Shown piece after piece: positions 1 through 49,632 of a stretch of DNA of 49,632 bases; position 1 is the first letter of the stretch, and every line of letters starts with the position of its first letter. The notes below the pieces were generated by a model, which searched no databases, was not told the DNA's origin, and saw only the letters and a list, made by a program, of their open reading frames with translations. A program made the translations under genes and the position numbers. Origin of the DNA: an uncultured Eubacteriales bacterium (GTDB lineage Bacteria; Bacillota; Clostridia; Christensenellales; Aristaeellaceae); the NCBI GenBank assembly GCA_902778995.1, contig CACYZW010000024.1, forward strand, positions 1 through 49,632, written 5' to 3'.

Positions 1-83
1 CTTCTGGAAAATGGGATTTTCCGCCATAAAAATGCCTGCGGGGTCGGCGTACACGCCGCCGCCCCCGATTGGAAAGGGGAACC
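1..83. repeat. Intergenic hairpin module pair (family shared with 13.85, 40.8 and 48.35 kb)
   Basis: No gene is seen in the first 116 bases. Two hairpins are visible. The first has arms GGAAAAT/ATTTTCC near 6-22 and resembles the hairpin at 48346-48387. The second is a GC-rich stem around 39-71 with the core GCGGGGTCGGCGTACACG. The second core recurs in reverse at about 13846-13880 and 40819-40853. Neither hairpin is followed by a T tract, so they are not typical terminators. Confidence 0.6.
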
Positions 84-116
84 CTGAGCAGTAACGCAGT
101 CCTCCTCTTTTTGCTG

Positions 117-145
117 TTGACACCATGTAAATTGCATGCTATAAT
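117..145 (+). promoter_or_regulatory. Sigma-70-type promoter of the sugar uptake operon
   Basis: A perfect TTGACA (117-122) and a perfect TATAAT (140-145) are separated by exactly 17 bases, and the -10 carries an extended TGC. This is the best promoter in the window. It sits about 120 bases before the isomerase start codon, leaving a leader of roughly 120 nt. Confidence 0.85.
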
Positions 146-270
146 TGTTACATATAAGGCGGGATAATTGGGAAGAATTGGAATGCGTGTTAAGGAAATA
201 CCTCATGATGTGGTATTTCCTTAAACATGCGGGAAAGGGCCAAAAGAATCTTTTGGAAGGAAGTGCAGAG

Positions 271-867
271 ATGAAAAAAATCAAGGACAAGCAGCTGTTG
301 GTTGGCGCGGATTTCGCGGGCTATCCGCTGAAGGAGGCCGTGTGCGCGCACCTGCGGGCCAAGGGCTGGACGATCACCGACGTGGGCGTCACCGACCCCA
401 ACGTGGACGACACCGAGAACATGTTCCACCGCATCGGCCTGCGGGTCGGCGCAATGATCGCCGAGGGCGAATTCGAGCGCGCGCTGGTGTTCTGCGGCAC
501 GGGCATGGGCATTCACATCGCGGCCAGCAAGTGTCCCCACGTCCACGCGGGCGTGGTGGAATCCGTTCCCGCGGCGCTGCGGGCCATCACCGGCAACGGC
601 GTGAACGTGCTGGCCATGGGCGCGTTCTACGTGGCCCCGCAGATGGGCTGCGACATCGCGGACGCCTACCTGAACGCCGAGCTGGGCAGCGGCTACGAGT
701 GGTGGCACAATTTCTACGAGTTCCACAAGCTGGCCATCGACGAGCTGGAGGCCTTCGACTACGAGACCTACAAGAAGAACGGCTTCAAGCTGAACCACCT
801 GGGCGACTATCCCCTGACCCTGGACACGAAGGACGACCTGCGCTTCCAGCTGCGGGGCGACAAATAG
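271..867 (+). CDS. RpiB/LacA/LacB family sugar-phosphate isomerase
   Basis: A 198-residue cytosolic aldose-ketose isomerase of the RpiB/LacAB family, which interconverts phosphorylated pentoses, tetroses or galactose-6-phosphate. The N-terminus [14 protein letters not shown] is the family phosphate-binding start, and [14 protein letters not shown] carries the catalytic cysteine and the oxyanion GTGxG loop. The ATG at 271 follows GGAAGG; an upstream TTG frame from 145 has no ribosome site and no family similarity. At 198 residues it is longer than classical RpiB (about 150), with an extra C-terminal segment as in isomerases tied to tetrose or less common sugars. It is first in an operon with a complete ABC sugar importer, so it probably acts on the imported sugar after phosphorylation; no kinase is present here. 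The substrate cannot be assigned from sequence. Confidence 0.88.
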
Positions 868-886
868 ATTCGGACGGGGGACGCTG

Positions 887-911
887 CCCCACACCTCCCC
901 GAGGGGGTGTG
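887..911 (+). promoter_or_regulatory. Intercistronic hairpin between isomerase and binding-protein genes
   Basis: An imperfect inverted repeat (CACACCTCCCC / GGGGGTGTG) lies just after the isomerase stop and has no T tract. It may stabilise or partly attenuate the operon mRNA so that the binding protein is made in excess. The role is inferred. Confidence 0.4.
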
Positions 912-983
912 ACCGACTTGTATGATATCACAGGATGTTAAGTCCAAAGGGACTGAACATAGAATGAAAAGGAGGATTTACCC

Positions 984-1976
984 ATGAAGAAAGTCATCGC
1001 ACTGATCGTCGCGGCCCTGATGCTGCTCACCTGCGTCTCCGCACTGGCGGAGGGCTTTGAGATCGTCGTCGTGCCGAAGGACGCATCCAACCCCTGGTTC
1101 GTGCGCATGAACACCGGCGTCGAGGAGTACGCCAAGGCCCATCCCGAGGACACCATCTATCAGAAGGGCACCCCCGAGATCGACCCCACCCTCCAGTATC
1201 AGCTGGTCATGGACCTGGTGGCCCAGGGCGTGGACGCCATCTGCGTGGTTCCCGTCGACCTGGAATCCATCGAGCCCGCGCTGAAGGCCGCCCGCGAGGC
1301 CGGCATCGTGGTCATCGCCCATGAGGGCGCGGCCCTGCAGAACGTCGATTACGACATCGAGGCCTTCAACAACGAGCTGTACGGCGCGTTCATCATGGAC
1401 AACCTGGCCGCCGCCATGGGCGAAGAGGGCCTGTACACCACCATGGTCGCCGACCTGACCAACGGCAGCCACAACGAATGGGCGGACGGCGGCGTGAAGC
1501 GCGCCACCGAGGCCTATCCGAACATGAAGCTGCTGGAGAGCGACCCCCGCGTGGAGAGCCATGACAACGGCGACACCGCCTACAACGTGGCCAAGGAGCT
1601 GTTCAAAAAGTATCCCGACCTGAAGGGCATCATGGGCACCTCCTCCTTCGACGCCCCCGGCGTCGCCCGCGCCATCGAGGAGCTGGGCCTGTCCGGCAAG
1701 GTGTTCACCGCCGGCACCGGCATGCCCGGTGACAACGCCGAGCTGCTCAAGTCCGGCGCCGTGCAGTACCTGACCCTGTGGGATCCCGCGCTGGCCGGCC
1801 AGGCCATGGTGGCGCTGGCCCAGAAGCTGCTGAACAACGAAGAGATCACCGCGCCCGTGAATCTGGGTGTGGAGGGCTACGAGGCCCTGGAGTTCAAAGC
1901 GGGCTCCGAGACCGTCCTGGAGGGCCAGGGCTGGATCACCATCACCGCCGACAACGTGGATTCCTTCGGATTCTGA
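984..1976 (+). CDS. Sugar ABC transporter substrate-binding protein (LsrB/RhaS-like)
   Basis: A 330-residue exported periplasmic-binding-protein-like domain (Peripla_BP_4 type) that captures a small sugar outside the membrane. Residues 1-22 form a signal peptide (MKK, hydrophobic core, ALA-EG cleavage site). The Cys at 17 lacks a good lipobox, so lipoprotein anchoring is uncertain. The mature start EIVVVPKDASNPWFVRM, the QGVDAICVVPVD segment, the LTLWDPALAGQ segment and the terminal NVDSFGF resemble LsrB (autoinducer-2) and RhaS (rhamnose) binding proteins more than RbsB. The ATG follows AAAGGAGG. It lies between the isomerase and the ATPase and is flanked by hairpins on both sides, as is usual for over-produced binding proteins. 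Ligand not assigned. Confidence 0.9.
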   Translation: MKKVIALIVAALMLLTCVSALAEGFEIVVVPKDASNPWFVRMNTGVEEYAKAHPEDTIYQKGTPEIDPTLQYQLVMDLVAQGVDAICVVPVDLESIEPALKAAREAGIVVIAHEGAALQNVDYDIEAFNNELYGAFIMDNLAAAMGEEGLYTTMVADLTNGSHNEWADGGVKRATEAYPNMKLLESDPRVESHDNGDTAYNVAKELFKKYPDLKGIMGTSSFDAPGVARAIEELGLSGKVFTAGTGMPGDNAELLKSGAVQYLTLWDPALAGQAMVALAQKLLNNEEITAPVNLGVEGYEALEFKAGSETVLEGQGWITITADNVDSFGF

Positions 1977-1993
1977 TCTTTCCCGACGGCACT

Positions 1994-2019
1994 GGCGGAG
2001 AGGTTCCGGCCTCTCCGCC
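1994..2019 (+). promoter_or_regulatory. mRNA hairpin after the binding-protein gene
   Basis: A perfect 10-bp stem, GGCGGAGAGG / CCTCTCCGCC, lies 18 bases after the stop codon. It is followed by GGTTATGCTTTATG rather than a T run, so it is more likely an mRNA-stabilising or partial-termination structure than a full terminator. The downstream ATPase has no clear promoter of its own. Confidence 0.55.
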
Positions 2020-2144
2020 GGTTATGCTTTATGCGAATAAACTGTTCAGTCCGCTGGGTAAACGGGGACGGATGCATCGGGCCCCGGCCCGGCACTTTCC
2101 TCATTTATCGAGCCGACTGAACAGAATGTGAAAGGGTGAAAGCC

Positions 2145-3629
2145 ATGTCTGAATACCTGCTGAGGGCGGTGGACATCGTAAAGACCTTCGCGGGCGTCAA
2201 GGCCCTGCAGGGGGTCTCGCTGGACATCAGGCCCGGCGAGATCCACTGTCTCGCCGGCGAGAACGGCTGCGGCAAGTCCACGCTCATCAAGGTCATTTCC
2301 GGCGTCTACCAGCCGGATTCCGGCTACATCGAATTCAACGGGCAGAGGTACACGTCCATCACGCCCCGGGAATCCATCGCCATGGGCATACAGGTCATCT
2401 ATCAGGACTTCTCCATCTTCCCGAACCTGACTGTCATGGAAAACCTGGCCTTCAATACCGAGCTGGCCGCCGGGCACAAGTTCGTGAACAGGCGGCGCAT
2501 GAAGGAAATCGCCAGGGAGGCGCTCTCGAAGATCAACTTCAACGTGGCGCTGGACCGCCTGGTGGGCACGCTCACCGTGGCGGAAAAGCAGATGGTCGCC
2601 ATCTGCCGGGCGCTGATGTTCGACGCCAAGCTCATCATCATGGACGAGCCCACCACCGCGCTGACCCGGAAGGAGGTCTCGGCCCTGTTTGAGATCATCC
2701 TCAAGCTGAAGGCCCAGGGCATCGCCATACTGTTCGTCAGCCACAAGCTGAACGAGGTGTTCGAGATCTCCGAGCGCTTCACCATCTTCCGCTCCGGCCA
2801 GCTGATCGCCACCGGCAACACCCAGGACCTGGACGACAAAAAATTCACCTACTACATGACCGGCCGCGAATTCGAGAACGTGAAGTTCAAGCCCTCGTTC
2901 GAGGCGGACAAACCGGTGCTGACGGTGAAGAACCTCACCGTGCCCGGCGCATTCGAGGACGTGTCCTTCGACCTGGCGCCGGGGCAGATACTGGGCATCA
3001 CGGGCCTGCTGGATTCCGGGCGCACGGAGCTGTCGCTGGCGCTGTTCGGCCTGAGAAAGACCAGCGGCGGGGAGATATTGATGAAGGGGCAGAAGGTGGA
3101 GATCAGCAGCCCCAGGGACGCCATCGCGGCGGGCATCGGCCTGGTGCCGGAGGACCGGTTGAGCGAGGGCCTGTTCCTGCCCCAGCCCATCTCGGACAAC
3201 ATCGTCATCTCCGAAATCGACGAGCTGGCCGGGGCGCTGAGCGTGGTGGACAGCAAGCGCCGCCAGGCGGAGGTGGACAAGTGGGTCAAGGACCTGGCCA
3301 TCGCCACCCCGAACCCGGACAACGCCTGCACCACCCTTTCCGGCGGCAACCAGCAGCGCATCGTGCTGGCGAAGTGGCTGGCCTGCAAGCCGGACGTGCT
3401 GATCCTGAACGGCCCCACCGTGGGCGTGGACATCGGCTCCAAGCACGACATCCACGCCATACTGCAGCGGCTGGCCAATCAGGGCATGGCGGTCATCATC
3501 ATCTCCGACGACCTGCCGGAGATATTGGAAAACTGCTCCGATCTGCTGGTCATGCGGGCGGGACTCATCGTCGCCCGGCTGGACCCCACCACAACGGACG
3601 AAGCGCTGGTGCTCCAGCACATGATGTAA
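2145..3629 (+). CDS. Sugar ABC transporter ATPase, two fused nucleotide-binding domains (RbsA/LsrA type)
   Basis: A 494-residue cytosolic ATPase of the carbohydrate-uptake-2 family, which powers the two permeases encoded next. Domain 1 has Walker A GENGCGKST (about residues 38-46), an unusual signature LTVAEKQMV and Walker B LIIMDEPTTALT. Domain 2 has a degenerate Walker A (GLLDSGRTE), as is usual for this family, and the signature LSGGNQQR. Its Walker B reads LILNGPTVGVD, where the expected Asp-Glu pair is Asn-Gly, so site 2 probably cannot hydrolyse ATP. The ATG at 2145 is 8 bases after AAAGGG; an in-frame GTG at 2136 is less well placed. It is 13 bases upstream of the first permease. Confidence 0.92.
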   Translation: MSEYLLRAVDIVKTFAGVKALQGVSLDIRPGEIHCLAGENGCGKSTLIKVISGVYQPDSGYIEFNGQRYTSITPRESIAMGIQVIYQDFSIFPNLTVMENLAFNTELAAGHKFVNRRRMKEIAREALSKINFNVALDRLVGTLTVAEKQMVAICRALMFDAKLIIMDEPTTALTRKEVSALFEIILKLKAQGIAILFVSHKLNEVFEISERFTIFRSGQLIATGNTQDLDDKKFTYYMTGREFENVKFKPSFEADKPVLTVKNLTVPGAFEDVSFDLAPGQILGITGLLDSGRTELSLALFGLRKTSGGEILMKGQKVEISSPRDAIAAGIGLVPEDRLSEGLFLPQPISDNIVISEIDELAGALSVVDSKRRQAEVDKWVKDLAIATPNPDNACTTLSGGNQQRIVLAKWLACKPDVLILNGPTVGVDIGSKHDIHAILQRLANQGMAVIIISDDLPEILENCSDLLVMRAGLIVARLDPTTTDEALVLQHMM

Positions 3630-3642
3630 GGGGGTGCCGCAA

Positions 3643-4668
3643 GTGAAATCGATTCGCAAATTCACGGGGCGCGTGGAATTCTACATCGGCCTGGTGTTCA
3701 TCGCGCTGTGCCTGCTGATCCAGGTGCGCTCCGGCCAGTTCTTTACCTCGAACAACATCGTGGACATACTTTCGGCGCTGGTGGTGCCGGGCATATTCGC
3801 CATCGGCGAATTCATGGTCATCGTGTCCGGCGGCTTCGACGTGTCCTTCCCGGCGCTGGCCTCCCTTTCCGCCTTTGCCACCACCAAGCTGTTCCTGGAC
3901 ATGAACTACCAGGGCAGCGCGCTGGTGCCCCTGCTGGTGGCCATCGCCATCGGGGCGGTGCTGGGCGCGCTGAACGGCCTGTTCATAGGCTACTTTGAGC
4001 TGCCCGCCATGATCGTCACGCTGGGCACATCGTCGGTGTTCAAGGGCTTCATGCAGGGCACGCTGGATTCCAAGCAGCTGGCGACCATCCCCCAGGGCAT
4101 GCGGGACTTCGGCACCTCGGCCCTGTTCGTGGCAAAGAACGCGACCTCCGGCCTGACCAGCCGCATGCCCATGACGTTCATATGCTTCGTGGCGGTGCTG
4201 GCTGTCGCCTGGTTCATACTGAACCGCACCATGTTCGGCCGCGGCATCTACGCCGTGGGCGGCAACGCGGTCTCGGCCCACCGCGCGGGCTTCAACGTAA
4301 AGCGCACCCGGTTCTTCATGTTCATTTTCGTGGGCATGATCTCCGCCCTGGCGGGCATGTGCCGCACCTGCATGATGCAGCAGATGCACCCCACCAACAT
4401 GCTGGGCATGGAGATGAACATCATCGCCGGCGTGGTGCTGGGCGGCACGGCGGTGGTGGGCGGCAGCGGCACGCTGCTGGGCTGCATGCTGGGCACGGCG
4501 CTGATCGTGGTGGTGGAAAATTCCATGATCCTGATCGGCATCCCGACGGTCTGGAAGGACTTCTTCGTCGGCGCGCTCATCATCATCGGCACGGGCATTT
4601 CCGCCATGCGGGTCTACATCGCCAACAAACCCGGCGCGAACAGCCTGAGGAAGGAGGCGGTCAAATGA
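3643..4668 (+). CDS. Sugar ABC transporter permease 1 (BPD_transp_2 family)
   Basis: An integral membrane permease of the RbsC/LsrC type (about 341 residues, 8-10 hydrophobic segments) that forms half of the import channel. The segment FMVIVSGGFDVSF corresponds to the family GGIDLS loop, and VLGGTAVVGGSGTLLG is the conserved EAA-like region contacting the ATPase. A GTG at 3643 has the GGGGG ribosome site 8 bases upstream; an in-frame GTG at 3634 overlaps that site and is less likely. The stop overlaps the next ATG (ATGA), which implies translational coupling with permease 2. The GGFDVSF variation suggests a subfamily distinct from ribose transporters. Substrate unknown. Confidence 0.9.
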   Translation: MKSIRKFTGRVEFYIGLVFIALCLLIQVRSGQFFTSNNIVDILSALVVPGIFAIGEFMVIVSGGFDVSFPALASLSAFATTKLFLDMNYQGSALVPLLVAIAIGAVLGALNGLFIGYFELPAMIVTLGTSSVFKGFMQGTLDSKQLATIPQGMRDFGTSALFVAKNATSGLTSRMPMTFICFVAVLAVAWFILNRTMFGRGIYAVGGNAVSAHRAGFNVKRTRFFMFIFVGMISALAGMCRTCMMQQMHPTNMLGMEMNIIAGVVLGGTAVVGGSGTLLGCMLGTALIVVVENSMILIGIPTVWKDFFVGALIIIGTGISAMRVYIANKPGANSLRKEAVK

Positions 4669-5699
4669 ACGCGCTGACCAAATTCTACAGGAAGGACCGC
4701 CACCTCTCCCGGCTGATCGTCATGACCGTGGTCTGGCTGGTGTTCATGGCGGTCACCAAGTTCGACAAGTTCTACACCATCGCCAACTTCCAGACCATCG
4801 CGGGCAAGTTCCCGGAATTCGGGCTGATGTCCCTGGGCGCGATGCTGTGCATGATCACCGGCGGCATCGACCTGTCCAGCGTGGGCGTGGCCAACCTGAC
4901 CAGCATACTGATGGCGCTGTACATGCGCTACCGGGCGGGCGAAAGCGCCTCGATTTCAGGGCTGATGATCGCGGAGGTCTTCCTGCTGGCCATGCTCATC
5001 GGCTGCGCGGCGGGGGCGCTGAACGGCATACTGATCTCCAAGATCCACATTCCCCCCATACTGGCCACGCTGGGCGTGAACCAGCTGCTGACCGGCATCG
5101 CGCTGGTGGTCACCAACGGCAAGGCGGTCTCGGACATCCCCACCACCTTCTCGGCGGTCATCAACCAGAAGCTGCTGAAGGTGGTGCCCGGCAAGCGCGG
5201 GGCGATGATGGGCCTCATCCCCGTGCAGCTGCTGTTCTTCATCGCGGCGGCGGTGCTGGTGTGGTTCCTGCTGGCCCGCACGACCTACGGCAGAAAGCTG
5301 TACCTGATGGGCACCAGCGAAAAGGTGGCCCGCTTCTCCGGCCTCAAGGTGGACCGGCTGCTCATCAAGACCTACGCCCTCTCCGGCATACTGGCGGCGC
5401 TGGGCGGCATGATCATGCTGGCGAACTACAACTCCGCCCGCTCGGACTACGGCAGCGTCTACACCCTGCAGTGCATACTGATCGTGGTGCTGGGCGGCGT
5501 CAGCCCCACCGGCGGCAAGGGCCGCATCTCCGGCGTGATGCTGTCCATCATACTGCTGTCGCTGCTGGAGGCGGGCATCAACCGCTTCCCCGAGATTTCC
5601 AGCTACTACATCACGCTGATCTGGGGCGCGGTGCTGCTGCTGGTCATGGTGCTGAACTACTTCGCCGAGCATCCGATAACCCGCAGGGCCAAGGCGTAA
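4665..5699 (+). CDS. Sugar ABC transporter permease 2 (BPD_transp_2 family)
   Basis: A second polytopic permease (344 residues), paralogous to its neighbour, so the importer is probably a heterodimer like LsrC/LsrD. MITGGIDLSSVGVANL is the canonical family loop, and VLGGVSPTGGKGRISG is the cytoplasmic coupling region. AAGGAGG lies just before the ATG at 4665, which overlaps the upstream stop by four bases. It is the last gene of the operon; a hairpin terminator candidate follows within 50 bases. No sugar kinase or regulator is encoded in the visible operon. Confidence 0.92.
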   Translation: MNALTKFYRKDRHLSRLIVMTVVWLVFMAVTKFDKFYTIANFQTIAGKFPEFGLMSLGAMLCMITGGIDLSSVGVANLTSILMALYMRYRAGESASISGLMIAEVFLLAMLIGCAAGALNGILISKIHIPPILATLGVNQLLTGIALVVTNGKAVSDIPTTFSAVINQKLLKVVPGKRGAMMGLIPVQLLFFIAAAVLVWFLLARTTYGRKLYLMGTSEKVARFSGLKVDRLLIKTYALSGILAALGGMIMLANYNSARSDYGSVYTLQCILIVVLGGVSPTGGKGRISGVMLSIILLSLLEAGINRFPEISSYYITLIWGAVLLLVMVLNYFAEHPITRRAKA

Positions 5700-5724
5700 A
5701 AGGACAAGCCAGGGGAAAGCAGGG

Positions 5725-5809
5725 GCGCTGAAAGGCCCGCAAAAGCAGAAAACCCTTCCGACGAACCAAGATCGGAAGGGTTTTCTGTGTTCGCGGGCTT
5801 TGCCAGCGG
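5725..5809. terminator. Operon terminator within a dispersed structured repeat (short form)
   Basis: A perfect 16-bp stem lies at 5746-5761/5772-5787 (CAGAAAACCCTTCCGA and its complement). It is enclosed by a second, outer pairing, GCGCTGAAAGGCCCGC (5725-5740) with 5793-5808. The arms include A4/T4 tracts, so the inner hairpin could stop transcription in either direction. The same design and much of the same sequence recur in a longer form at 42107-42270. Confidence 0.7.
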
Positions 5810-5815
5810 TCTGAG

Positions 5816-5843
5816 GGGCTGCCTCTTTGAGACAGCCCCTTCA
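5816..5843 (-). terminator. Candidate terminator downstream of ridA
   Basis: The stem GGGGCTG / CAGCCCC has a loop that includes CCTCTTTGAGA. It lies about 50 bases beyond the leftward ridA stop and next to the rightward operon terminator. The T tract is weak in both directions. Confidence 0.4.
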
Positions 5844-5895
5844 CGTCGCCACTGCCGGATTGACGGGCGTGCCCTCGCAACGCGCGCCGGTTGTA

Positions 5896-6273
5896 TTACG
5901 CTTTAACTGCGACGAACTCGATCTCCACCAGGCCGTCCCTCGGCAGGCGGGCGACCTCGACGCAGGAACGGGCAGGCTTGATGTCGCCGAAGAAATCGGC
6001 GTAGATGGCGTTGACGGCGGCAAAGTCGTTCATGTCCCTGATGAACACGGTGGTCTTGACGACGTCCGATTTGGCAAAGCCGGCCTCGTCCAGTATCGCC
6101 TGGATGGTGGCGAGGGACTGGCGGGTCTGGGCCTCCACGCCCTCCGGCATCGCCCCGGTTTCCGGGTTCAGCCCCAGCTGGCCGGACGAGAACAGCATGT
6201 TTCCGGCCTGGATGGCCAGGGAATAGGGGCCCACAGCCGCGGGCGCCTTGCTTGTAGTGATGACCTTGTTCAT
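5896..6273 (-). CDS. ridA: RidA family enamine/imine deaminase
   Basis: A 125-residue cytosolic protein of the RidA (YjgF/YER057c/UK114) family, which hydrolyses reactive enamine/imine intermediates such as 2-aminoacrylate released by PLP enzymes. The N-terminal APAAVGPYSLAIQAGNMLFSSGQ is typical. The conserved Arg in PARSCVEVARLP and the Glu in VEIEFVA correspond to the substrate carboxylate-binding Arg and the active-site Glu of true RidA enzymes. The length matches the family. The start is supported by AAGGAGG 7 bases upstream of the ATG. It stands alone between converging terminators, and its promoter is not obvious. Confidence 0.93.
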   Translation of the reverse strand: MNKVITTSKAPAAVGPYSLAIQAGNMLFSSGQLGLNPETGAMPEGVEAQTRQSLATIQAILDEAGFAKSDVVKTTVFIRDMNDFAAVNAIYADFFGDIKPARSCVEVARLPRDGLVEIEFVAVKA

Positions 6274-6328
6274 GGTTGACCTCCTTGAATTCTGCCTGGT
6301 TTCACGGTAAACGCTTCCCTCTTGCCTT

Positions 6329-9169
<2,841 letters not shown>

Positions 9170-9208
9170 AGAGGATACCCCACTGTTGCGTAATTTGGTG
9201 CTGCTGTC

Positions 9209-10831
9209 TCAGCTTCGCGCCTCCTTGCGCATGCGCTTGTTGGCATACATGAGCTTGTCCGCGCGGCGCACGACGTCCATGGCGGCCGCGTCCACCTGCG
9301 GGTCGTACTCGGCGATGCCCATGGCGACGTGTACCTGCTCCCAACTGTCCTGGGCGGCGGCGCAGAGGGCCTCGCGCTCCGCCTCGAACCGGTCGACGAG
9401 CGCCGCCCGGTTTTCATAATCGCTGCCCTTCAGTATCACGGCGAACTCGTCCCCGCCGACCCTGAACACGGGGCTGTGCTGAAACACGCGGCAGATCAGC
9501 CTGCACGCGGTCTTCAGGTACAGGTCGCCCTTGTCATGGCCGTACTGGTCGTTGATCCGCTTGAGGTCGTCGCAGTCGAACATGCCCACGGCGAACGCCT
9601 CCCCCGTCTTGTCCCCGTCGATCCGCACCTGCAGCGCCTCCATGGCGTCGGCGAAGGCCCCCTTGTTTTTCACGGAGGTCAGCGCGTCGATATACACGCG
9701 CTTGTTCAGGTCGCTGATATGCTCCTTCATGTTGCCGGCCAGGCGCTTGAAGGTGCGCGTCAGCCGGCCGACCTCGTCGTTGCCATTATAATCCAGCCTG
9801 AAGTCGTAATTACCCCTGTCCAGCTGCTCGGCGGCCTCGGTCAGCGCCTGGAGGGGCCTGGTGATGCGCCGGGTGTAGAACATCGTGAAGGCGCTCATGA
9901 CCAGCAGCACCACCGCCGAGACGATGAGTATGCTGCGAATCAGCCGCCGCCACTCGCCCTCGGCCTCGATCACCGGAACGCAGACGATCAGGCGCATGCC
10001 GTTGCTCAGGGGCAGCCAGGCCGCCTGCTTTTCCACGCCTTCGAAGGTATACCGAAAAAAGGTGCTGTCGCTGAGCAGGCCCTCGGGAATCGGCGGCATG
10101 GTCGCCTCGGTCAGCGCCGTCACGTCGATGCGGGGATGGAAGAAAAGGCTTCCCTGCGCGTCGCTCAGGTAGGCGTAGCCGTTGTTGTAGAGCCGTATGC
10201 TCTCCACCTGTCCGGCCATCGTGGTGTAGTCGATCTCGATGCCCACCACCCCGATGAACCGGCCCTGCCAATAGATGGGCACGTTGTAGGAGATCACGCG
10301 CACATCCAGGTTGTCGGTGATATAGGGCGGAAGCCAGATGGGCTGGCCGGTGTGCTTGGGCACGGTGAACCAGACCAGCTTCGAGGTGTCCTGCGTGTCG
10401 TAGAGGGTGATGTCGGTGACCTGGTGCTCTGAAAAGCCTTCGCCGCCGAGATCGGTGTACCAGAAGCCCTTCACGGTGTCGGAAACGGCGGGATCGATGC
10501 GGTAATAGTAGGTCAGCACGCCGTTGGTCTTGTTCGCCATCTCCTCGAAATACCTGCCGACCCGATCCATGTGGCGCTCCAGCTGCTCCGTTTCCAGGCC
10601 GTCCAGATCCTGCTCCGCGAACGACGCGACCTTGGTGACCGACTTCTGGACGCTGTTGAAGTAATAGTTGAGGTTGCGCTCGCCGGTCTCGCAGAGCAGG
10701 AGCAGCAGCTGGTCGGATTCAAGGCGCTTGTTGTTGCGGATGAACATCACGCTGAGTAACGTGACGGCGGTCAGCGCGACGATCACGACGCAGACCGTCA
10801 TCAGCGTTATTCTCGTTCGCAGCGAATGCAT
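9209..10831 (-). CDS. Cache-HAMP-GGDEF diguanylate cyclase
   Basis: A 540-residue membrane diguanylate cyclase that would make cyclic di-GMP from two GTP. TM1 spans about 8-30, an extracellular double-Cache-like sensor about 35-280 (with the WFTVPKHTGQPIWLPPY region and IGVVGIEIDY), and TM2 about 290-312. HAMP (TRRITRPLQALTEAA) is followed by a GGDEF domain with an intact active site (VFRVGGDEFAVIL, about 459-463). The RxxD inhibitory site expected five residues before GGDEF reads FQHS, so product feedback through that site is unlikely. It lies 29 bases downstream of the SBP3-EAL protein and 40 upstream of the kinase, so cyclase, phosphodiesterase and kinase are co-transcribed. Confidence 0.92.
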   Translation of the reverse strand: MHSLRTRITLMTVCVVIVALTAVTLLSVMFIRNNKRLESDQLLLLLCETGERNLNYYFNSVQKSVTKVASFAEQDLDGLETEQLERHMDRVGRYFEEMANKTNGVLTYYYRIDPAVSDTVKGFWYTDLGGEGFSEHQVTDITLYDTQDTSKLVWFTVPKHTGQPIWLPPYITDNLDVRVISYNVPIYWQGRFIGVVGIEIDYTTMAGQVESIRLYNNGYAYLSDAQGSLFFHPRIDVTALTEATMPPIPEGLLSDSTFFRYTFEGVEKQAAWLPLSNGMRLIVCVPVIEAEGEWRRLIRSILIVSAVVLLVMSAFTMFYTRRITRPLQALTEAAEQLDRGNYDFRLDYNGNDEVGRLTRTFKRLAGNMKEHISDLNKRVYIDALTSVKNKGAFADAMEALQVRIDGDKTGEAFAVGMFDCDDLKRINDQYGHDKGDLYLKTACRLICRVFQHSPVFRVGGDEFAVILKGSDYENRAALVDRFEAEREALCAAAQDSWEQVHVAMGIAEYDPQVDAAAMDVVRRADKLMYANKRMRKEARS

Positions 10832-10860
10832 ATTCCATCACCTTTCGTATCGCTTCCAGG

Positions 10861-13794
10861 TCAGTCGCCGGCATTGACATCGGGCTTCATGTTTCGGACG
10901 TACAGGTTTTCAAAGTCCGAGGGATGGAGCGGCCTGGAGAAGTAATAGCCCTGCACCATCGCGCACCCCAGGTCCTTCAGCAGCCTGAGCTGCCCCTGGG
11001 TCTCCACGCCCTCGGCGACGACGGGAATTTTCAGATTCCGGGCGATGTCGAGGATCAGCGCCACCAGCTGGATGTCCTTTTCGTCGTGCTCGATGTTCCG
11101 TATGAACGCCCTGTCCATCTTGAGCACATCGACGGGCATGGCGGAGAGCATGTTCAGCGACGAATAGCCGGTGCCGAAGTCGTCCATCTCCACCTCATAG
11201 CCCTTCTCGCGCAGGCTCTCCACGACGCGGATCACCTGGCCGGCGTTCTCGGTGTAGGCGGATTCGGTCACTTCCAGCTTGAACAGGCTGTGATCCAGGG
11301 CGTTGGCCTTCAGTATGCCGTCGAGGGTGTCCTCCAGCGACGGGTCGAACACGTCCACCCGCGACAGGTTGACGGAAACGGGGATCGTCACGCCGTACTT
11401 TTCCCGCCACCTCGCGATCTGGCGGGCCGCCTCGGCCCACACGTACTTGTCCACCATGCTGATCTGGCCGTTCCGCTCGAACAGGGGGACGAAGTCGTCC
11501 GGGGGGATCATGCCCAGCTCGGGATGCCGCCAGCGGATGAGCGCCTCCGCGCCCACGAGCCCCGGCGGTTCGCGCTGGATGTCGAACTTGGGCTGGTAAT
11601 AGACCTCGAATTCGCCGTCGTCCATCGCGCGGCGCAGGTCGTTGAGCAGGCGCTGCTCGAAGATTTCCCGCTCGCGCACCTTTTCGTCGAACACGATCAG
11701 GTGCGCCTTGTAATGCCCGCGGGCCATGCTGCAGGCCGTGCGCGCCATGTCGAACTGCTGCTCGGGCTCCACCTTGGCCTGCCACGGCATGACGCCCATG
11801 CGCAGGCGGATGCTCGCGTTCGGCGCCATGTCGTTCAGTTTGCCCTGCAGGCGGTCGAAGATGGCCTGGTAGGCGTCCGTGTGGCGGCAATAAATATCGA
11901 AGCGATCCGCGCCGAAGCGCCCGGCGATGCCGCCGGATGCGTCGGCAATCGCGTGAACCTCGCTGCCGAGGGCGCGCAGGACGCGGTCGCCGAATTCCCG
12001 CCCGTTGAGGGCGTTCACGGAATGGAAGCGCTCGATGTTCAGCACGATGGCGTCCATCGGGACGTCGGGGTGCTCGCGGTACATGCGGTTGGCGTATTCA
12101 AAGAAGAAATCGCGGTTGTAAAGCCCCGTCAGGCCGTCGGTCTCGGTGGCGGAGATCAGCCTGCGGGCCTTGCGCTCCGCCCGCACGCTCTTCACCATCA
12201 GCGCCAGTATCACCAACATCACGGCGAAGACGGCGCCCATCACCGCCGTCAGGTTTTCCTGGACGAATTCGGAGAGGGTCAGTTTCGAGTCCTCGGCGAT
12301 GTAGTAGGAGAGCGCCGAGTTCACGGTGGAATTTGAGATCATGCCCGTGGCCCTGGCCATGATGGAATACAATTCGGTCTGTCCCCTGGATATCGCGAAG
12401 CAAAAGTCCGTTTCGACGCCCGTCGTCAGGGTGGTCAGGTGGTACTTTTCGCAGGTCCTGGCGATATTGTTGTAGCGGTAATTGCTGATCAGCACACAGT
12501 CCGCCACGCCCTGGGAGACGGCCTTGAGGCAGTCCTGGGTGGTGGGGTAGTAGACCTTCCGCCATTCGGGGAAGTGCTCGAGCAGGAAGGCGTCGTAATT
12601 GTTGTTGCCCTCGTTGACCGCCACGATGACGTACTCCCGGTCCGGCCTGAACACCTGATCCGACATGTGCACCACCGCGTAGATGTCCGTGCTGACCAGG
12701 GGCGGCGTCATGACCAGGTTCATAATTTCGCCGTCGTAGGCGGTGAGGTTGGCGGGAAACACGCAATCCACCGCGCCCTCCTCCAGCGCCTTCAGGGCCG
12801 CGGCGGCGGTGGGATAGGCCGTCGGGACAAAATCGAGGCGGGCGTTCGCGATACACCCGGAGGCGTAGTTCAGGTAATCCTTCAGAATGCCCGTCAGCTC
12901 GCCGGTCTGGCTGTCCGCGGCGCAGAACGCCATGTAATTGTCCTGGTAGCCCACGCGGATGGGCCCGTGCGCGGCCAGCCAGTCCATCTCTTCCGTCGTC
13001 AGGAAGGCGTTCGCCCCCACCCGCTTGATGTACTTTTCAAACATCCGCTGGTTGTAGAACCGGTTTTCGTCCTGGATCCGGTCCATGGCGCTGTTCAGCT
13101 CGACCAGCAGATCGGGGCGGTTCCTGGCCACCGCGAAGTAGAAATCGGACGAACCGATCTTGCAGATCGGCACGGCGCTCTCGGAGCCGACAAAGGAATC
13201 CACCGTGACATAGGCGTCCAGTTCGCCGTCCACGAGCATTTGCAGCGATTCCTCTTCGCTGCCGGACACCTCGACCAGCTCGGCCTCGATCCGGTTTTCC
13301 CGGGCCCAGTCGATGTAGAAGTCCGTCTGTATGCTGCCCTTGTTCACGCCGACCCTTTTCCCCGTCAGCGTGGTGATATCCGTCCGGGAAATCTCCCGGT
13401 TGTCCGGCGCGACGAACAGGTAATACTCCTCGGCGCCCATGGGCAGGGCGGAAAAGCGCATGTACGCCTCCCGCTCGGGCGTATAGGAGACGTCGCTCAT
13501 CAGGTCGATCTCGCCCTTTTCCAGCTTCTCCATCAGCTCCGACCAGCTGCCGGTGACGTATTCGAAGCTCCAGCCGGTATAGACGGACAGCTTCATCTGG
13601 TATTCGTAGGCGTAGCCGGAGCGCCGCCCGTATTGATCCATGTGGTTGAAGGACGACTCATACCAGCCGACGCGCACGGTCTTTGCCGCGTCCTGCGCCA
13701 GCGCGGCCAGCGGCGCCAAAAGCGCCGCAAGCATGATAAGGCACAGCGCGAGCGCCCCGCATCGCCTTGCGGCGGACGAAATCCGTTTTGTCAT
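10861..13794 (-). CDS. Periplasmic-binding-domain sensor phosphodiesterase (SBP_bac_3 x2, GGDEF, EAL)
   Basis: About 977 residues. A signal/anchor (about 8-33) is followed by two tandem family-3 solute-binding domains (LTGKRVGVNKGSIQTDFY is typical), which suggest sensing of amino acids or similar small ligands, and then a TM near 530. The GGDEF-like domain has RFGADRF where GGDEF is expected, so it is not a cyclase and may be regulatory. The EAL domain keeps the key residues: EALIRW, VNLSR, KLEVTES, DDFGTGYSS and EGVETQ. It should therefore hydrolyse cyclic di-GMP. The ATG at 13794 has AAGGAGG 7 bases upstream; an upstream in-frame start at 13869 lacks a site and would mask the signal. It is the first gene of the leftward signalling operon. 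Confidence 0.92.
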   Translation of the reverse strand: MTKRISSAARRCGALALCLIMLAALLAPLAALAQDAAKTVRVGWYESSFNHMDQYGRRSGYAYEYQMKLSVYTGWSFEYVTGSWSELMEKLEKGEIDLMSDVSYTPEREAYMRFSALPMGAEEYYLFVAPDNREISRTDITTLTGKRVGVNKGSIQTDFYIDWARENRIEAELVEVSGSEEESLQMLVDGELDAYVTVDSFVGSESAVPICKIGSSDFYFAVARNRPDLLVELNSAMDRIQDENRFYNQRMFEKYIKRVGANAFLTTEEMDWLAAHGPIRVGYQDNYMAFCAADSQTGELTGILKDYLNYASGCIANARLDFVPTAYPTAAAALKALEEGAVDCVFPANLTAYDGEIMNLVMTPPLVSTDIYAVVHMSDQVFRPDREYVIVAVNEGNNNYDAFLLEHFPEWRKVYYPTTQDCLKAVSQGVADCVLISNYRYNNIARTCEKYHLTTLTTGVETDFCFAISRGQTELYSIMARATGMISNSTVNSALSYYIAEDSKLTLSEFVQENLTAVMGAVFAVMLVILALMVKSVRAERKARRLISATETDGLTGLYNRDFFFEYANRMYREHPDVPMDAIVLNIERFHSVNALNGREFGDRVLRALGSEVHAIADASGGIAGRFGADRFDIYCRHTDAYQAIFDRLQGKLNDMAPNASIRLRMGVMPWQAKVEPEQQFDMARTACSMARGHYKAHLIVFDEKVREREIFEQRLLNDLRRAMDDGEFEVYYQPKFDIQREPPGLVGAEALIRWRHPELGMIPPDDFVPLFERNGQISMVDKYVWAEAARQIARWREKYGVTIPVSVNLSRVDVFDPSLEDTLDGILKANALDHSLFKLEVTESAYTENAGQVIRVVESLREKGYEVEMDDFGTGYSSLNMLSAMPVDVLKMDRAFIRNIEHDEKDIQLVALILDIARNLKIPVVAEGVETQGQLRLLKDLGCAMVQGYYFSRPLHPSDFENLYVRNMKPDVNAGD

Positions 13795-13845
13795 GGTCGG
13801 TCCTCCTTCTGCGCGGAAATTCAAGCCCGCGCGGATTATGTGACA

Positions 13846-13915
13846 ATCCATCGGGGGCGGCGTGTACACCGACCCCGCAAACCCCTTTATCCGGAAAAAA
13901 GGCCGTCTTTTCAGA
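13846..13915. repeat. Copy of the GCGGGGTCGG hairpin module in the divergent promoter gap
   Basis: On the minus strand the segment reads GCGGGGTCGGTGTACACGCC followed by GCCCCCGATGG, nearly identical to bases 37-74 of the window. It forms a GC-rich stem with a CGTGTACACG palindrome at its tip. The remainder of the 407-base gap (13795-14201) holds the two divergent promoters; no coding sequence is credible there. Confidence 0.6.
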
Positions 13916-14027
13916 GGTGATTTCAGAGCGGGTCATCCGGCGTAAAACGGATGAACGCCTTCCGCAGGAGCTGTACAATGGCGCGATGGATTTCGCCGCA
14001 GGCCCGCTGCGCGGCAACGCCCTGTTC

Positions 14028-14056
14028 ATTATACCATATCGGCCGCGCCTTTGCCA
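14028..14056 (-). promoter_or_regulatory. Promoter of the leftward signalling operon
   Basis: On the minus strand the -10 is TATAAT (14028-14033), preceded by TGG as an extended -10 within GATATGGTATAAT. A weak -35, TGGCAA (14051-14056), lies 17 bases further upstream. This places the start about 230 nt before the SBP3-EAL gene, so the leader includes the hairpin module. Confidence 0.6.
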
Positions 14057-14138
14057 TCCTCAAAAATGACAAAAATTGACGGTTTTGTCAAGGAGAAGCA
14101 CATTTTTATCCGCATATCGCCCATATGTAAAAAATCAG

Positions 14139-14167
14139 TGGACGAAAAGGCCGGCATATGGTATAAT
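14139..14167 (+). promoter_or_regulatory. Promoter of the rightward GGDEF-EAL gene
   Basis: -35 TGGACG (14139-14144), 17-base spacer, -10 TATAAT (14162-14167) with an extended TGG. The string GCATATGGTATAATT is repeated exactly before the AddB-like gene at 34674-34688. Confidence 0.7.
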
Positions 14168-14201
14168 TATATTGGTGATTTATACTGAGGGGGCACTGTC
14201 T

Positions 14202-15983
14202 GTGTACACATTTCCTACGGAAGCGCGAAAAGTCCTGGAGGCCATGCCGGTGCCGCTCGCCTATTACCAGCGGGACGGGGAGGACCGGATCGTCGCCACG
14301 CTGGTTACCGACGGGCTTTGCCGGATGATGAACGCCGACCGCCAGACGCTGACTTCCCTGCTCAACGGCAGCATGTTCGACCGGATACATCCGGACGACG
14401 TCGGGCGGGTCGCCCGCATCACCGGGGAATTCTCCAAGCACCTCTGCGGCTACGACGTCATCTACCGGGGCAAATACAACCCGGACGACGATTACCACTA
14501 TATCCACTCCGTCGGCAAATTCCAGCCGACGCCGGACGGCAGCGATCTGGCGGTGATTGTGTATACCGACATTTCAAGCGCCCAGGGCGAGGGCAGGTTC
14601 CTGGTGGAAAACTACGAGCTGTTTCAAAAGGATCACTTTTACACCGACCCGGTGACCGGACTGCCCAACGGCAATTACCTGCACGAATTCGCCGACGAGC
14701 GGGTCAACCGGCTGCGGGACGGCAACCGGCAGGCGGCGCTGTTTCACTTCGACGTGCGCGGCATGCGCTCCTACAACGCCCAGTACGGCTATTCGAAGGG
14801 CGACGACCTGCTCCGCCTGGTGGCGGACGTGCTGAAGGACCACTTCCCGGACGCCATGATCGCCCGCGCCGCCGAGGACCACTTCATCGTCATCACCGAA
14901 TACACAGATTCCCGGGACGTTACCGCCACCATCGAATCGGCGAACGCCAGGATCAGGTCCGGCGCCTACGGCAACACGCTGGGCATACAGGTGGGCATAT
15001 GCCTTTACGACGCGAACACGGACACCGCCAAGGCCATGGAGCGCGCCCGCATCGCCCACAGGGACATCGGCCACGACCTGAACCGGCTGTTCGCCGTATA
15101 CACCCACGAGACGGACGAACGCTACTGGAATCAGCAATACATCCTGGAGACCTTCGAGCAGGCGCTACAGCAGGAATGGATCAAGATATACTACCAGGCC
15201 ATCATGCGGGTCAAGACGGGAAGGGCCGCCGCGCTGGAGGCGCTGGCCCGGTGGGTGGACCCCGTGCGGGGCATCATCTCCCCGGGCGAATTCATCCCCG
15301 TGCTGGAAAAATACCACCTGCTGTACAGGCTCGATTTGTACATGGTGGAGCAGTTTTTGAAGGAGCTGCCCCTGCGCGCCGAGGTCGGGCTGCCGATCAT
15401 ACCGGTATCCATCAATTTTTCCGCGCAGGATTTCGACCACGCGGACATCGTCGCCTCGCTGAACGCGCTGTTCCAGCGGCACGGGGTCGACAAGGAAAAC
15501 ATCATCATAGAGATCACCGAACAGGACGTGGCCACGGCGACCGACCGCTTCAAGCAGCAGCTCCACGACCTGCGCAACAACGGCTACCGGCTGTGGTTCG
15601 ACGACTTCGGCAGCGGGTATTCCTCGCTGAACGTGCTCAGCCAGTTCGACGTGGACGTTTTGAAGATCGACCTGGAATTCCTCCGGCACCTGGACGATCA
15701 CAACGGCGCGAACCGGCACATCATGCGCGCCATCGTGGAGATGGCGAAAAAGCTGGGCATCCGGACGCTGGTCGAGGGCATGGAGACGCAGGCGCATCTG
15801 CAGTTCCTGCGGGAAATCGGCTGCGACTTCGCCCAGGGCTTCTATTATTACAAGCCGGAATCCCTCGCCTCGATCATCTTCAAGATCCGCAAGGGCAACG
15901 CCATCCTCGCCTGCGAATCGCCCCAGGAGCGCAGGCAGCTGCGCCAGGAATGGAATGCCGCGCGCTCGAACCCCGACCCATGA
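14202..15983 (+). CDS. Degenerate GGDEF plus EAL cyclic di-GMP phosphodiesterase
   Basis: About 593 cytosolic residues. An N-terminal PAS-like domain (VLEAMPVPLAYYQRDG, then FDRIHPDDVGRVARI and a VYTDISSAQ-type end) is followed by a GGDEF-like domain whose signature is AAEDHF, hence catalytically dead, and then an EAL domain. The EAL domain has LEALARW, INFSAQD, IEITEQD, DDFGSGYSS, LKID and EGMETQ, consistent with an active phosphodiesterase. No membrane segment is seen. A GTG at 14202 is chosen because GAGGGGG lies 8 bases upstream and it starts just before the PAS-like domain; the longer frame from 14076 would begin upstream of the promoter. The next gene starts 50 bases later, so the two are probably co-transcribed. 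Confidence 0.88.
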   Translation: MYTFPTEARKVLEAMPVPLAYYQRDGEDRIVATLVTDGLCRMMNADRQTLTSLLNGSMFDRIHPDDVGRVARITGEFSKHLCGYDVIYRGKYNPDDDYHYIHSVGKFQPTPDGSDLAVIVYTDISSAQGEGRFLVENYELFQKDHFYTDPVTGLPNGNYLHEFADERVNRLRDGNRQAALFHFDVRGMRSYNAQYGYSKGDDLLRLVADVLKDHFPDAMIARAAEDHFIVITEYTDSRDVTATIESANARIRSGAYGNTLGIQVGICLYDANTDTAKAMERARIAHRDIGHDLNRLFAVYTHETDERYWNQQYILETFEQALQQEWIKIYYQAIMRVKTGRAAALEALARWVDPVRGIISPGEFIPVLEKYHLLYRLDLYMVEQFLKELPLRAEVGLPIIPVSINFSAQDFDHADIVASLNALFQRHGVDKENIIIEITEQDVATATDRFKQQLHDLRNNGYRLWFDDFGSGYSSLNVLSQFDVDVLKIDLEFLRHLDDHNGANRHIMRAIVEMAKKLGIRTLVEGMETQAHLQFLREIGCDFAQGFYYYKPESLASIIFKIRKGNAILACESPQERRQLRQEWNAARSNPDP

Positions 15984-16033
15984 CCGCCGCAGGGCCTCAG
16001 ATACCTCCCCCTGCCATCGCAAAGGAGTAATCT

Positions 16034-19000
16034 ATGTTCAGCAAGCATTTTGTATTGAACGCACAGAGCCTTTCGATCATCGAACAGCTCGGCGAGCACA
16101 TGCCGGGCGGCTTCTTCATCTACGAGGCGGACGAGCGCGAAACGCTGCTGTACGCCAACAGGGCCGTCTGCGACATATACGGCTGCGACACCCTGGAGGA
16201 TTTCAAAGCCCTGACCGGGTTTTCCTTTCGGGGCATGGTGCATCCGGAGGATTACGAACAGGTCGCCGCATCCATCAAAAAGCAGGTCAACGAGAGCCGC
16301 TACGACCAGGATTACGTGGAATACCGGATCATCCGCAGGGACGGCGAGGTCCGCTGGGTGGACGACTACGGCCACTATGTGGAATCCGACGTCTATCACG
16401 GCCTGTATTACGTGTTCATGTCGGACATCACCGACAAGCACAGGCAGGCGGAATCCGACAAGGCCGTGCGCGCCGCCGTCATCGAGGCCCTCACCCGAAC
16501 CTATGATTCGGTGTGGCTCATCCACGACATCAAGGCCGAGCTGTTCGAGCTGTACCGCGTCGACGAGGACATGGTGCATCTCATGCCCGCCCACGTGGCC
16601 ATGAAGATCACCAAATTCTCCGAAGCCCTCGCCTTCTATTCCAAGCTGGTGCTGGAGGAGGACCGGCAGCAGTTCCTCGACGCGGTCACCGTGGACAACA
16701 TCGTCAAAAACACCGGGGGCAAGGCGATCTACTCCGTGCCCTTCCGCCGGGTCTTTGAAAGCGGGGTCCGGTACTACCGGCTGGAGTTTGCCCAGCTGGA
16801 CCTGCCCGACGGCAAGACCGGCATCGTGGCCGGCTTCAGGGACGTGGACGACGCGGTGCGCAAGGACCAGCAGATCCAGCAGTCCCTTACCCTGCGCTCC
16901 GCCGTCATCGAGGCCCTTACCCGCGTCTACGACTCGCTCTGGCTGATCAACGACGTGGAAACCCAGCGCTTCGAGCTGATGCGCGTCGACAAGGATATGG
17001 TGCACCTCATGCCCGCCCATGTGGCCGTGACCCTCAAAAAGTTCTCCCAGGCCTTCGCCTTTTATTCGAAGCTGGTGCTGGAGGAGGACCGCCAGCGGTT
17101 CCTGGAGGCGGTCACGCCGGAAAACATCGTCGAAAACACGGAGAACCGGCTGATCTACTCCGTGCCCTTCCGCCGGGTCTTTGAAAGGGGCGTCCGGTAC
17201 TACCGGCTGGAGTTCGCCAAGCTGGACATCGGCAACGGCAGGACCGGCATCGTGGCCGGCTTCAAGGACGTGGACGACGAGGTGCGCCGGGACCAGCAGA
17301 TCCAGGAATCCCTCGCCCTGCGCGCCGCCGTCATCGACGCCCTCACCCGGCCCTATGATTCGGTCTGGCTCATCAACGACGTGCGCACCCAGCAGTTCGA
17401 GCTGTACCGCATCGACGAAGACATGGTCCACCTCATGCCCGCCAACGCAGCCGCGAAGCTCGCGCGGTTTTCAGACGCCTTCGCCTTTTATTCAAAGCTG
17501 GTCGTTGAGGAGGACCGCCAGCGGTTCCTGGAGGCGGTCACGCCGGAAAACATCGTCAAGAACACGGAGAACCGGCCGATCTATTCCGTGCTGTACCGCC
17601 GCATGTTCGAGACCGGCTTCCGCTACTACCGGCTGGAATTTGCCAGGCTGAACATGGGCAGCGAAAAGACGCGCATCGTGGCCGGCTTCAAGGACGTGGA
17701 CGACGAGGTGCGCAAGGACCAGCAGATCCAGCAGGCCCTCCGGGAGGCCATCGATGCGGCCAACGCCTCCAACAAGGCCAAGAGCGACTTCCTCTCCAGC
17801 ATGAGCCACGACATCCGCACCCCCATGAACGGCATCATCGGCATGACCACCATCGCCGCCAACAACCTGAACGACCGGGAGCGGGTGGCGGACTGCCTGC
17901 GGAAGATCAAGGACTCCTCCAGCCACCTGCTGTCGCTGATCAACGAGGTCCTGGACATGAACAAGATCGAGTCCGGCAAGGTGGAGCTGGTGGAGGAGGA
18001 ATTCAACCTGGCGGAGCTCATCGACACGATGCTCGCCATGACCCGCTCCCAGATGCAGGCCCACGGCCACACCTTCCGGGTGAACATCGGCAACCTGGAG
18101 CACGAGCAGGTCATCGGCGACAGCCGACGGCTGCAGCAGGTGTTCGTCAACATCATGAGCAACGCCATCAAGTACACCCCCGACGGCGGAAGGATCAGCC
18201 TCACCGTCAACGAAAGCCACACCCGGGCCCAGGATTTCGGCCATTACCAGTTCATATTCGAAGACAACGGCTACGGCATGACGGAGGAATTCCTGGAGCA
18301 CCTGTTCGAGCCCTTCGCCCGGGCCAGCGACAAGCAGACCGCCGGCATACAGGGCACCGGCCTGGGCATGGCCATCACCCGGAACCTCGTGCGCATGATG
18401 GGCGGGGACATCTCCGTGGAGAGCGTCTACGGGGAGGGCTCCAAATTCACGGTCAACATCTATTTGAAGCTTGCAAACCATTCGAAGATCGACTACGACA
18501 GCTTCCGCGACCTGCGCGTGCTGGTGGCGGACGACGACGCCGCCTGCTGCGAATCCACCTGCGAGATACTCAACGACATGGGGATGAACAGCGAGTGGGT
18601 GCTCACCGGCAAGGCCGCCGTGGATCGGGTCAAGGTGCGCCGGGATCAGGGCCGGGATTTCTACGCCGTTATCATCGATTGGAAGCTGCCGGACATAGGC
18701 GGCGTGGAGACCACGCGGCAGATTCGCAGGCTGGTGGGCGAGGACGTGCCCATCATCATATTCTCCGCCTACGACTGGACGGAGATCGAACAGGACGCCC
18801 GGGAGGCGGGGGCCAACGCTTTCGTCAGCAAGCCCCTGTTCAAGACGAAGCTGGTCAACCTCTTTGACGCGCTGGTCAACCACCAGTCCAGCCAGGCCGA
18901 CATGGAGGCGCCCCTGCGCGCGCTGGAGGAGATGAACCTGGACGGCCGCCGCATACTGCTGGCCGAGGACCAGGAGATCAACGCGGAAATCGCCACGGAT

Positions 19001-19321
19001 TTCCTGGAGATGACCGGCGTGACGGTGGATTGGGTCCAGGACGGCGAGCAGGCGGTGAAAAAGCTGGCGGAATCGCCGGACGGGTATTATTCCATGATCT
19101 TCATGGACATACAGATGCCCAACATGAACGGCTACCAGGCCGCGAAGGCGATCAGGGCCATCGACCGGCCCTACGCCAGGCAGATTCCCATCGTGGCGAT
19201 GACCGCCAACACCTTCACCGACGACGTATTGAACTGCAAAAAGGCGGGCATGAACGATCACATCGCCAAGCCCATCGACGTGGATATGCTGGCGCGGATG
19301 CTGGACACGTATGTGAAATGA
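16034..19321 (+). CDS. Hybrid histidine kinase with PAS, triplicated sensor module and two receivers
   Basis: A 1095-residue cytosolic kinase without a membrane segment. A PAS_3-like domain spans about 15-140. Three tandem copies of a 142-residue module follow (about 144-285, 286-427 and 428-569), each running from AAVI(E/D)ALTR through DxDMVHLMP and FYSKLV(L/V)EEDRQ to IVAGF(R/K)DVDD. HisKA has H-box [15 protein letters not shown] (His592), and HATPase_c has [14 protein letters not shown] and GTGLGMAI. The receivers carry Asp882 ([12 protein letters not shown]) and Asp1025 ([12 protein letters not shown]). The ATG follows AAAGGAG. The kinase-receiver half resembles the leftward kinase at 6329-9169, pointing to duplication with exchanged sensor halves. 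A hairpin terminator lies 27 bases downstream. Confidence 0.93.
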
Positions 19322-19347
19322 GGGAATACAGGGTTTGGGAAAGGTAA

Positions 19348-19378
19348 ATGAGCGGAGGCCGCGATGGCCTCCGCTCAT
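19348..19378. terminator. Hairpin between converging kinase and LRR genes
   Basis: A perfect 13-bp stem, ATGAGCGGAGGCC / GGCCTCCGCTCAT, has loop GCGAT. It serves the kinase gene on the plus strand and possibly the leftward LRR gene. The same 31 bases occur again at 22245-22275. Only a short T-rich stretch follows (GCTTATTG). Confidence 0.65.
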
Positions 19379-19420
19379 GCTTATTGTAAGCCGAGATCGT
19401 CCTTGGACGGTTTGTATATC

Positions 19421-21676
19421 CTATTGCTTTTTCACGGTAACCACGAACGTCGCCTTCTTGCCGTTGGCGGTCTTGACGGTGATCGTTGCCTTGCCGGGCT
19501 TCATGGCCGTGACCACGCCCATTTGCGTGACCATGGCGATCTTCTTGTTGCTGGTCGTCCAGGTCAGCGTCGTCTTGGCCTTCACCGGGGTCAGCGTGGC
19601 CTTCAGCGTCAGCTTCTTGCGGACCTTGAGCGTAGCCCTTTCCTCGTTCAGCGTCACCTTCGTGGGCGCGACGGGTACGGTGATCTTGCAGGTCGCCTTC
19701 TTGCCGTTGGCCGTCTTGACCGTGATGGTGGCCGTGCCCTTCTTCAGCGCCTTGACCACGCCCTTCTGGGTGACGGTGGCGACCTTCTTGTTGCTGCTGG
19801 TCCATTTGAGGGTGGTCTTAGCTTTTGTGGGCTGTACCGTGGCCTTCAGTTTCAGGGTCAGGCCCGCATATAGGGTGGCTTTGGTATTGTTCAGCTTCAC
19901 GCCCGTGGGCCCCAGCTTGGGAACCACCTGCTGTTCGACGAGCGTTTTTCCGCAGACGGCGCAGTGGCTGCCCTCGGTCAGGCCGGTCTCTGTATAGGTG
20001 GCGGGAACAGCGGGATCGGTCACGGGGGTATGTCCCTTGGCGGGAATGGTCTGCTGGGCTGTGATGACCGTGCCGCAGACGGAGCAGTGGCTGCCCTCGG
20101 TCTTGCCCGCTTTCGTACACGTCGCGGCAACGGCCTTGTCCGTCACGGCAGTGTGGCCCTTGGCGGGGACCGTCTGCTGCGCCTTGATCACTGTGCCGCA
20201 AACAGAGCAATGGCTACCCTCGGTCTTACCTGCCGCCGTGCACGTCGCGGCGACGGCCTTGTCTGTCACGGCAGTGTGGCCCTTGGCGGGGACCGTCTGC
20301 TGGGCCTTAAATACCGCGCCGCAGACCGAGCAGTGGCTGCCCTCGGTCTTGCCCGCCGCCGTGCAGGTCGCTTCCACCGCCGCGTCGGTTACGGGCGTGT
20401 GACCGGTGGCGGGGACCGTCTGCTGGGCCTTGATCACAGCGCCGCAGACGGAACAATGGCTGCCCTCGGTCTTGCCCGCCGCCGTGCAGGTCGCTTCCAC
20501 CGCCGCGTCGGTCACGGGCGTGTGACCTGTGGCGGCGACCGTCTGCTGGGCCTTGATCACAGCGCCGCAGGCAGAGCAGTGGCTTCCCTCTGTTTTGCCT
20601 GCTGTCGTGCAGGTGGCGGGGACCCCGGGGTCGGTCACGAGCGTATGTCCCTTGGCGGGAATCGTCTGCTGAGCCTTGATGACCGTGCCGCAGACGGAAC
20701 AATGGCTGCCCTCGGTCTTGCCGTCCGTCGTGCAGGTGGCGGGGACGGCGGGGTCGGTCACAGCGTTGTGATTCGATTTGTACACTTTGTAACCCCGCTC
20801 CTGCGCCCAGGTGGTGGCGGCGGTATCGCAGATAGTGTGGAAGGTGGAAGTTTTCGGAACGTCCCGGAACGCCCAATCCGCGATGCTGGTGGAATCGCCG
20901 AGAATCGTGATGTCCGCAAGGCCGTAGCACTTATCAAAGGCGTAATTTTCGATGAGCCCAATTTTATCCGGGATGACAATGCTCGACAGGTTATAGCACT
21001 CGGAAAACACGCCCTCTGAAAGGATTCCCAATGAATCCGGAATCTTGACGGTTCCCAGATTGGCACAGCCGGTAAAAGCGTATTTGTCAATCAAGCCGAC
21101 GCTGTCCGGTATTGTCAGTTCGGTTAAACTGTCGCATCCATAAAAGGCTTCTTGACCAATACTGGTCACGCCATAGAGTATCGTAACGCTCGTCAGGTTA
21201 TAGCAATTTTTAAACGCTTCCTCCGCAATCGTCTTAACGCTATCAGGAATCTTGATTCCTGTAAGAATATCACATCCTCTGAATACTCCTTCCGCTATCG
21301 CCGTCACCCCGTCCGGAATCGTCACCACGCCGCCGTCGCCTGTGTATCTCACCAACACCCCGTTGATGATCTCGAAGTCCTTTGGAGCGTTGGCGCTCGC
21401 ACCTGTTGCCGCGACCTCGCCGGCCTCTCCGTCCAGCGTCAAACCGCCGTCCAGGTTCGGCAAGTCGCCGTCGAGCGAAACGCCCTCCAAATCCTCCAGA
21501 ACGGACGGATCCATGTCCTCTATGACCACGTCCGATGCCCCGGTATTGTCTGTCTGTTCGTCCAGGAGCAAAATGCTTTCGTCGAGCTCCAATTCAAGTC
21601 CGTCCTCCGCCCACACGGGGAAGACCGCCTGCGCCAGAAGCACCAAGCAGAGCAGTGTCGTCAACAGCTTCTTCAT
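19421..21676 (-). CDS. Secreted BspA-like LRR protein with seven CxxC repeats and two Big_2 domains
   Basis: 751 residues. A signal peptide (1-23, AVFPVWA-ED) is followed by an acidic linker. LRR_5-type repeats (about 104-275) show the pattern (T/K)IPDSV..I...AF..C..L. Seven tandem 41-residue repeats (303-589) follow; the first six have the core ATCT..GKTEGSHC(S)xCG with three cysteines and a conserved His, and the last has a Tyr in place of the first Cys. Two Big_2 Ig-like domains end the protein (about 592-667 and 670-751). It has no LPxTG or membrane anchor. Such proteins are cell-surface or secreted adhesins in gut and rumen bacteria. RBS GGGATGG is weak. The same LRR plus Big_2 plan appears in the protein at 27314-30100. 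Confidence 0.88.
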   Translation of the reverse strand: MKKLLTTLLCLVLLAQAVFPVWAEDGLELELDESILLLDEQTDNTGASDVVIEDMDPSVLEDLEGVSLDGDLPNLDGGLTLDGEAGEVAATGASANAPKDFEIINGVLVRYTGDGGVVTIPDGVTAIAEGVFRGCDILTGIKIPDSVKTIAEEAFKNCYNLTSVTILYGVTSIGQEAFYGCDSLTELTIPDSVGLIDKYAFTGCANLGTVKIPDSLGILSEGVFSECYNLSSIVIPDKIGLIENYAFDKCYGLADITILGDSTSIADWAFRDVPKTSTFHTICDTAATTWAQERGYKVYKSNHNAVTDPAVPATCTTDGKTEGSHCSVCGTVIKAQQTIPAKGHTLVTDPGVPATCTTAGKTEGSHCSACGAVIKAQQTVAATGHTPVTDAAVEATCTAAGKTEGSHCSVCGAVIKAQQTVPATGHTPVTDAAVEATCTAAGKTEGSHCSVCGAVFKAQQTVPAKGHTAVTDKAVAATCTAAGKTEGSHCSVCGTVIKAQQTVPAKGHTAVTDKAVAATCTKAGKTEGSHCSVCGTVITAQQTIPAKGHTPVTDPAVPATYTETGLTEGSHCAVCGKTLVEQQVVPKLGPTGVKLNNTKATLYAGLTLKLKATVQPTKAKTTLKWTSSNKKVATVTQKGVVKALKKGTATITVKTANGKKATCKITVPVAPTKVTLNEERATLKVRKKLTLKATLTPVKAKTTLTWTTSNKKIAMVTQMGVVTAMKPGKATITVKTANGKKATFVVTVKKQ
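19910..20770 (-). repeat. Seven tandem 123-bp coding repeats
   Basis: The DNA encoding residues 303-589 of the BspA-like protein repeats with a 123-bp period. The middle copies are close to identical at the nucleotide level. Such arrays change copy number by recombination or slippage, and they can be mis-assembled from short reads. Confidence 0.85.
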
Positions 21677-21712
21677 GTGTCAAACCATCCCTTCATATAT
21701 AGTCACATCATC

Positions 21713-21742
21713 ATTTTACCCCATATCTGGTGAAAGTGTCAA
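21713..21742 (-). promoter_or_regulatory. Promoter and possible operator of the BspA-like gene
   Basis: On the minus strand TTGACA (21737-21742), an 18-base spacer and TAAAAT (21713-21718) form a good promoter. An imperfect inverted repeat, CATATGGTG / CACCAGATATG, spans the -35, and the adjacent XRE gene is a natural candidate binder (inference). The rest of the gap 21677-22041 holds a GGTTGCAACC palindrome and a hairpin TTTGCCTTCCCC / GGGGAAGGCAAA at about 21828-21854, and no gene. Confidence 0.65.
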
Positions 21743-22041
21743 TACACCATATGTGATGTAAATACACTTCTCTGTGTAACCGGTTGCAACCCGGGGTTGG
21801 TATCTCGATGTATTGGAGGTCGGCTTTTTTTGCCTTCCCCCGATGGGGAAGGCAAAGAACATCCATACGCATTGCTATTTGCTGACGAACCCTGGGCAAT
21901 GACTGTAACTGTCCGGTGCGGATGATGGTTGGGTTATAGCGTCAATGTCATAGCCAAATGCCTTTTCCCTCGTAAGCATCATTTTCATCCGTACCGAGCG
22001 GCTGGTTTCCCGCAAAAAAGAATAGGGAGGTTGATTTCACC

Positions 22042-22248
22042 ATGAAGGAATATTGGGAAATCCTCCGCGAGCTGCGGGAAGACAGGGATTTGAAGCAAAG
22101 CACCGTCGCCCACGTCCTCGGCACCACTCAACAGGTATATTCCCGATATGAAAACGGCGTCAACGAGATGCCCATACGCCATCTGCGCACGCTGTGCGAA
22201 TACTACAACGTCAGCGCGGATTATGTGCTGAGCATAGAGCGCAAATGA
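22042..22248 (+). CDS. Small XRE/Cro-family helix-turn-helix regulator
   Basis: A 68-residue single-domain DNA-binding protein. The helix-turn-helix region spans roughly residues 18-40, with LKQSTVAHVLGTTQQVYSRY matching the HTH_3 pattern, followed by YNVSADYVL, the usual end of small XRE proteins. GGGAGG lies 11 bases before the ATG. It is encoded divergently from the BspA-like gene and its stop codon lies inside a terminator stem. With no sensor domain, it may act as a simple repressor of itself or of the neighbouring surface-protein gene (inference). Confidence 0.85.
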   Translation: MKEYWEILRELREDRDLKQSTVAHVLGTTQQVYSRYENGVNEMPIRHLRTLCEYYNVSADYVLSIERK

Positions 22249-22275
22249 GCGGAGGCCGCGATGGCCTCCGCTCAT
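22245..22275. terminator. Terminator hairpin identical to that at 19348
   Basis: The same 13-bp stem, ATGAGCGGAGGCC / GGCCTCCGCTCAT, with loop GCGAT separates the rightward XRE gene from the converging zinc-finger gene. The XRE stop codon TGA (22246-22248) is part of the stem. Confidence 0.6.
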
Positions 22276-22291
22276 CCATTTCAAAATGCCG

Positions 22292-22951
22292 TCACTTCCC
22301 GTTGCGCTTCACGTATTCCTCAAACCCATAGTGATCAAGCTCTCCCGTATAGGCGCAGGCACCCATGCGGGGGGAGTTGGTGACGGGCAGGGCCATGTCC
22401 AGGTCAATCTCCGCCTTCTCCGCACAAGCCTCGCAATAACATGCAGGCGCTTCGCCAAACATATCCTCCGTGTCCACCAGCTCTGCGGGCGCGCCGCACC
22501 CGGCGCACTTCCAATTGATAGGCGTGTTCCTTGCCAGCAGGCGCACGACCTCGCGCTGCTTTTTGCGGCGGGTCTGGCCTACGAAAGTGACCTGCAGCCG
22601 GGTGGTGTCGCCGAAATCGTATTCATAGCCGATCTGCGCGCCCTCGGGAAAGGCGCTCAGCTTGCAGCTCATCGGGTATTCCTGATAGCCCGGACCCTCG
22701 AAGGCGCTCATGTGGCCGCAGCATTCCAGCCAGATCTTGCGCAGGAAGTCGTCGAGGTTCTTCAGAGAAGACGTCAAAGGCATATCCAGCAGCAGCCAAT
22801 AGCGCTTGTCCATGCCCTCCACCTTGATCAGGCAGCATTCCTGTTCCCCCTTGGAATCACTGTGCAGCTTGAGAATGTGGTTCTTCATCGCTACCTTGCC
22901 CAGCTCAGCCCCGCAGAGGTAGCAATTTCCCTTTTGCTGTTGTGTCGCCAT
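22292..22951 (-). CDS. PRiA4_ORF3-like protein with zinc-finger ends
   Basis: 219 residues, function unknown. The middle resembles the plasmid pRiA4b ORF-3-like domain (Pfam PRiA4_ORF3): YWLLLDMPLTSSLKNLDDFLRKIW, then FPEGAQIGYEYDFGDTT, where YDFGD is the family hallmark. The N-terminus CYLCG...H...H looks like a C2H2-type zinc site, and the C-terminal part has CAGCG and CYCEAC, a probable zinc ribbon. The ATG at 22951 has AAAGGAG 8 bases upstream; a GTG at 22960 is less likely. It starts 20 bases after the end of the disrupted dehydratase-partner gene, so the two are probably co-transcribed. The link to dehydratase activation is unexplained. Confidence 0.75.
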   Translation of the reverse strand: MATQQQKGNCYLCGAELGKVAMKNHILKLHSDSKGEQECCLIKVEGMDKRYWLLLDMPLTSSLKNLDDFLRKIWLECCGHMSAFEGPGYQEYPMSCKLSAFPEGAQIGYEYDFGDTTRLQVTFVGQTRRKKQREVVRLLARNTPINWKCAGCGAPAELVDTEDMFGEAPACYCEACAEKAEIDLDMALPVTNSPRMGACAYTGELDHYGFEEYVKRNGK

Positions 22952-22970
22952 GTGCAGCACTCCTTTTTGC

Positions 22971-23106
22971 CTATTTTTCCTCCCGCGCCACGGCCAGCAT
23001 CAGCTTCAACCGGTTTTCCTGGTTGACGCGGGTGGCGCCGGGGTCATAGTCGATGGGGACGATGTTGGCCCTGGGGTATTTTTCCCGCAGGGCGCGGATG
23101 GTGCCC
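22971..23106 (-). pseudogene. Out-of-frame 3' remnant of the acyl-CoA dehydratase-like gene
   Basis: Directly after the TAA at 23107-23109, another reading frame encodes KGTIRALREKYPRANIV, then IDYDPGATRVNQENRLKLM, and ends at TAG (22971-22973). This is the known C-terminal end of the DUF2229/HGD-D-like family. The conserved block expected between GVPNIV and KGTIR (a cysteine-containing CxQPFGCLPNH-type motif) is absent. The frame offset fits a deletion of about 41 bp. The family comparison is from memory, not from an alignment. Confidence 0.75.
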
Positions 23107-24171
23107 TTAAACGATGTTGGGCACGCCGGAATCGATCAGCTCGCACATCTCCGCCGTCAGCAGCCAGCCCTCGCCCATCTTGCAGCCCACGCCCAGCACG
23201 TCGCCCAGCTCCTCCCGGGTCTTTTTATAGGTGACGGGGGGATTGAAGCGGCTGTTTTTCCGGACGGCCCTCGAAATGGTGCGCTCCACACGGTTCACAT
23301 AGCGCATCACCAGCCTGAAGGCGAACTGCTTGAATTTGTTGCCGCCGTACAGGTCCACGTCGTCGATGCTGTGGTCCAGGGCGTTGAGCAGGAAGCCCAT
23401 CAGCCCCGGCACGTTCACCTGGCAGCCCTGTTCCAGCAGGAACTGCTCCAGGTGGTTGTTGGCCATGTGGGAATACTTGACGTAGATCTCGCCCACGATG
23501 CCCACCTGTATCTTGCTGGCGGGGGTGTAGGGCACGGCCTCGAAGTCCCTTGCGATCCGCGCCACGTTCCCCCTGAACCGCAGCGCCGCGGCCTTGGGGT
23601 TGCGCCGGAACTGCTCCGTCAGGCGGTTGGCCCAGGCGTCCACCAGCGCCGCGCAGCTTCCCTTTTCGTTCTCGTAGGGCTCCACCTGGTTTTTCAGGCA
23701 CATCAGCACGTCGGCATAGAGTATCATCATCATCGACTGCATGAGCAGCGTCAGCGTCAGCCTGAAGCCGCTGTTCTTCTCCAGGCCCACCGGGTTCAGG
23801 GAAATCACGGGCACAAACCCCAGCCCCGCCTTGACCAGCGCCTTGCGCAGCAGGAAGATATAGTTCGAGGCGCGGCAGCCGCCGCCGGTCTGAGTGATGA
23901 TCAGGGCGCACTTGTGCACGTCGTATTTGCCGCTCTGCAGCGCGTCGATGAACTGACCGATGCACAGCAGCGCCGGGTAGCAGGTGTCGTTGTGCACGTA
24001 TTTCAGGCCCGTCTCCACCACGGAGGGGCCCTCGTTCTGCAGCAGCTCCATGTTGTAGCCGTGCAGCTCAAACACGTCGCGCACCAGCTTCAGATGCAGC
24101 GGCAGCATGTTGGGGATCAGTATGGTGTAATCCCGCTTCATTTCCCTGGTAAATTCGATGCGCTCTTGCAT
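23107..24171 (-). CDS. 2-hydroxyacyl-CoA dehydratase-like protein (HGD-D/DUF2229 partner), C-terminally truncated
   Basis: 354 residues as translated. It matches the C-terminal half of large CoA-dehydratase activase-type proteins, which in many Clostridia are a single polypeptide of about 1400 residues; here it is a separate gene downstream of the activase half. HNDTCYPALLCIGQFI and ITQTGGGCRASNY carry conserved cysteines thought to hold an Fe-S cluster. The ATG at 24171 (MQERIEFTREM) is preceded by AGGAAG. The protein stops at GVPNIV just before a conserved cysteine motif; the tail continues in another frame to 22971. It is either a real inactivating deletion or a sequence error. If real, one probable cluster ligand is lost. 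The DNA-binding or metabolic role is otherwise unassigned. Confidence 0.8.
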   Translation of the reverse strand: MQERIEFTREMKRDYTILIPNMLPLHLKLVRDVFELHGYNMELLQNEGPSVVETGLKYVHNDTCYPALLCIGQFIDALQSGKYDVHKCALIITQTGGGCRASNYIFLLRKALVKAGLGFVPVISLNPVGLEKNSGFRLTLTLLMQSMMMILYADVLMCLKNQVEPYENEKGSCAALVDAWANRLTEQFRRNPKAAALRFRGNVARIARDFEAVPYTPASKIQVGIVGEIYVKYSHMANNHLEQFLLEQGCQVNVPGLMGFLLNALDHSIDDVDLYGGNKFKQFAFRLVMRYVNRVERTISRAVRKNSRFNPPVTYKKTREELGDVLGVGCKMGEGWLLTAEMCELIDSGVPNIV

Positions 24172-24182
24172 GGTTACTTCCT

Positions 24183-24225
24183 CTGTCCGGCGCACGGCGC
24201 CGGACAGCTCCCTCGACGAGGGAGC
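24183..24225. repeat. Two adjacent hairpins in the dehydratase operon gap
   Basis: CTGTCCGGCGC / GCGCCGGACAG (24183-24207) is followed immediately by GCTCCCTC / GAGGGAGC (24207-24225). The second matches the AGCTCCCTC/GAGGGAGCT arms inside the MITE-like element at 43339-43507. The hairpins sit just before the ribosome site of the partner gene, so they could affect its translation. Confidence 0.6.
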
Positions 24226-24272
24226 CATTTTTTCCGTTTTTTGTACGGAGCGCGGCGGCATGGATGGCGCCG

Positions 24273-27194
24273 CTACTGCTCCAACGCGGCGAACAGGCTG
24301 CGCAGGCGAATGCGCACCGCGCCGGGGTTGGAGATTTCGTCGATTTTGAGCTGGGTGTACAGCTTGCCGCCCGATTGCAGTATGCTGCGCACCTCGTCGG
24401 TGGTGATGGCGTCCACGCCGCAGCCGAAGGACACCAGCTGCACCAGGTTCACATTTGGGTCGCCGCATTCAGCCACGAACTTCGCCGCCGAATACAGGCG
24501 GGCGTGGTAGGTCCACTGGTTCAGCACGTTCACCGAAAACTTCTCCGCGTTCAGGTTCACCGAATCCTCGGTGACCACCACCGCGCCCAGCTGGGAGATC
24601 TGCTGGTCGATGCCGTGGCTGATCTCCGGGTCGATGTGGTAGGGCCGCCCGCAGAGCACCACCACCGGCAGGCCCTTCTCCCGGGCCTCCTTCAGCAGCT
24701 CGGCGCCCCTTTGCCGCACAGAGGCCATGTATGCCTCATAGGCGGCGTAGGCGGAGCGCACCGCCTGTCTGACCTCCCGTGCGGGAATGCCGGGGAAGTA
24801 CTTCCCCAGTATCGCCGGGAATTTCCTTTCAAAATCACCGGGTCGGTGGATGCCCAGGTAGTCGCAGATGAACCGGGTCTGCCTGAGCCCCGGCACGTTC
24901 AGCCGCAGGACCTCGGGATAGTAGGCCACCACCGGGCAGTTGTAGTGGTTGTCGCCCCTGTACTCGTCCAGGTTGTAGCTCATGCAGGGATAGAATATGG
25001 CGTCCACATTCTGCCGCAGCAGCCATTCCACGTGGCCGTGCATCAGCTTGGCGGGGTAGCAGGCCGTGTCCGAGGGAATGGTGCGCTGGCCCGAGGCGTA
25101 CAGCGCGTGGTCGGACTCGGGGGACTGGATCACCTGGAAGCCCAGCTTAGTGAACAGCGCGTGCCAGAAGGGGAACAGCTCGTACATGTTCAGCCCCATG
25201 GGGATGCCGATGCGCCCCCGCTTGCGCTCGCCGGAGGGATAGGCCCTCAGCATCCGCCGCTTTTCCTCGTACAGGTTGGGCAGGGACGCCTTGCCGCCGC
25301 CGGTCATCTTCTCGCAGCGGTTGCCGGAGATGAAGCGCCGGGGCGGGGCGTCGCCCTCGCTGTCGAAGCGTATGATGGTCAGCATGCAGTGGTTCTGGCA
25401 GCCCTGGCAGCGGGTGTTGGTGGTCTTTTGGGAAAAGCGCTCCAGTTCCCCGGCGGTCAGTATGCTGCTTTTTTCCCCGGTGGCGTGGGTCGCGCTCCAC
25501 AGCGCCACGCCGTAGGCCCCCATGAGCCCGGCGATGTTGGGCCGCACCACGTTCCTGCCGATCTCCCGCTCGAAGGCCCGGAGCACGGCGTCGTTGAGGA
25601 ACGTGCCCCCCTGCACCACGATGCGCTCGCCCAGCTGGGAGGCGTCGGCGGTGCGGATGACCTTGTACAGCGCGTTTTTCACGATGGAGATGGACAGCCC
25701 GGCGGAGATGTCCTCCAGGGTCGCGCCGTCCTTCTGGGCCTGCTTCACCGAGGAATTCATGAACACGGTGCAGCGGGAGCCCAGGTCCACCGGATGCTTT
25801 GCCAGCAGGCCCCGGCGGGCGAACTCGTCCACGGGCAGGCCGCCCGACGCCTGGGCGAAGGTCTGTATGAAGGAGCCGCAGCCCGAGGAGCAGGCCTCGT
25901 TCAGGAAGATGTCGTCGATGGCGTCATCCTTGATCTTGAAGCACTTGATGTCCTGGCCGCCGATGTCGATGATGAAATCCACCCCCGGCTGCAGCTTCCG
26001 GGCGGCGATCAGGTGGGCCATGGTCTCCACCACGCCGCAGTCCAGGCGGAAGGCGGTCTTGACCAGCGCCTCGCCGTAGCCCGTGGAGCCGGCCCCGGCC
26101 ACGGTGGCGTTCGGGTATTCGGCGTAGAATTCCCGCAGGAAATCCCGCACGGCCGGCAGGGGATTGCCCTTGTTGGACATGTAGGCGGTCTTGAGCAGGT
26201 TGAAATCCTCGTCCACGGCCACGGCCTTGATGGTGGTGGAGCCGGAGTCGATGCCGATGTACACCCTGCCGTCGTAGCCGGGGCGGGAGACGGTCTCCAC
26301 GCGGGCCCTGGCGTGGCGGGCGCGGAAGGCGTCGTAATCCGCCTGGCTTTCAAACAGCGGCGGACAGGCGGCGTAGCGGGCCTGGCCCGCGCGGCTGCGC
26401 ACGCGGCGTATCACGTCCACGAGGTCCGCTTCGCGCTCGGCCTGCAGGGCCGCGCCCATGGCCACCGAGTACAGCGCGTCCGCCGGGTGTATGCCCCGGA
26501 TGCCCAGCGCCTTGTCAAAGCAGTCCCGAAGCTCGGAAAAGAAGGTCAGCGGGCCGCCCAGGTACACCACGTTTCCGGCAATCTCCCGGCCCTGGGCAAG
26601 ACCGGCGATGGTCTGCCCCGCCACGGCCTCGAAGATGCTGCGGGCGATGTCCTCCTTGCGGGCCCCCTGGTTCAGCAGGGGCTGGATATCCGACTTGGCG
26701 AACACGCCGCAGCGGCTGGCGATGGCGTAGCTGCGCTCGTGGTCCCGGGAGAGGGTCTCCAGCTGCTCCACGGGCACGTCCATCAGGGTGGCCATCTGGT
26801 CGATGAACGCGCCGGTGCCGCCGGCACAGGTGCCGTTCATGCGCACCTCGAGCCCGCCCGCGCCGGTCAGGAACAGTATCTTCGCGTCCTCGCCGCCCAG
26901 CTCCACGGCCACGTCGGCCTGGGGCGCCATCTCGCGAAGGGCCACGCGGGTGGCGTAGACCTCCTGGAGAAAGTCGATGTCCAGCTCCTCCGCCAGGCCC
27001 ATGCCCGCCGAGCCGGAAATGCCCAGCTGAAACCGCTCGCCGGGAAATTTCGCGGCGATGGCGTGCAGCAGTACCTCGCAGAGCATGGCGATCTGGGACC
27101 GATGGCGCTCGTAGCGGCGGAACACGATTTTCCCCGCCTCGTCCAGCACCACGGCCTTGATCGTCGTCGATCCGATGTCCAATCCTATCTTCAT
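24273..27194 (-). CDS. Acyl-CoA dehydratase activase-type ATPase, duplicated ASKHA domain plus DUF2229
   Basis: 973 residues. Two BcrAD/BadFG-like ASKHA ATPase domains begin MKIGLDIGSTTIKAVVLDE (1) and VYIGIDSGSTTIKAVAVDE (about 317). Each carries a phosphate-2 loop and a cysteine loop (GTCAGGTGAF; EACSSGCGSFI). In HgdC-type activases such cysteines hold a dimer-bridging [4Fe-4S] cluster and ATP drives one-electron transfer to a dehydratase. The C-terminal part has TRCQGCQNHC and the DUF2229-type IGIPMGLNMYELFPFW region. The usual fused C-terminal dehydratase-like part is split off as the next gene, 101 bases downstream. The ATG at 27194 gives the canonical ASKHA start. The substrate of this large, paralogous group is unknown; it is not necessarily 2-hydroxyglutaryl-CoA. 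Confidence 0.88.
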   Translation of the reverse strand: MKIGLDIGSTTIKAVVLDEAGKIVFRRYERHRSQIAMLCEVLLHAIAAKFPGERFQLGISGSAGMGLAEELDIDFLQEVYATRVALREMAPQADVAVELGGEDAKILFLTGAGGLEVRMNGTCAGGTGAFIDQMATLMDVPVEQLETLSRDHERSYAIASRCGVFAKSDIQPLLNQGARKEDIARSIFEAVAGQTIAGLAQGREIAGNVVYLGGPLTFFSELRDCFDKALGIRGIHPADALYSVAMGAALQAEREADLVDVIRRVRSRAGQARYAACPPLFESQADYDAFRARHARARVETVSRPGYDGRVYIGIDSGSTTIKAVAVDEDFNLLKTAYMSNKGNPLPAVRDFLREFYAEYPNATVAGAGSTGYGEALVKTAFRLDCGVVETMAHLIAARKLQPGVDFIIDIGGQDIKCFKIKDDAIDDIFLNEACSSGCGSFIQTFAQASGGLPVDEFARRGLLAKHPVDLGSRCTVFMNSSVKQAQKDGATLEDISAGLSISIVKNALYKVIRTADASQLGERIVVQGGTFLNDAVLRAFEREIGRNVVRPNIAGLMGAYGVALWSATHATGEKSSILTAGELERFSQKTTNTRCQGCQNHCMLTIIRFDSEGDAPPRRFISGNRCEKMTGGGKASLPNLYEEKRRMLRAYPSGERKRGRIGIPMGLNMYELFPFWHALFTKLGFQVIQSPESDHALYASGQRTIPSDTACYPAKLMHGHVEWLLRQNVDAIFYPCMSYNLDEYRGDNHYNCPVVAYYPEVLRLNVPGLRQTRFICDYLGIHRPGDFERKFPAILGKYFPGIPAREVRQAVRSAYAAYEAYMASVRQRGAELLKEAREKGLPVVVLCGRPYHIDPEISHGIDQQISQLGAVVVTEDSVNLNAEKFSVNVLNQWTYHARLYSAAKFVAECGDPNVNLVQLVSFGCGVDAITTDEVRSILQSGGKLYTQLKIDEISNPGAVRIRLRSLFAALEQ

Positions 27195-27313
27195 ACATAC
27201 TCTCCGGCGCTGAAGCCCCGCGCGCGTAAATGTGATACATACATATCCAATTTAGAGAATAAACCATGAGTATGAATTGAAGATGAAGGTGAGATGAAAA
27301 AATGTGGAGGCGT

Positions 27314-30100
27314 CTACCGCTTGACCACCTTGACCTTGCATTTCAGCGTCTTGCCGTTCTTAACCTTCGCTGTGATGGTGCAACTGCCGGCCTTCTTCGC
27401 CGTGACCTTGCCGTTCTTGACCGCGGCAACCGCCTTGTTGCTGGAGGACCAGGTGACCGTGCGGCCCACGAGGCCGGAGACTTTCAGGGTAAAAGTACTG
27501 CCTTTTTTAAGAGACAGGGATGTCCTGGAGAGCTTGGCCGGGTCGGTGACCCTGACCTTGCATTTCAGCGTCTTGCCGTTCTTGACCTTCGCTGTGATGG
27601 TGCAGCTGCCGGCCTTCTTCGCCGTGACCTTGCCGTTCTTGACCGCGGCAACCGCCTTGTTGCTGGAGGACCAGGTGACCGTGCGGCCGAAGAGGTTGGA
27701 GACTTTCAGCTTGTGAGTGTCGCCAATCTTCATGGACAGGGAGGTCTTTGAGAGTTTCTCCTTATCTGTTATATCGACGACGTCAATGGAATGATTTTGC
27801 GCCCACTTGTAAGCGTCGGAGTCGGAGTAGGTATAGATCGTGAGACAGAAAACAGGGTCATGGGGGTCACCAAATGCGTTTTTATGAATTTTTATTGGCT
27901 TGGCAAGAATGGTGGCGCTGGCCAGGTCTTCGTTTTGATCGAAGGCCCCTTCCCCAATGCCGGTGACGCTGTCGGGTATGATGACGTTGGTCAAACCGCA
28001 CGCATAGAAGGCTCTCGCTCCAATGCTGGTGACGCTGTCAGGTATGATGACGCTGGTCAAACCGCAAAAATAGAAGGCAGCTTCCCCAATGCTGGTAACG
28101 CTGTTGCCAATGGTGACGCTTTTCAGTCTTTCACAGAACAAGAAGGCATGTTCCCCAATGCTGGTGACGCTGTTGCCAATGGTGACGCTTTTCAGTCTGT
28201 CGCACGATTTAAAGGCATATTTCCCAATGCTGGTGACGCCGTTGCCAATGGTGATGCTGGTCAGATTGTTACAGCAACTGAAGGCATATTCTCCAATGCT
28301 TTTTACGCTATCTGGAATGGTTGCGCTGGTTTTTGCACCGGGACACTGGAGCAGGGTTTTCATATTATGGGTATACAATATACCTTTTTTTGAAGCAAAA
28401 TAACGATTTTTACTGGATACTTTGATCTCTTTGAGCCTGTTGCATCCTCCGAAGGCCAAATTCCCAATGCTGGTGACGCTGTCGGGTATGGTGACGCTGG
28501 TCAAACCGCACGAATAGAAGGCTTTCTCTCCAATGCTGGTGACACTGTTGCCAATGGTGACGCTGGTCAGGCTGCCACAGCCAGAGAAGATACCTTTTTC
28601 GATGCCAGTGACGCGGTTGCCAATGGTGACGCTGGTCAGGTTGTCACAATCACGGAAAGCATCCTTCCCAACGCTGGTGACGTTGCCCAGTATGGTAACG
28701 CTGGTCAAGCCGGATCTATAGAAGGCTTCCTCTCCAATGCTGGTAACGCTGCCAGGTAGGGTGATGCTTGTCAGGCTGGAACAGTCTATGAACGCCCATG
28801 AGTCAATGCTGGTGACGCTGTCCGGGAGGGTGACGTCGGTCAGGCTGATGCATTTCCAGAAGGCACCAGCCCCAATGCTGGTAACGCTGCCAGGTATGGT
28901 GACTCTGGTCAGGCTGTCGCAATTCCTGAAGGCACCATACCCCATGCTGGTGACGCTGCCCAATATGGTGGCGCTGGTCAGGCGTCTGCACTCAGCGAAA
29001 GCCTCTTTTCCAATACTGGCGACGCTGTCGGGTATGGTGAGGCTGATCAGGCCGCACTTATAGAAGGCTTTCTCCCCAATGTCGGTGACGCTGTTGCCAA
29101 TAGTGACATTGGTCAGACTGTCACAGCCAGAGAAGATATCATTGATAATGCTGGTGACGCTGTTGCCAATGGTGACGTTGGTCAGGCTGTCACAGCCATA
29201 GAAGTTATATTTTCCAATACTGTTGACGTTGCCCAATATAATGATGCTGATAAGGTTGGTACAATCCTGGAAAGCTCCGCGCTCAATGTCTGTGACGCTT
29301 TCGCCAATGGTGACGCTGGTCAGGCCTTTGCACGAATAAAAGGCCTCCTGTCCAATATTGGTGACGTTGTTGGGTATGGTGACGCTGGTCAAACCGCACG
29401 AATAGAAGGCTCTCGCTCCAATGCTGGTGACGTTGTCCGGGATGGTGACGCTGGTCAAACTGTCGCATCCGAAGAAGGTCTCATCCCCAATGCCGGTGAC
29501 GCTGTCCGGGATGGTGACTCTGGTCAAGCTGTCACATAAAACGAAGACACCATTCCCAATGCTGGTGACGCTATCGGGTATGGTGACGCTGGTCAGACTG
29601 GAGCACCTTTCGAAGGCACCATTCCCAATGCTGGTGACGCTGTCCGGGATGGTGACTCCGGTCAGATCGGTGTACATATAGAAAGCCTTATCCCCAATAC
29701 CGGTGACGCCATCGGGAATGACGACATCGCCGCCATTGCCTATATAATCGACCAGCACACCGTTATCATCAATAATAAACGCATCGTGGTCATAATTTCC
29801 GTCTGTATAGCTGTTCGACGCGGCCGGCACGTCCTTCGGCTGAACCTCTTCGTCGAGCATCAATGCATCGAGGCCGTCGTCCAGTATGATGCCGTCCTGC
29901 CCGAAGAGGCCCTCCGGGATGAGACCGTCTTCCTCCGGCACAATCTCCAGGCTGTCCTCCACCGATATCTCATCGGGGAAGATCTCCCCCTCATCCAATT
30001 CAATCGCGATATTCCCCTCGGCCAGCATGCCCGCGGGCAGCGTGGCGAAGACCATCAGCGCGACCAACAGGATCGCCGAAAGCCGATTCCGCAACTTCAT
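27314..30100 (-). CDS. Large secreted BspA-like LRR protein with two Big_2 domains
   Basis: 928 residues. A signal peptide (1-27, LPAGMLA-EG) is followed by an acidic linker and a long LRR_5 array (about 105-770). Roughly 25-30 repeats of about 23 residues show the pattern LTSVTIPDSVTSIG..AF..C. A short island (residues about 560-600, KEIKVSSKNRYFASKKGILY) interrupts the array, as is common in BspA proteins. Two Big_2 domains (about 780-928) finish the protein; they are almost identical, with a 74-residue (222-bp) period. No sorting signal is seen. Likely a surface or secreted binding protein. The promoter carries an unusual inverted repeat. Confidence 0.88.
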   Translation of the reverse strand: MKLRNRLSAILLVALMVFATLPAGMLAEGNIAIELDEGEIFPDEISVEDSLEIVPEEDGLIPEGLFGQDGIILDDGLDALMLDEEVQPKDVPAASNSYTDGNYDHDAFIIDDNGVLVDYIGNGGDVVIPDGVTGIGDKAFYMYTDLTGVTIPDSVTSIGNGAFERCSSLTSVTIPDSVTSIGNGVFVLCDSLTRVTIPDSVTGIGDETFFGCDSLTSVTIPDNVTSIGARAFYSCGLTSVTIPNNVTNIGQEAFYSCKGLTSVTIGESVTDIERGAFQDCTNLISIIILGNVNSIGKYNFYGCDSLTNVTIGNSVTSIINDIFSGCDSLTNVTIGNSVTDIGEKAFYKCGLISLTIPDSVASIGKEAFAECRRLTSATILGSVTSMGYGAFRNCDSLTRVTIPGSVTSIGAGAFWKCISLTDVTLPDSVTSIDSWAFIDCSSLTSITLPGSVTSIGEEAFYRSGLTSVTILGNVTSVGKDAFRDCDNLTSVTIGNRVTGIEKGIFSGCGSLTSVTIGNSVTSIGEKAFYSCGLTSVTIPDSVTSIGNLAFGGCNRLKEIKVSSKNRYFASKKGILYTHNMKTLLQCPGAKTSATIPDSVKSIGEYAFSCCNNLTSITIGNGVTSIGKYAFKSCDRLKSVTIGNSVTSIGEHAFLFCERLKSVTIGNSVTSIGEAAFYFCGLTSVIIPDSVTSIGARAFYACGLTNVIIPDSVTGIGEGAFDQNEDLASATILAKPIKIHKNAFGDPHDPVFCLTIYTYSDSDAYKWAQNHSIDVVDITDKEKLSKTSLSMKIGDTHKLKVSNLFGRTVTWSSSNKAVAAVKNGKVTAKKAGSCTITAKVKNGKTLKCKVRVTDPAKLSRTSLSLKKGSTFTLKVSGLVGRTVTWSSSNKAVAAVKNGKVTAKKAGSCTITAKVKNGKTLKCKVKVVKR
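27331..27690 (-). repeat. Near-identical 222-bp duplication encoding the two Big_2 domains
   Basis: The DNA from about 27331 to 27468 is repeated 222 bases further on (from 27553) with only a few substitutions. This is a recent in-frame domain duplication in the LRR protein gene. Confidence 0.8.
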
Positions 30101-30128
30101 GATACCTTCTCCTCCCTCAAATTACCAT

Positions 30129-30169
30129 GGCGCTGACATGATTATACAATATCTGCCAGCGCCGTACAA
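30129..30169 (-). promoter_or_regulatory. Promoter of the large LRR gene, flanked by an inverted repeat
   Basis: On the minus strand TATAAT (30141-30146) and a weak -35 TTGTAC (30164-30169) are 17 bases apart. The arms GGCGCTG (30129-30135) and CAGCGCC (30157-30163) are perfect complements enclosing the -10, so a dimeric regulator or a hairpin could act here. Confidence 0.55.
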
Positions 30170-30214
30170 GTATCGTTGCAAAAAACATTGAGAGATGACG
30201 AGGTGTCCCTCGGC

Positions 30215-31255
30215 TTATTTTCCCTCGATCACCGCGCGCTTCGCCTGCTCCTGCGCCTCGATCACCCGGTCGCACCATTCGTCGAATTCGGGGTCGGGGA
30301 TCTGGCGCTCCGGGTGGGAGAGCAGGTAATCGAGGGCGATGCGCACGCCCCTGTCGAAGCGCACGTCGGTGCGCATGTCGGGCACGGTCCGCTTGAGCTT
30401 GCGGTTGTCGAACACCACCGACACCGCCTTGTCGCCGATGAGGCTGCCCTCGAAGTCATAGCCGTATTTGCGGCCCACGGCGGCCAGGAAGTCGCTGGCC
30501 ACGTGATAGGGCTTCAATTCCACGCCCAGGGCGTCGGCGATGGTGGCGTAGATCTGGTTCCAGGTCAGCGTCTCGTCGCCGGTGATCTGGAAGGCCTCGC
30601 CGATGGCGTGTCGGTTGCCCATCAGGCCGGTATAGCCGACGGCGAAATCGGTGTTGAAGGTCATGGTCCACAGGGAGGTGCCGTCGCCCTGTATGATGAC
30701 GGGCTTGCCCTCCAGCATGCGCTTGATCACCTGCCAGGAGCCCTTTTTGCCGTGCACCCCCAGGGGGACGCTGCGCTCGTCATAGGTGTGGCTGGGGCGC
30801 ACGATGGTGACGGGGAAGCCCGCCTCCCGGTAGACCTTCATCAGGAAATCCTCGCAGGCGATCTTGTTCCGGGAGTATTCCCAATGGGGATTGGAGAGGG
30901 TCGTGCCCTCGGTGACGACGTAGCCCGCCGCCGGCTTGTGGTAGGCCGAGGCCGAGCTGGTGTAGATGTACTGGCGGGTGCGCCCCTTGAACAGGCGGTA
31001 GTCCCGTTCCACCTGGTCGGGGGTGAAGCCGATGAATTCGCAGACGCAGTCGAAGGTCATATCCCCCAGCTTGCGGCGCACGTCCGCCTCGTCGCCGACG
31101 TCGGCGACGATCGTATGCGCGCCCTCGGGCACGGCCTCGGGGCGGTTGCCCCGGTTCAGCAGCCAGACCTCCCAGCCCAGCTCGTTCACCAGTCTGCGGA
31201 CGATGGCGGCGCTGATGGTGCCGGTGCCGCCGATAAAAAGTGCTTTCATCATCAT
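30215..31255 (-). CDS. NAD-dependent epimerase/dehydratase family protein (extended/atypical SDR)
   Basis: About 346 residues. The Rossmann start MKALFIGGTGTISAAIVRRL has the glycine motif GGTGxIS of atypical SDRs. YIYTSSASAY (Ser) and the EYSRNKIACE segment (YxxxK) give the expected catalytic triad elements. The IVRPSHTYDE and GDGTSLWTMTFNTDFA segments are typical of nucleotide-sugar or related epimerases. The substrate is unknown. Three consecutive ATG codons (31255, 31252, 31249) follow GGAGG. The first is best spaced and overlaps the lipoate-ligase stop (ATGA), so the genes are coupled. Confidence 0.85.
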   Translation of the reverse strand: MMMKALFIGGTGTISAAIVRRLVNELGWEVWLLNRGNRPEAVPEGAHTIVADVGDEADVRRKLGDMTFDCVCEFIGFTPDQVERDYRLFKGRTRQYIYTSSASAYHKPAAGYVVTEGTTLSNPHWEYSRNKIACEDFLMKVYREAGFPVTIVRPSHTYDERSVPLGVHGKKGSWQVIKRMLEGKPVIIQGDGTSLWTMTFNTDFAVGYTGLMGNRHAIGEAFQITGDETLTWNQIYATIADALGVELKPYHVASDFLAAVGRKYGYDFEGSLIGDKAVSVVFDNRKLKRTVPDMRTDVRFDRGVRIALDYLLSHPERQIPDPEFDEWCDRVIEAQEQAKRAVIEGK

Positions 31256-32241
31256 TGATGTCCTCCCAAATCTGTCTGTTCCAGCCATTCGGCCAGCTCG
31301 TCGGCCTGGGGATGGGCGAGCCTGCGCAAGGCCTCCCCAAGGGCCCTGTTATCGTAGCGCGCGCCGACCAGCGCGGGGGCGATCCGGGCGATCATGGCCT
31401 CGTCCATGGCGTCGGAGAACACCTGGACGGACGCCACCGCGCCCGCCTTCAGGCCCAGCTCCAGCGTCACGCCGCCCCAGCCGAAGCGGCGGGCAAGGGT
31501 GGCGTCGAAGGGCAGCGCCTTGCCCATGCGAAAATCCCAGGAGGCGTATTCCCGCTCCAGCGCTTCGAGCCGGGCGGCGTCCAGCGCGCCCACGGACAGC
31601 GCCTGCGCGGGGCCGTATTCGGCCACGAACGCCCGTTTCAGCGCGTCCGCCAGGCCCGGAACGGTGATCCGGGGGTTGAGCGCCGCCAGGTTCACCACCC
31701 GGGCGCGCACGCTGTCGATGCCCTTCGCCCTCAGCTTGCCGTCGTCCGGGGCCAGGTAGCGGCCCAGCTTATCCAGCGCCACGCGCACCATGATCGTGCC
31801 GTGGTGCAGCGCGGCGTCCCCCGAAAAGCGGAAGGCGTTTCCGGAAAACTTCGCGCCGCCCTCCGCGATCACCAGATCGTTGCGGCCCGACAATTGCGCC
31901 GTTATGCCGAATTCGGCCACCGCACGGCGCACCACCTCCAGCTGGCGGCGCACGTCGTATTCCGAACGGGGCAGCACGAAGCTGAAGTTCAGGTTGCCCA
32001 GGTCGTGGTACACCGCGCCGCCGCCGCTGGAGCGCCGGGCCAGCGTGCCGCCCTCATCCTCGAGCAGCCTGACCCTGCATTCCTTCCAGGCGTTCTGGTG
32101 GCGGCCGATGACCACGGTATCCCGGTTCTGCCACAGGTACAGCACCCTTTCGCGGGAGCCCAGCGATTCAAACAGCAGCGCCTCCACCGCAAGGTTGCGC
32201 CAGGGGTTTTCACAATCGCCGGTGATTATGGTATTGCGCAC
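31252..32241 (-). CDS. lplA: Lipoate-protein ligase A family protein
   Basis: About 329 residues. It attaches lipoate (or octanoate) to the lysine of lipoyl domains such as GcvH. The catalytic domain shows RRSSGGGAVYHDLGNLNFSF (the ligand-binding RRxSGGGAVxHD loop), the lysine motif GGAKFSGNAFR, and LHHGTIMV as in LplA; a small C-terminal accessory domain follows (about 245-329). The GTG at 32241 is chosen because GGAGG lies 7 bases upstream; the longer frame starts upstream of the promoter. It overlaps the epimerase gene, so both form one unit. No lipoyl-domain protein is encoded nearby. Confidence 0.9.
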   Translation of the reverse strand: MRNTIITGDCENPWRNLAVEALLFESLGSRERVLYLWQNRDTVVIGRHQNAWKECRVRLLEDEGGTLARRSSGGGAVYHDLGNLNFSFVLPRSEYDVRRQLEVVRRAVAEFGITAQLSGRNDLVIAEGGAKFSGNAFRFSGDAALHHGTIMVRVALDKLGRYLAPDDGKLRAKGIDSVRARVVNLAALNPRITVPGLADALKRAFVAEYGPAQALSVGALDAARLEALEREYASWDFRMGKALPFDATLARRFGWGGVTLELGLKAGAVASVQVFSDAMDEAMIARIAPALVGARYDNRALGEALRRLAHPQADELAEWLEQTDLGGHQ

Positions 32242-32259
32242 GCTATCGCCTCCATGTGA

Positions 32260-32288
32260 ATTATAGCATATCCGCCACATTCGCACAA
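32260..32288 (-). promoter_or_regulatory. Promoter of the lplA-epimerase unit
   Basis: On the minus strand the extended -10 TGCTATAAT (hexamer 32260-32265) is preceded 17 bases upstream by TTGTGC (32283-32288). The predicted start lies only about a dozen bases before the GTG, so the leader is very short. Confidence 0.6.
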
Positions 32289-32350
32289 CGATGGAGTGTG
32301 TTTATAACCCGTCATTTGTCGCGATGACTGAACAGTTATATCGGATTAAG

Positions 32351-32388
32351 GCAACGGCCCGGGGCGATCAAACACCCCGGGCCGTTGC
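32351..32388 (-). terminator. Strong hairpin downstream of the SDR gene
   Basis: A perfect 14-bp stem, GCAACGGCCCGGGG / CCCCGGGCCGTTGC, has a 10-base loop and lies 22 bases after the SDR stop. Only CTTAA follows on the minus strand, so termination efficiency is uncertain. Confidence 0.6.
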
Positions 32389-32410
32389 GTCATTCCTATA
32401 CCGACAGTGA

Positions 32411-33199
32411 TCAGTTCGGCGCGGCCACCTTGGAATCCACGTGCATGCCCATGCCGGCGGTATGGGCGGACACCTCGCTCGCCAGGTACAGCACGGCGTT
32501 GGCGACCTCTTCCGGCTTGGCGTAGCGCTTGTCCATGGCGTAATTGCCGGCCAGCATCGCCATGGCCTCCTCGTGGGTCATGGTATCGCCGAAGAAGTCC
32601 TTCTCGATGCGCAGCATCATGGGCGTGTCCACCGGGCCGGGGCACACGTAATTGACGTGGATGCCCGCCGGCCCCAGTTCCATCGCCACGCACTTGGTCA
32701 GGCCGGCGACGGCATACTTGGAGGAGACATAGGCGCTGTTGCCCGCGGTGGGCTCGTAGGCCGCGGCGGAGGCCACCACGACCACCGCGCCGGATTTCTT
32801 TTCGATCAGCGTGGGCGCGGCGTATTTCATCGTCAGCATGACGGCAAAGACATTGAGCATGTAGGTCTGCTCAAACAGTTCGAGGGTCATATCCTGAACG
32901 GGATGGGCCTTGCCCTCATAGCCGGCGTTGGGCACGATGATGTCCAGCGTGCCAAACCGGGCCTTGGCGGCTTCCACCAGGTTTTTGATGTCCGCTTCGT
33001 TGTTCATGTCGGCCACGAAACCTGCGACCTGACCCTCCGCCGCCTCCAGGGTGGGCAGGAGCGCGTCGATCTTGGACTGCCGGGTGGATGAGAAAGCCAC
33101 CTTCGCGCCCTCGGCCAGGAAGCCCTTGACGATGGCCGTGCCAATGCCGCCGGTACCGCCGGTAACCAGAACCACTTTATCCTTGAGCTTGAGATCCAT
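32411..33199 (-). CDS. Short-chain dehydrogenase/reductase (classical SDR)
   Basis: 262 residues, cytosolic NAD(P)-dependent oxidoreductase. The cofactor motif TGGTGGIG is near residue 15, with NAG at about 92, catalytic Ser in VVVASAAAYEP, YVSSK (YxxxK) and PGPVDTPM. These are all of the classical FabG-like SDR fold. An acidic residue is not obvious after strand 2 (SSTRQ), which suggests NADPH preference (inference). The ATG at 33199 follows AAGGAAGG 9 bases upstream. It is the first gene downstream of the cobalamin riboswitch, but more than 450 bases away. The alcohol or ketone substrate is unknown. Confidence 0.9.
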   Translation of the reverse strand: MDLKLKDKVVLVTGGTGGIGTAIVKGFLAEGAKVAFSSTRQSKIDALLPTLEAAEGQVAGFVADMNNEADIKNLVEAAKARFGTLDIIVPNAGYEGKAHPVQDMTLELFEQTYMLNVFAVMLTMKYAAPTLIEKKSGAVVVVASAAAYEPTAGNSAYVSSKYAVAGLTKCVAMELGPAGIHVNYVCPGPVDTPMMLRIEKDFFGDTMTHEEAMAMLAGNYAMDKRYAKPEEVANAVLYLASEVSAHTAGMGMHVDSKVAAPN

Positions 33200-33219
33200 G
33201 AATAAATACCTTCCTTTCA

Positions 33220-33660
33220 ACCGGCAGCGCCGGTAATGATAGCATGTGTCCTGTAGCCGTTTTTATCCTTGAAGGCCGAAATCCAGGCCGGTTTGCCTTA
33301 TATTGTTGCGCCGCACGATATATGGCGCCGCACGGGCAAACAAGGGGGAAAAGCCTGTGCGGCGCCGCAAAAAACAGAACACGCCGGATCTTCGTCCAAA
33401 CATGTCCTGTATGATTGCATTGCTTTTCTTTGGGGAGGAATCGGCAGGGCCCACCGGCGCGAGATCTTTGCCGGCGAACTCTCGCAATCGTACACGCGAA
33501 ACGGACAGGTACCAGCTGCCGTTCCGCCGTCTGAGGCTGGAAGCGGTTTCCAGGTTCAGCCCTTGGGCCGAACCGCGAGCTCCTCACCCCTGGGGATTGA
33601 AGCGCCGCGCCCTGAGACATATCCTTCTTTAGTCCGAAGAAGTCGATACGTTCTTTCCAC
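33220..33660 (-). other. Long structured leader between cobalamin riboswitch and SDR gene, no credible gene
   Basis: About 440 bases with several hairpins on the minus strand: CTTCTT/AAGAAG, GGTTCGGCCC/GGGCTGAACC, GCGGAACGG/CCGTTTCGC, and a long GGCGCCGCAC/GTGCGGCGCC pair (about 33324-33366). Open frames here have no recognisable similarity and clash with the RNA structures. It may be an untranslated leader, a small RNA, or a degraded gene that the riboswitch once controlled. Confidence 0.45.
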
Positions 33661-33865
33661 AGGCAGGTCTTCTGACTTGGTTTCATCGCGCCCGACCGCC
33701 TTCTCAGCCCTTCGGTCGTCGCCCCTCGGTCAACGCCTGCGGCCAATGGCTTGCTTTGTGGACGCTCCGCTTCACAGCAGCGGTCCTGTCGGAGAATCCC
33801 ACTCCGTTCCCTATTCTCCCCGCCCGCCTGTTCAGCGCAGGCTGCAGGGCACCTGTGAATACCCG
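33661..33865 (-). ncRNA. Cobalamin (adenosylcobalamin) riboswitch
   Basis: The minus strand shows the class hallmarks in order: GGTGCC near the 5' end, AATAGGGAAC, GTGGGATTCTCC, CTGCTGTGAAGCG, GCCATTGG, GATGAAACC, and the closing B12 box AAGTCAGAAGACCTGCC (33662-33678). Cobalamin riboswitches usually repress B12 uptake or synthesis genes or B12-independent isozymes. Here no such gene follows; the next is the SDR at 33199. It has its own promoter just upstream. Confidence 0.92.
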
Positions 33866-33886
33866 GTTATTCTGTTTTCCAAGGGT

Positions 33887-33915
33887 ATTATAGCATATCG
33901 GCTTCAAAAATACAA
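33887..33915 (-). promoter_or_regulatory. Promoter of the cobalamin riboswitch transcript
   Basis: On the minus strand TATAAT (33887-33892) with extended TGC, in GATATGCTATAATACC, and TTGTAT (33910-33915) 17 bases upstream. The start would fall about 10-15 bases before the aptamer. Confidence 0.65.
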
Positions 33916-33959
33916 CAACATATTTTGTTACGCCGGGGGAGACGGACAGACGCCAGGGA

Positions 33960-33992
33960 CAAAAAAACGGATGCTTTCGCATCCGCCTTTTT
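33960..33992. terminator. Bidirectional terminator after the SH3 protein gene
   Basis: The stem CGGATGC / GCATCCG (33968-33974/33979-33985) with loop TTTC is flanked by A7 on one side and CCTTTTT on the other, so a T tract follows the stem on both strands. Confidence 0.8.
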
Positions 33993-34006
33993 ATGTACGA
34001 TACAGA

Positions 34007-34495
34007 TCACCAGGTCGTGAAGCGCAGGTAGCTCAGAGATGACCAGCCCTTCCTTCTGCCGTTATAGCTGACCTCGGCCCAGTTTCCGTTCACCCTGTAC
34101 ACGTTAACGCCCTTGGCGCCGTGGGGAATGCTGTAATAAACCTTGCTTCCGTTGGGCTTGTTGCGCACGTTCAGGCCGCTTTCCCGAGTCTCGACGGCGG
34201 CATGCGCGTTGGGCTTCAGATAGTTCTTGGAGGCGTAGCCCGTCAGGCCGCTGGGCGTCTTCACCTTATACCAGGTGCCGCTGCTGCTCAGCTTGATGAC
34301 GGCCTGGCCCTTGGCCAGGCGGGCGATGATCCGGTAGTTCGTGCCGGGGCCGGAGCGCAGCCGCAGAGGATCTCTCTGGGTGGCAACGTGATAAACCGTA
34401 TTGGTTCCGTTGGAAGCTCTCTCGGCGAGAGACGTTGCGGGAACGATTGCGACGAGCATCATGACCGCTAAAAGAACCGCGAGAATCCTTTTCAT
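34007..34495 (-). CDS. Secreted protein with two bacterial SH3 domains
   Basis: 162 residues. A signal peptide (MKRILAVLLAVMMLVAIVPATSLA-ER) is followed by two SH3_3 domains. The first runs from about 40 to 93 (LRLRSGPGTNYRIIARL, then GYASKNYL). The second runs from about 100 to 160 (SGLNVRNKPNGSKVYYSI, then GWSSLSYL). Bacterial SH3 domains bind peptidoglycan or its crosslinks; with no catalytic domain it may be a wall-binding or surface-accessory protein. The stop lies just before a bidirectional terminator. It is transcribed divergently from the AddB-like gene. Confidence 0.85.
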   Translation of the reverse strand: MKRILAVLLAVMMLVAIVPATSLAERASNGTNTVYHVATQRDPLRLRSGPGTNYRIIARLAKGQAVIKLSSSGTWYKVKTPSGLTGYASKNYLKPNAHAAVETRESGLNVRNKPNGSKVYYSIPHGAKGVNVYRVNGNWAEVSYNGRRKGWSSLSYLRFTTW

Positions 34496-34673
34496 GGATT
34501 TCCCTCCTCAGATAGAATTGCCCTACCCGGGAACGATGGGACAGGTGGGACAGGCACCCCTGCCCATTATATGCTCTGCCCTCCCAGGATATGGCTCGTG
34601 GCAGTATTATACAACAAAAAACGAGGGGCAGATATTACAAGTTTATCACATTTTTGCGAACTGCAACCGCCGG

Positions 34674-34688
34674 GCATATGGTATAATT
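34674..34688 (+). promoter_or_regulatory. Extended -10 promoter of the AddB-like gene
   Basis: GCATATGGTATAATT contains an extended TGG and a perfect TATAAT (34682-34687), identical over 15 bases to the promoter at 14154-14168. No good -35 lies at 17 bases, so the extended element probably carries it. Confidence 0.6.
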
Positions 34689-34722
34689 GGAATGGGAAAT
34701 AAGAAGTGAGGATTATCTCACA

Positions 34723-34757
34723 ATTCATAATGCATAATGCATAATTCATAATTCGTC
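34723..34757 (+). repeat. Five heptamer repeats in the addB leader
   Basis: Consecutive heptamers ATTCATA, ATGCATA, ATGCATA, ATTCATA and ATTCGTC lie between the promoter and the ribosome site. The same ATTCATA unit occurs in the longer heptamer array at 49434-49538. Confidence 0.7.
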
Positions 34758-34778
34758 CTTCAAAAAGGGGGAACAGCC

Positions 34779-37700
34779 ATGCGCATCTATACCGGCAGGA
34801 GCCGCCTGATGGCGCCGGCCATGACCGACGTGTTGCGCCGGAGTATGGCCGGCGGCGAGCGGGACCACATCGTCGTCGTGCCCAAGCAGCTGACGCTGCA
34901 AACCGAGCGGGCGCTGCTGGCGGCGCTGGATCTCAAGGGCTCCTTCCGCCTGCAGGTATTGAGCCCGGAGCGGCTGTGCGGCCGCATCTTCGAGGCAGCC
35001 GGACAGCCCGGGGGCGCGCGGGTGGACGAGCGGGGAAGGGTCATGCTGGTGCGCGCCGCCGTGCACAGCGTGGACGACCGGCTCAGGCTCTACCACGGCG
35101 CGGCGGAGCGCAGGGGCTTTGCCGAGCGCTGCGCCCGGCAGCTGGAGCTGATCCGACAGGCGGGGCTGACCCCCGAGCGGCTTTTCGCCTGCGCCGAACA
35201 GGCCGAGGGCCTGTTGCGCATGAAGCTGGACGACCTGGGGGTCATATTGGAGGCCTACGAGGACCTGCTGGAGGGCCGCTTCCAGGACGGAGAATCGGAA
35301 TTTGCCGAGGCCGTGAGCCGGGCCCCGGAGGCCATGTTCCTGCGGGACGCCTGCGTATTTTTCTACGGCTTTGACCTGACCCCGCCCATGCTGCACCGGC
35401 TGATCGGCGCGGTGGGCGCGGTCTGCGCCGACACCCATGTATTCCTGCCCCTCGCCAACGACGAAAACGCCCGGGATTTCGACGCCTTCCTGCCGCTGAA
35501 GGGCTGTCTCGAGCGCATGATCGTCGCCGCGAGGCGCTCGGGCGTCTGGCCCGAGCGAATCATGGTGGAGGCAGAGGGCGTCCCGGACGAGCGCCGCCTG
35601 GTCGTCGCCGCCCCGGCGCAGGCGGCGGAGCTGGCGCACCTGTCGGGCGAGCTGTTCGCCTATCCCGTCTCCCCCTGGCCCGGGCAAAAGCCGCCCATTC
35701 ACGTGCAGGCCGTCACGCTGCGCGACCCGATGGAGGAGTGCCGCTTCGCCGCGGCGCTGTGCCGCAGGCTTGCCATGAAGAACGGCTGGCGCTGGAACGA
35801 CATGCTGATCCTCTGCCGGGATATCGACGGCTATCGCCAGCCGCTGAAGGAAGCCTTTCGCGCCTGCGGCGTGCCCCTCTTCCTTTCGGCCAGCCGCCCG
35901 GCCTCCCGCCATCCGCTGGCGGAAAGCCTGATCGACGCGCTGCGCCTGACGGAGGCCGCGCCCCGCAGCGAGGACGCGCTGGCGCTGCTGCGCGCCGGCT
36001 ACATGCCCCTGGAGGCGGACGAGGCCTGTCGCCTTTGCAATTACATCGAAAAATACGCCCTGAAGCCCCGGGCGCTGTCGCGCCCCCTGCGGCGGGGCAG
36101 CGAGGCGGAGCGGGAGGCGCTGGAGCCCCTGCGGGCACGCTTTGCCGCGCCCGTCGGCGCGCTGAAGCGGCGGCTGAAGCGCTCAAGGACCCTGAAGGAC
36201 CAGCTGGCGGCGGTCTACGGCTTCATGGCGGACATCGGCGCGGCGGACCGGCTGCGCGAGCGCCTGAACACCCTGGCCGAAGCGGCTCTTCGGGAACAGG
36301 CCGGCGAGGAGGGCCAGGTCTGGAACCGGATCGTCGGCGCGCTGGATCAGATGGCCGGGCTGATGGGCGACGACCCCCTGCCCGTCTCCGAGCTGCGCCA
36401 GACCCTGACGGAATCGCTGGACGCCGCCATCATCAAGCCCCTGCCCCAGTCGGGGGACGCCGTGTACGCCCAGACCACGGACCGCATCACCGCCCAGCGC
36501 GCGAAGGCGCTGTTGATCCTGGGCGAGACCGACAGGGTGAGCGCGGACGCCGACGGGCTGTTGAACGCCGCCCAGACGCAGGCCTTCTCCCGCCTCGCCA
36601 GGGCCTGGCTGGGCTCGGACGGCATGGAGCTTTCGCGCATGCGGCGCTTTTACCTGAAGGCCTCGGTGGAGATGACCGGCGAATACCTGTGCGTCAGCGC
36701 GCCCCTCAGCGGCCTGGACGGCGGCGCGCAGCGTCCCGGCGCGCTGCATGCGCTCTTGAAGGGCGTATTTCCGGCGCTGCCGGTTCGCGGCGGCATATCG
36801 GAGGACGAGAACGTCCAGTGGATGCTGCGGAACGCGCCCGCCGCGGCGTCCGCCTGGGCGGCCCGTTCGCTGTCCGAGCTGGGCGAGGGCGAGGCCGCCC
36901 GTCCCTGGGACATCGCGGCGCTGGCCGGGCTTCGACAGATCGCAAGGGGACCGGACGCCACCGGCATACGCCGATCCCTGGAACAGATCGGCACGGCCCT
37001 GCGCCGGAGCGAGAGCGCCGACGCGCTGAACCCTGAAACGGCGGCCGCGCTGTACGGCGCGCTGCGCCGGCAGAGCATATCCCGGCTGGAGCAGTACGCC
37101 AAATGCCCCTTCGCCTATTTCACCGGCTACGGCCTGCGCCCGGAGCGCATTGAGCCCTTCCGGCTGAACGCGCGGGACGAGGGCGACTTCTTTCACAGGG
37201 CCGTGCACGAATTCCTGCTGTCCAGCATGGAGGATCTGAACCAACTGGACGACGCCGAGGCCGGGCGGCGCATGGACGGCATCGCCGACAGGCTCCTGGA
37301 CGCGTTGGCCGAAGAGGGACCCCTGGGGGACAGCGCCGTGGCTCTGGCCGATCGCCGCCGCCTCAAGGCGACGGCCCGAACCTGCGCGGCCGTGCTGGCC
37401 GAGCACATGCGAGGCAGCCGCTTTTCACCCGCCGCGCTGGAAACGGATTTCGGCGTCGAGGACGGCATGGCGCGGCTGACGATAAACGCGATCAGCGGAG
37501 AATGCACGCTGGAGGGGCGCATCGACCGCATAGACGAGTGGGCCGACGGCGGCTATCTGCGCGTGATCGACTACAAGCGCGGCGGAAAGCCCCTGTCCCT
37601 GGACGAGGCCTGGTACGGGTTGAGCCTGCAGCTGCCCGTATACCTGGCCGCAGCCATAAAAAAGCGCCGGGAACAGAGCGCCGGCGTATACTATTTCGGC

Positions 37701-38150
37701 CTGAACGAGGGCATACAGAGGACGCAGAGCACCGATCCCGACGAGGTGGCGCAGGAGCGCCGGAAGAGCTTCCGGCTGAACGGGCTGGTCCCCGACGACG
37801 TGGCGCTGCTGGAGGCCCAATCCCCCAACTTCACCCAGGTGCTGAACGTGCGCGTCAACAGCGTGGGCGGATTGTACAAGGGCACCCTCGCCACCGACGC
37901 CAACGGCTTCAGCGCGCTGATGAAAAAGACGCTGAGCAAGGCCGGAGAGCATCTGGACGCCATCCGCGCGGGAATCACCCGGGTTTCCCCCGCAGTCCTC
38001 AGGCAGCAAAACCCCTGCCAGTATTGCGACTGGCGCGCCGTCTGCATGTTCGACGACCGCCTGGACAGCCGGTGCGTGCGCCGCTTCGAGACCATGAAGG
38101 CGGACGAGGTGCTGGAGCGGTTGAAATTGGATGAAAGGGGCAAGGGGTAG
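34779..38150 (+). CDS. AddB-like PD-(D/E)XK nuclease/helicase-like protein lacking the P-loop
   Basis: 1123 residues. It resembles the AddB/RexB subunit of the AddAB double-strand-break resection nuclease. The C-terminal nuclease is intact by inspection: SRLEQYAKCPFAYF (first Fe-S cysteine, about 775), EGDFFHRAVHEFL, GRIDRID (about 912), VIDYKR (about 929), QLPVYL and the distal cysteines CQYCDWRAVC (about 1080-1089), a typical iron-sulfur-stapled AddB fold. The N-terminus MRIYTGRSRLMAPAM sits where AddB proteins often have a GxxGxGKT ATP loop; the Gly-Lys-Thr is missing. The usual partner addA does not follow; the next gene is on the opposite strand. AAGGGGG lies 8 bases before the ATG. Confidence 0.82.
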   Translation: MRIYTGRSRLMAPAMTDVLRRSMAGGERDHIVVVPKQLTLQTERALLAALDLKGSFRLQVLSPERLCGRIFEAAGQPGGARVDERGRVMLVRAAVHSVDDRLRLYHGAAERRGFAERCARQLELIRQAGLTPERLFACAEQAEGLLRMKLDDLGVILEAYEDLLEGRFQDGESEFAEAVSRAPEAMFLRDACVFFYGFDLTPPMLHRLIGAVGAVCADTHVFLPLANDENARDFDAFLPLKGCLERMIVAARRSGVWPERIMVEAEGVPDERRLVVAAPAQAAELAHLSGELFAYPVSPWPGQKPPIHVQAVTLRDPMEECRFAAALCRRLAMKNGWRWNDMLILCRDIDGYRQPLKEAFRACGVPLFLSASRPASRHPLAESLIDALRLTEAAPRSEDALALLRAGYMPLEADEACRLCNYIEKYALKPRALSRPLRRGSEAEREALEPLRARFAAPVGALKRRLKRSRTLKDQLAAVYGFMADIGAADRLRERLNTLAEAALREQAGEEGQVWNRIVGALDQMAGLMGDDPLPVSELRQTLTESLDAAIIKPLPQSGDAVYAQTTDRITAQRAKALLILGETDRVSADADGLLNAAQTQAFSRLARAWLGSDGMELSRMRRFYLKASVEMTGEYLCVSAPLSGLDGGAQRPGALHALLKGVFPALPVRGGISEDENVQWMLRNAPAAASAWAARSLSELGEGEAARPWDIAALAGLRQIARGPDATGIRRSLEQIGTALRRSESADALNPETAAALYGALRRQSISRLEQYAKCPFAYFTGYGLRPERIEPFRLNARDEGDFFHRAVHEFLLSSMEDLNQLDDAEAGRRMDGIADRLLDALAEEGPLGDSAVALADRRRLKATARTCAAVLAEHMRGSRFSPAALETDFGVEDGMARLTINAISGECTLEGRIDRIDEWADGGYLRVIDYKRGGKPLSLDEAWYGLSLQLPVYLAAAIKKRREQSAGVYYFGLNEGIQRTQSTDPDEVAQERRKSFRLNGLVPDDVALLEAQSPNFTQVLNVRVNSVGGLYKGTLATDANGFSALMKKTLSKAGEHLDAIRAGITRVSPAVLRQQNPCQYCDWRAVCMFDDRLDSRCVRRFETMKADEVLERLKLDERGKG

Positions 38151-38153
38151 GGG

Positions 38154-38987
38154 TTAAGGGACATGCGGCCCGACTTCCAAACGCCTGACGCCCAACTCCC
38201 CCTCTTCCCCATACGTCTCCCGCAGGCGCGCGCCTGCCGCGGTGAGGCGGAAGCCGTCCATCTGGCCGTGTACGCGCATGCTGTAGATCTGCGCGTCGTT
38301 CACCAGCAGGCAATCCACCAGATCCAGGTCGGCGGCGTACATCACCTGGGCGACGGCATTCAGCCGGACGGCTTCGACATCGTCCGGCCCCCGGGCGGGA
38401 TCATCCATCCACAGCACCATGTAGACATAGCGGGCGCCGTAGCCGACGGCGTCCATCACCATGCGGCGGGTATTTTCCGCCTCCCACCATTCCCCTTCGC
38501 CTTCAATGTCCATGACGGAAATCAGATTGAAGTTGAAATCGGAGTAGATGGTCCACAGGCCGGACTTCCGTTTCCGGGAAAGCAGCGGTTTCAAAAAGTC
38601 CGTCACCTGACGATAACAGCTCAGGCGAACGTCGCTGGCGTTGTGCAGGCGAATATAGGCCGATACCAGCCTGCCGGTCAGCGTGATCCATTCCGCCATG
38701 CCGAGCGTGACGCCCGGGACGCTCAATAACTGCCTGCGGGAAGCGCGAAACACGCCTCCCACAGAGCCAAAGCGATCCACGAGCAGCCGGGAAACCGACG
38801 ACAGGTCCTGGCGGGGCAGCGCGTGGCAGAGTATCGTCTCCACCATCTCATAGGGCTTCAGGGCGTCCCAGCCCTCCTGCTCCAGCCTGTGGCGCAGTCG
38901 GTCCCTGTGCCCCTCCCACAGCGGCCTTCCCTCTTCGTCCCTTAAGCTTTCAATCCTCAATGCTGGTCTTCTCCCGTCCGAAAACAT
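38154..38987 (-). CDS. RadC-like protein with a degenerate JAB/MPN site
   Basis: 277 residues. The N-terminal part matches the helical UPF0758/RadC region: EGHRDRLRHRLEQEGWDALK, then YEMVETILCHALPRQD and RFGSVGGVFRAS with VPGVTLG. The C-terminal part follows the JAB order and ends VDCLLVNDAQIYSMRVHG, where RadC has a DHxIVGxG segment. The metal motif HNHPSG is replaced by LWMDDPARGP, so no metallopeptidase activity is expected. The ATG at 38987 overlaps the end of dnaX by 38 bases; a TTG at 38960 after GGGAGA is an alternative start. Coupling to dnaX suggests a replication- or repair-linked role (inference). Confidence 0.7.
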   Translation of the reverse strand: MFSDGRRPALRIESLRDEEGRPLWEGHRDRLRHRLEQEGWDALKPYEMVETILCHALPRQDLSSVSRLLVDRFGSVGGVFRASRRQLLSVPGVTLGMAEWITLTGRLVSAYIRLHNASDVRLSCYRQVTDFLKPLLSRKRKSGLWTIYSDFNFNLISVMDIEGEGEWWEAENTRRMVMDAVGYGARYVYMVLWMDDPARGPDDVEAVRLNAVAQVMYAADLDLVDCLLVNDAQIYSMRVHGQMDGFRLTAAGARLRETYGEEGELGVRRLEVGPHVP

Positions 38988-40536
38988 CGTAGGCCTGGTT
39001 GATGACCTCCCTGGCCGTGTCCGAAACGCCCCTGGACTGCTGCTCGCGGCCCTCTATATTCATGACGATGCCCACCGGCTGATTGAACGCCCCTGCCAGC
39101 GCCGCCTCGATCAGGGGCTTCTTTTTTTCCAGAACCGCCTTGATGGTCATTTCCTTCCGGCTGAATTCCACCACGACCTGGTTGCCGTCGAAGCGCACGA
39201 AGCGCATGGCGGACAACAGCTTGCGGATGGAGGGATTTTCTTCCTGCAACCGGGCGACGGCGTCCAGGTAAGCCTGCGGCGGCGCCTCGGAGGGGGCGAC
39301 CCGGGGCGCGGGCGCCTCGGCCGCCGGCTTCCTTTCCTCCGGCTTCGCTTCGGCGGCGCGGGCCCTGGGCTTTGGCGCGACCGCGCCCCTTTCGATCAGC
39401 TTTTCCACCCGGTCCAGCCGCTCCCAGACCGTGGCGTCCGCCTCCTTTTCGGGGTGACAGGCCCGCACGGCGGCCAGCTCCAATACGGTCCGGGGGCGGG
39501 AGGCCCACTTGGTCTCGGGCTCCGCCTTCATAAACAGCCCAAGCATGCGGTCGAGGGCGTCGGCGTTTATGCGCCCGGCCTGGGCCGTGAAGCGCTCCGC
39601 GTCCTCCGGCGTGATCTCCAGCAGCCCGGCCAGCCCGTCGCTGATCGCCCCGGCCAGCATGACGCCCCGCAGGTGGGCCACGGTATCCCGAATGAACACC
39701 TGGGGATCGCTGCCCTGGCGCATCACCTGGTCGATCCGGGTGAGGGCGAGGCCGGCGTCGCCGTCGACCAGGGCGTCCACAAAATCGAACATCGCCGCGC
39801 GGCCCGCCGTGCCCAGCACATCCCTGGCCAGCTGGCCCGAGACCTCGCCGTCGGTATAGGAGAGGCAGACGTCCAGCAGGCTGAGGGCGTCGCGCAGCGC
39901 GCCCTCGGCGGCCCTGGCGATCTCCGAAAGGGCCTCCTCCGAGGCGCTCCTTCCGATTCCCGCGAGCACCGCCTTCAGCCGCCCGACGATCACATCGACG
40001 GAAATCCTGTGAAAGTCAAAGCGCTGGCAGCGGGAGAGTATCGTGGCGGGCAGGCGCTGGGGCTCGGTGGTGGCCAATATGAACACGGCATGGGCCGGAG
40101 GCTCCTCCAGGGTCTTGAGCAGGGCGTTGAAGGCCCCGGTGGAGAGCATGTGCACCTCGTCGATGATGTAGACCTTGTAGCGGGTCAGCGTGGGCGGATA
40201 CTTGATCTTCTCCCGCAGGTCGCGGATCTCGTCCACGCCGTTGTTGCTGGCGGCGTCGATTTCCAGCACGTCCATGCTGTTCTCCTGCTTCAGCGCGCGG
40301 CAGATCTCGCATTCGCCGCAGGGATCGCCGTCCCTGGGATTCAGGCAGTTGATGGCCCTGGACAGCACCTTCGCCGCCGTGGTCTTGCCCGTGCCACGGG
40401 TGCCGCAAAACAGGTAGGCGTGGGCGATTCGGCCCGTCATGACCTGGTGCTTCAACGTGCGGGTGACGGCCTCCTGGCCGCAGATTTCAGAAAAGGTCTC
40501 CGGACGCCACGCGCGATACAATGCCTGATAACTCAT
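38950..40536 (-). CDS. dnaX: DNA polymerase III subunit gamma/tau
   Basis: 528 residues, the AAA+ clamp-loader ATPase that loads the sliding clamp. MSYQALYRAWRPETF is the canonical start. Walker A GTRGTGKT is at about 45-52, zinc cysteines are C64, C73, C76 and C79 (DPCGECEIC), and Walker B is IIDEVHML, with ATTEPQRLPATILSRCQ as the sensor/arginine-finger region. Domain III and a charged, Ala/Pro/Glu-rich linker lead to a tau-like C-terminal region. The ATG at 40536 follows GGAGG; upstream in-frame ATGs lie in the leader. It is usually followed by the YbaB/EbfC gene and recR; here a RadC-like gene overlaps its end instead. Confidence 0.95.
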   Translation of the reverse strand: MSYQALYRAWRPETFSEICGQEAVTRTLKHQVMTGRIAHAYLFCGTRGTGKTTAAKVLSRAINCLNPRDGDPCGECEICRALKQENSMDVLEIDAASNNGVDEIRDLREKIKYPPTLTRYKVYIIDEVHMLSTGAFNALLKTLEEPPAHAVFILATTEPQRLPATILSRCQRFDFHRISVDVIVGRLKAVLAGIGRSASEEALSEIARAAEGALRDALSLLDVCLSYTDGEVSGQLARDVLGTAGRAAMFDFVDALVDGDAGLALTRIDQVMRQGSDPQVFIRDTVAHLRGVMLAGAISDGLAGLLEITPEDAERFTAQAGRINADALDRMLGLFMKAEPETKWASRPRTVLELAAVRACHPEKEADATVWERLDRVEKLIERGAVAPKPRARAAEAKPEERKPAAEAPAPRVAPSEAPPQAYLDAVARLQEENPSIRKLLSAMRFVRFDGNQVVVEFSRKEMTIKAVLEKKKPLIEAALAGAFNQPVGIVMNIEGREQQSRGVSDTAREVINQAYDVFGREKTSIED

Positions 40537-40683
40537 TTTATAACCTCCAGGGGACATACACGTCGCCACACTTCTATTGTAACTGATTATCCATAAAAAC
40601 GAAAGGGGGGCGGAAAATTTTTCTTGCAGCGCAGGGTCTCCCTTTGTTACCATTCACCCAACAAGCTAACTTGGCAGGGAGGT

Positions 40684-40853
40684 ATCGGAGGGGAGCAGCC
40701 CCTCCGATGTTCAATCGGCCCCGGCGACATGTGCGGCGGGGCGGGGTGGTCTTGGCGGGGGAAGCAGGTCCCCCGCCAATTACCATTCGCCCGTAGGGTG
40801 AATGGTAACCTCCCTTTTCGATCGGGGACGGCTGCGCGCACGCCGACCCCGCA
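40684..40853. repeat. Array of four hairpins in the dnaX-murG gap
   Basis: Successive perfect or near-perfect inverted repeats: ATCGGAGGGG/CCCCTCCGAT (40684-40708), TTGGCGGGGGA/TCCCCCGCCAA (40752-40779), TTACCATTC/GAATGGTAA (40780-40808), and the GCGGGGTCGG module (40819-40853). A lone TTACCATTCACCC also sits at 40647. None has a T tract. The 450-base gap (40537-40985) has no credible gene. Confidence 0.7.
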
Positions 40854-40921
40854 GGCCGGGCAGTAACCCTTTTTTACCCCGTTTTTAACAACGAGGTAAA
40901 GGCGAATACATCCGAGGCCGC

Positions 40922-40927
40922 TATAAT
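40922..40927 (+). promoter_or_regulatory. Candidate -10 for murG
   Basis: A perfect TATAAT lies in GCCGCTATAATGCATG, about 59 bases before the murG start. No convincing -35 is seen. Confidence 0.4.
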
Positions 40928-40985
40928 GCATGATAGCGGGGTTTCCTCTTGAAATTCTGCATTCTCGGAAAAGGGGCGTGTATCA

Positions 40986-42056
40986 TTGAAGAAAATCGTT
41001 CTCACCGGCGGCGGGACCGCCGGACATGTCACGCCCAACCTGGCGCTGATTCCCCGTCTCAGGGAAGATGGGTGGGAAATCCACTACATTGGCGCGGCGG
41101 ACAGCGCCGAGCAGGCGCTGATCTCCCAGGTGGAGGGCGTCAGCTTCTACACGGTGTCCGTGGGCAAGCTGCGCCGCTACTTTGACCCGAAGAATTTTTC
41201 CGACCCCTTCCGGGTCATCAAAGGCGTGCGCCAGGCGACGAAGCTCATCAAAAAGATCAAGCCCAACGTGGTTTTCTCCAAGGGCGGCTTCGTATCGGTG
41301 CCCGTCGTGTACGGGGCGAAGCTGAACGGCGTGCCCGTGGTCAGCCATGAATCGGACATGACCCCCGGCCTTGCCAACAAGCTGTGCCTGCCCTTTACGA
41401 AGGTTCAGTGCTGCACCTTTCCCGAAGCGGTCAAATACGCCAGGGGCAAGGGCGTGCACACCGGTTCCCCGATCCGCCCCGAGATATTGAAGGGCGACAA
41501 GGAGAGGGGGCGCAGGCTTTACGGCCTGAACAACAGCCGGCCCGTGCTGATGGTGATGGGCGGCTCCAGCGGGGCGCAGGCCATCAACCAGGTGGTATGG
41601 CAGTGCCTGCCCAAGCTGACGGAAAACTTCCAGGTGCTGCATCTGTGCGGCAAGGGGAACCTTTCCCCGGTGCTGGAGGGCACGGACAATTACACCCAGG
41701 TGGAATACCTGAACGACGACAGGGAGATGGCCGACGCCTACGCCTGCGCGGACATACTGGTTTCCAGGGCGGGAAGCAATTCGCTGTGCGAGATACTGGC
41801 CGTGCGCAAGCCGGCGCTGCTGATTCCCTATCCCAAGGGCGCCAGCCGGGGCGACCAGATATTGAACGCGGAATCCTTCCGTGCCCAGGGCTTCAGCTAC
41901 GTGCTCCAGCAGGAGGATATGACGCCGGAGACCCTCATCAAGGGCATCGAAAAGCTGTATCACGACCGCGGGGCGCTCTACGAGGCCATGGCGACCGAGC
42001 CCACCGCCAACGGCATTGACAAGGTGCTTGAACAGATATATAAGTATGCAAAATAA
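40986..42056 (+). CDS. murG: UDP-N-acetylglucosamine:lipid I N-acetylglucosaminyltransferase
   Basis: 356 residues. A GT-B glycosyltransferase that converts lipid I to lipid II on the inner face of the membrane. IVLTGGGTAGHVTPNLAL contains the GGTAGH loop; FSKGGFVSVPVV, HESDMTPGLANK, MGGSSGAQAIN and SRAGSNSLCEILA match the donor- and acceptor-site motifs. HESDMTPG in place of HEQNxxPG marks a clostridial-type MurG variant. The start codon is TTG at 40986, with AAAAGGGG about 9 bases upstream. It is isolated from the usual mur/fts cluster and lies next to the origin region. A terminator follows at once. Confidence 0.93.
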   Translation: MKKIVLTGGGTAGHVTPNLALIPRLREDGWEIHYIGAADSAEQALISQVEGVSFYTVSVGKLRRYFDPKNFSDPFRVIKGVRQATKLIKKIKPNVVFSKGGFVSVPVVYGAKLNGVPVVSHESDMTPGLANKLCLPFTKVQCCTFPEAVKYARGKGVHTGSPIRPEILKGDKERGRRLYGLNNSRPVLMVMGGSSGAQAINQVVWQCLPKLTENFQVLHLCGKGNLSPVLEGTDNYTQVEYLNDDREMADAYACADILVSRAGSNSLCEILAVRKPALLIPYPKGASRGDQILNAESFRAQGFSYVLQQEDMTPETLIKGIEKLYHDRGALYEAMATEPTANGIDKVLEQIYKYAK

Positions 42057-42102
42057 AAAGCGCGAAAGCGCTTTTCAGGATGTTGACTTTGTCAACATCC
42101 TG
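42057..42102 (+). terminator. murG terminator followed by a second hairpin
   Basis: AAAGCGC / GCGCTTT with a GAAA loop and a short T run lies directly after the stop codon. One base later a perfect 12-bp stem, CAGGATGTTGAC / GTCAACATCCTG, has a TTT loop (42076-42102). Confidence 0.7.
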
Positions 42103-42106
42103 CAGG

Positions 42107-42270
42107 CCGCTGAAAAAGGCCGCAAGGCAAGGCGGCGAGCCTGCAAAAAAGGGCGTTTACCCCGTCGTAAATGACCGCATTTTGCAGGCGATGCCAACAC
42201 AGCAAGCAGAAAATCCTTCCGATCTTCTTCTTTCGGAAGGATTTTCTGCGTTTGAGGGCTTTTTCAGCGG
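42107..42270. repeat. Dispersed structured repeat, long form
   Basis: The outer arms CCGCTGAAAAAGGCC (42107-42121) and GGGCTTTTTCAGCGG (42256-42270) enclose two inner hairpins: CCTGCAAAA/TTTTGCAGG (42140-42188) and a perfect 17-bp stem at 42206-42222/42233-42249 (GCAGAAAATCCTTCCGA). A three-way junction is predicted by eye. The short form at 5725-5809 keeps the outer arms and the last hairpin only. Confidence 0.7.
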
Positions 42271-42374
42271 AATGAAGACACGAAAACGCTTTTTTTCTGT
42301 GATATATATGTGACATATACCAGAGAAAAGGGGGGAGTACGAAATATGAATCGGTACATGTTTGACGGTCATGG

Positions 42375-43264
42375 GTGACAGGTTACAACGATGGAGTGGA
42401 ATCTACAACAAATTGGTAGCGAGTTTTTTTGCGGCATGCCGCCCTTGAGAGAGACAGCGAGTATCGTATATCAAATTCGGAGATGTAGTTGAAGCTCTTA
42501 CAGATTGTTTATCTGTATTATACAGGTGATATGCTGCAACGATGGAGTGGAATCTACAACAAACTGCAATCGAGGTTTTTTGCGGCATGCCTTACGAACC
42601 GGGAAAGTCGCTGCATCATCTTCCGAGAGTCACGCGCCCAGCACTCCACGGCCTCGTTTGTGAACAGGCGGGCCGTGGAGGCTGTGCCACCGTAACTCTC
42701 TACAGATGATTTCGCTCATTCAAACGGTTCGTGCCGGCATGCCGCTTCTGAAGGAGACAGCGAGTATCGTATATCAAATTCGGAGATGAGAGTGACAGGT
42801 TACAACGATGGAGTGGAATCTTCAACAAACTGCAATCGAGGTTTTTTGCGGCATGCCTTACGAACCGGGAAAGTCGCTGCATCATCTTCCGAGAGTCACG
42901 CGCCCAGCACTCCACGGCCTCTGGCATGACTTAATCGTCTCTGGTTTATTCTATCCTTGTTTGTGAACAGGCGGGCCGTGGAGGCTGTGCCACCGTAACT
43001 CTCTACAGATGATTCCGCTCATTCAAACGGTTCGTGCCGGCATGCCGCCCATTATGGGGACAGCGAGTATCGTATATCAAATTCGGAGATGTAGTTGAAT
43101 CTCTTACAGATTGTTTATCTGTATTATACAGGTGATATGCTGCAACGATGGAGTGGAATCTTCAACAAACTGCAATCGAGGTTTTTTGCGGCATGCCGCC
43201 CATTATGGGGACAGCGACAATCGTGGTCAGAATTCGGAGATGTAGTTGATGCTCTTGCAGATTT
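42375..43264. repeat. Modular direct-repeat region upstream of dnaA
   Basis: Modules recur in the order A-D-E, A-B-C-D, A-B-C-D-E, A-D-E. A contains CAACGATGGAGTGGAATCT and ends TTTTTTGCGGCATGCC. B starts CTTACGAACCGGGAAAGTCG. C contains GAACAGGCGGGCCGTGGAG. D contains GACAGCGAGTATCG. E contains the palindrome CTGTATTATACAG (42513-42525 and 43119-43131). GGCATGCC marks module joints at 42433, 42584, 42736, 42850, 43039 and 43190. B and C ends pair (CCACGGCC/GGCCGTGG); copy three has about 37 extra bases in that loop. No DnaA box lies inside the modules and no gene is credible. Confidence 0.85.
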
Positions 43265-43338
43265 ACTATGATAGTACCTGATACAAACTGTTCTTTTTTC
43301 GTTCAGGGTGTAGCCGCTTACTGACTGTCGTAACTTTA

Positions 43339-43507
43339 GAATATTCGTAACTATTCAGTCGCGCACTCCCTCCGACCCGCTTTGCGGGCCAGCTCCCTCT
43401 CTGAGGGAGCTGGCGCGTAGCGCCTGAGGGAGTTAGAGGGAGCTGGCTGGCCGTCAGGCCAGACTGAGGGAGTTCTCTCCTGATGGACTGAACAGATACG
43501 AATATTC
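43339..43507. mobile_element. MITE-like element with 22-bp terminal inverted repeats
   Basis: The ends 43339-43360 and 43486-43507 are inverted repeats matching at 20 of 22 positions; both contain GAATATTC at the outside and TTCAGTC at the inside. The 125-base interior is a string of hairpins made of ACTCCCTC, AGCTCCCTC and GAGGGAGCT units, CCGC/GCGG, and TGGCC/GGCCA. It has no coding capacity. Similar inner hairpins occur at 24207-24225. Target-site duplication is not obvious, so mobility is inferred. Confidence 0.6.
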
Positions 43508-43525
43508 AACGAATAATCATTTTCA

Positions 43526-43850
43526 TCTCCGAATTTGATATACGATACTCGCTGTCCCCTTCAAGGGCGGCATGCCGGCACGAACCGTTTGAATGAGCGG
43601 AATCCAACCGTAGAGGATCACTGTGGCACAGCTCTCCGGCACGCCGTACCAGCGACAAAGTTATCAAAAAGAGGTATGAACATCTGTCGTCTGTATATAT
43701 TTTGCGTTGCCGGTAGAGATGTGCGCGTGATCCTCGAAGGTGGATGCAGCGACTTTCCCGGTTCGTAAGGCATGCCGCAAAAAACCTCGATTGCAGTTTG
43801 TTGAAGATTCCACTCCATCGTTGCAGCATTCCATCTGTATTATACAGATA
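43526..43850. repeat. Inverted copy of the dnaA-upstream modules
   Basis: Read on the minus strand this is A, B, a diverged C and D, with two GGCATGCC joints (43569 and 43769) and the palindrome CTGTATTATACAG at 43835-43847. The C part keeps only its CATTCAAACGGTTCGTGCC end; about 70 bases (43650-43720) differ. Together with the direct copies it makes a large inverted repeat around the MITE-like element. Confidence 0.8.
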
Positions 43851-43894
43851 AACAAACAGTTATACCGCTCTGTCCACATACAATACCCCTTGTC

Positions 43895-44034
43895 TGTGGA
43901 TACCCCAATTTGACAAAACCCGCGAAAAAAACGCGCTTTATATGGCTTTCTATGGACTTTTCAACACCGTGATGCTAAAATAAACTCGGTATGTTATCCA
44001 CAAGCTGTGCAATAATCCGCCTGTGTTATCCACA
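43895..44034 (+). promoter_or_regulatory. dnaA promoter with DnaA boxes
   Basis: TGGACT (43953-43958), 17 bases, TAAAAT (43976-43981) with extended TGC form the promoter. Two perfect boxes TTATCCACA lie just downstream at 43994-44002 and 44026-44034, in the dnaA leader. A one-mismatch box (TGTGGATAC on the plus strand, 43895-43903) lies upstream. This layout fits autorepression by DnaA and one arm of a bipartite origin. Confidence 0.8.
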
Positions 44035-44058
44035 CGGCGGACGGAGGAAGAATACGCC

Positions 44059-45381
44059 ATGAATTACACGCCTGAAGACAAGGCGAAATGGGATAAGGTC
44101 ATCCAGATGATGGAGGAGACGTTGGTCAGATCGGCCCAACGCCCCTTCTTTGATACGTTCATCAAGCCCCTGAAGCTGTACGCCGTCACGTCGGACACAC
44201 TGTACATTAGCGGCGACACCTCGTTCAACATCCGCCATGTGCAGAGCCGCTATGCCACGATGATCTACAGCACCGTGCCGCTGGTGTTCGGCCGCCGCTA
44301 CGAGCTGGAATACTACACCGAGGCGGAAATCGCTCGGGTGGTGAACCAGCTTCGCCAGAATACGCTGAACCCGATGTACACCTTCGACAACTTCATCATC
44401 GGCGCATCCAACAACTTCGCGTATGCGGCGTCGCTGGCCGTTGCCCAGACCCCCGGCGAGGTCTACAACCCCCTGTTCGTCTACGGCGGCGTCGGCCTGG
44501 GAAAGACCCACCTGATGAACGCCATCGGCAATTACATCGCCGCCCAGAACGGCCGCCTGAACGTGCTGCTGATGACCAGCGAGACCATGACCAACGAGCT
44601 GATCGAAGGCATCGCCCGGAAAAAGACCTCCGAGCTGAGAAGCCGACTGAGAAACGTGGACGTGCTGATGGTGGACGACATACAGTTTCTTTCCCGCACA
44701 AAGGCCACCCAGGAGGAGTTCTTTCACACCTTCAACAGCCTGCACGACAACAAAAAGCAGATCATCATCGCCTCGGACCGCCCGCCCAAGGAGCTGCCCG
44801 AGATCGAGGAGCGCCTGCGCTCGCGGTTCGAATGGGGGCTGATCGTGGACATCCAAAAGCCCGACTACGAGACCCGCGTGGCCATACTGATGCAGAAGGC
44901 CAACGAAATGGCCATCGACGTGCCCTACGACGTGATAGAGTACATCGCCCAGAGCGTCAATTCCAACATACGGGAGCTGGAGGGCTGCCTGAACAGCCTG
45001 AACGCCCACGCCGAACTGATGCGCACCCCCATCACGCTGGAGATGGCGCGCGCCACGCTTTCGGGGCGCATCGGCTCACAGGCCGCCCGCGCGGTGACGC
45101 CGGAGCTGATCATCGACATGGTCGCCCGCCAGTACGACACCACCGCCGAGGACATCACCGGCAAGAACCGCAGCCAGCAGATCGCCCTGCCCCGGCAAAT
45201 CGCCATGTACATATGCCGCAGGATGACCACGCTGTCCACCACCAGCATCGGCAGGGCCTTCGGCGGGCGGGACCACACCACGGTGATGCACGGCTGCGAC
45301 AAGATCGCCGCCTCCATGAACGCCGACTTCGCCTTCAAAAAGAAGGTGGAGGAGATCATGGGGCTGATCGAGAGCCGATGA
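44059..45381 (+). CDS. dnaA: Chromosomal replication initiator protein DnaA
   Basis: 440 residues. The AAA+ initiator that binds DnaA boxes and melts the origin. Domain I runs to about 80 with a very short linker (domain II); NPMYTFDNFIIGASNNFAYAA opens domain III. Walker A GGVGLGKTHL is near 144-152, Walker B is VLMVDDIQFL, and IIASDRPPKELPEIEERLRSRF is the sensor 1/box VII region. Domain IV ends with GGRDHTTVMHGCDKI, the DnaA signature that contacts the box. The ATG at 44059 follows GGAGG 11 bases upstream; no other start fits. dnaN lies 213 bases downstream, in the classical order. Confidence 0.97.
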   Translation: MNYTPEDKAKWDKVIQMMEETLVRSAQRPFFDTFIKPLKLYAVTSDTLYISGDTSFNIRHVQSRYATMIYSTVPLVFGRRYELEYYTEAEIARVVNQLRQNTLNPMYTFDNFIIGASNNFAYAASLAVAQTPGEVYNPLFVYGGVGLGKTHLMNAIGNYIAAQNGRLNVLLMTSETMTNELIEGIARKKTSELRSRLRNVDVLMVDDIQFLSRTKATQEEFFHTFNSLHDNKKQIIIASDRPPKELPEIEERLRSRFEWGLIVDIQKPDYETRVAILMQKANEMAIDVPYDVIEYIAQSVNSNIRELEGCLNSLNAHAELMRTPITLEMARATLSGRIGSQAARAVTPELIIDMVARQYDTTAEDITGKNRSQQIALPRQIAMYICRRMTTLSTTSIGRAFGGRDHTTVMHGCDKIAASMNADFAFKKKVEEIMGLIESR

Positions 45382-45384
45382 CCC

Positions 45385-45530
45385 CGCCTGTGGAAAAGGG
45401 CGCCCCTTTCCACAGGACATCCACAGTGCCTGTGGAAGGGAAAACCCCTGCGCCACAGCGGTTTTGAGGGGATTTCCACAGTATGCACAGCCCCTTCTAC
45501 TGCAACTATATATATTTATATATATAATGC
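45385..45530 (+). other. oriC-like dnaA-dnaN spacer: DnaA-box cluster and AT-rich unwinding element
   Basis: Within 100 bases there are five TCCACA cores (on either strand): TTTTCCACA-type at 45389-45397, then CTTTCCACA, ACATCCACA, CCTTCCACA and ATTTCCACA. The first two form the stem CCTGTGGAAA/TTTCCACAGG. Next comes a 24-base run of only A/T plus one C (about 45505-45528), in a genome region of about 60% GC. Boxes followed by an AT-rich stretch between dnaA and dnaN match the unwinding region of Bacillus-type bipartite origins. The last bases also contain TATAAT (45523-45528), a possible dnaN -10. Confidence 0.75.
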
Positions 45531-45594
45531 CATACATTCCTGCGTGCCGCCGCCGGACGGGCGCGACACGCCGCCAAAGGGAGGAACCAGCGAC

Positions 45595-46707
45595 ATGAAA
45601 TTCACCTGTTCGGCCACTACACTGACAGAAGCGCTGCAAATCGTTACAAAGGCGCTGCCCGGACGCACCACCAACCAGATCCTGGAGGGCATACTGGTGC
45701 AGACCGACATGAACGAGGTCATACTGACCTGCTCGGACGAGCGCATCACCATCGTCACCCGCATGGAGGCCTACGTCACCGAGCCCGGGCGCGGCGTGGT
45801 GCCCGGAAAGCTGTTCAATGAGATCGTCCGCCGGCTTTCCGAGGGGGACATCGACATCGCGATGAACGAGCGCTTTGTGTTCACGATCCGGGGCGCGGGC
45901 AACCGCACCAACATTTCCGGACAGGACCCCGACCTCTACCCCGCCCTGCCGGCCATCAGCGGCGAGAAGGAGATCTCCCTGCCCCAGGACATGCTGAAGG
46001 ACATGATCCAAAAGACGGAGTTCGCCATCGCTGTGGAGGACGTGCGCGAGGTGCTGACCGGGTGTCTTCTGGAGATCGAGAGCGGAGACGTGACCATGGT
46101 GGCGCTGGACGGCTTCCGGCTGGCGCTGAAGCGGGCCAAGTGCGGCGACGTGCTGGAAAAGCTGTCGGCCATCATACCGGGCCGGGCCGTGGGCGACATC
46201 GGCAAGCTGCTCTCGGACGATCCCAACGCCTTCGCCACGCTGTCCTTCGGCGGGAACAAGCTGCACATCAAGCTGGAGAAGACGGAGATATTCGTCATAC
46301 TGGTGAAGGGCGAATATATACAGTACCGCCAGATACTGCCCAACCGGTTCGCCACCCGCGTCACGGTGGATCTGGAGCCCTTCCGCCGGGGCATCGACCG
46401 CGCCGCGCTGATCGCCCGGGAGGGCAACAACAACCTGCTGGTGCTGAAGATTGCCAACGGCGAGATGGCCATAGAGGCCCATTCCCAGATCGGCGATGTC
46501 TACGAAAAGCTGGACATTCAGCAGGAGGGGGCGGACCTGAACATCGCCTTCAACGTCAAGTACCTGACGGATGTGGTGCGCTTCATCGACGCCGAGCAGA
46601 TTGAGCTCAACATGAACAACGCCGTCAGTCCCTGCGTCATCACGCCCGTTGGGGACAGTGATTACCTCCATCTGGTGCTGCCGGTGCGCACCGGGGCGAC
46701 GAATTGA
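45595..46707 (+). CDS. dnaN: DNA polymerase III beta subunit (sliding clamp)
   Basis: 370 residues, the ring-shaped processivity clamp that tethers replication proteins to DNA. MKFTCSATTLTEALQIVTKAL is the normal start. Three clamp domains follow, with LPAISGEKEISLPQDMLKDMIQKTEFA joining domains 1 and 2, LDGFRLALKRA in domain 2, and a C-terminal ending VITPVGDSDYLHLVLPVRT that matches the hydrophobic partner-binding cleft. The ATG at 45595 follows GGGAGG 8 bases upstream; upstream in-frame starts lie in the origin spacer. mnmE starts only 17 bases after it, where recF is more usual. Confidence 0.96.
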   Translation: MKFTCSATTLTEALQIVTKALPGRTTNQILEGILVQTDMNEVILTCSDERITIVTRMEAYVTEPGRGVVPGKLFNEIVRRLSEGDIDIAMNERFVFTIRGAGNRTNISGQDPDLYPALPAISGEKEISLPQDMLKDMIQKTEFAIAVEDVREVLTGCLLEIESGDVTMVALDGFRLALKRAKCGDVLEKLSAIIPGRAVGDIGKLLSDDPNAFATLSFGGNKLHIKLEKTEIFVILVKGEYIQYRQILPNRFATRVTVDLEPFRRGIDRAALIAREGNNNLLVLKIANGEMAIEAHSQIGDVYEKLDIQQEGADLNIAFNVKYLTDVVRFIDAEQIELNMNNAVSPCVITPVGDSDYLHLVLPVRTGATN

Positions 46708-46724
46708 TTTGTCGGAGTGAAGCC

Positions 46725-48089
46725 ATGGATACGGACAACGGGCAGACCATCGCCGCGATCGCCACGGCGGCGGGCGCGGGGGGCATCGCCATCGTGCGCG
46801 TCAGCGGCGGCGAGGCCGAAGCGATATTGAAGCAGATGTTTATTCCCGCTGCAAGGCGGGAATATTTTGAATCCCATCGGATGATGTACGGCCGGGCGGT
46901 GGGCGCGCAGGGCGAGACGCTTGACGAGGTCATGGCGGTTCTGATGCGCAGCCCCTCCACCTACACCCGGGAGGACGTGGCGGAGATTCACTGCCACGGC
47001 GGCGGGGCCAGCGCCAGCGCGGTTTTGAGGCGCGCGCTGGCGCTGGGCGCGCGGATGGCCAGGCCCGGGGAATTCACGCGGCGGGCCTTTATGAACGGGC
47101 GCATCGACCTTGCCCGGGCGGAGGCGGTGATGCAGCTGATCGGCGCCAACGGCGAGGCGGCGGCGCGGGCGTCCCTGAGGCAGCTTGAGGGCGGCGTGTC
47201 GGGCTTTGTGCGGCAGGTCTCGGAGCGCCTGAAGGACGTGCTGGCCCTGCTGGAGGCCTCCACGGACTTTCCCGAGGAGGTGGAGGAGGCGGTCGCCGCG
47301 GAATCGGTCGCCGAAAGCCTGCGGGACATCGCCGGCGAGATTGCGCGGCGCAGCGACAGCCGCAGCGCGCGGATGCTCCGGGAGGGCGCTTCCATCGTGC
47401 TGGCGGGGCGGCCCAACGTGGGCAAGTCGTCGCTGATGAACGCGCTGCTGAACCAGGAGCGGGCCATCGTCACCAGCATTCCCGGCACGACAAGGGACGT
47501 GCTGACGGAGCGCATCAGCATCGGCGGCGTGACGGCGGAAATTTCCGACACCGCAGGCCGACGGGACACCCAGGACCCCATCGAGCGCATCGGCGTGGAC
47601 AGGGCCCGGCGGGCCGCGGAGGGGGCGGACGTGGTGCTGATCGTGCTGGACGCCGCCCAGGCGCTGGACGAATCCGACGCGGAGCTGGTGAAGGCCGCCG
47701 ACGGGCGGGCGATCATATGCCTGAACAAGAGCGATTTGAAGCCTGTGCTGACAGCACAACAGATAAAGGACATGACGGACGCGCAGATATTGGAAATATC
47801 CGCGCAGACGGGACAGGGATTGGAACGGCTGATGGCGGAATTGGGGCGGCGAATCGCTGTGGGCGAGGAAAACAGCGGCCAGCTCACGGCGCAGAGGCAC
47901 ATCGAGCTGGCGCACAGGGCGGAGGAAAGCCTGAAACAGGCCGTACAAGCCATCGAAGCGGGCATGCCGCTGGATACCGCCGCCATCGATATCCGGGAGG
48001 CGCTGTCCATACTGTCAGAAATCACCGGCGAAAACGCCTCCGAGGCGGTCATCGACAGGGTGTTTGAAAGCTTTTGTGTGGGAAAATAA
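46725..48089 (+). CDS. mnmE: tRNA modification GTPase MnmE
   Basis: 454 residues. With MnmG it makes the 5-carboxymethylaminomethyl group on wobble U34 of certain tRNAs. The N-terminal folate-binding domain starts DNGQTIAAIATAAGAGGIAIVR. A helical domain contains the inserted G domain: G1 GRPNVGKSS (about 228-236), GTTRD, DTAGRRDTQD and NKSD. The protein ends FCVGK, a variant of the conserved C-(I/L/V)-GK tail with the essential Cys. The ATG at 46725 follows CGGAG. It directly follows dnaN, and its partner mnmG is not in the window. Confidence 0.96.
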   Translation: MDTDNGQTIAAIATAAGAGGIAIVRVSGGEAEAILKQMFIPAARREYFESHRMMYGRAVGAQGETLDEVMAVLMRSPSTYTREDVAEIHCHGGGASASAVLRRALALGARMARPGEFTRRAFMNGRIDLARAEAVMQLIGANGEAAARASLRQLEGGVSGFVRQVSERLKDVLALLEASTDFPEEVEEAVAAESVAESLRDIAGEIARRSDSRSARMLREGASIVLAGRPNVGKSSLMNALLNQERAIVTSIPGTTRDVLTERISIGGVTAEISDTAGRRDTQDPIERIGVDRARRAAEGADVVLIVLDAAQALDESDAELVKAADGRAIICLNKSDLKPVLTAQQIKDMTDAQILEISAQTGQGLERLMAELGRRIAVGEENSGQLTAQRHIELAHRAEESLKQAVQAIEAGMPLDTAAIDIREALSILSEITGENASEAVIDRVFESFCVGK

Positions 48090-48097
48090 TTGTTATC

Positions 48098-48393
48098 GGC
48101 GGGGGAGCCAGCTCCCCCGCCAAACGGTGCCGCGCCTCAAATCTCTGATTTGAGCCGTCGGCAGTCCGGCCTACAGGCCGGACCGGCAAACCTTTTGGGT
48201 TTGCCGCCTCGGAAACGCACCGGCGATTGCCCTATGGGCAATCGCCGGCAGCGCCGGGCTGGCATCCGCAGGATGCGCCCGGGCTGGTCGCGCCTGCGCG
48301 TAGGCGCTATGGCGCGACTGCTATGCGGCAAATCTGCAAGGAAGTAATTTTTCTTCTGGGAAATGGAATTTCCCGGCAGAAAAATTACCCCGT
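48098..48393. repeat. Array of about eight consecutive hairpins after mnmE
   Basis: In order: GGCGGGGGAGC/GCTCCCCCGCC (48098-48121), CTCAAATC/GATTTGAG, GTCCGGCC/GGCCGGAC, GGCAAACC/GGGTTTGCC, CGGCGATTGCC/GGGCAATCGCCG, GGCATCC/GGATGC, GTCGCGCC/GGCGCGAC, and a last nested structure with outer GCGGCAA/TTGCCGC around TAATTTTTCTTCTGGGAAAT and its near-complement. No T tract and no gene are present. The first unit matches the hairpin at 40752-40779 and the last resembles window bases 1-35. Confidence 0.8.
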
Positions 48394-48426
48394 TGCCGCC
48401 GCACATGTCGCCGGCAACGATTTAAA

Positions 48427-49353
48427 TTATTTTTTTATCGTTATGCTTCCGTATAAGCCGAAGGCGCACAGCGCCGCGATCAGCAGGGCAACGCTGGTCA
48501 TGGCGACGGCGTCGGAGAGCGGGCCATGGGGCAAAAGGCGCGAAAGCGCGCCACATACCCCGGCCACGGCGGCGACGGCGAGCAGCAGGCGGTTCAGGGG
48601 CCTGGATTCCAGGGGCGAGCGCCGGAAGGGCGTGCGGCAGGCCTCGTAGAGGGCGAGCCCGGCAAACAGGGGCGCGGCGACGGGGCCTGCGGGCCACAGC
48701 AGCGTCAGCGCGGCGAGCATGAGCGCCGGACACAGCGCCGCTTGCAGCATCGACAGGGGCGCGCGGCGCATGACCTCAAAATTGAGTACGGGATTGCGCT
48801 TGCCGCCCAGCGCGATGCAGATGACCAGTCCGACGCATGCCGAAAGAGCGGAGGTGATCAGGGGCCAGACGGGATCGACGGCGGCGATCTCCACGGCGCC
48901 ATAATTGCGCGGCATGCACAGCATCAACCCCAACAGCGTCAGGACAGCGGTGATACACCAGCTGAACATGGCGCTCTTTTTATCGCCGATGGCGTATAAA
49001 TATTCACAGAATACCTGCTCTGCATTCAGAAGCATGCCGCAGGGAACAAGGGGGATGAGCGCCCGGGTTCCGGGGATCAGATGCAGTATCAGCGCCGCCA
49101 GGGCCGCCCCAGGAAGCTGGGCGATGAGCGCGACAATCGCGCTGCCCTGGACGTATTTCACCGACGGCTGGGCGGCGAAGGTCGCACGGAGGCCGTCGGA
49201 GGCGGCGAGGGAACAGAGCTTGACGGCATAGAGGGCCGCAAACAGGGCCAGCGCCGCCGCGCCGCGCCCCAGCAGAGAGGCGGCGAGAAAGGCCAGCGGA
49301 AGGAGTATGTCGGCCGGACGGAAGAGATAGGAGAAGGGATGCTTCTTTTTCAT
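48427..49353 (-). CDS. Polytopic membrane protein of unknown function
   Basis: 308 residues with about nine strongly hydrophobic segments, starting after a short basic N-terminus (MKKKHPFSYLFRPADILLPL). No catalytic motif or transporter signature was recognised. The Ala/Leu-rich helices and short loops loosely recall flippase or exporter-type folds, but this is only an impression. AAAGGA lies 9 bases before the ATG. It is flanked upstream by the heptamer repeat region and downstream by the hairpin array, and is transcribed toward mnmE. The positive-inside charge pattern puts the N-terminus in the cytoplasm. Confidence 0.6.
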   Translation of the reverse strand: MKKKHPFSYLFRPADILLPLAFLAASLLGRGAAALALFAALYAVKLCSLAASDGLRATFAAQPSVKYVQGSAIVALIAQLPGAALAALILHLIPGTRALIPLVPCGMLLNAEQVFCEYLYAIGDKKSAMFSWCITAVLTLLGLMLCMPRNYGAVEIAAVDPVWPLITSALSACVGLVICIALGGKRNPVLNFEVMRRAPLSMLQAALCPALMLAALTLLWPAGPVAAPLFAGLALYEACRTPFRRSPLESRPLNRLLLAVAAVAGVCGALSRLLPHGPLSDAVAMTSVALLIAALCAFGLYGSITIKK

Positions 49354-49433
49354 GGCGATGGTCCTTTTCTTGAATATTGTTTTTACAGGTGGCAGTTTGG
49401 AAGTTTAGAGTCAGAAACTGCATTACAATCACA

Positions 49434-49538
49434 ATTCCTCATTCCTCATTCCTAATTCATAATTCCTGGTTCCTGGTTCCTGGTTCCCAGTTCCTAATTC
49501 CTAATTCCTGGTTCCTAGTTCCTAATTCCCAGTTCCTA
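49434..49538. repeat. Heptamer tandem repeat, about 15 copies
   Basis: Fifteen consecutive heptamers of consensus RTTCCTR (ATTCCTC, ATTCCTC, ATTCCTA, ATTCATA, ATTCCTG, GTTCCTG and so on) run without interruption. The array lies upstream of the leftward membrane-protein gene, starting about 80 bases before its start codon. A five-copy relative is at 34723-34757. Confidence 0.9.
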
Positions 49539-49554
49539 GTACATTGAATAAAAA

Positions 49555-49632
49555 TTAACTAGCCACATCATTCTTGGCTTCATCTTCAGAAATTTCATCA
49601 AGCTTGTATGTCCAGTGATAAACCACAGGATC
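49555..49632 (-). CDS. C-terminal end of an unidentified AT-rich gene (cut by window edge)
   Basis: On the minus strand the last 78 bases read DPVVYHWTYKLDEISEDEAK followed by NDVAS and a stop (TAA, 49555-49557). The acidic, ordinary amino-acid mix looks like true coding sequence. Its GC content, roughly 40%, is far below the 60% of neighbouring genes, which may mean foreign origin. Too short to identify. Confidence 0.45.
   Translation of the reverse strand, partial: DPVVYHWTYKLDEISEDEAKNDVAS

Follow-up and report, generated by a model that had tools for sequence, protein, structure and literature searches.

The repeat array between murG and dnaA in the genome of an uncultured Eubacteriales bacterium is, with high probability, a local pile-up of members of a family of non-autonomous mobile repeats found in this genus. 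Homologous elements are dispersed in the genomes of related bacteria, paired positions of the characteristic hairpin of this family covary, the elements in one of these genomes (G005) have terminal inverted repeats and, in part, target duplications, and the array is absent from the orthologous gap in close relatives. The window, that is, the entire analyzed stretch of 49,632 nucleotides, encompasses, in this order, murG (40986-42056, plus strand; NF009102 and TIGR01133 above the cut-offs), which is the upstream boundary of the gap, the array, located approximately 210 to 1680 bp upstream of dnaA, dnaA itself (44059-45381, plus strand; TIGR00362, 501.1 bits with a cut-off of 343.9), dnaN and mnmE.

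As claimed in the preliminary description of this DNA, the modular repeat upstream of dnaA is real: its four direct arms start at 42375, 42526, 42792 and 43132, and a fifth, inverted arm ends at 43834, the module content being A-D-E, A-BC-D, A-BC-D-E, A-D-(partial E) and, inverted, A-BC-D. The proposed layout of modules A to E holds as well, except that B and C form opposite sides of a single hairpin, and E is not a separate module but rather looks like an interior stub plus flank. Within an arm, A is the terminal part with a T-run, BC an optional hairpin and D the GGGGAnCAGCGAG motif. Arm 1 (42375-42485, plus strand as are all features through arm 4) is an A-D arm without a hairpin that contains a single GCGGCATGCCGC at 42431-42442 and is followed by E (42486-42525), the interior stub and flank with CTGTATTATACAG at its end. 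Arm 2 (42526-42791; covariance model match at 42574-42768, E 2.8e-13) and arm 3 (42792-43091; match at 42840-43071, E 2.9e-13) both have the A-hairpin-D structure; the arm 2 hairpin (B+C) is located at 42582-42745, with the basal stem GCGGCATGCC/GGCATGCCGC, and the apical part of arm 3 is 37 nt longer than that of arm 2. A second E (43092-43131) with CTGTATTATACAG at its end (43119-43131) is followed by arm 4 (43132-43242), again A-D without a hairpin, whereas the inverted arm 5 (43524-43834, minus strand) is A-hairpin-D, with the hairpin at 43567-43778 (minus strand). Arm 4, the interior and the inverted arm probably constitute a complete element (43132-43834), with a central, MITE-like inverted repeat of the GAGGGAG type seen in the sequence at about 43360-43480; the inverted arms match over 92 nt at 93%. 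Direct copies of CTGTATTATACAG at 43119-43131 and 43835-43847 flank this putative element, and because this 13-bp direct repeat is palindromic except for the centre base, it is weak evidence of a target duplication at the window locus.

RNA folding gives -88.9 kcal/mol (z -8.53) for the arm 2 hairpin (42584-42743) and -95.8 kcal/mol (z -8.81) for that of the inverted arm (43569-43776); the apical loops are longer in the hairpins of arm 3 and the inverted arm, and comparison by eye of the inverted arm with arms 2 and 3 reveals paired changes in the upper stem. The palindrome GGCATGCC, which had been described at eight module junctions, is indeed present in 8 copies within 42433-43776; the whole window contains 10 copies (2 outside the array) compared to 2.8 expected, a number not attained in any of 100 shuffles. 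Given that B and C are two sides of one hairpin, the GGCATGCC copies flanking BC are its stem arms. Thus, GGCATGCC forms the stem base in a long hairpin with imperfect pairing and is not a recombination joint, and the earlier notion of module loss at a fixed joint remains apt as a description although the joint turns out to be the hairpin base. The possibility that the array is a repeat assembly artefact is scarcely credible: the genome is indeed a draft consisting of 239 contigs, but simple misassembly is disfavoured because the arms differ from one another at several bases (the 66-nt A pieces show 82-98% pairwise identity, that is, a 2-18% difference), and a comparable tandem array is present in another genome. 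This second array, on contig C19 of G026, comprises three hairpin-bearing 212-bp units in direct orientation; the dnaA gene of G026 is on contig C20, so that such arrays are no peculiarity of the dnaA region.

When the 28 genus genomes were searched at the DNA level, G003 and G011 were the only ones besides the source genome to yield matches, each of them short; these belong to hairpins of ~90 nt that have the same ends and other stem sequences. The first covariance model, built from 9 of these ~90-nt hairpins, produced matches in 9 of the 28 genomes, the source genome not being among these, and matched the window at 42580-42747 with an E-value of 8.2e-11. The second model, built from 21 copies from 8 genomes and applied at E<=1e-4, gave 192 detected matches in 12 of the 28 genomes, a count from which copies may be missing, the scoring having been capped at 128 first-look candidates per genome. 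The main carriers are G015 (42), G026 (41), G005 (36), G011 (33), G010 (12) and G027 (11), with the remaining matches in G009 (8), G020 (3), G003 (2), G024 (2), G013 (1) and the source genome (1); the long-looped window copies score poorly, with 2 of 3 reaching E<=1e-5. Searches with stricter filters at the family level (18 candidates scored per genome) and at the order level (9 candidates per genome) produced matches in 7 of 200 genomes and 1 of 50 genera, and in 3 of 396 genomes and 1 of 142 genera, respectively, all in the same genus; under these strict filters, there were no matches in the other sampled genera. The hairpin family had no match in phage and plasmid records, and two exact patterns had none among viral contigs; one exact pattern searched against genome contigs gave 4 matches, in actinobacterial and proteobacterial records. 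A narrow search of the open-access literature on dispersed hairpin repeats, REPIN/RAYT, BOX and dnaA/oriC repeats retrieved nothing resembling the hairpin family.

The pairing within the hairpin is maintained across the family by changes on both sides of the stem. In the 21 copies, 93.1% of the 461 cells are paired compared to 71.5% in shuffles, and 17 of the 22 pairs show changes on both sides compared to 12.3; pairing, both-sided changes and the covariation score each exceed all 500 shuffles, which ignore relatedness among the copies, in counts that leave out the alignments with the window copies, in which the surroundings of the apical insertion are misaligned. Of the five measures, the number of further pair types is a weak one: it is 32 compared to 29.0, a value reached by 56 of 500 shuffles. 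When the partner is slid by 1-3 columns, pairing falls to 34-41%. Conserved features are also found at unpaired positions, namely, the T-run before the hairpin, the apical AC..GC, the CTCG of the internal loop and, following the hairpin, GGGG..CAGCGA, so that the family features reside in A (the T-run), BC (the hairpin) and D (GGGGACAGCGAG), and not in E. In the relatives, the basal stem reads GGCTTGCC/GGCAAGCC, GGCATACC/GGTATGCC and so on: the pairing is retained and the 8-mer is not conserved, and the two stem arms are complementary, yet unlike as direct repeats.

The evidence of mobility comes primarily from G005. In the 7 aligned copies, the left edge is sharp, and the 18-base end CAGGGCGACATCATTTAC (with up to 3 mismatches) has 40 matches in this genome compared to 1 for the reversed control. 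Among 30 loci, 10 that were chosen for apparent paired ends were read, and 9 of these gave pairs, with 18-bp terminal inverted repeats enclosing 113-423 bp; the flanking direct repeats are perfect 10-bp ones in 4 pairs, match at 9 of 10 positions in one and are reduced to a shared 6-mer in another, with none in the remaining 3. The hairpin is located inside 6 of the 9 pairs, 3 of which have a clear duplication, and in 2 of the 3 pairs without it, the same frame encloses an unrelated GGGGAAGG cassette. In two loci with this cassette in the G005 frame (L239 and L260), the 10-bp target duplications are perfect. The G005 elements are MITEs with the hairpin as optional content. Among the hallmarks of MITEs, terminal inverted repeats are present both in the G005 ends and in the inverted arms of the window, and target-site duplications accompany part of the G005 copies. 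The ends of the window element (GTGACAGG/GTGATATG) and, by eye, those of the G011 elements are unlike the G005 ends. Hence, the conservation in this family is inside the element and not at its ends, and a single common transposition system is an assumption. Taken together, the dispersed homologues, the terminal repeats and partial duplications in G005, and an unrelated dispersed repeat in the same gap support non-autonomous mobile DNA, which was among the roles initially envisaged. It is rather doubtful, and at best conceivable, that the hairpin with GGGGAnCAGCGAG is itself the recognized, mobile unit, a DNA structure that is bound by an enzyme, moved between unrelated frames, and prefers the origin or the murG-dnaA gap.

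The location of the array next to dnaA had raised the prospect of a role in initiation control, and a further G015 family element, an arm without the hairpin, was identified by reading in the same murG-dnaA gap (L104, reverse strand, about 800-1120). However, the array is absent from this gap in the closest relatives by DnaA identity, G006 and G014 (92%) and G012 and G023 (90%), where the gap is 218, 216, 353 and 214 bp long, respectively (one locus, L094, was judged by gap length only), and these four genomes have no covariance model match; no family element was seen by reading in the gap of the sister species G026 (L103) either. The earlier statement that the modules carry no DnaA box is correct: TTATCCACA is absent from 42375-43850 even when one mismatch is allowed, and two exact, DnaA-box-like TTATCCACA sites (at 43994 and 44026, spanning 43994-44034, plus strand) are outside the array, beside dnaA. 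Accordingly, a DnaA-titration locus, which implies a DnaA-box cluster within the array, was rejected. We matched dnaA in 27 of the 28 genus genomes (28 loci), and the hairpin occurs within 1.5 kb of it (E<=0.01) in 2 of the 27, the source genome and G015 (E 2.8e-4), with some of the searched flanks ending at contig ends, for example, after 431 bp in G003. The dnaA-bearing contigs of the 11 other family-carrying genomes do contain 10 loci compared to 2.7 expected (Poisson P 5e-4); all 10 are from G010, G011, G015 and G026, for which the lists are complete, whereas for the other seven genomes, the expectation is based on total matches, with unlisted copies in G005, G009, G013 and G027 counted as lying elsewhere. 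The copy density is uneven in general, with 5 loci on contig C33 of G010 compared to 0.55 expected and 6 on contig C18 of G026 compared to 0.73, so this P value is too optimistic given that other contigs are equally dense. The excess could be due to gene dosage close to the origin or to the gap being tolerant, and in view of this possible excess, the link to the origin is weakened, not erased.

The preliminary description had proposed searching for the modules in the complete genome and in relatives. In the source genome, an 83%-complete draft, which bears on this outcome, they were found at this locus only, so that movement is not seen within that genome; the relatives carry dispersed copies. 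By the test proposed at the time, restriction to this locus would count in favour of the origin, an argument that is weakened by the incompleteness of the draft and the wide scatter of the family in the relatives. Moreover, the murG-dnaA gap is shared by unrelated repeats. Just upstream of the array (42091-42277, plus strand) is a separate dispersed MITE-like repeat outside the hairpin family, with 26-nt ends in inverted orientation that are 81% complementary; the query 42085-42285 has 51 matches in the source genome when its own locus is counted, 40 of which exceed 100 nt, and by eye, the same repeat is also present in the gap of G003 (L101), whereas the gap of G010 contains a RAYT-type repeat. 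With the majority of the family copies located elsewhere in the genomes, control of replication initiation by the array, whether through protein binding, DnaA titration or origin structure, is exceedingly unlikely and was rejected as the main reading, given the lack of a DnaA box, the absence of the array from the gap in close relatives and the proximity to dnaA in only 2 of 27 genomes. Elsewhere in the window, we observed a cobalamin riboswitch (33645-33871, minus strand; RF00174, 93.6 bits) and diverged 66-69-bp tandem repeats at 27941-29709 that probably encode a repeat protein.

Several other explanations of the hairpins were weighed against a mobile repeat family. A site-specific recombination or cassette system acting at GGCATGCC, similar to integron attC sites, would be in line with the common 8-mer wherever modules join, with neighbours that vary at orthologous sites and with the varying contents of a single terminal-repeat frame in G005. 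This reading is nonetheless very improbable and for the most part refuted: the 8-mer is not conserved, which led us to reject recombination at GGCATGCC, and in the relatives, the stem arms differ as direct repeats; furthermore, in comparison with attC, no cassette genes were seen within the arrays, and many copies form inverted pairs. That the hairpins represent a structured RNA family, a small RNA or an mRNA-processing signal, with selection acting on the RNA, is unlikely too, notwithstanding the strong covariation and the conserved unpaired bases such as the apical AC..GC and CTCG. Selection on one transcribed strand is expected to leave more G-U pairs than A-C mismatches. With repeated copies counted, the 129 rows do show a prevalence of G-U (82 vs 43), in favour of the RNA reading. 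Among the 85 rows distinct in paired bases, the counts are 45 and 38 (P 0.51), with no clear strand bias, and the same holds for 43 representatives (21 vs 15, P 0.41) and 27 representatives (11 vs 8, P 0.65). From these uncalibrated counts, we are leaning towards reading the distinct rows as selection at the DNA rather than the RNA level. The T-run precedes the hairpin and does not follow it, and there is no Rfam match at the gathering score in the array; at lax thresholds, the hairpin matches in the array and six relative loci are chance-like only. A T-box below the gathering score was detected in locus L014, outside the hairpins.

That the hairpins are REP/BIME repeats of the classical kind, mobilized by a RAYT (TnpA-REP) enzyme, is quite improbable. 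The hairpins are dispersed and occur in inverted pairs and tandem clusters, Y1/RAYT genes are present in 16 of the 28 genus genomes, and a left flank similar to GGGGACGG is, by eye, reminiscent of the repeats that surround RAYT genes. Nevertheless, no family hairpin was found at 30 Y1 loci at E<=0.2 (best E 0.25), the six Y1 loci that were read carry their own, different repeats, the family hairpins exceed REPs in length, and no Y1 gene was found in G011, G005 and G003, which have 33, 36 and 2 family matches, respectively. At L192, L193, L198, L203, L205 and L207, RAYT-type genes are flanked by repeats with a GGGGACGGTTC-like core. On the basis of the CAGGG ends, we had presumed dependence on an ISAs1 transposase; this candidate was rejected, PF13808 not being found in the family-carrying genomes G005, G011, G015 and G026. 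This domain was found in G000, G012, G023, G016 and G019 (and below the cut-off in G017), and no terminal repeats were recognized around three ISAs1-type loci. Five stretches with family copies revealed no transposase among 26 ORFs; 23 ORFs under 700 aa were judged by eye, and 10, including the three longest, were searched in Pfam, yielding FtsK, a peptidoglycan-binding protein, a metallo-beta-lactamase-fold protein and seven without a match, among which several are probably spurious frames. No related autonomous element was found in the draft genomes of the genus.

In its organization, the mobile repeat family invites comparison with BOX elements of Streptococcus pneumoniae, which are described as modular and MITE-like, with an optional middle module, and are predicted to fold if transcribed; they have terminal inverted repeats and target duplications, form clusters, insert into each other and are limited to few species (PMC3049150). 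The hairpin family and BOX, so described, are alike in being modular with a middle module that is optional, in clustering, and in having terminal repeats and duplications, a likeness of organization only. In contrast to BOX, the optional module here is a large covarying hairpin that either one of two inverted arms may carry; between genomes, the hairpin is retained and the ends vary. Similarly, REP, BIME and REPIN elements are hairpins that form inverted pairs and tandem clusters and are dispersed (PMC8266576, PMC3116915), as is the present family. The latter differs from these elements in its hairpin size of ~90-210 nt (~90 nt in the relatives and 160-208 nt folded in the window) compared to 20-50 nt for REP, in its absence from the RAYT genes at the 30 Y1 loci, and in that no GTAG-type tag was seen by eye in its hairpins. 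The G005 elements resemble MITEs in having 18-bp terminal repeats, a 113-423-bp length and, in part, 10-bp duplications, but unlike in MITEs, the hairpin and an unrelated cassette alternate within one terminal-repeat frame. Across the family, it is the interior rather than the ends that is conserved, in contrast to ordinary MITEs. We file these elements as a MITE-like family with BOX-like working that is a member of neither BOX nor REP.

A full element of this mobile family would consist of two arms in inverted orientation, each with a T-run-bearing terminal part, optionally a hairpin of ~90-210 nt, and the conserved GGGGAnCAGCGAG motif; the exact ends of the window element given here are putative. 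Such elements would insert between genes, in this case in the space separating murG from the dnaA leader, become nested in each other and duplicate in tandem, presumably being transposed by a transposase acting in trans. The modularity would be BOX-like, with hairpins lost by slippage. Arms without a hairpin were observed not only in the window (arms 1 and 4) but also in G005 (L240) and G015. In the lineage of the source genome, the basal stem has become the palindrome GGCATGCC, such that its two arms are also direct repeats; the hairpin, looped out during replication, could then be lost through a clean deletion, probably by slippage, leaving one GCGGCATGCCGC in arms 1 and 4. The lone GCGGCATGCCGC in these arms would be the product expected from deletion between two GGCATGCC copies.

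Collectively, these observations put a structured mobile repeat family, with 192 detected matches and so far seen in one genus only, in place of an origin-control locus, a lead that is likely to be false. The conserved part of this family is the inside and not the ends, and pairing is retained among distinct copies with no clear G-U bias, a pattern suggestive of DNA-level selection or correction. The array also shows how a palindromic stem can make a hairpin a removable module.
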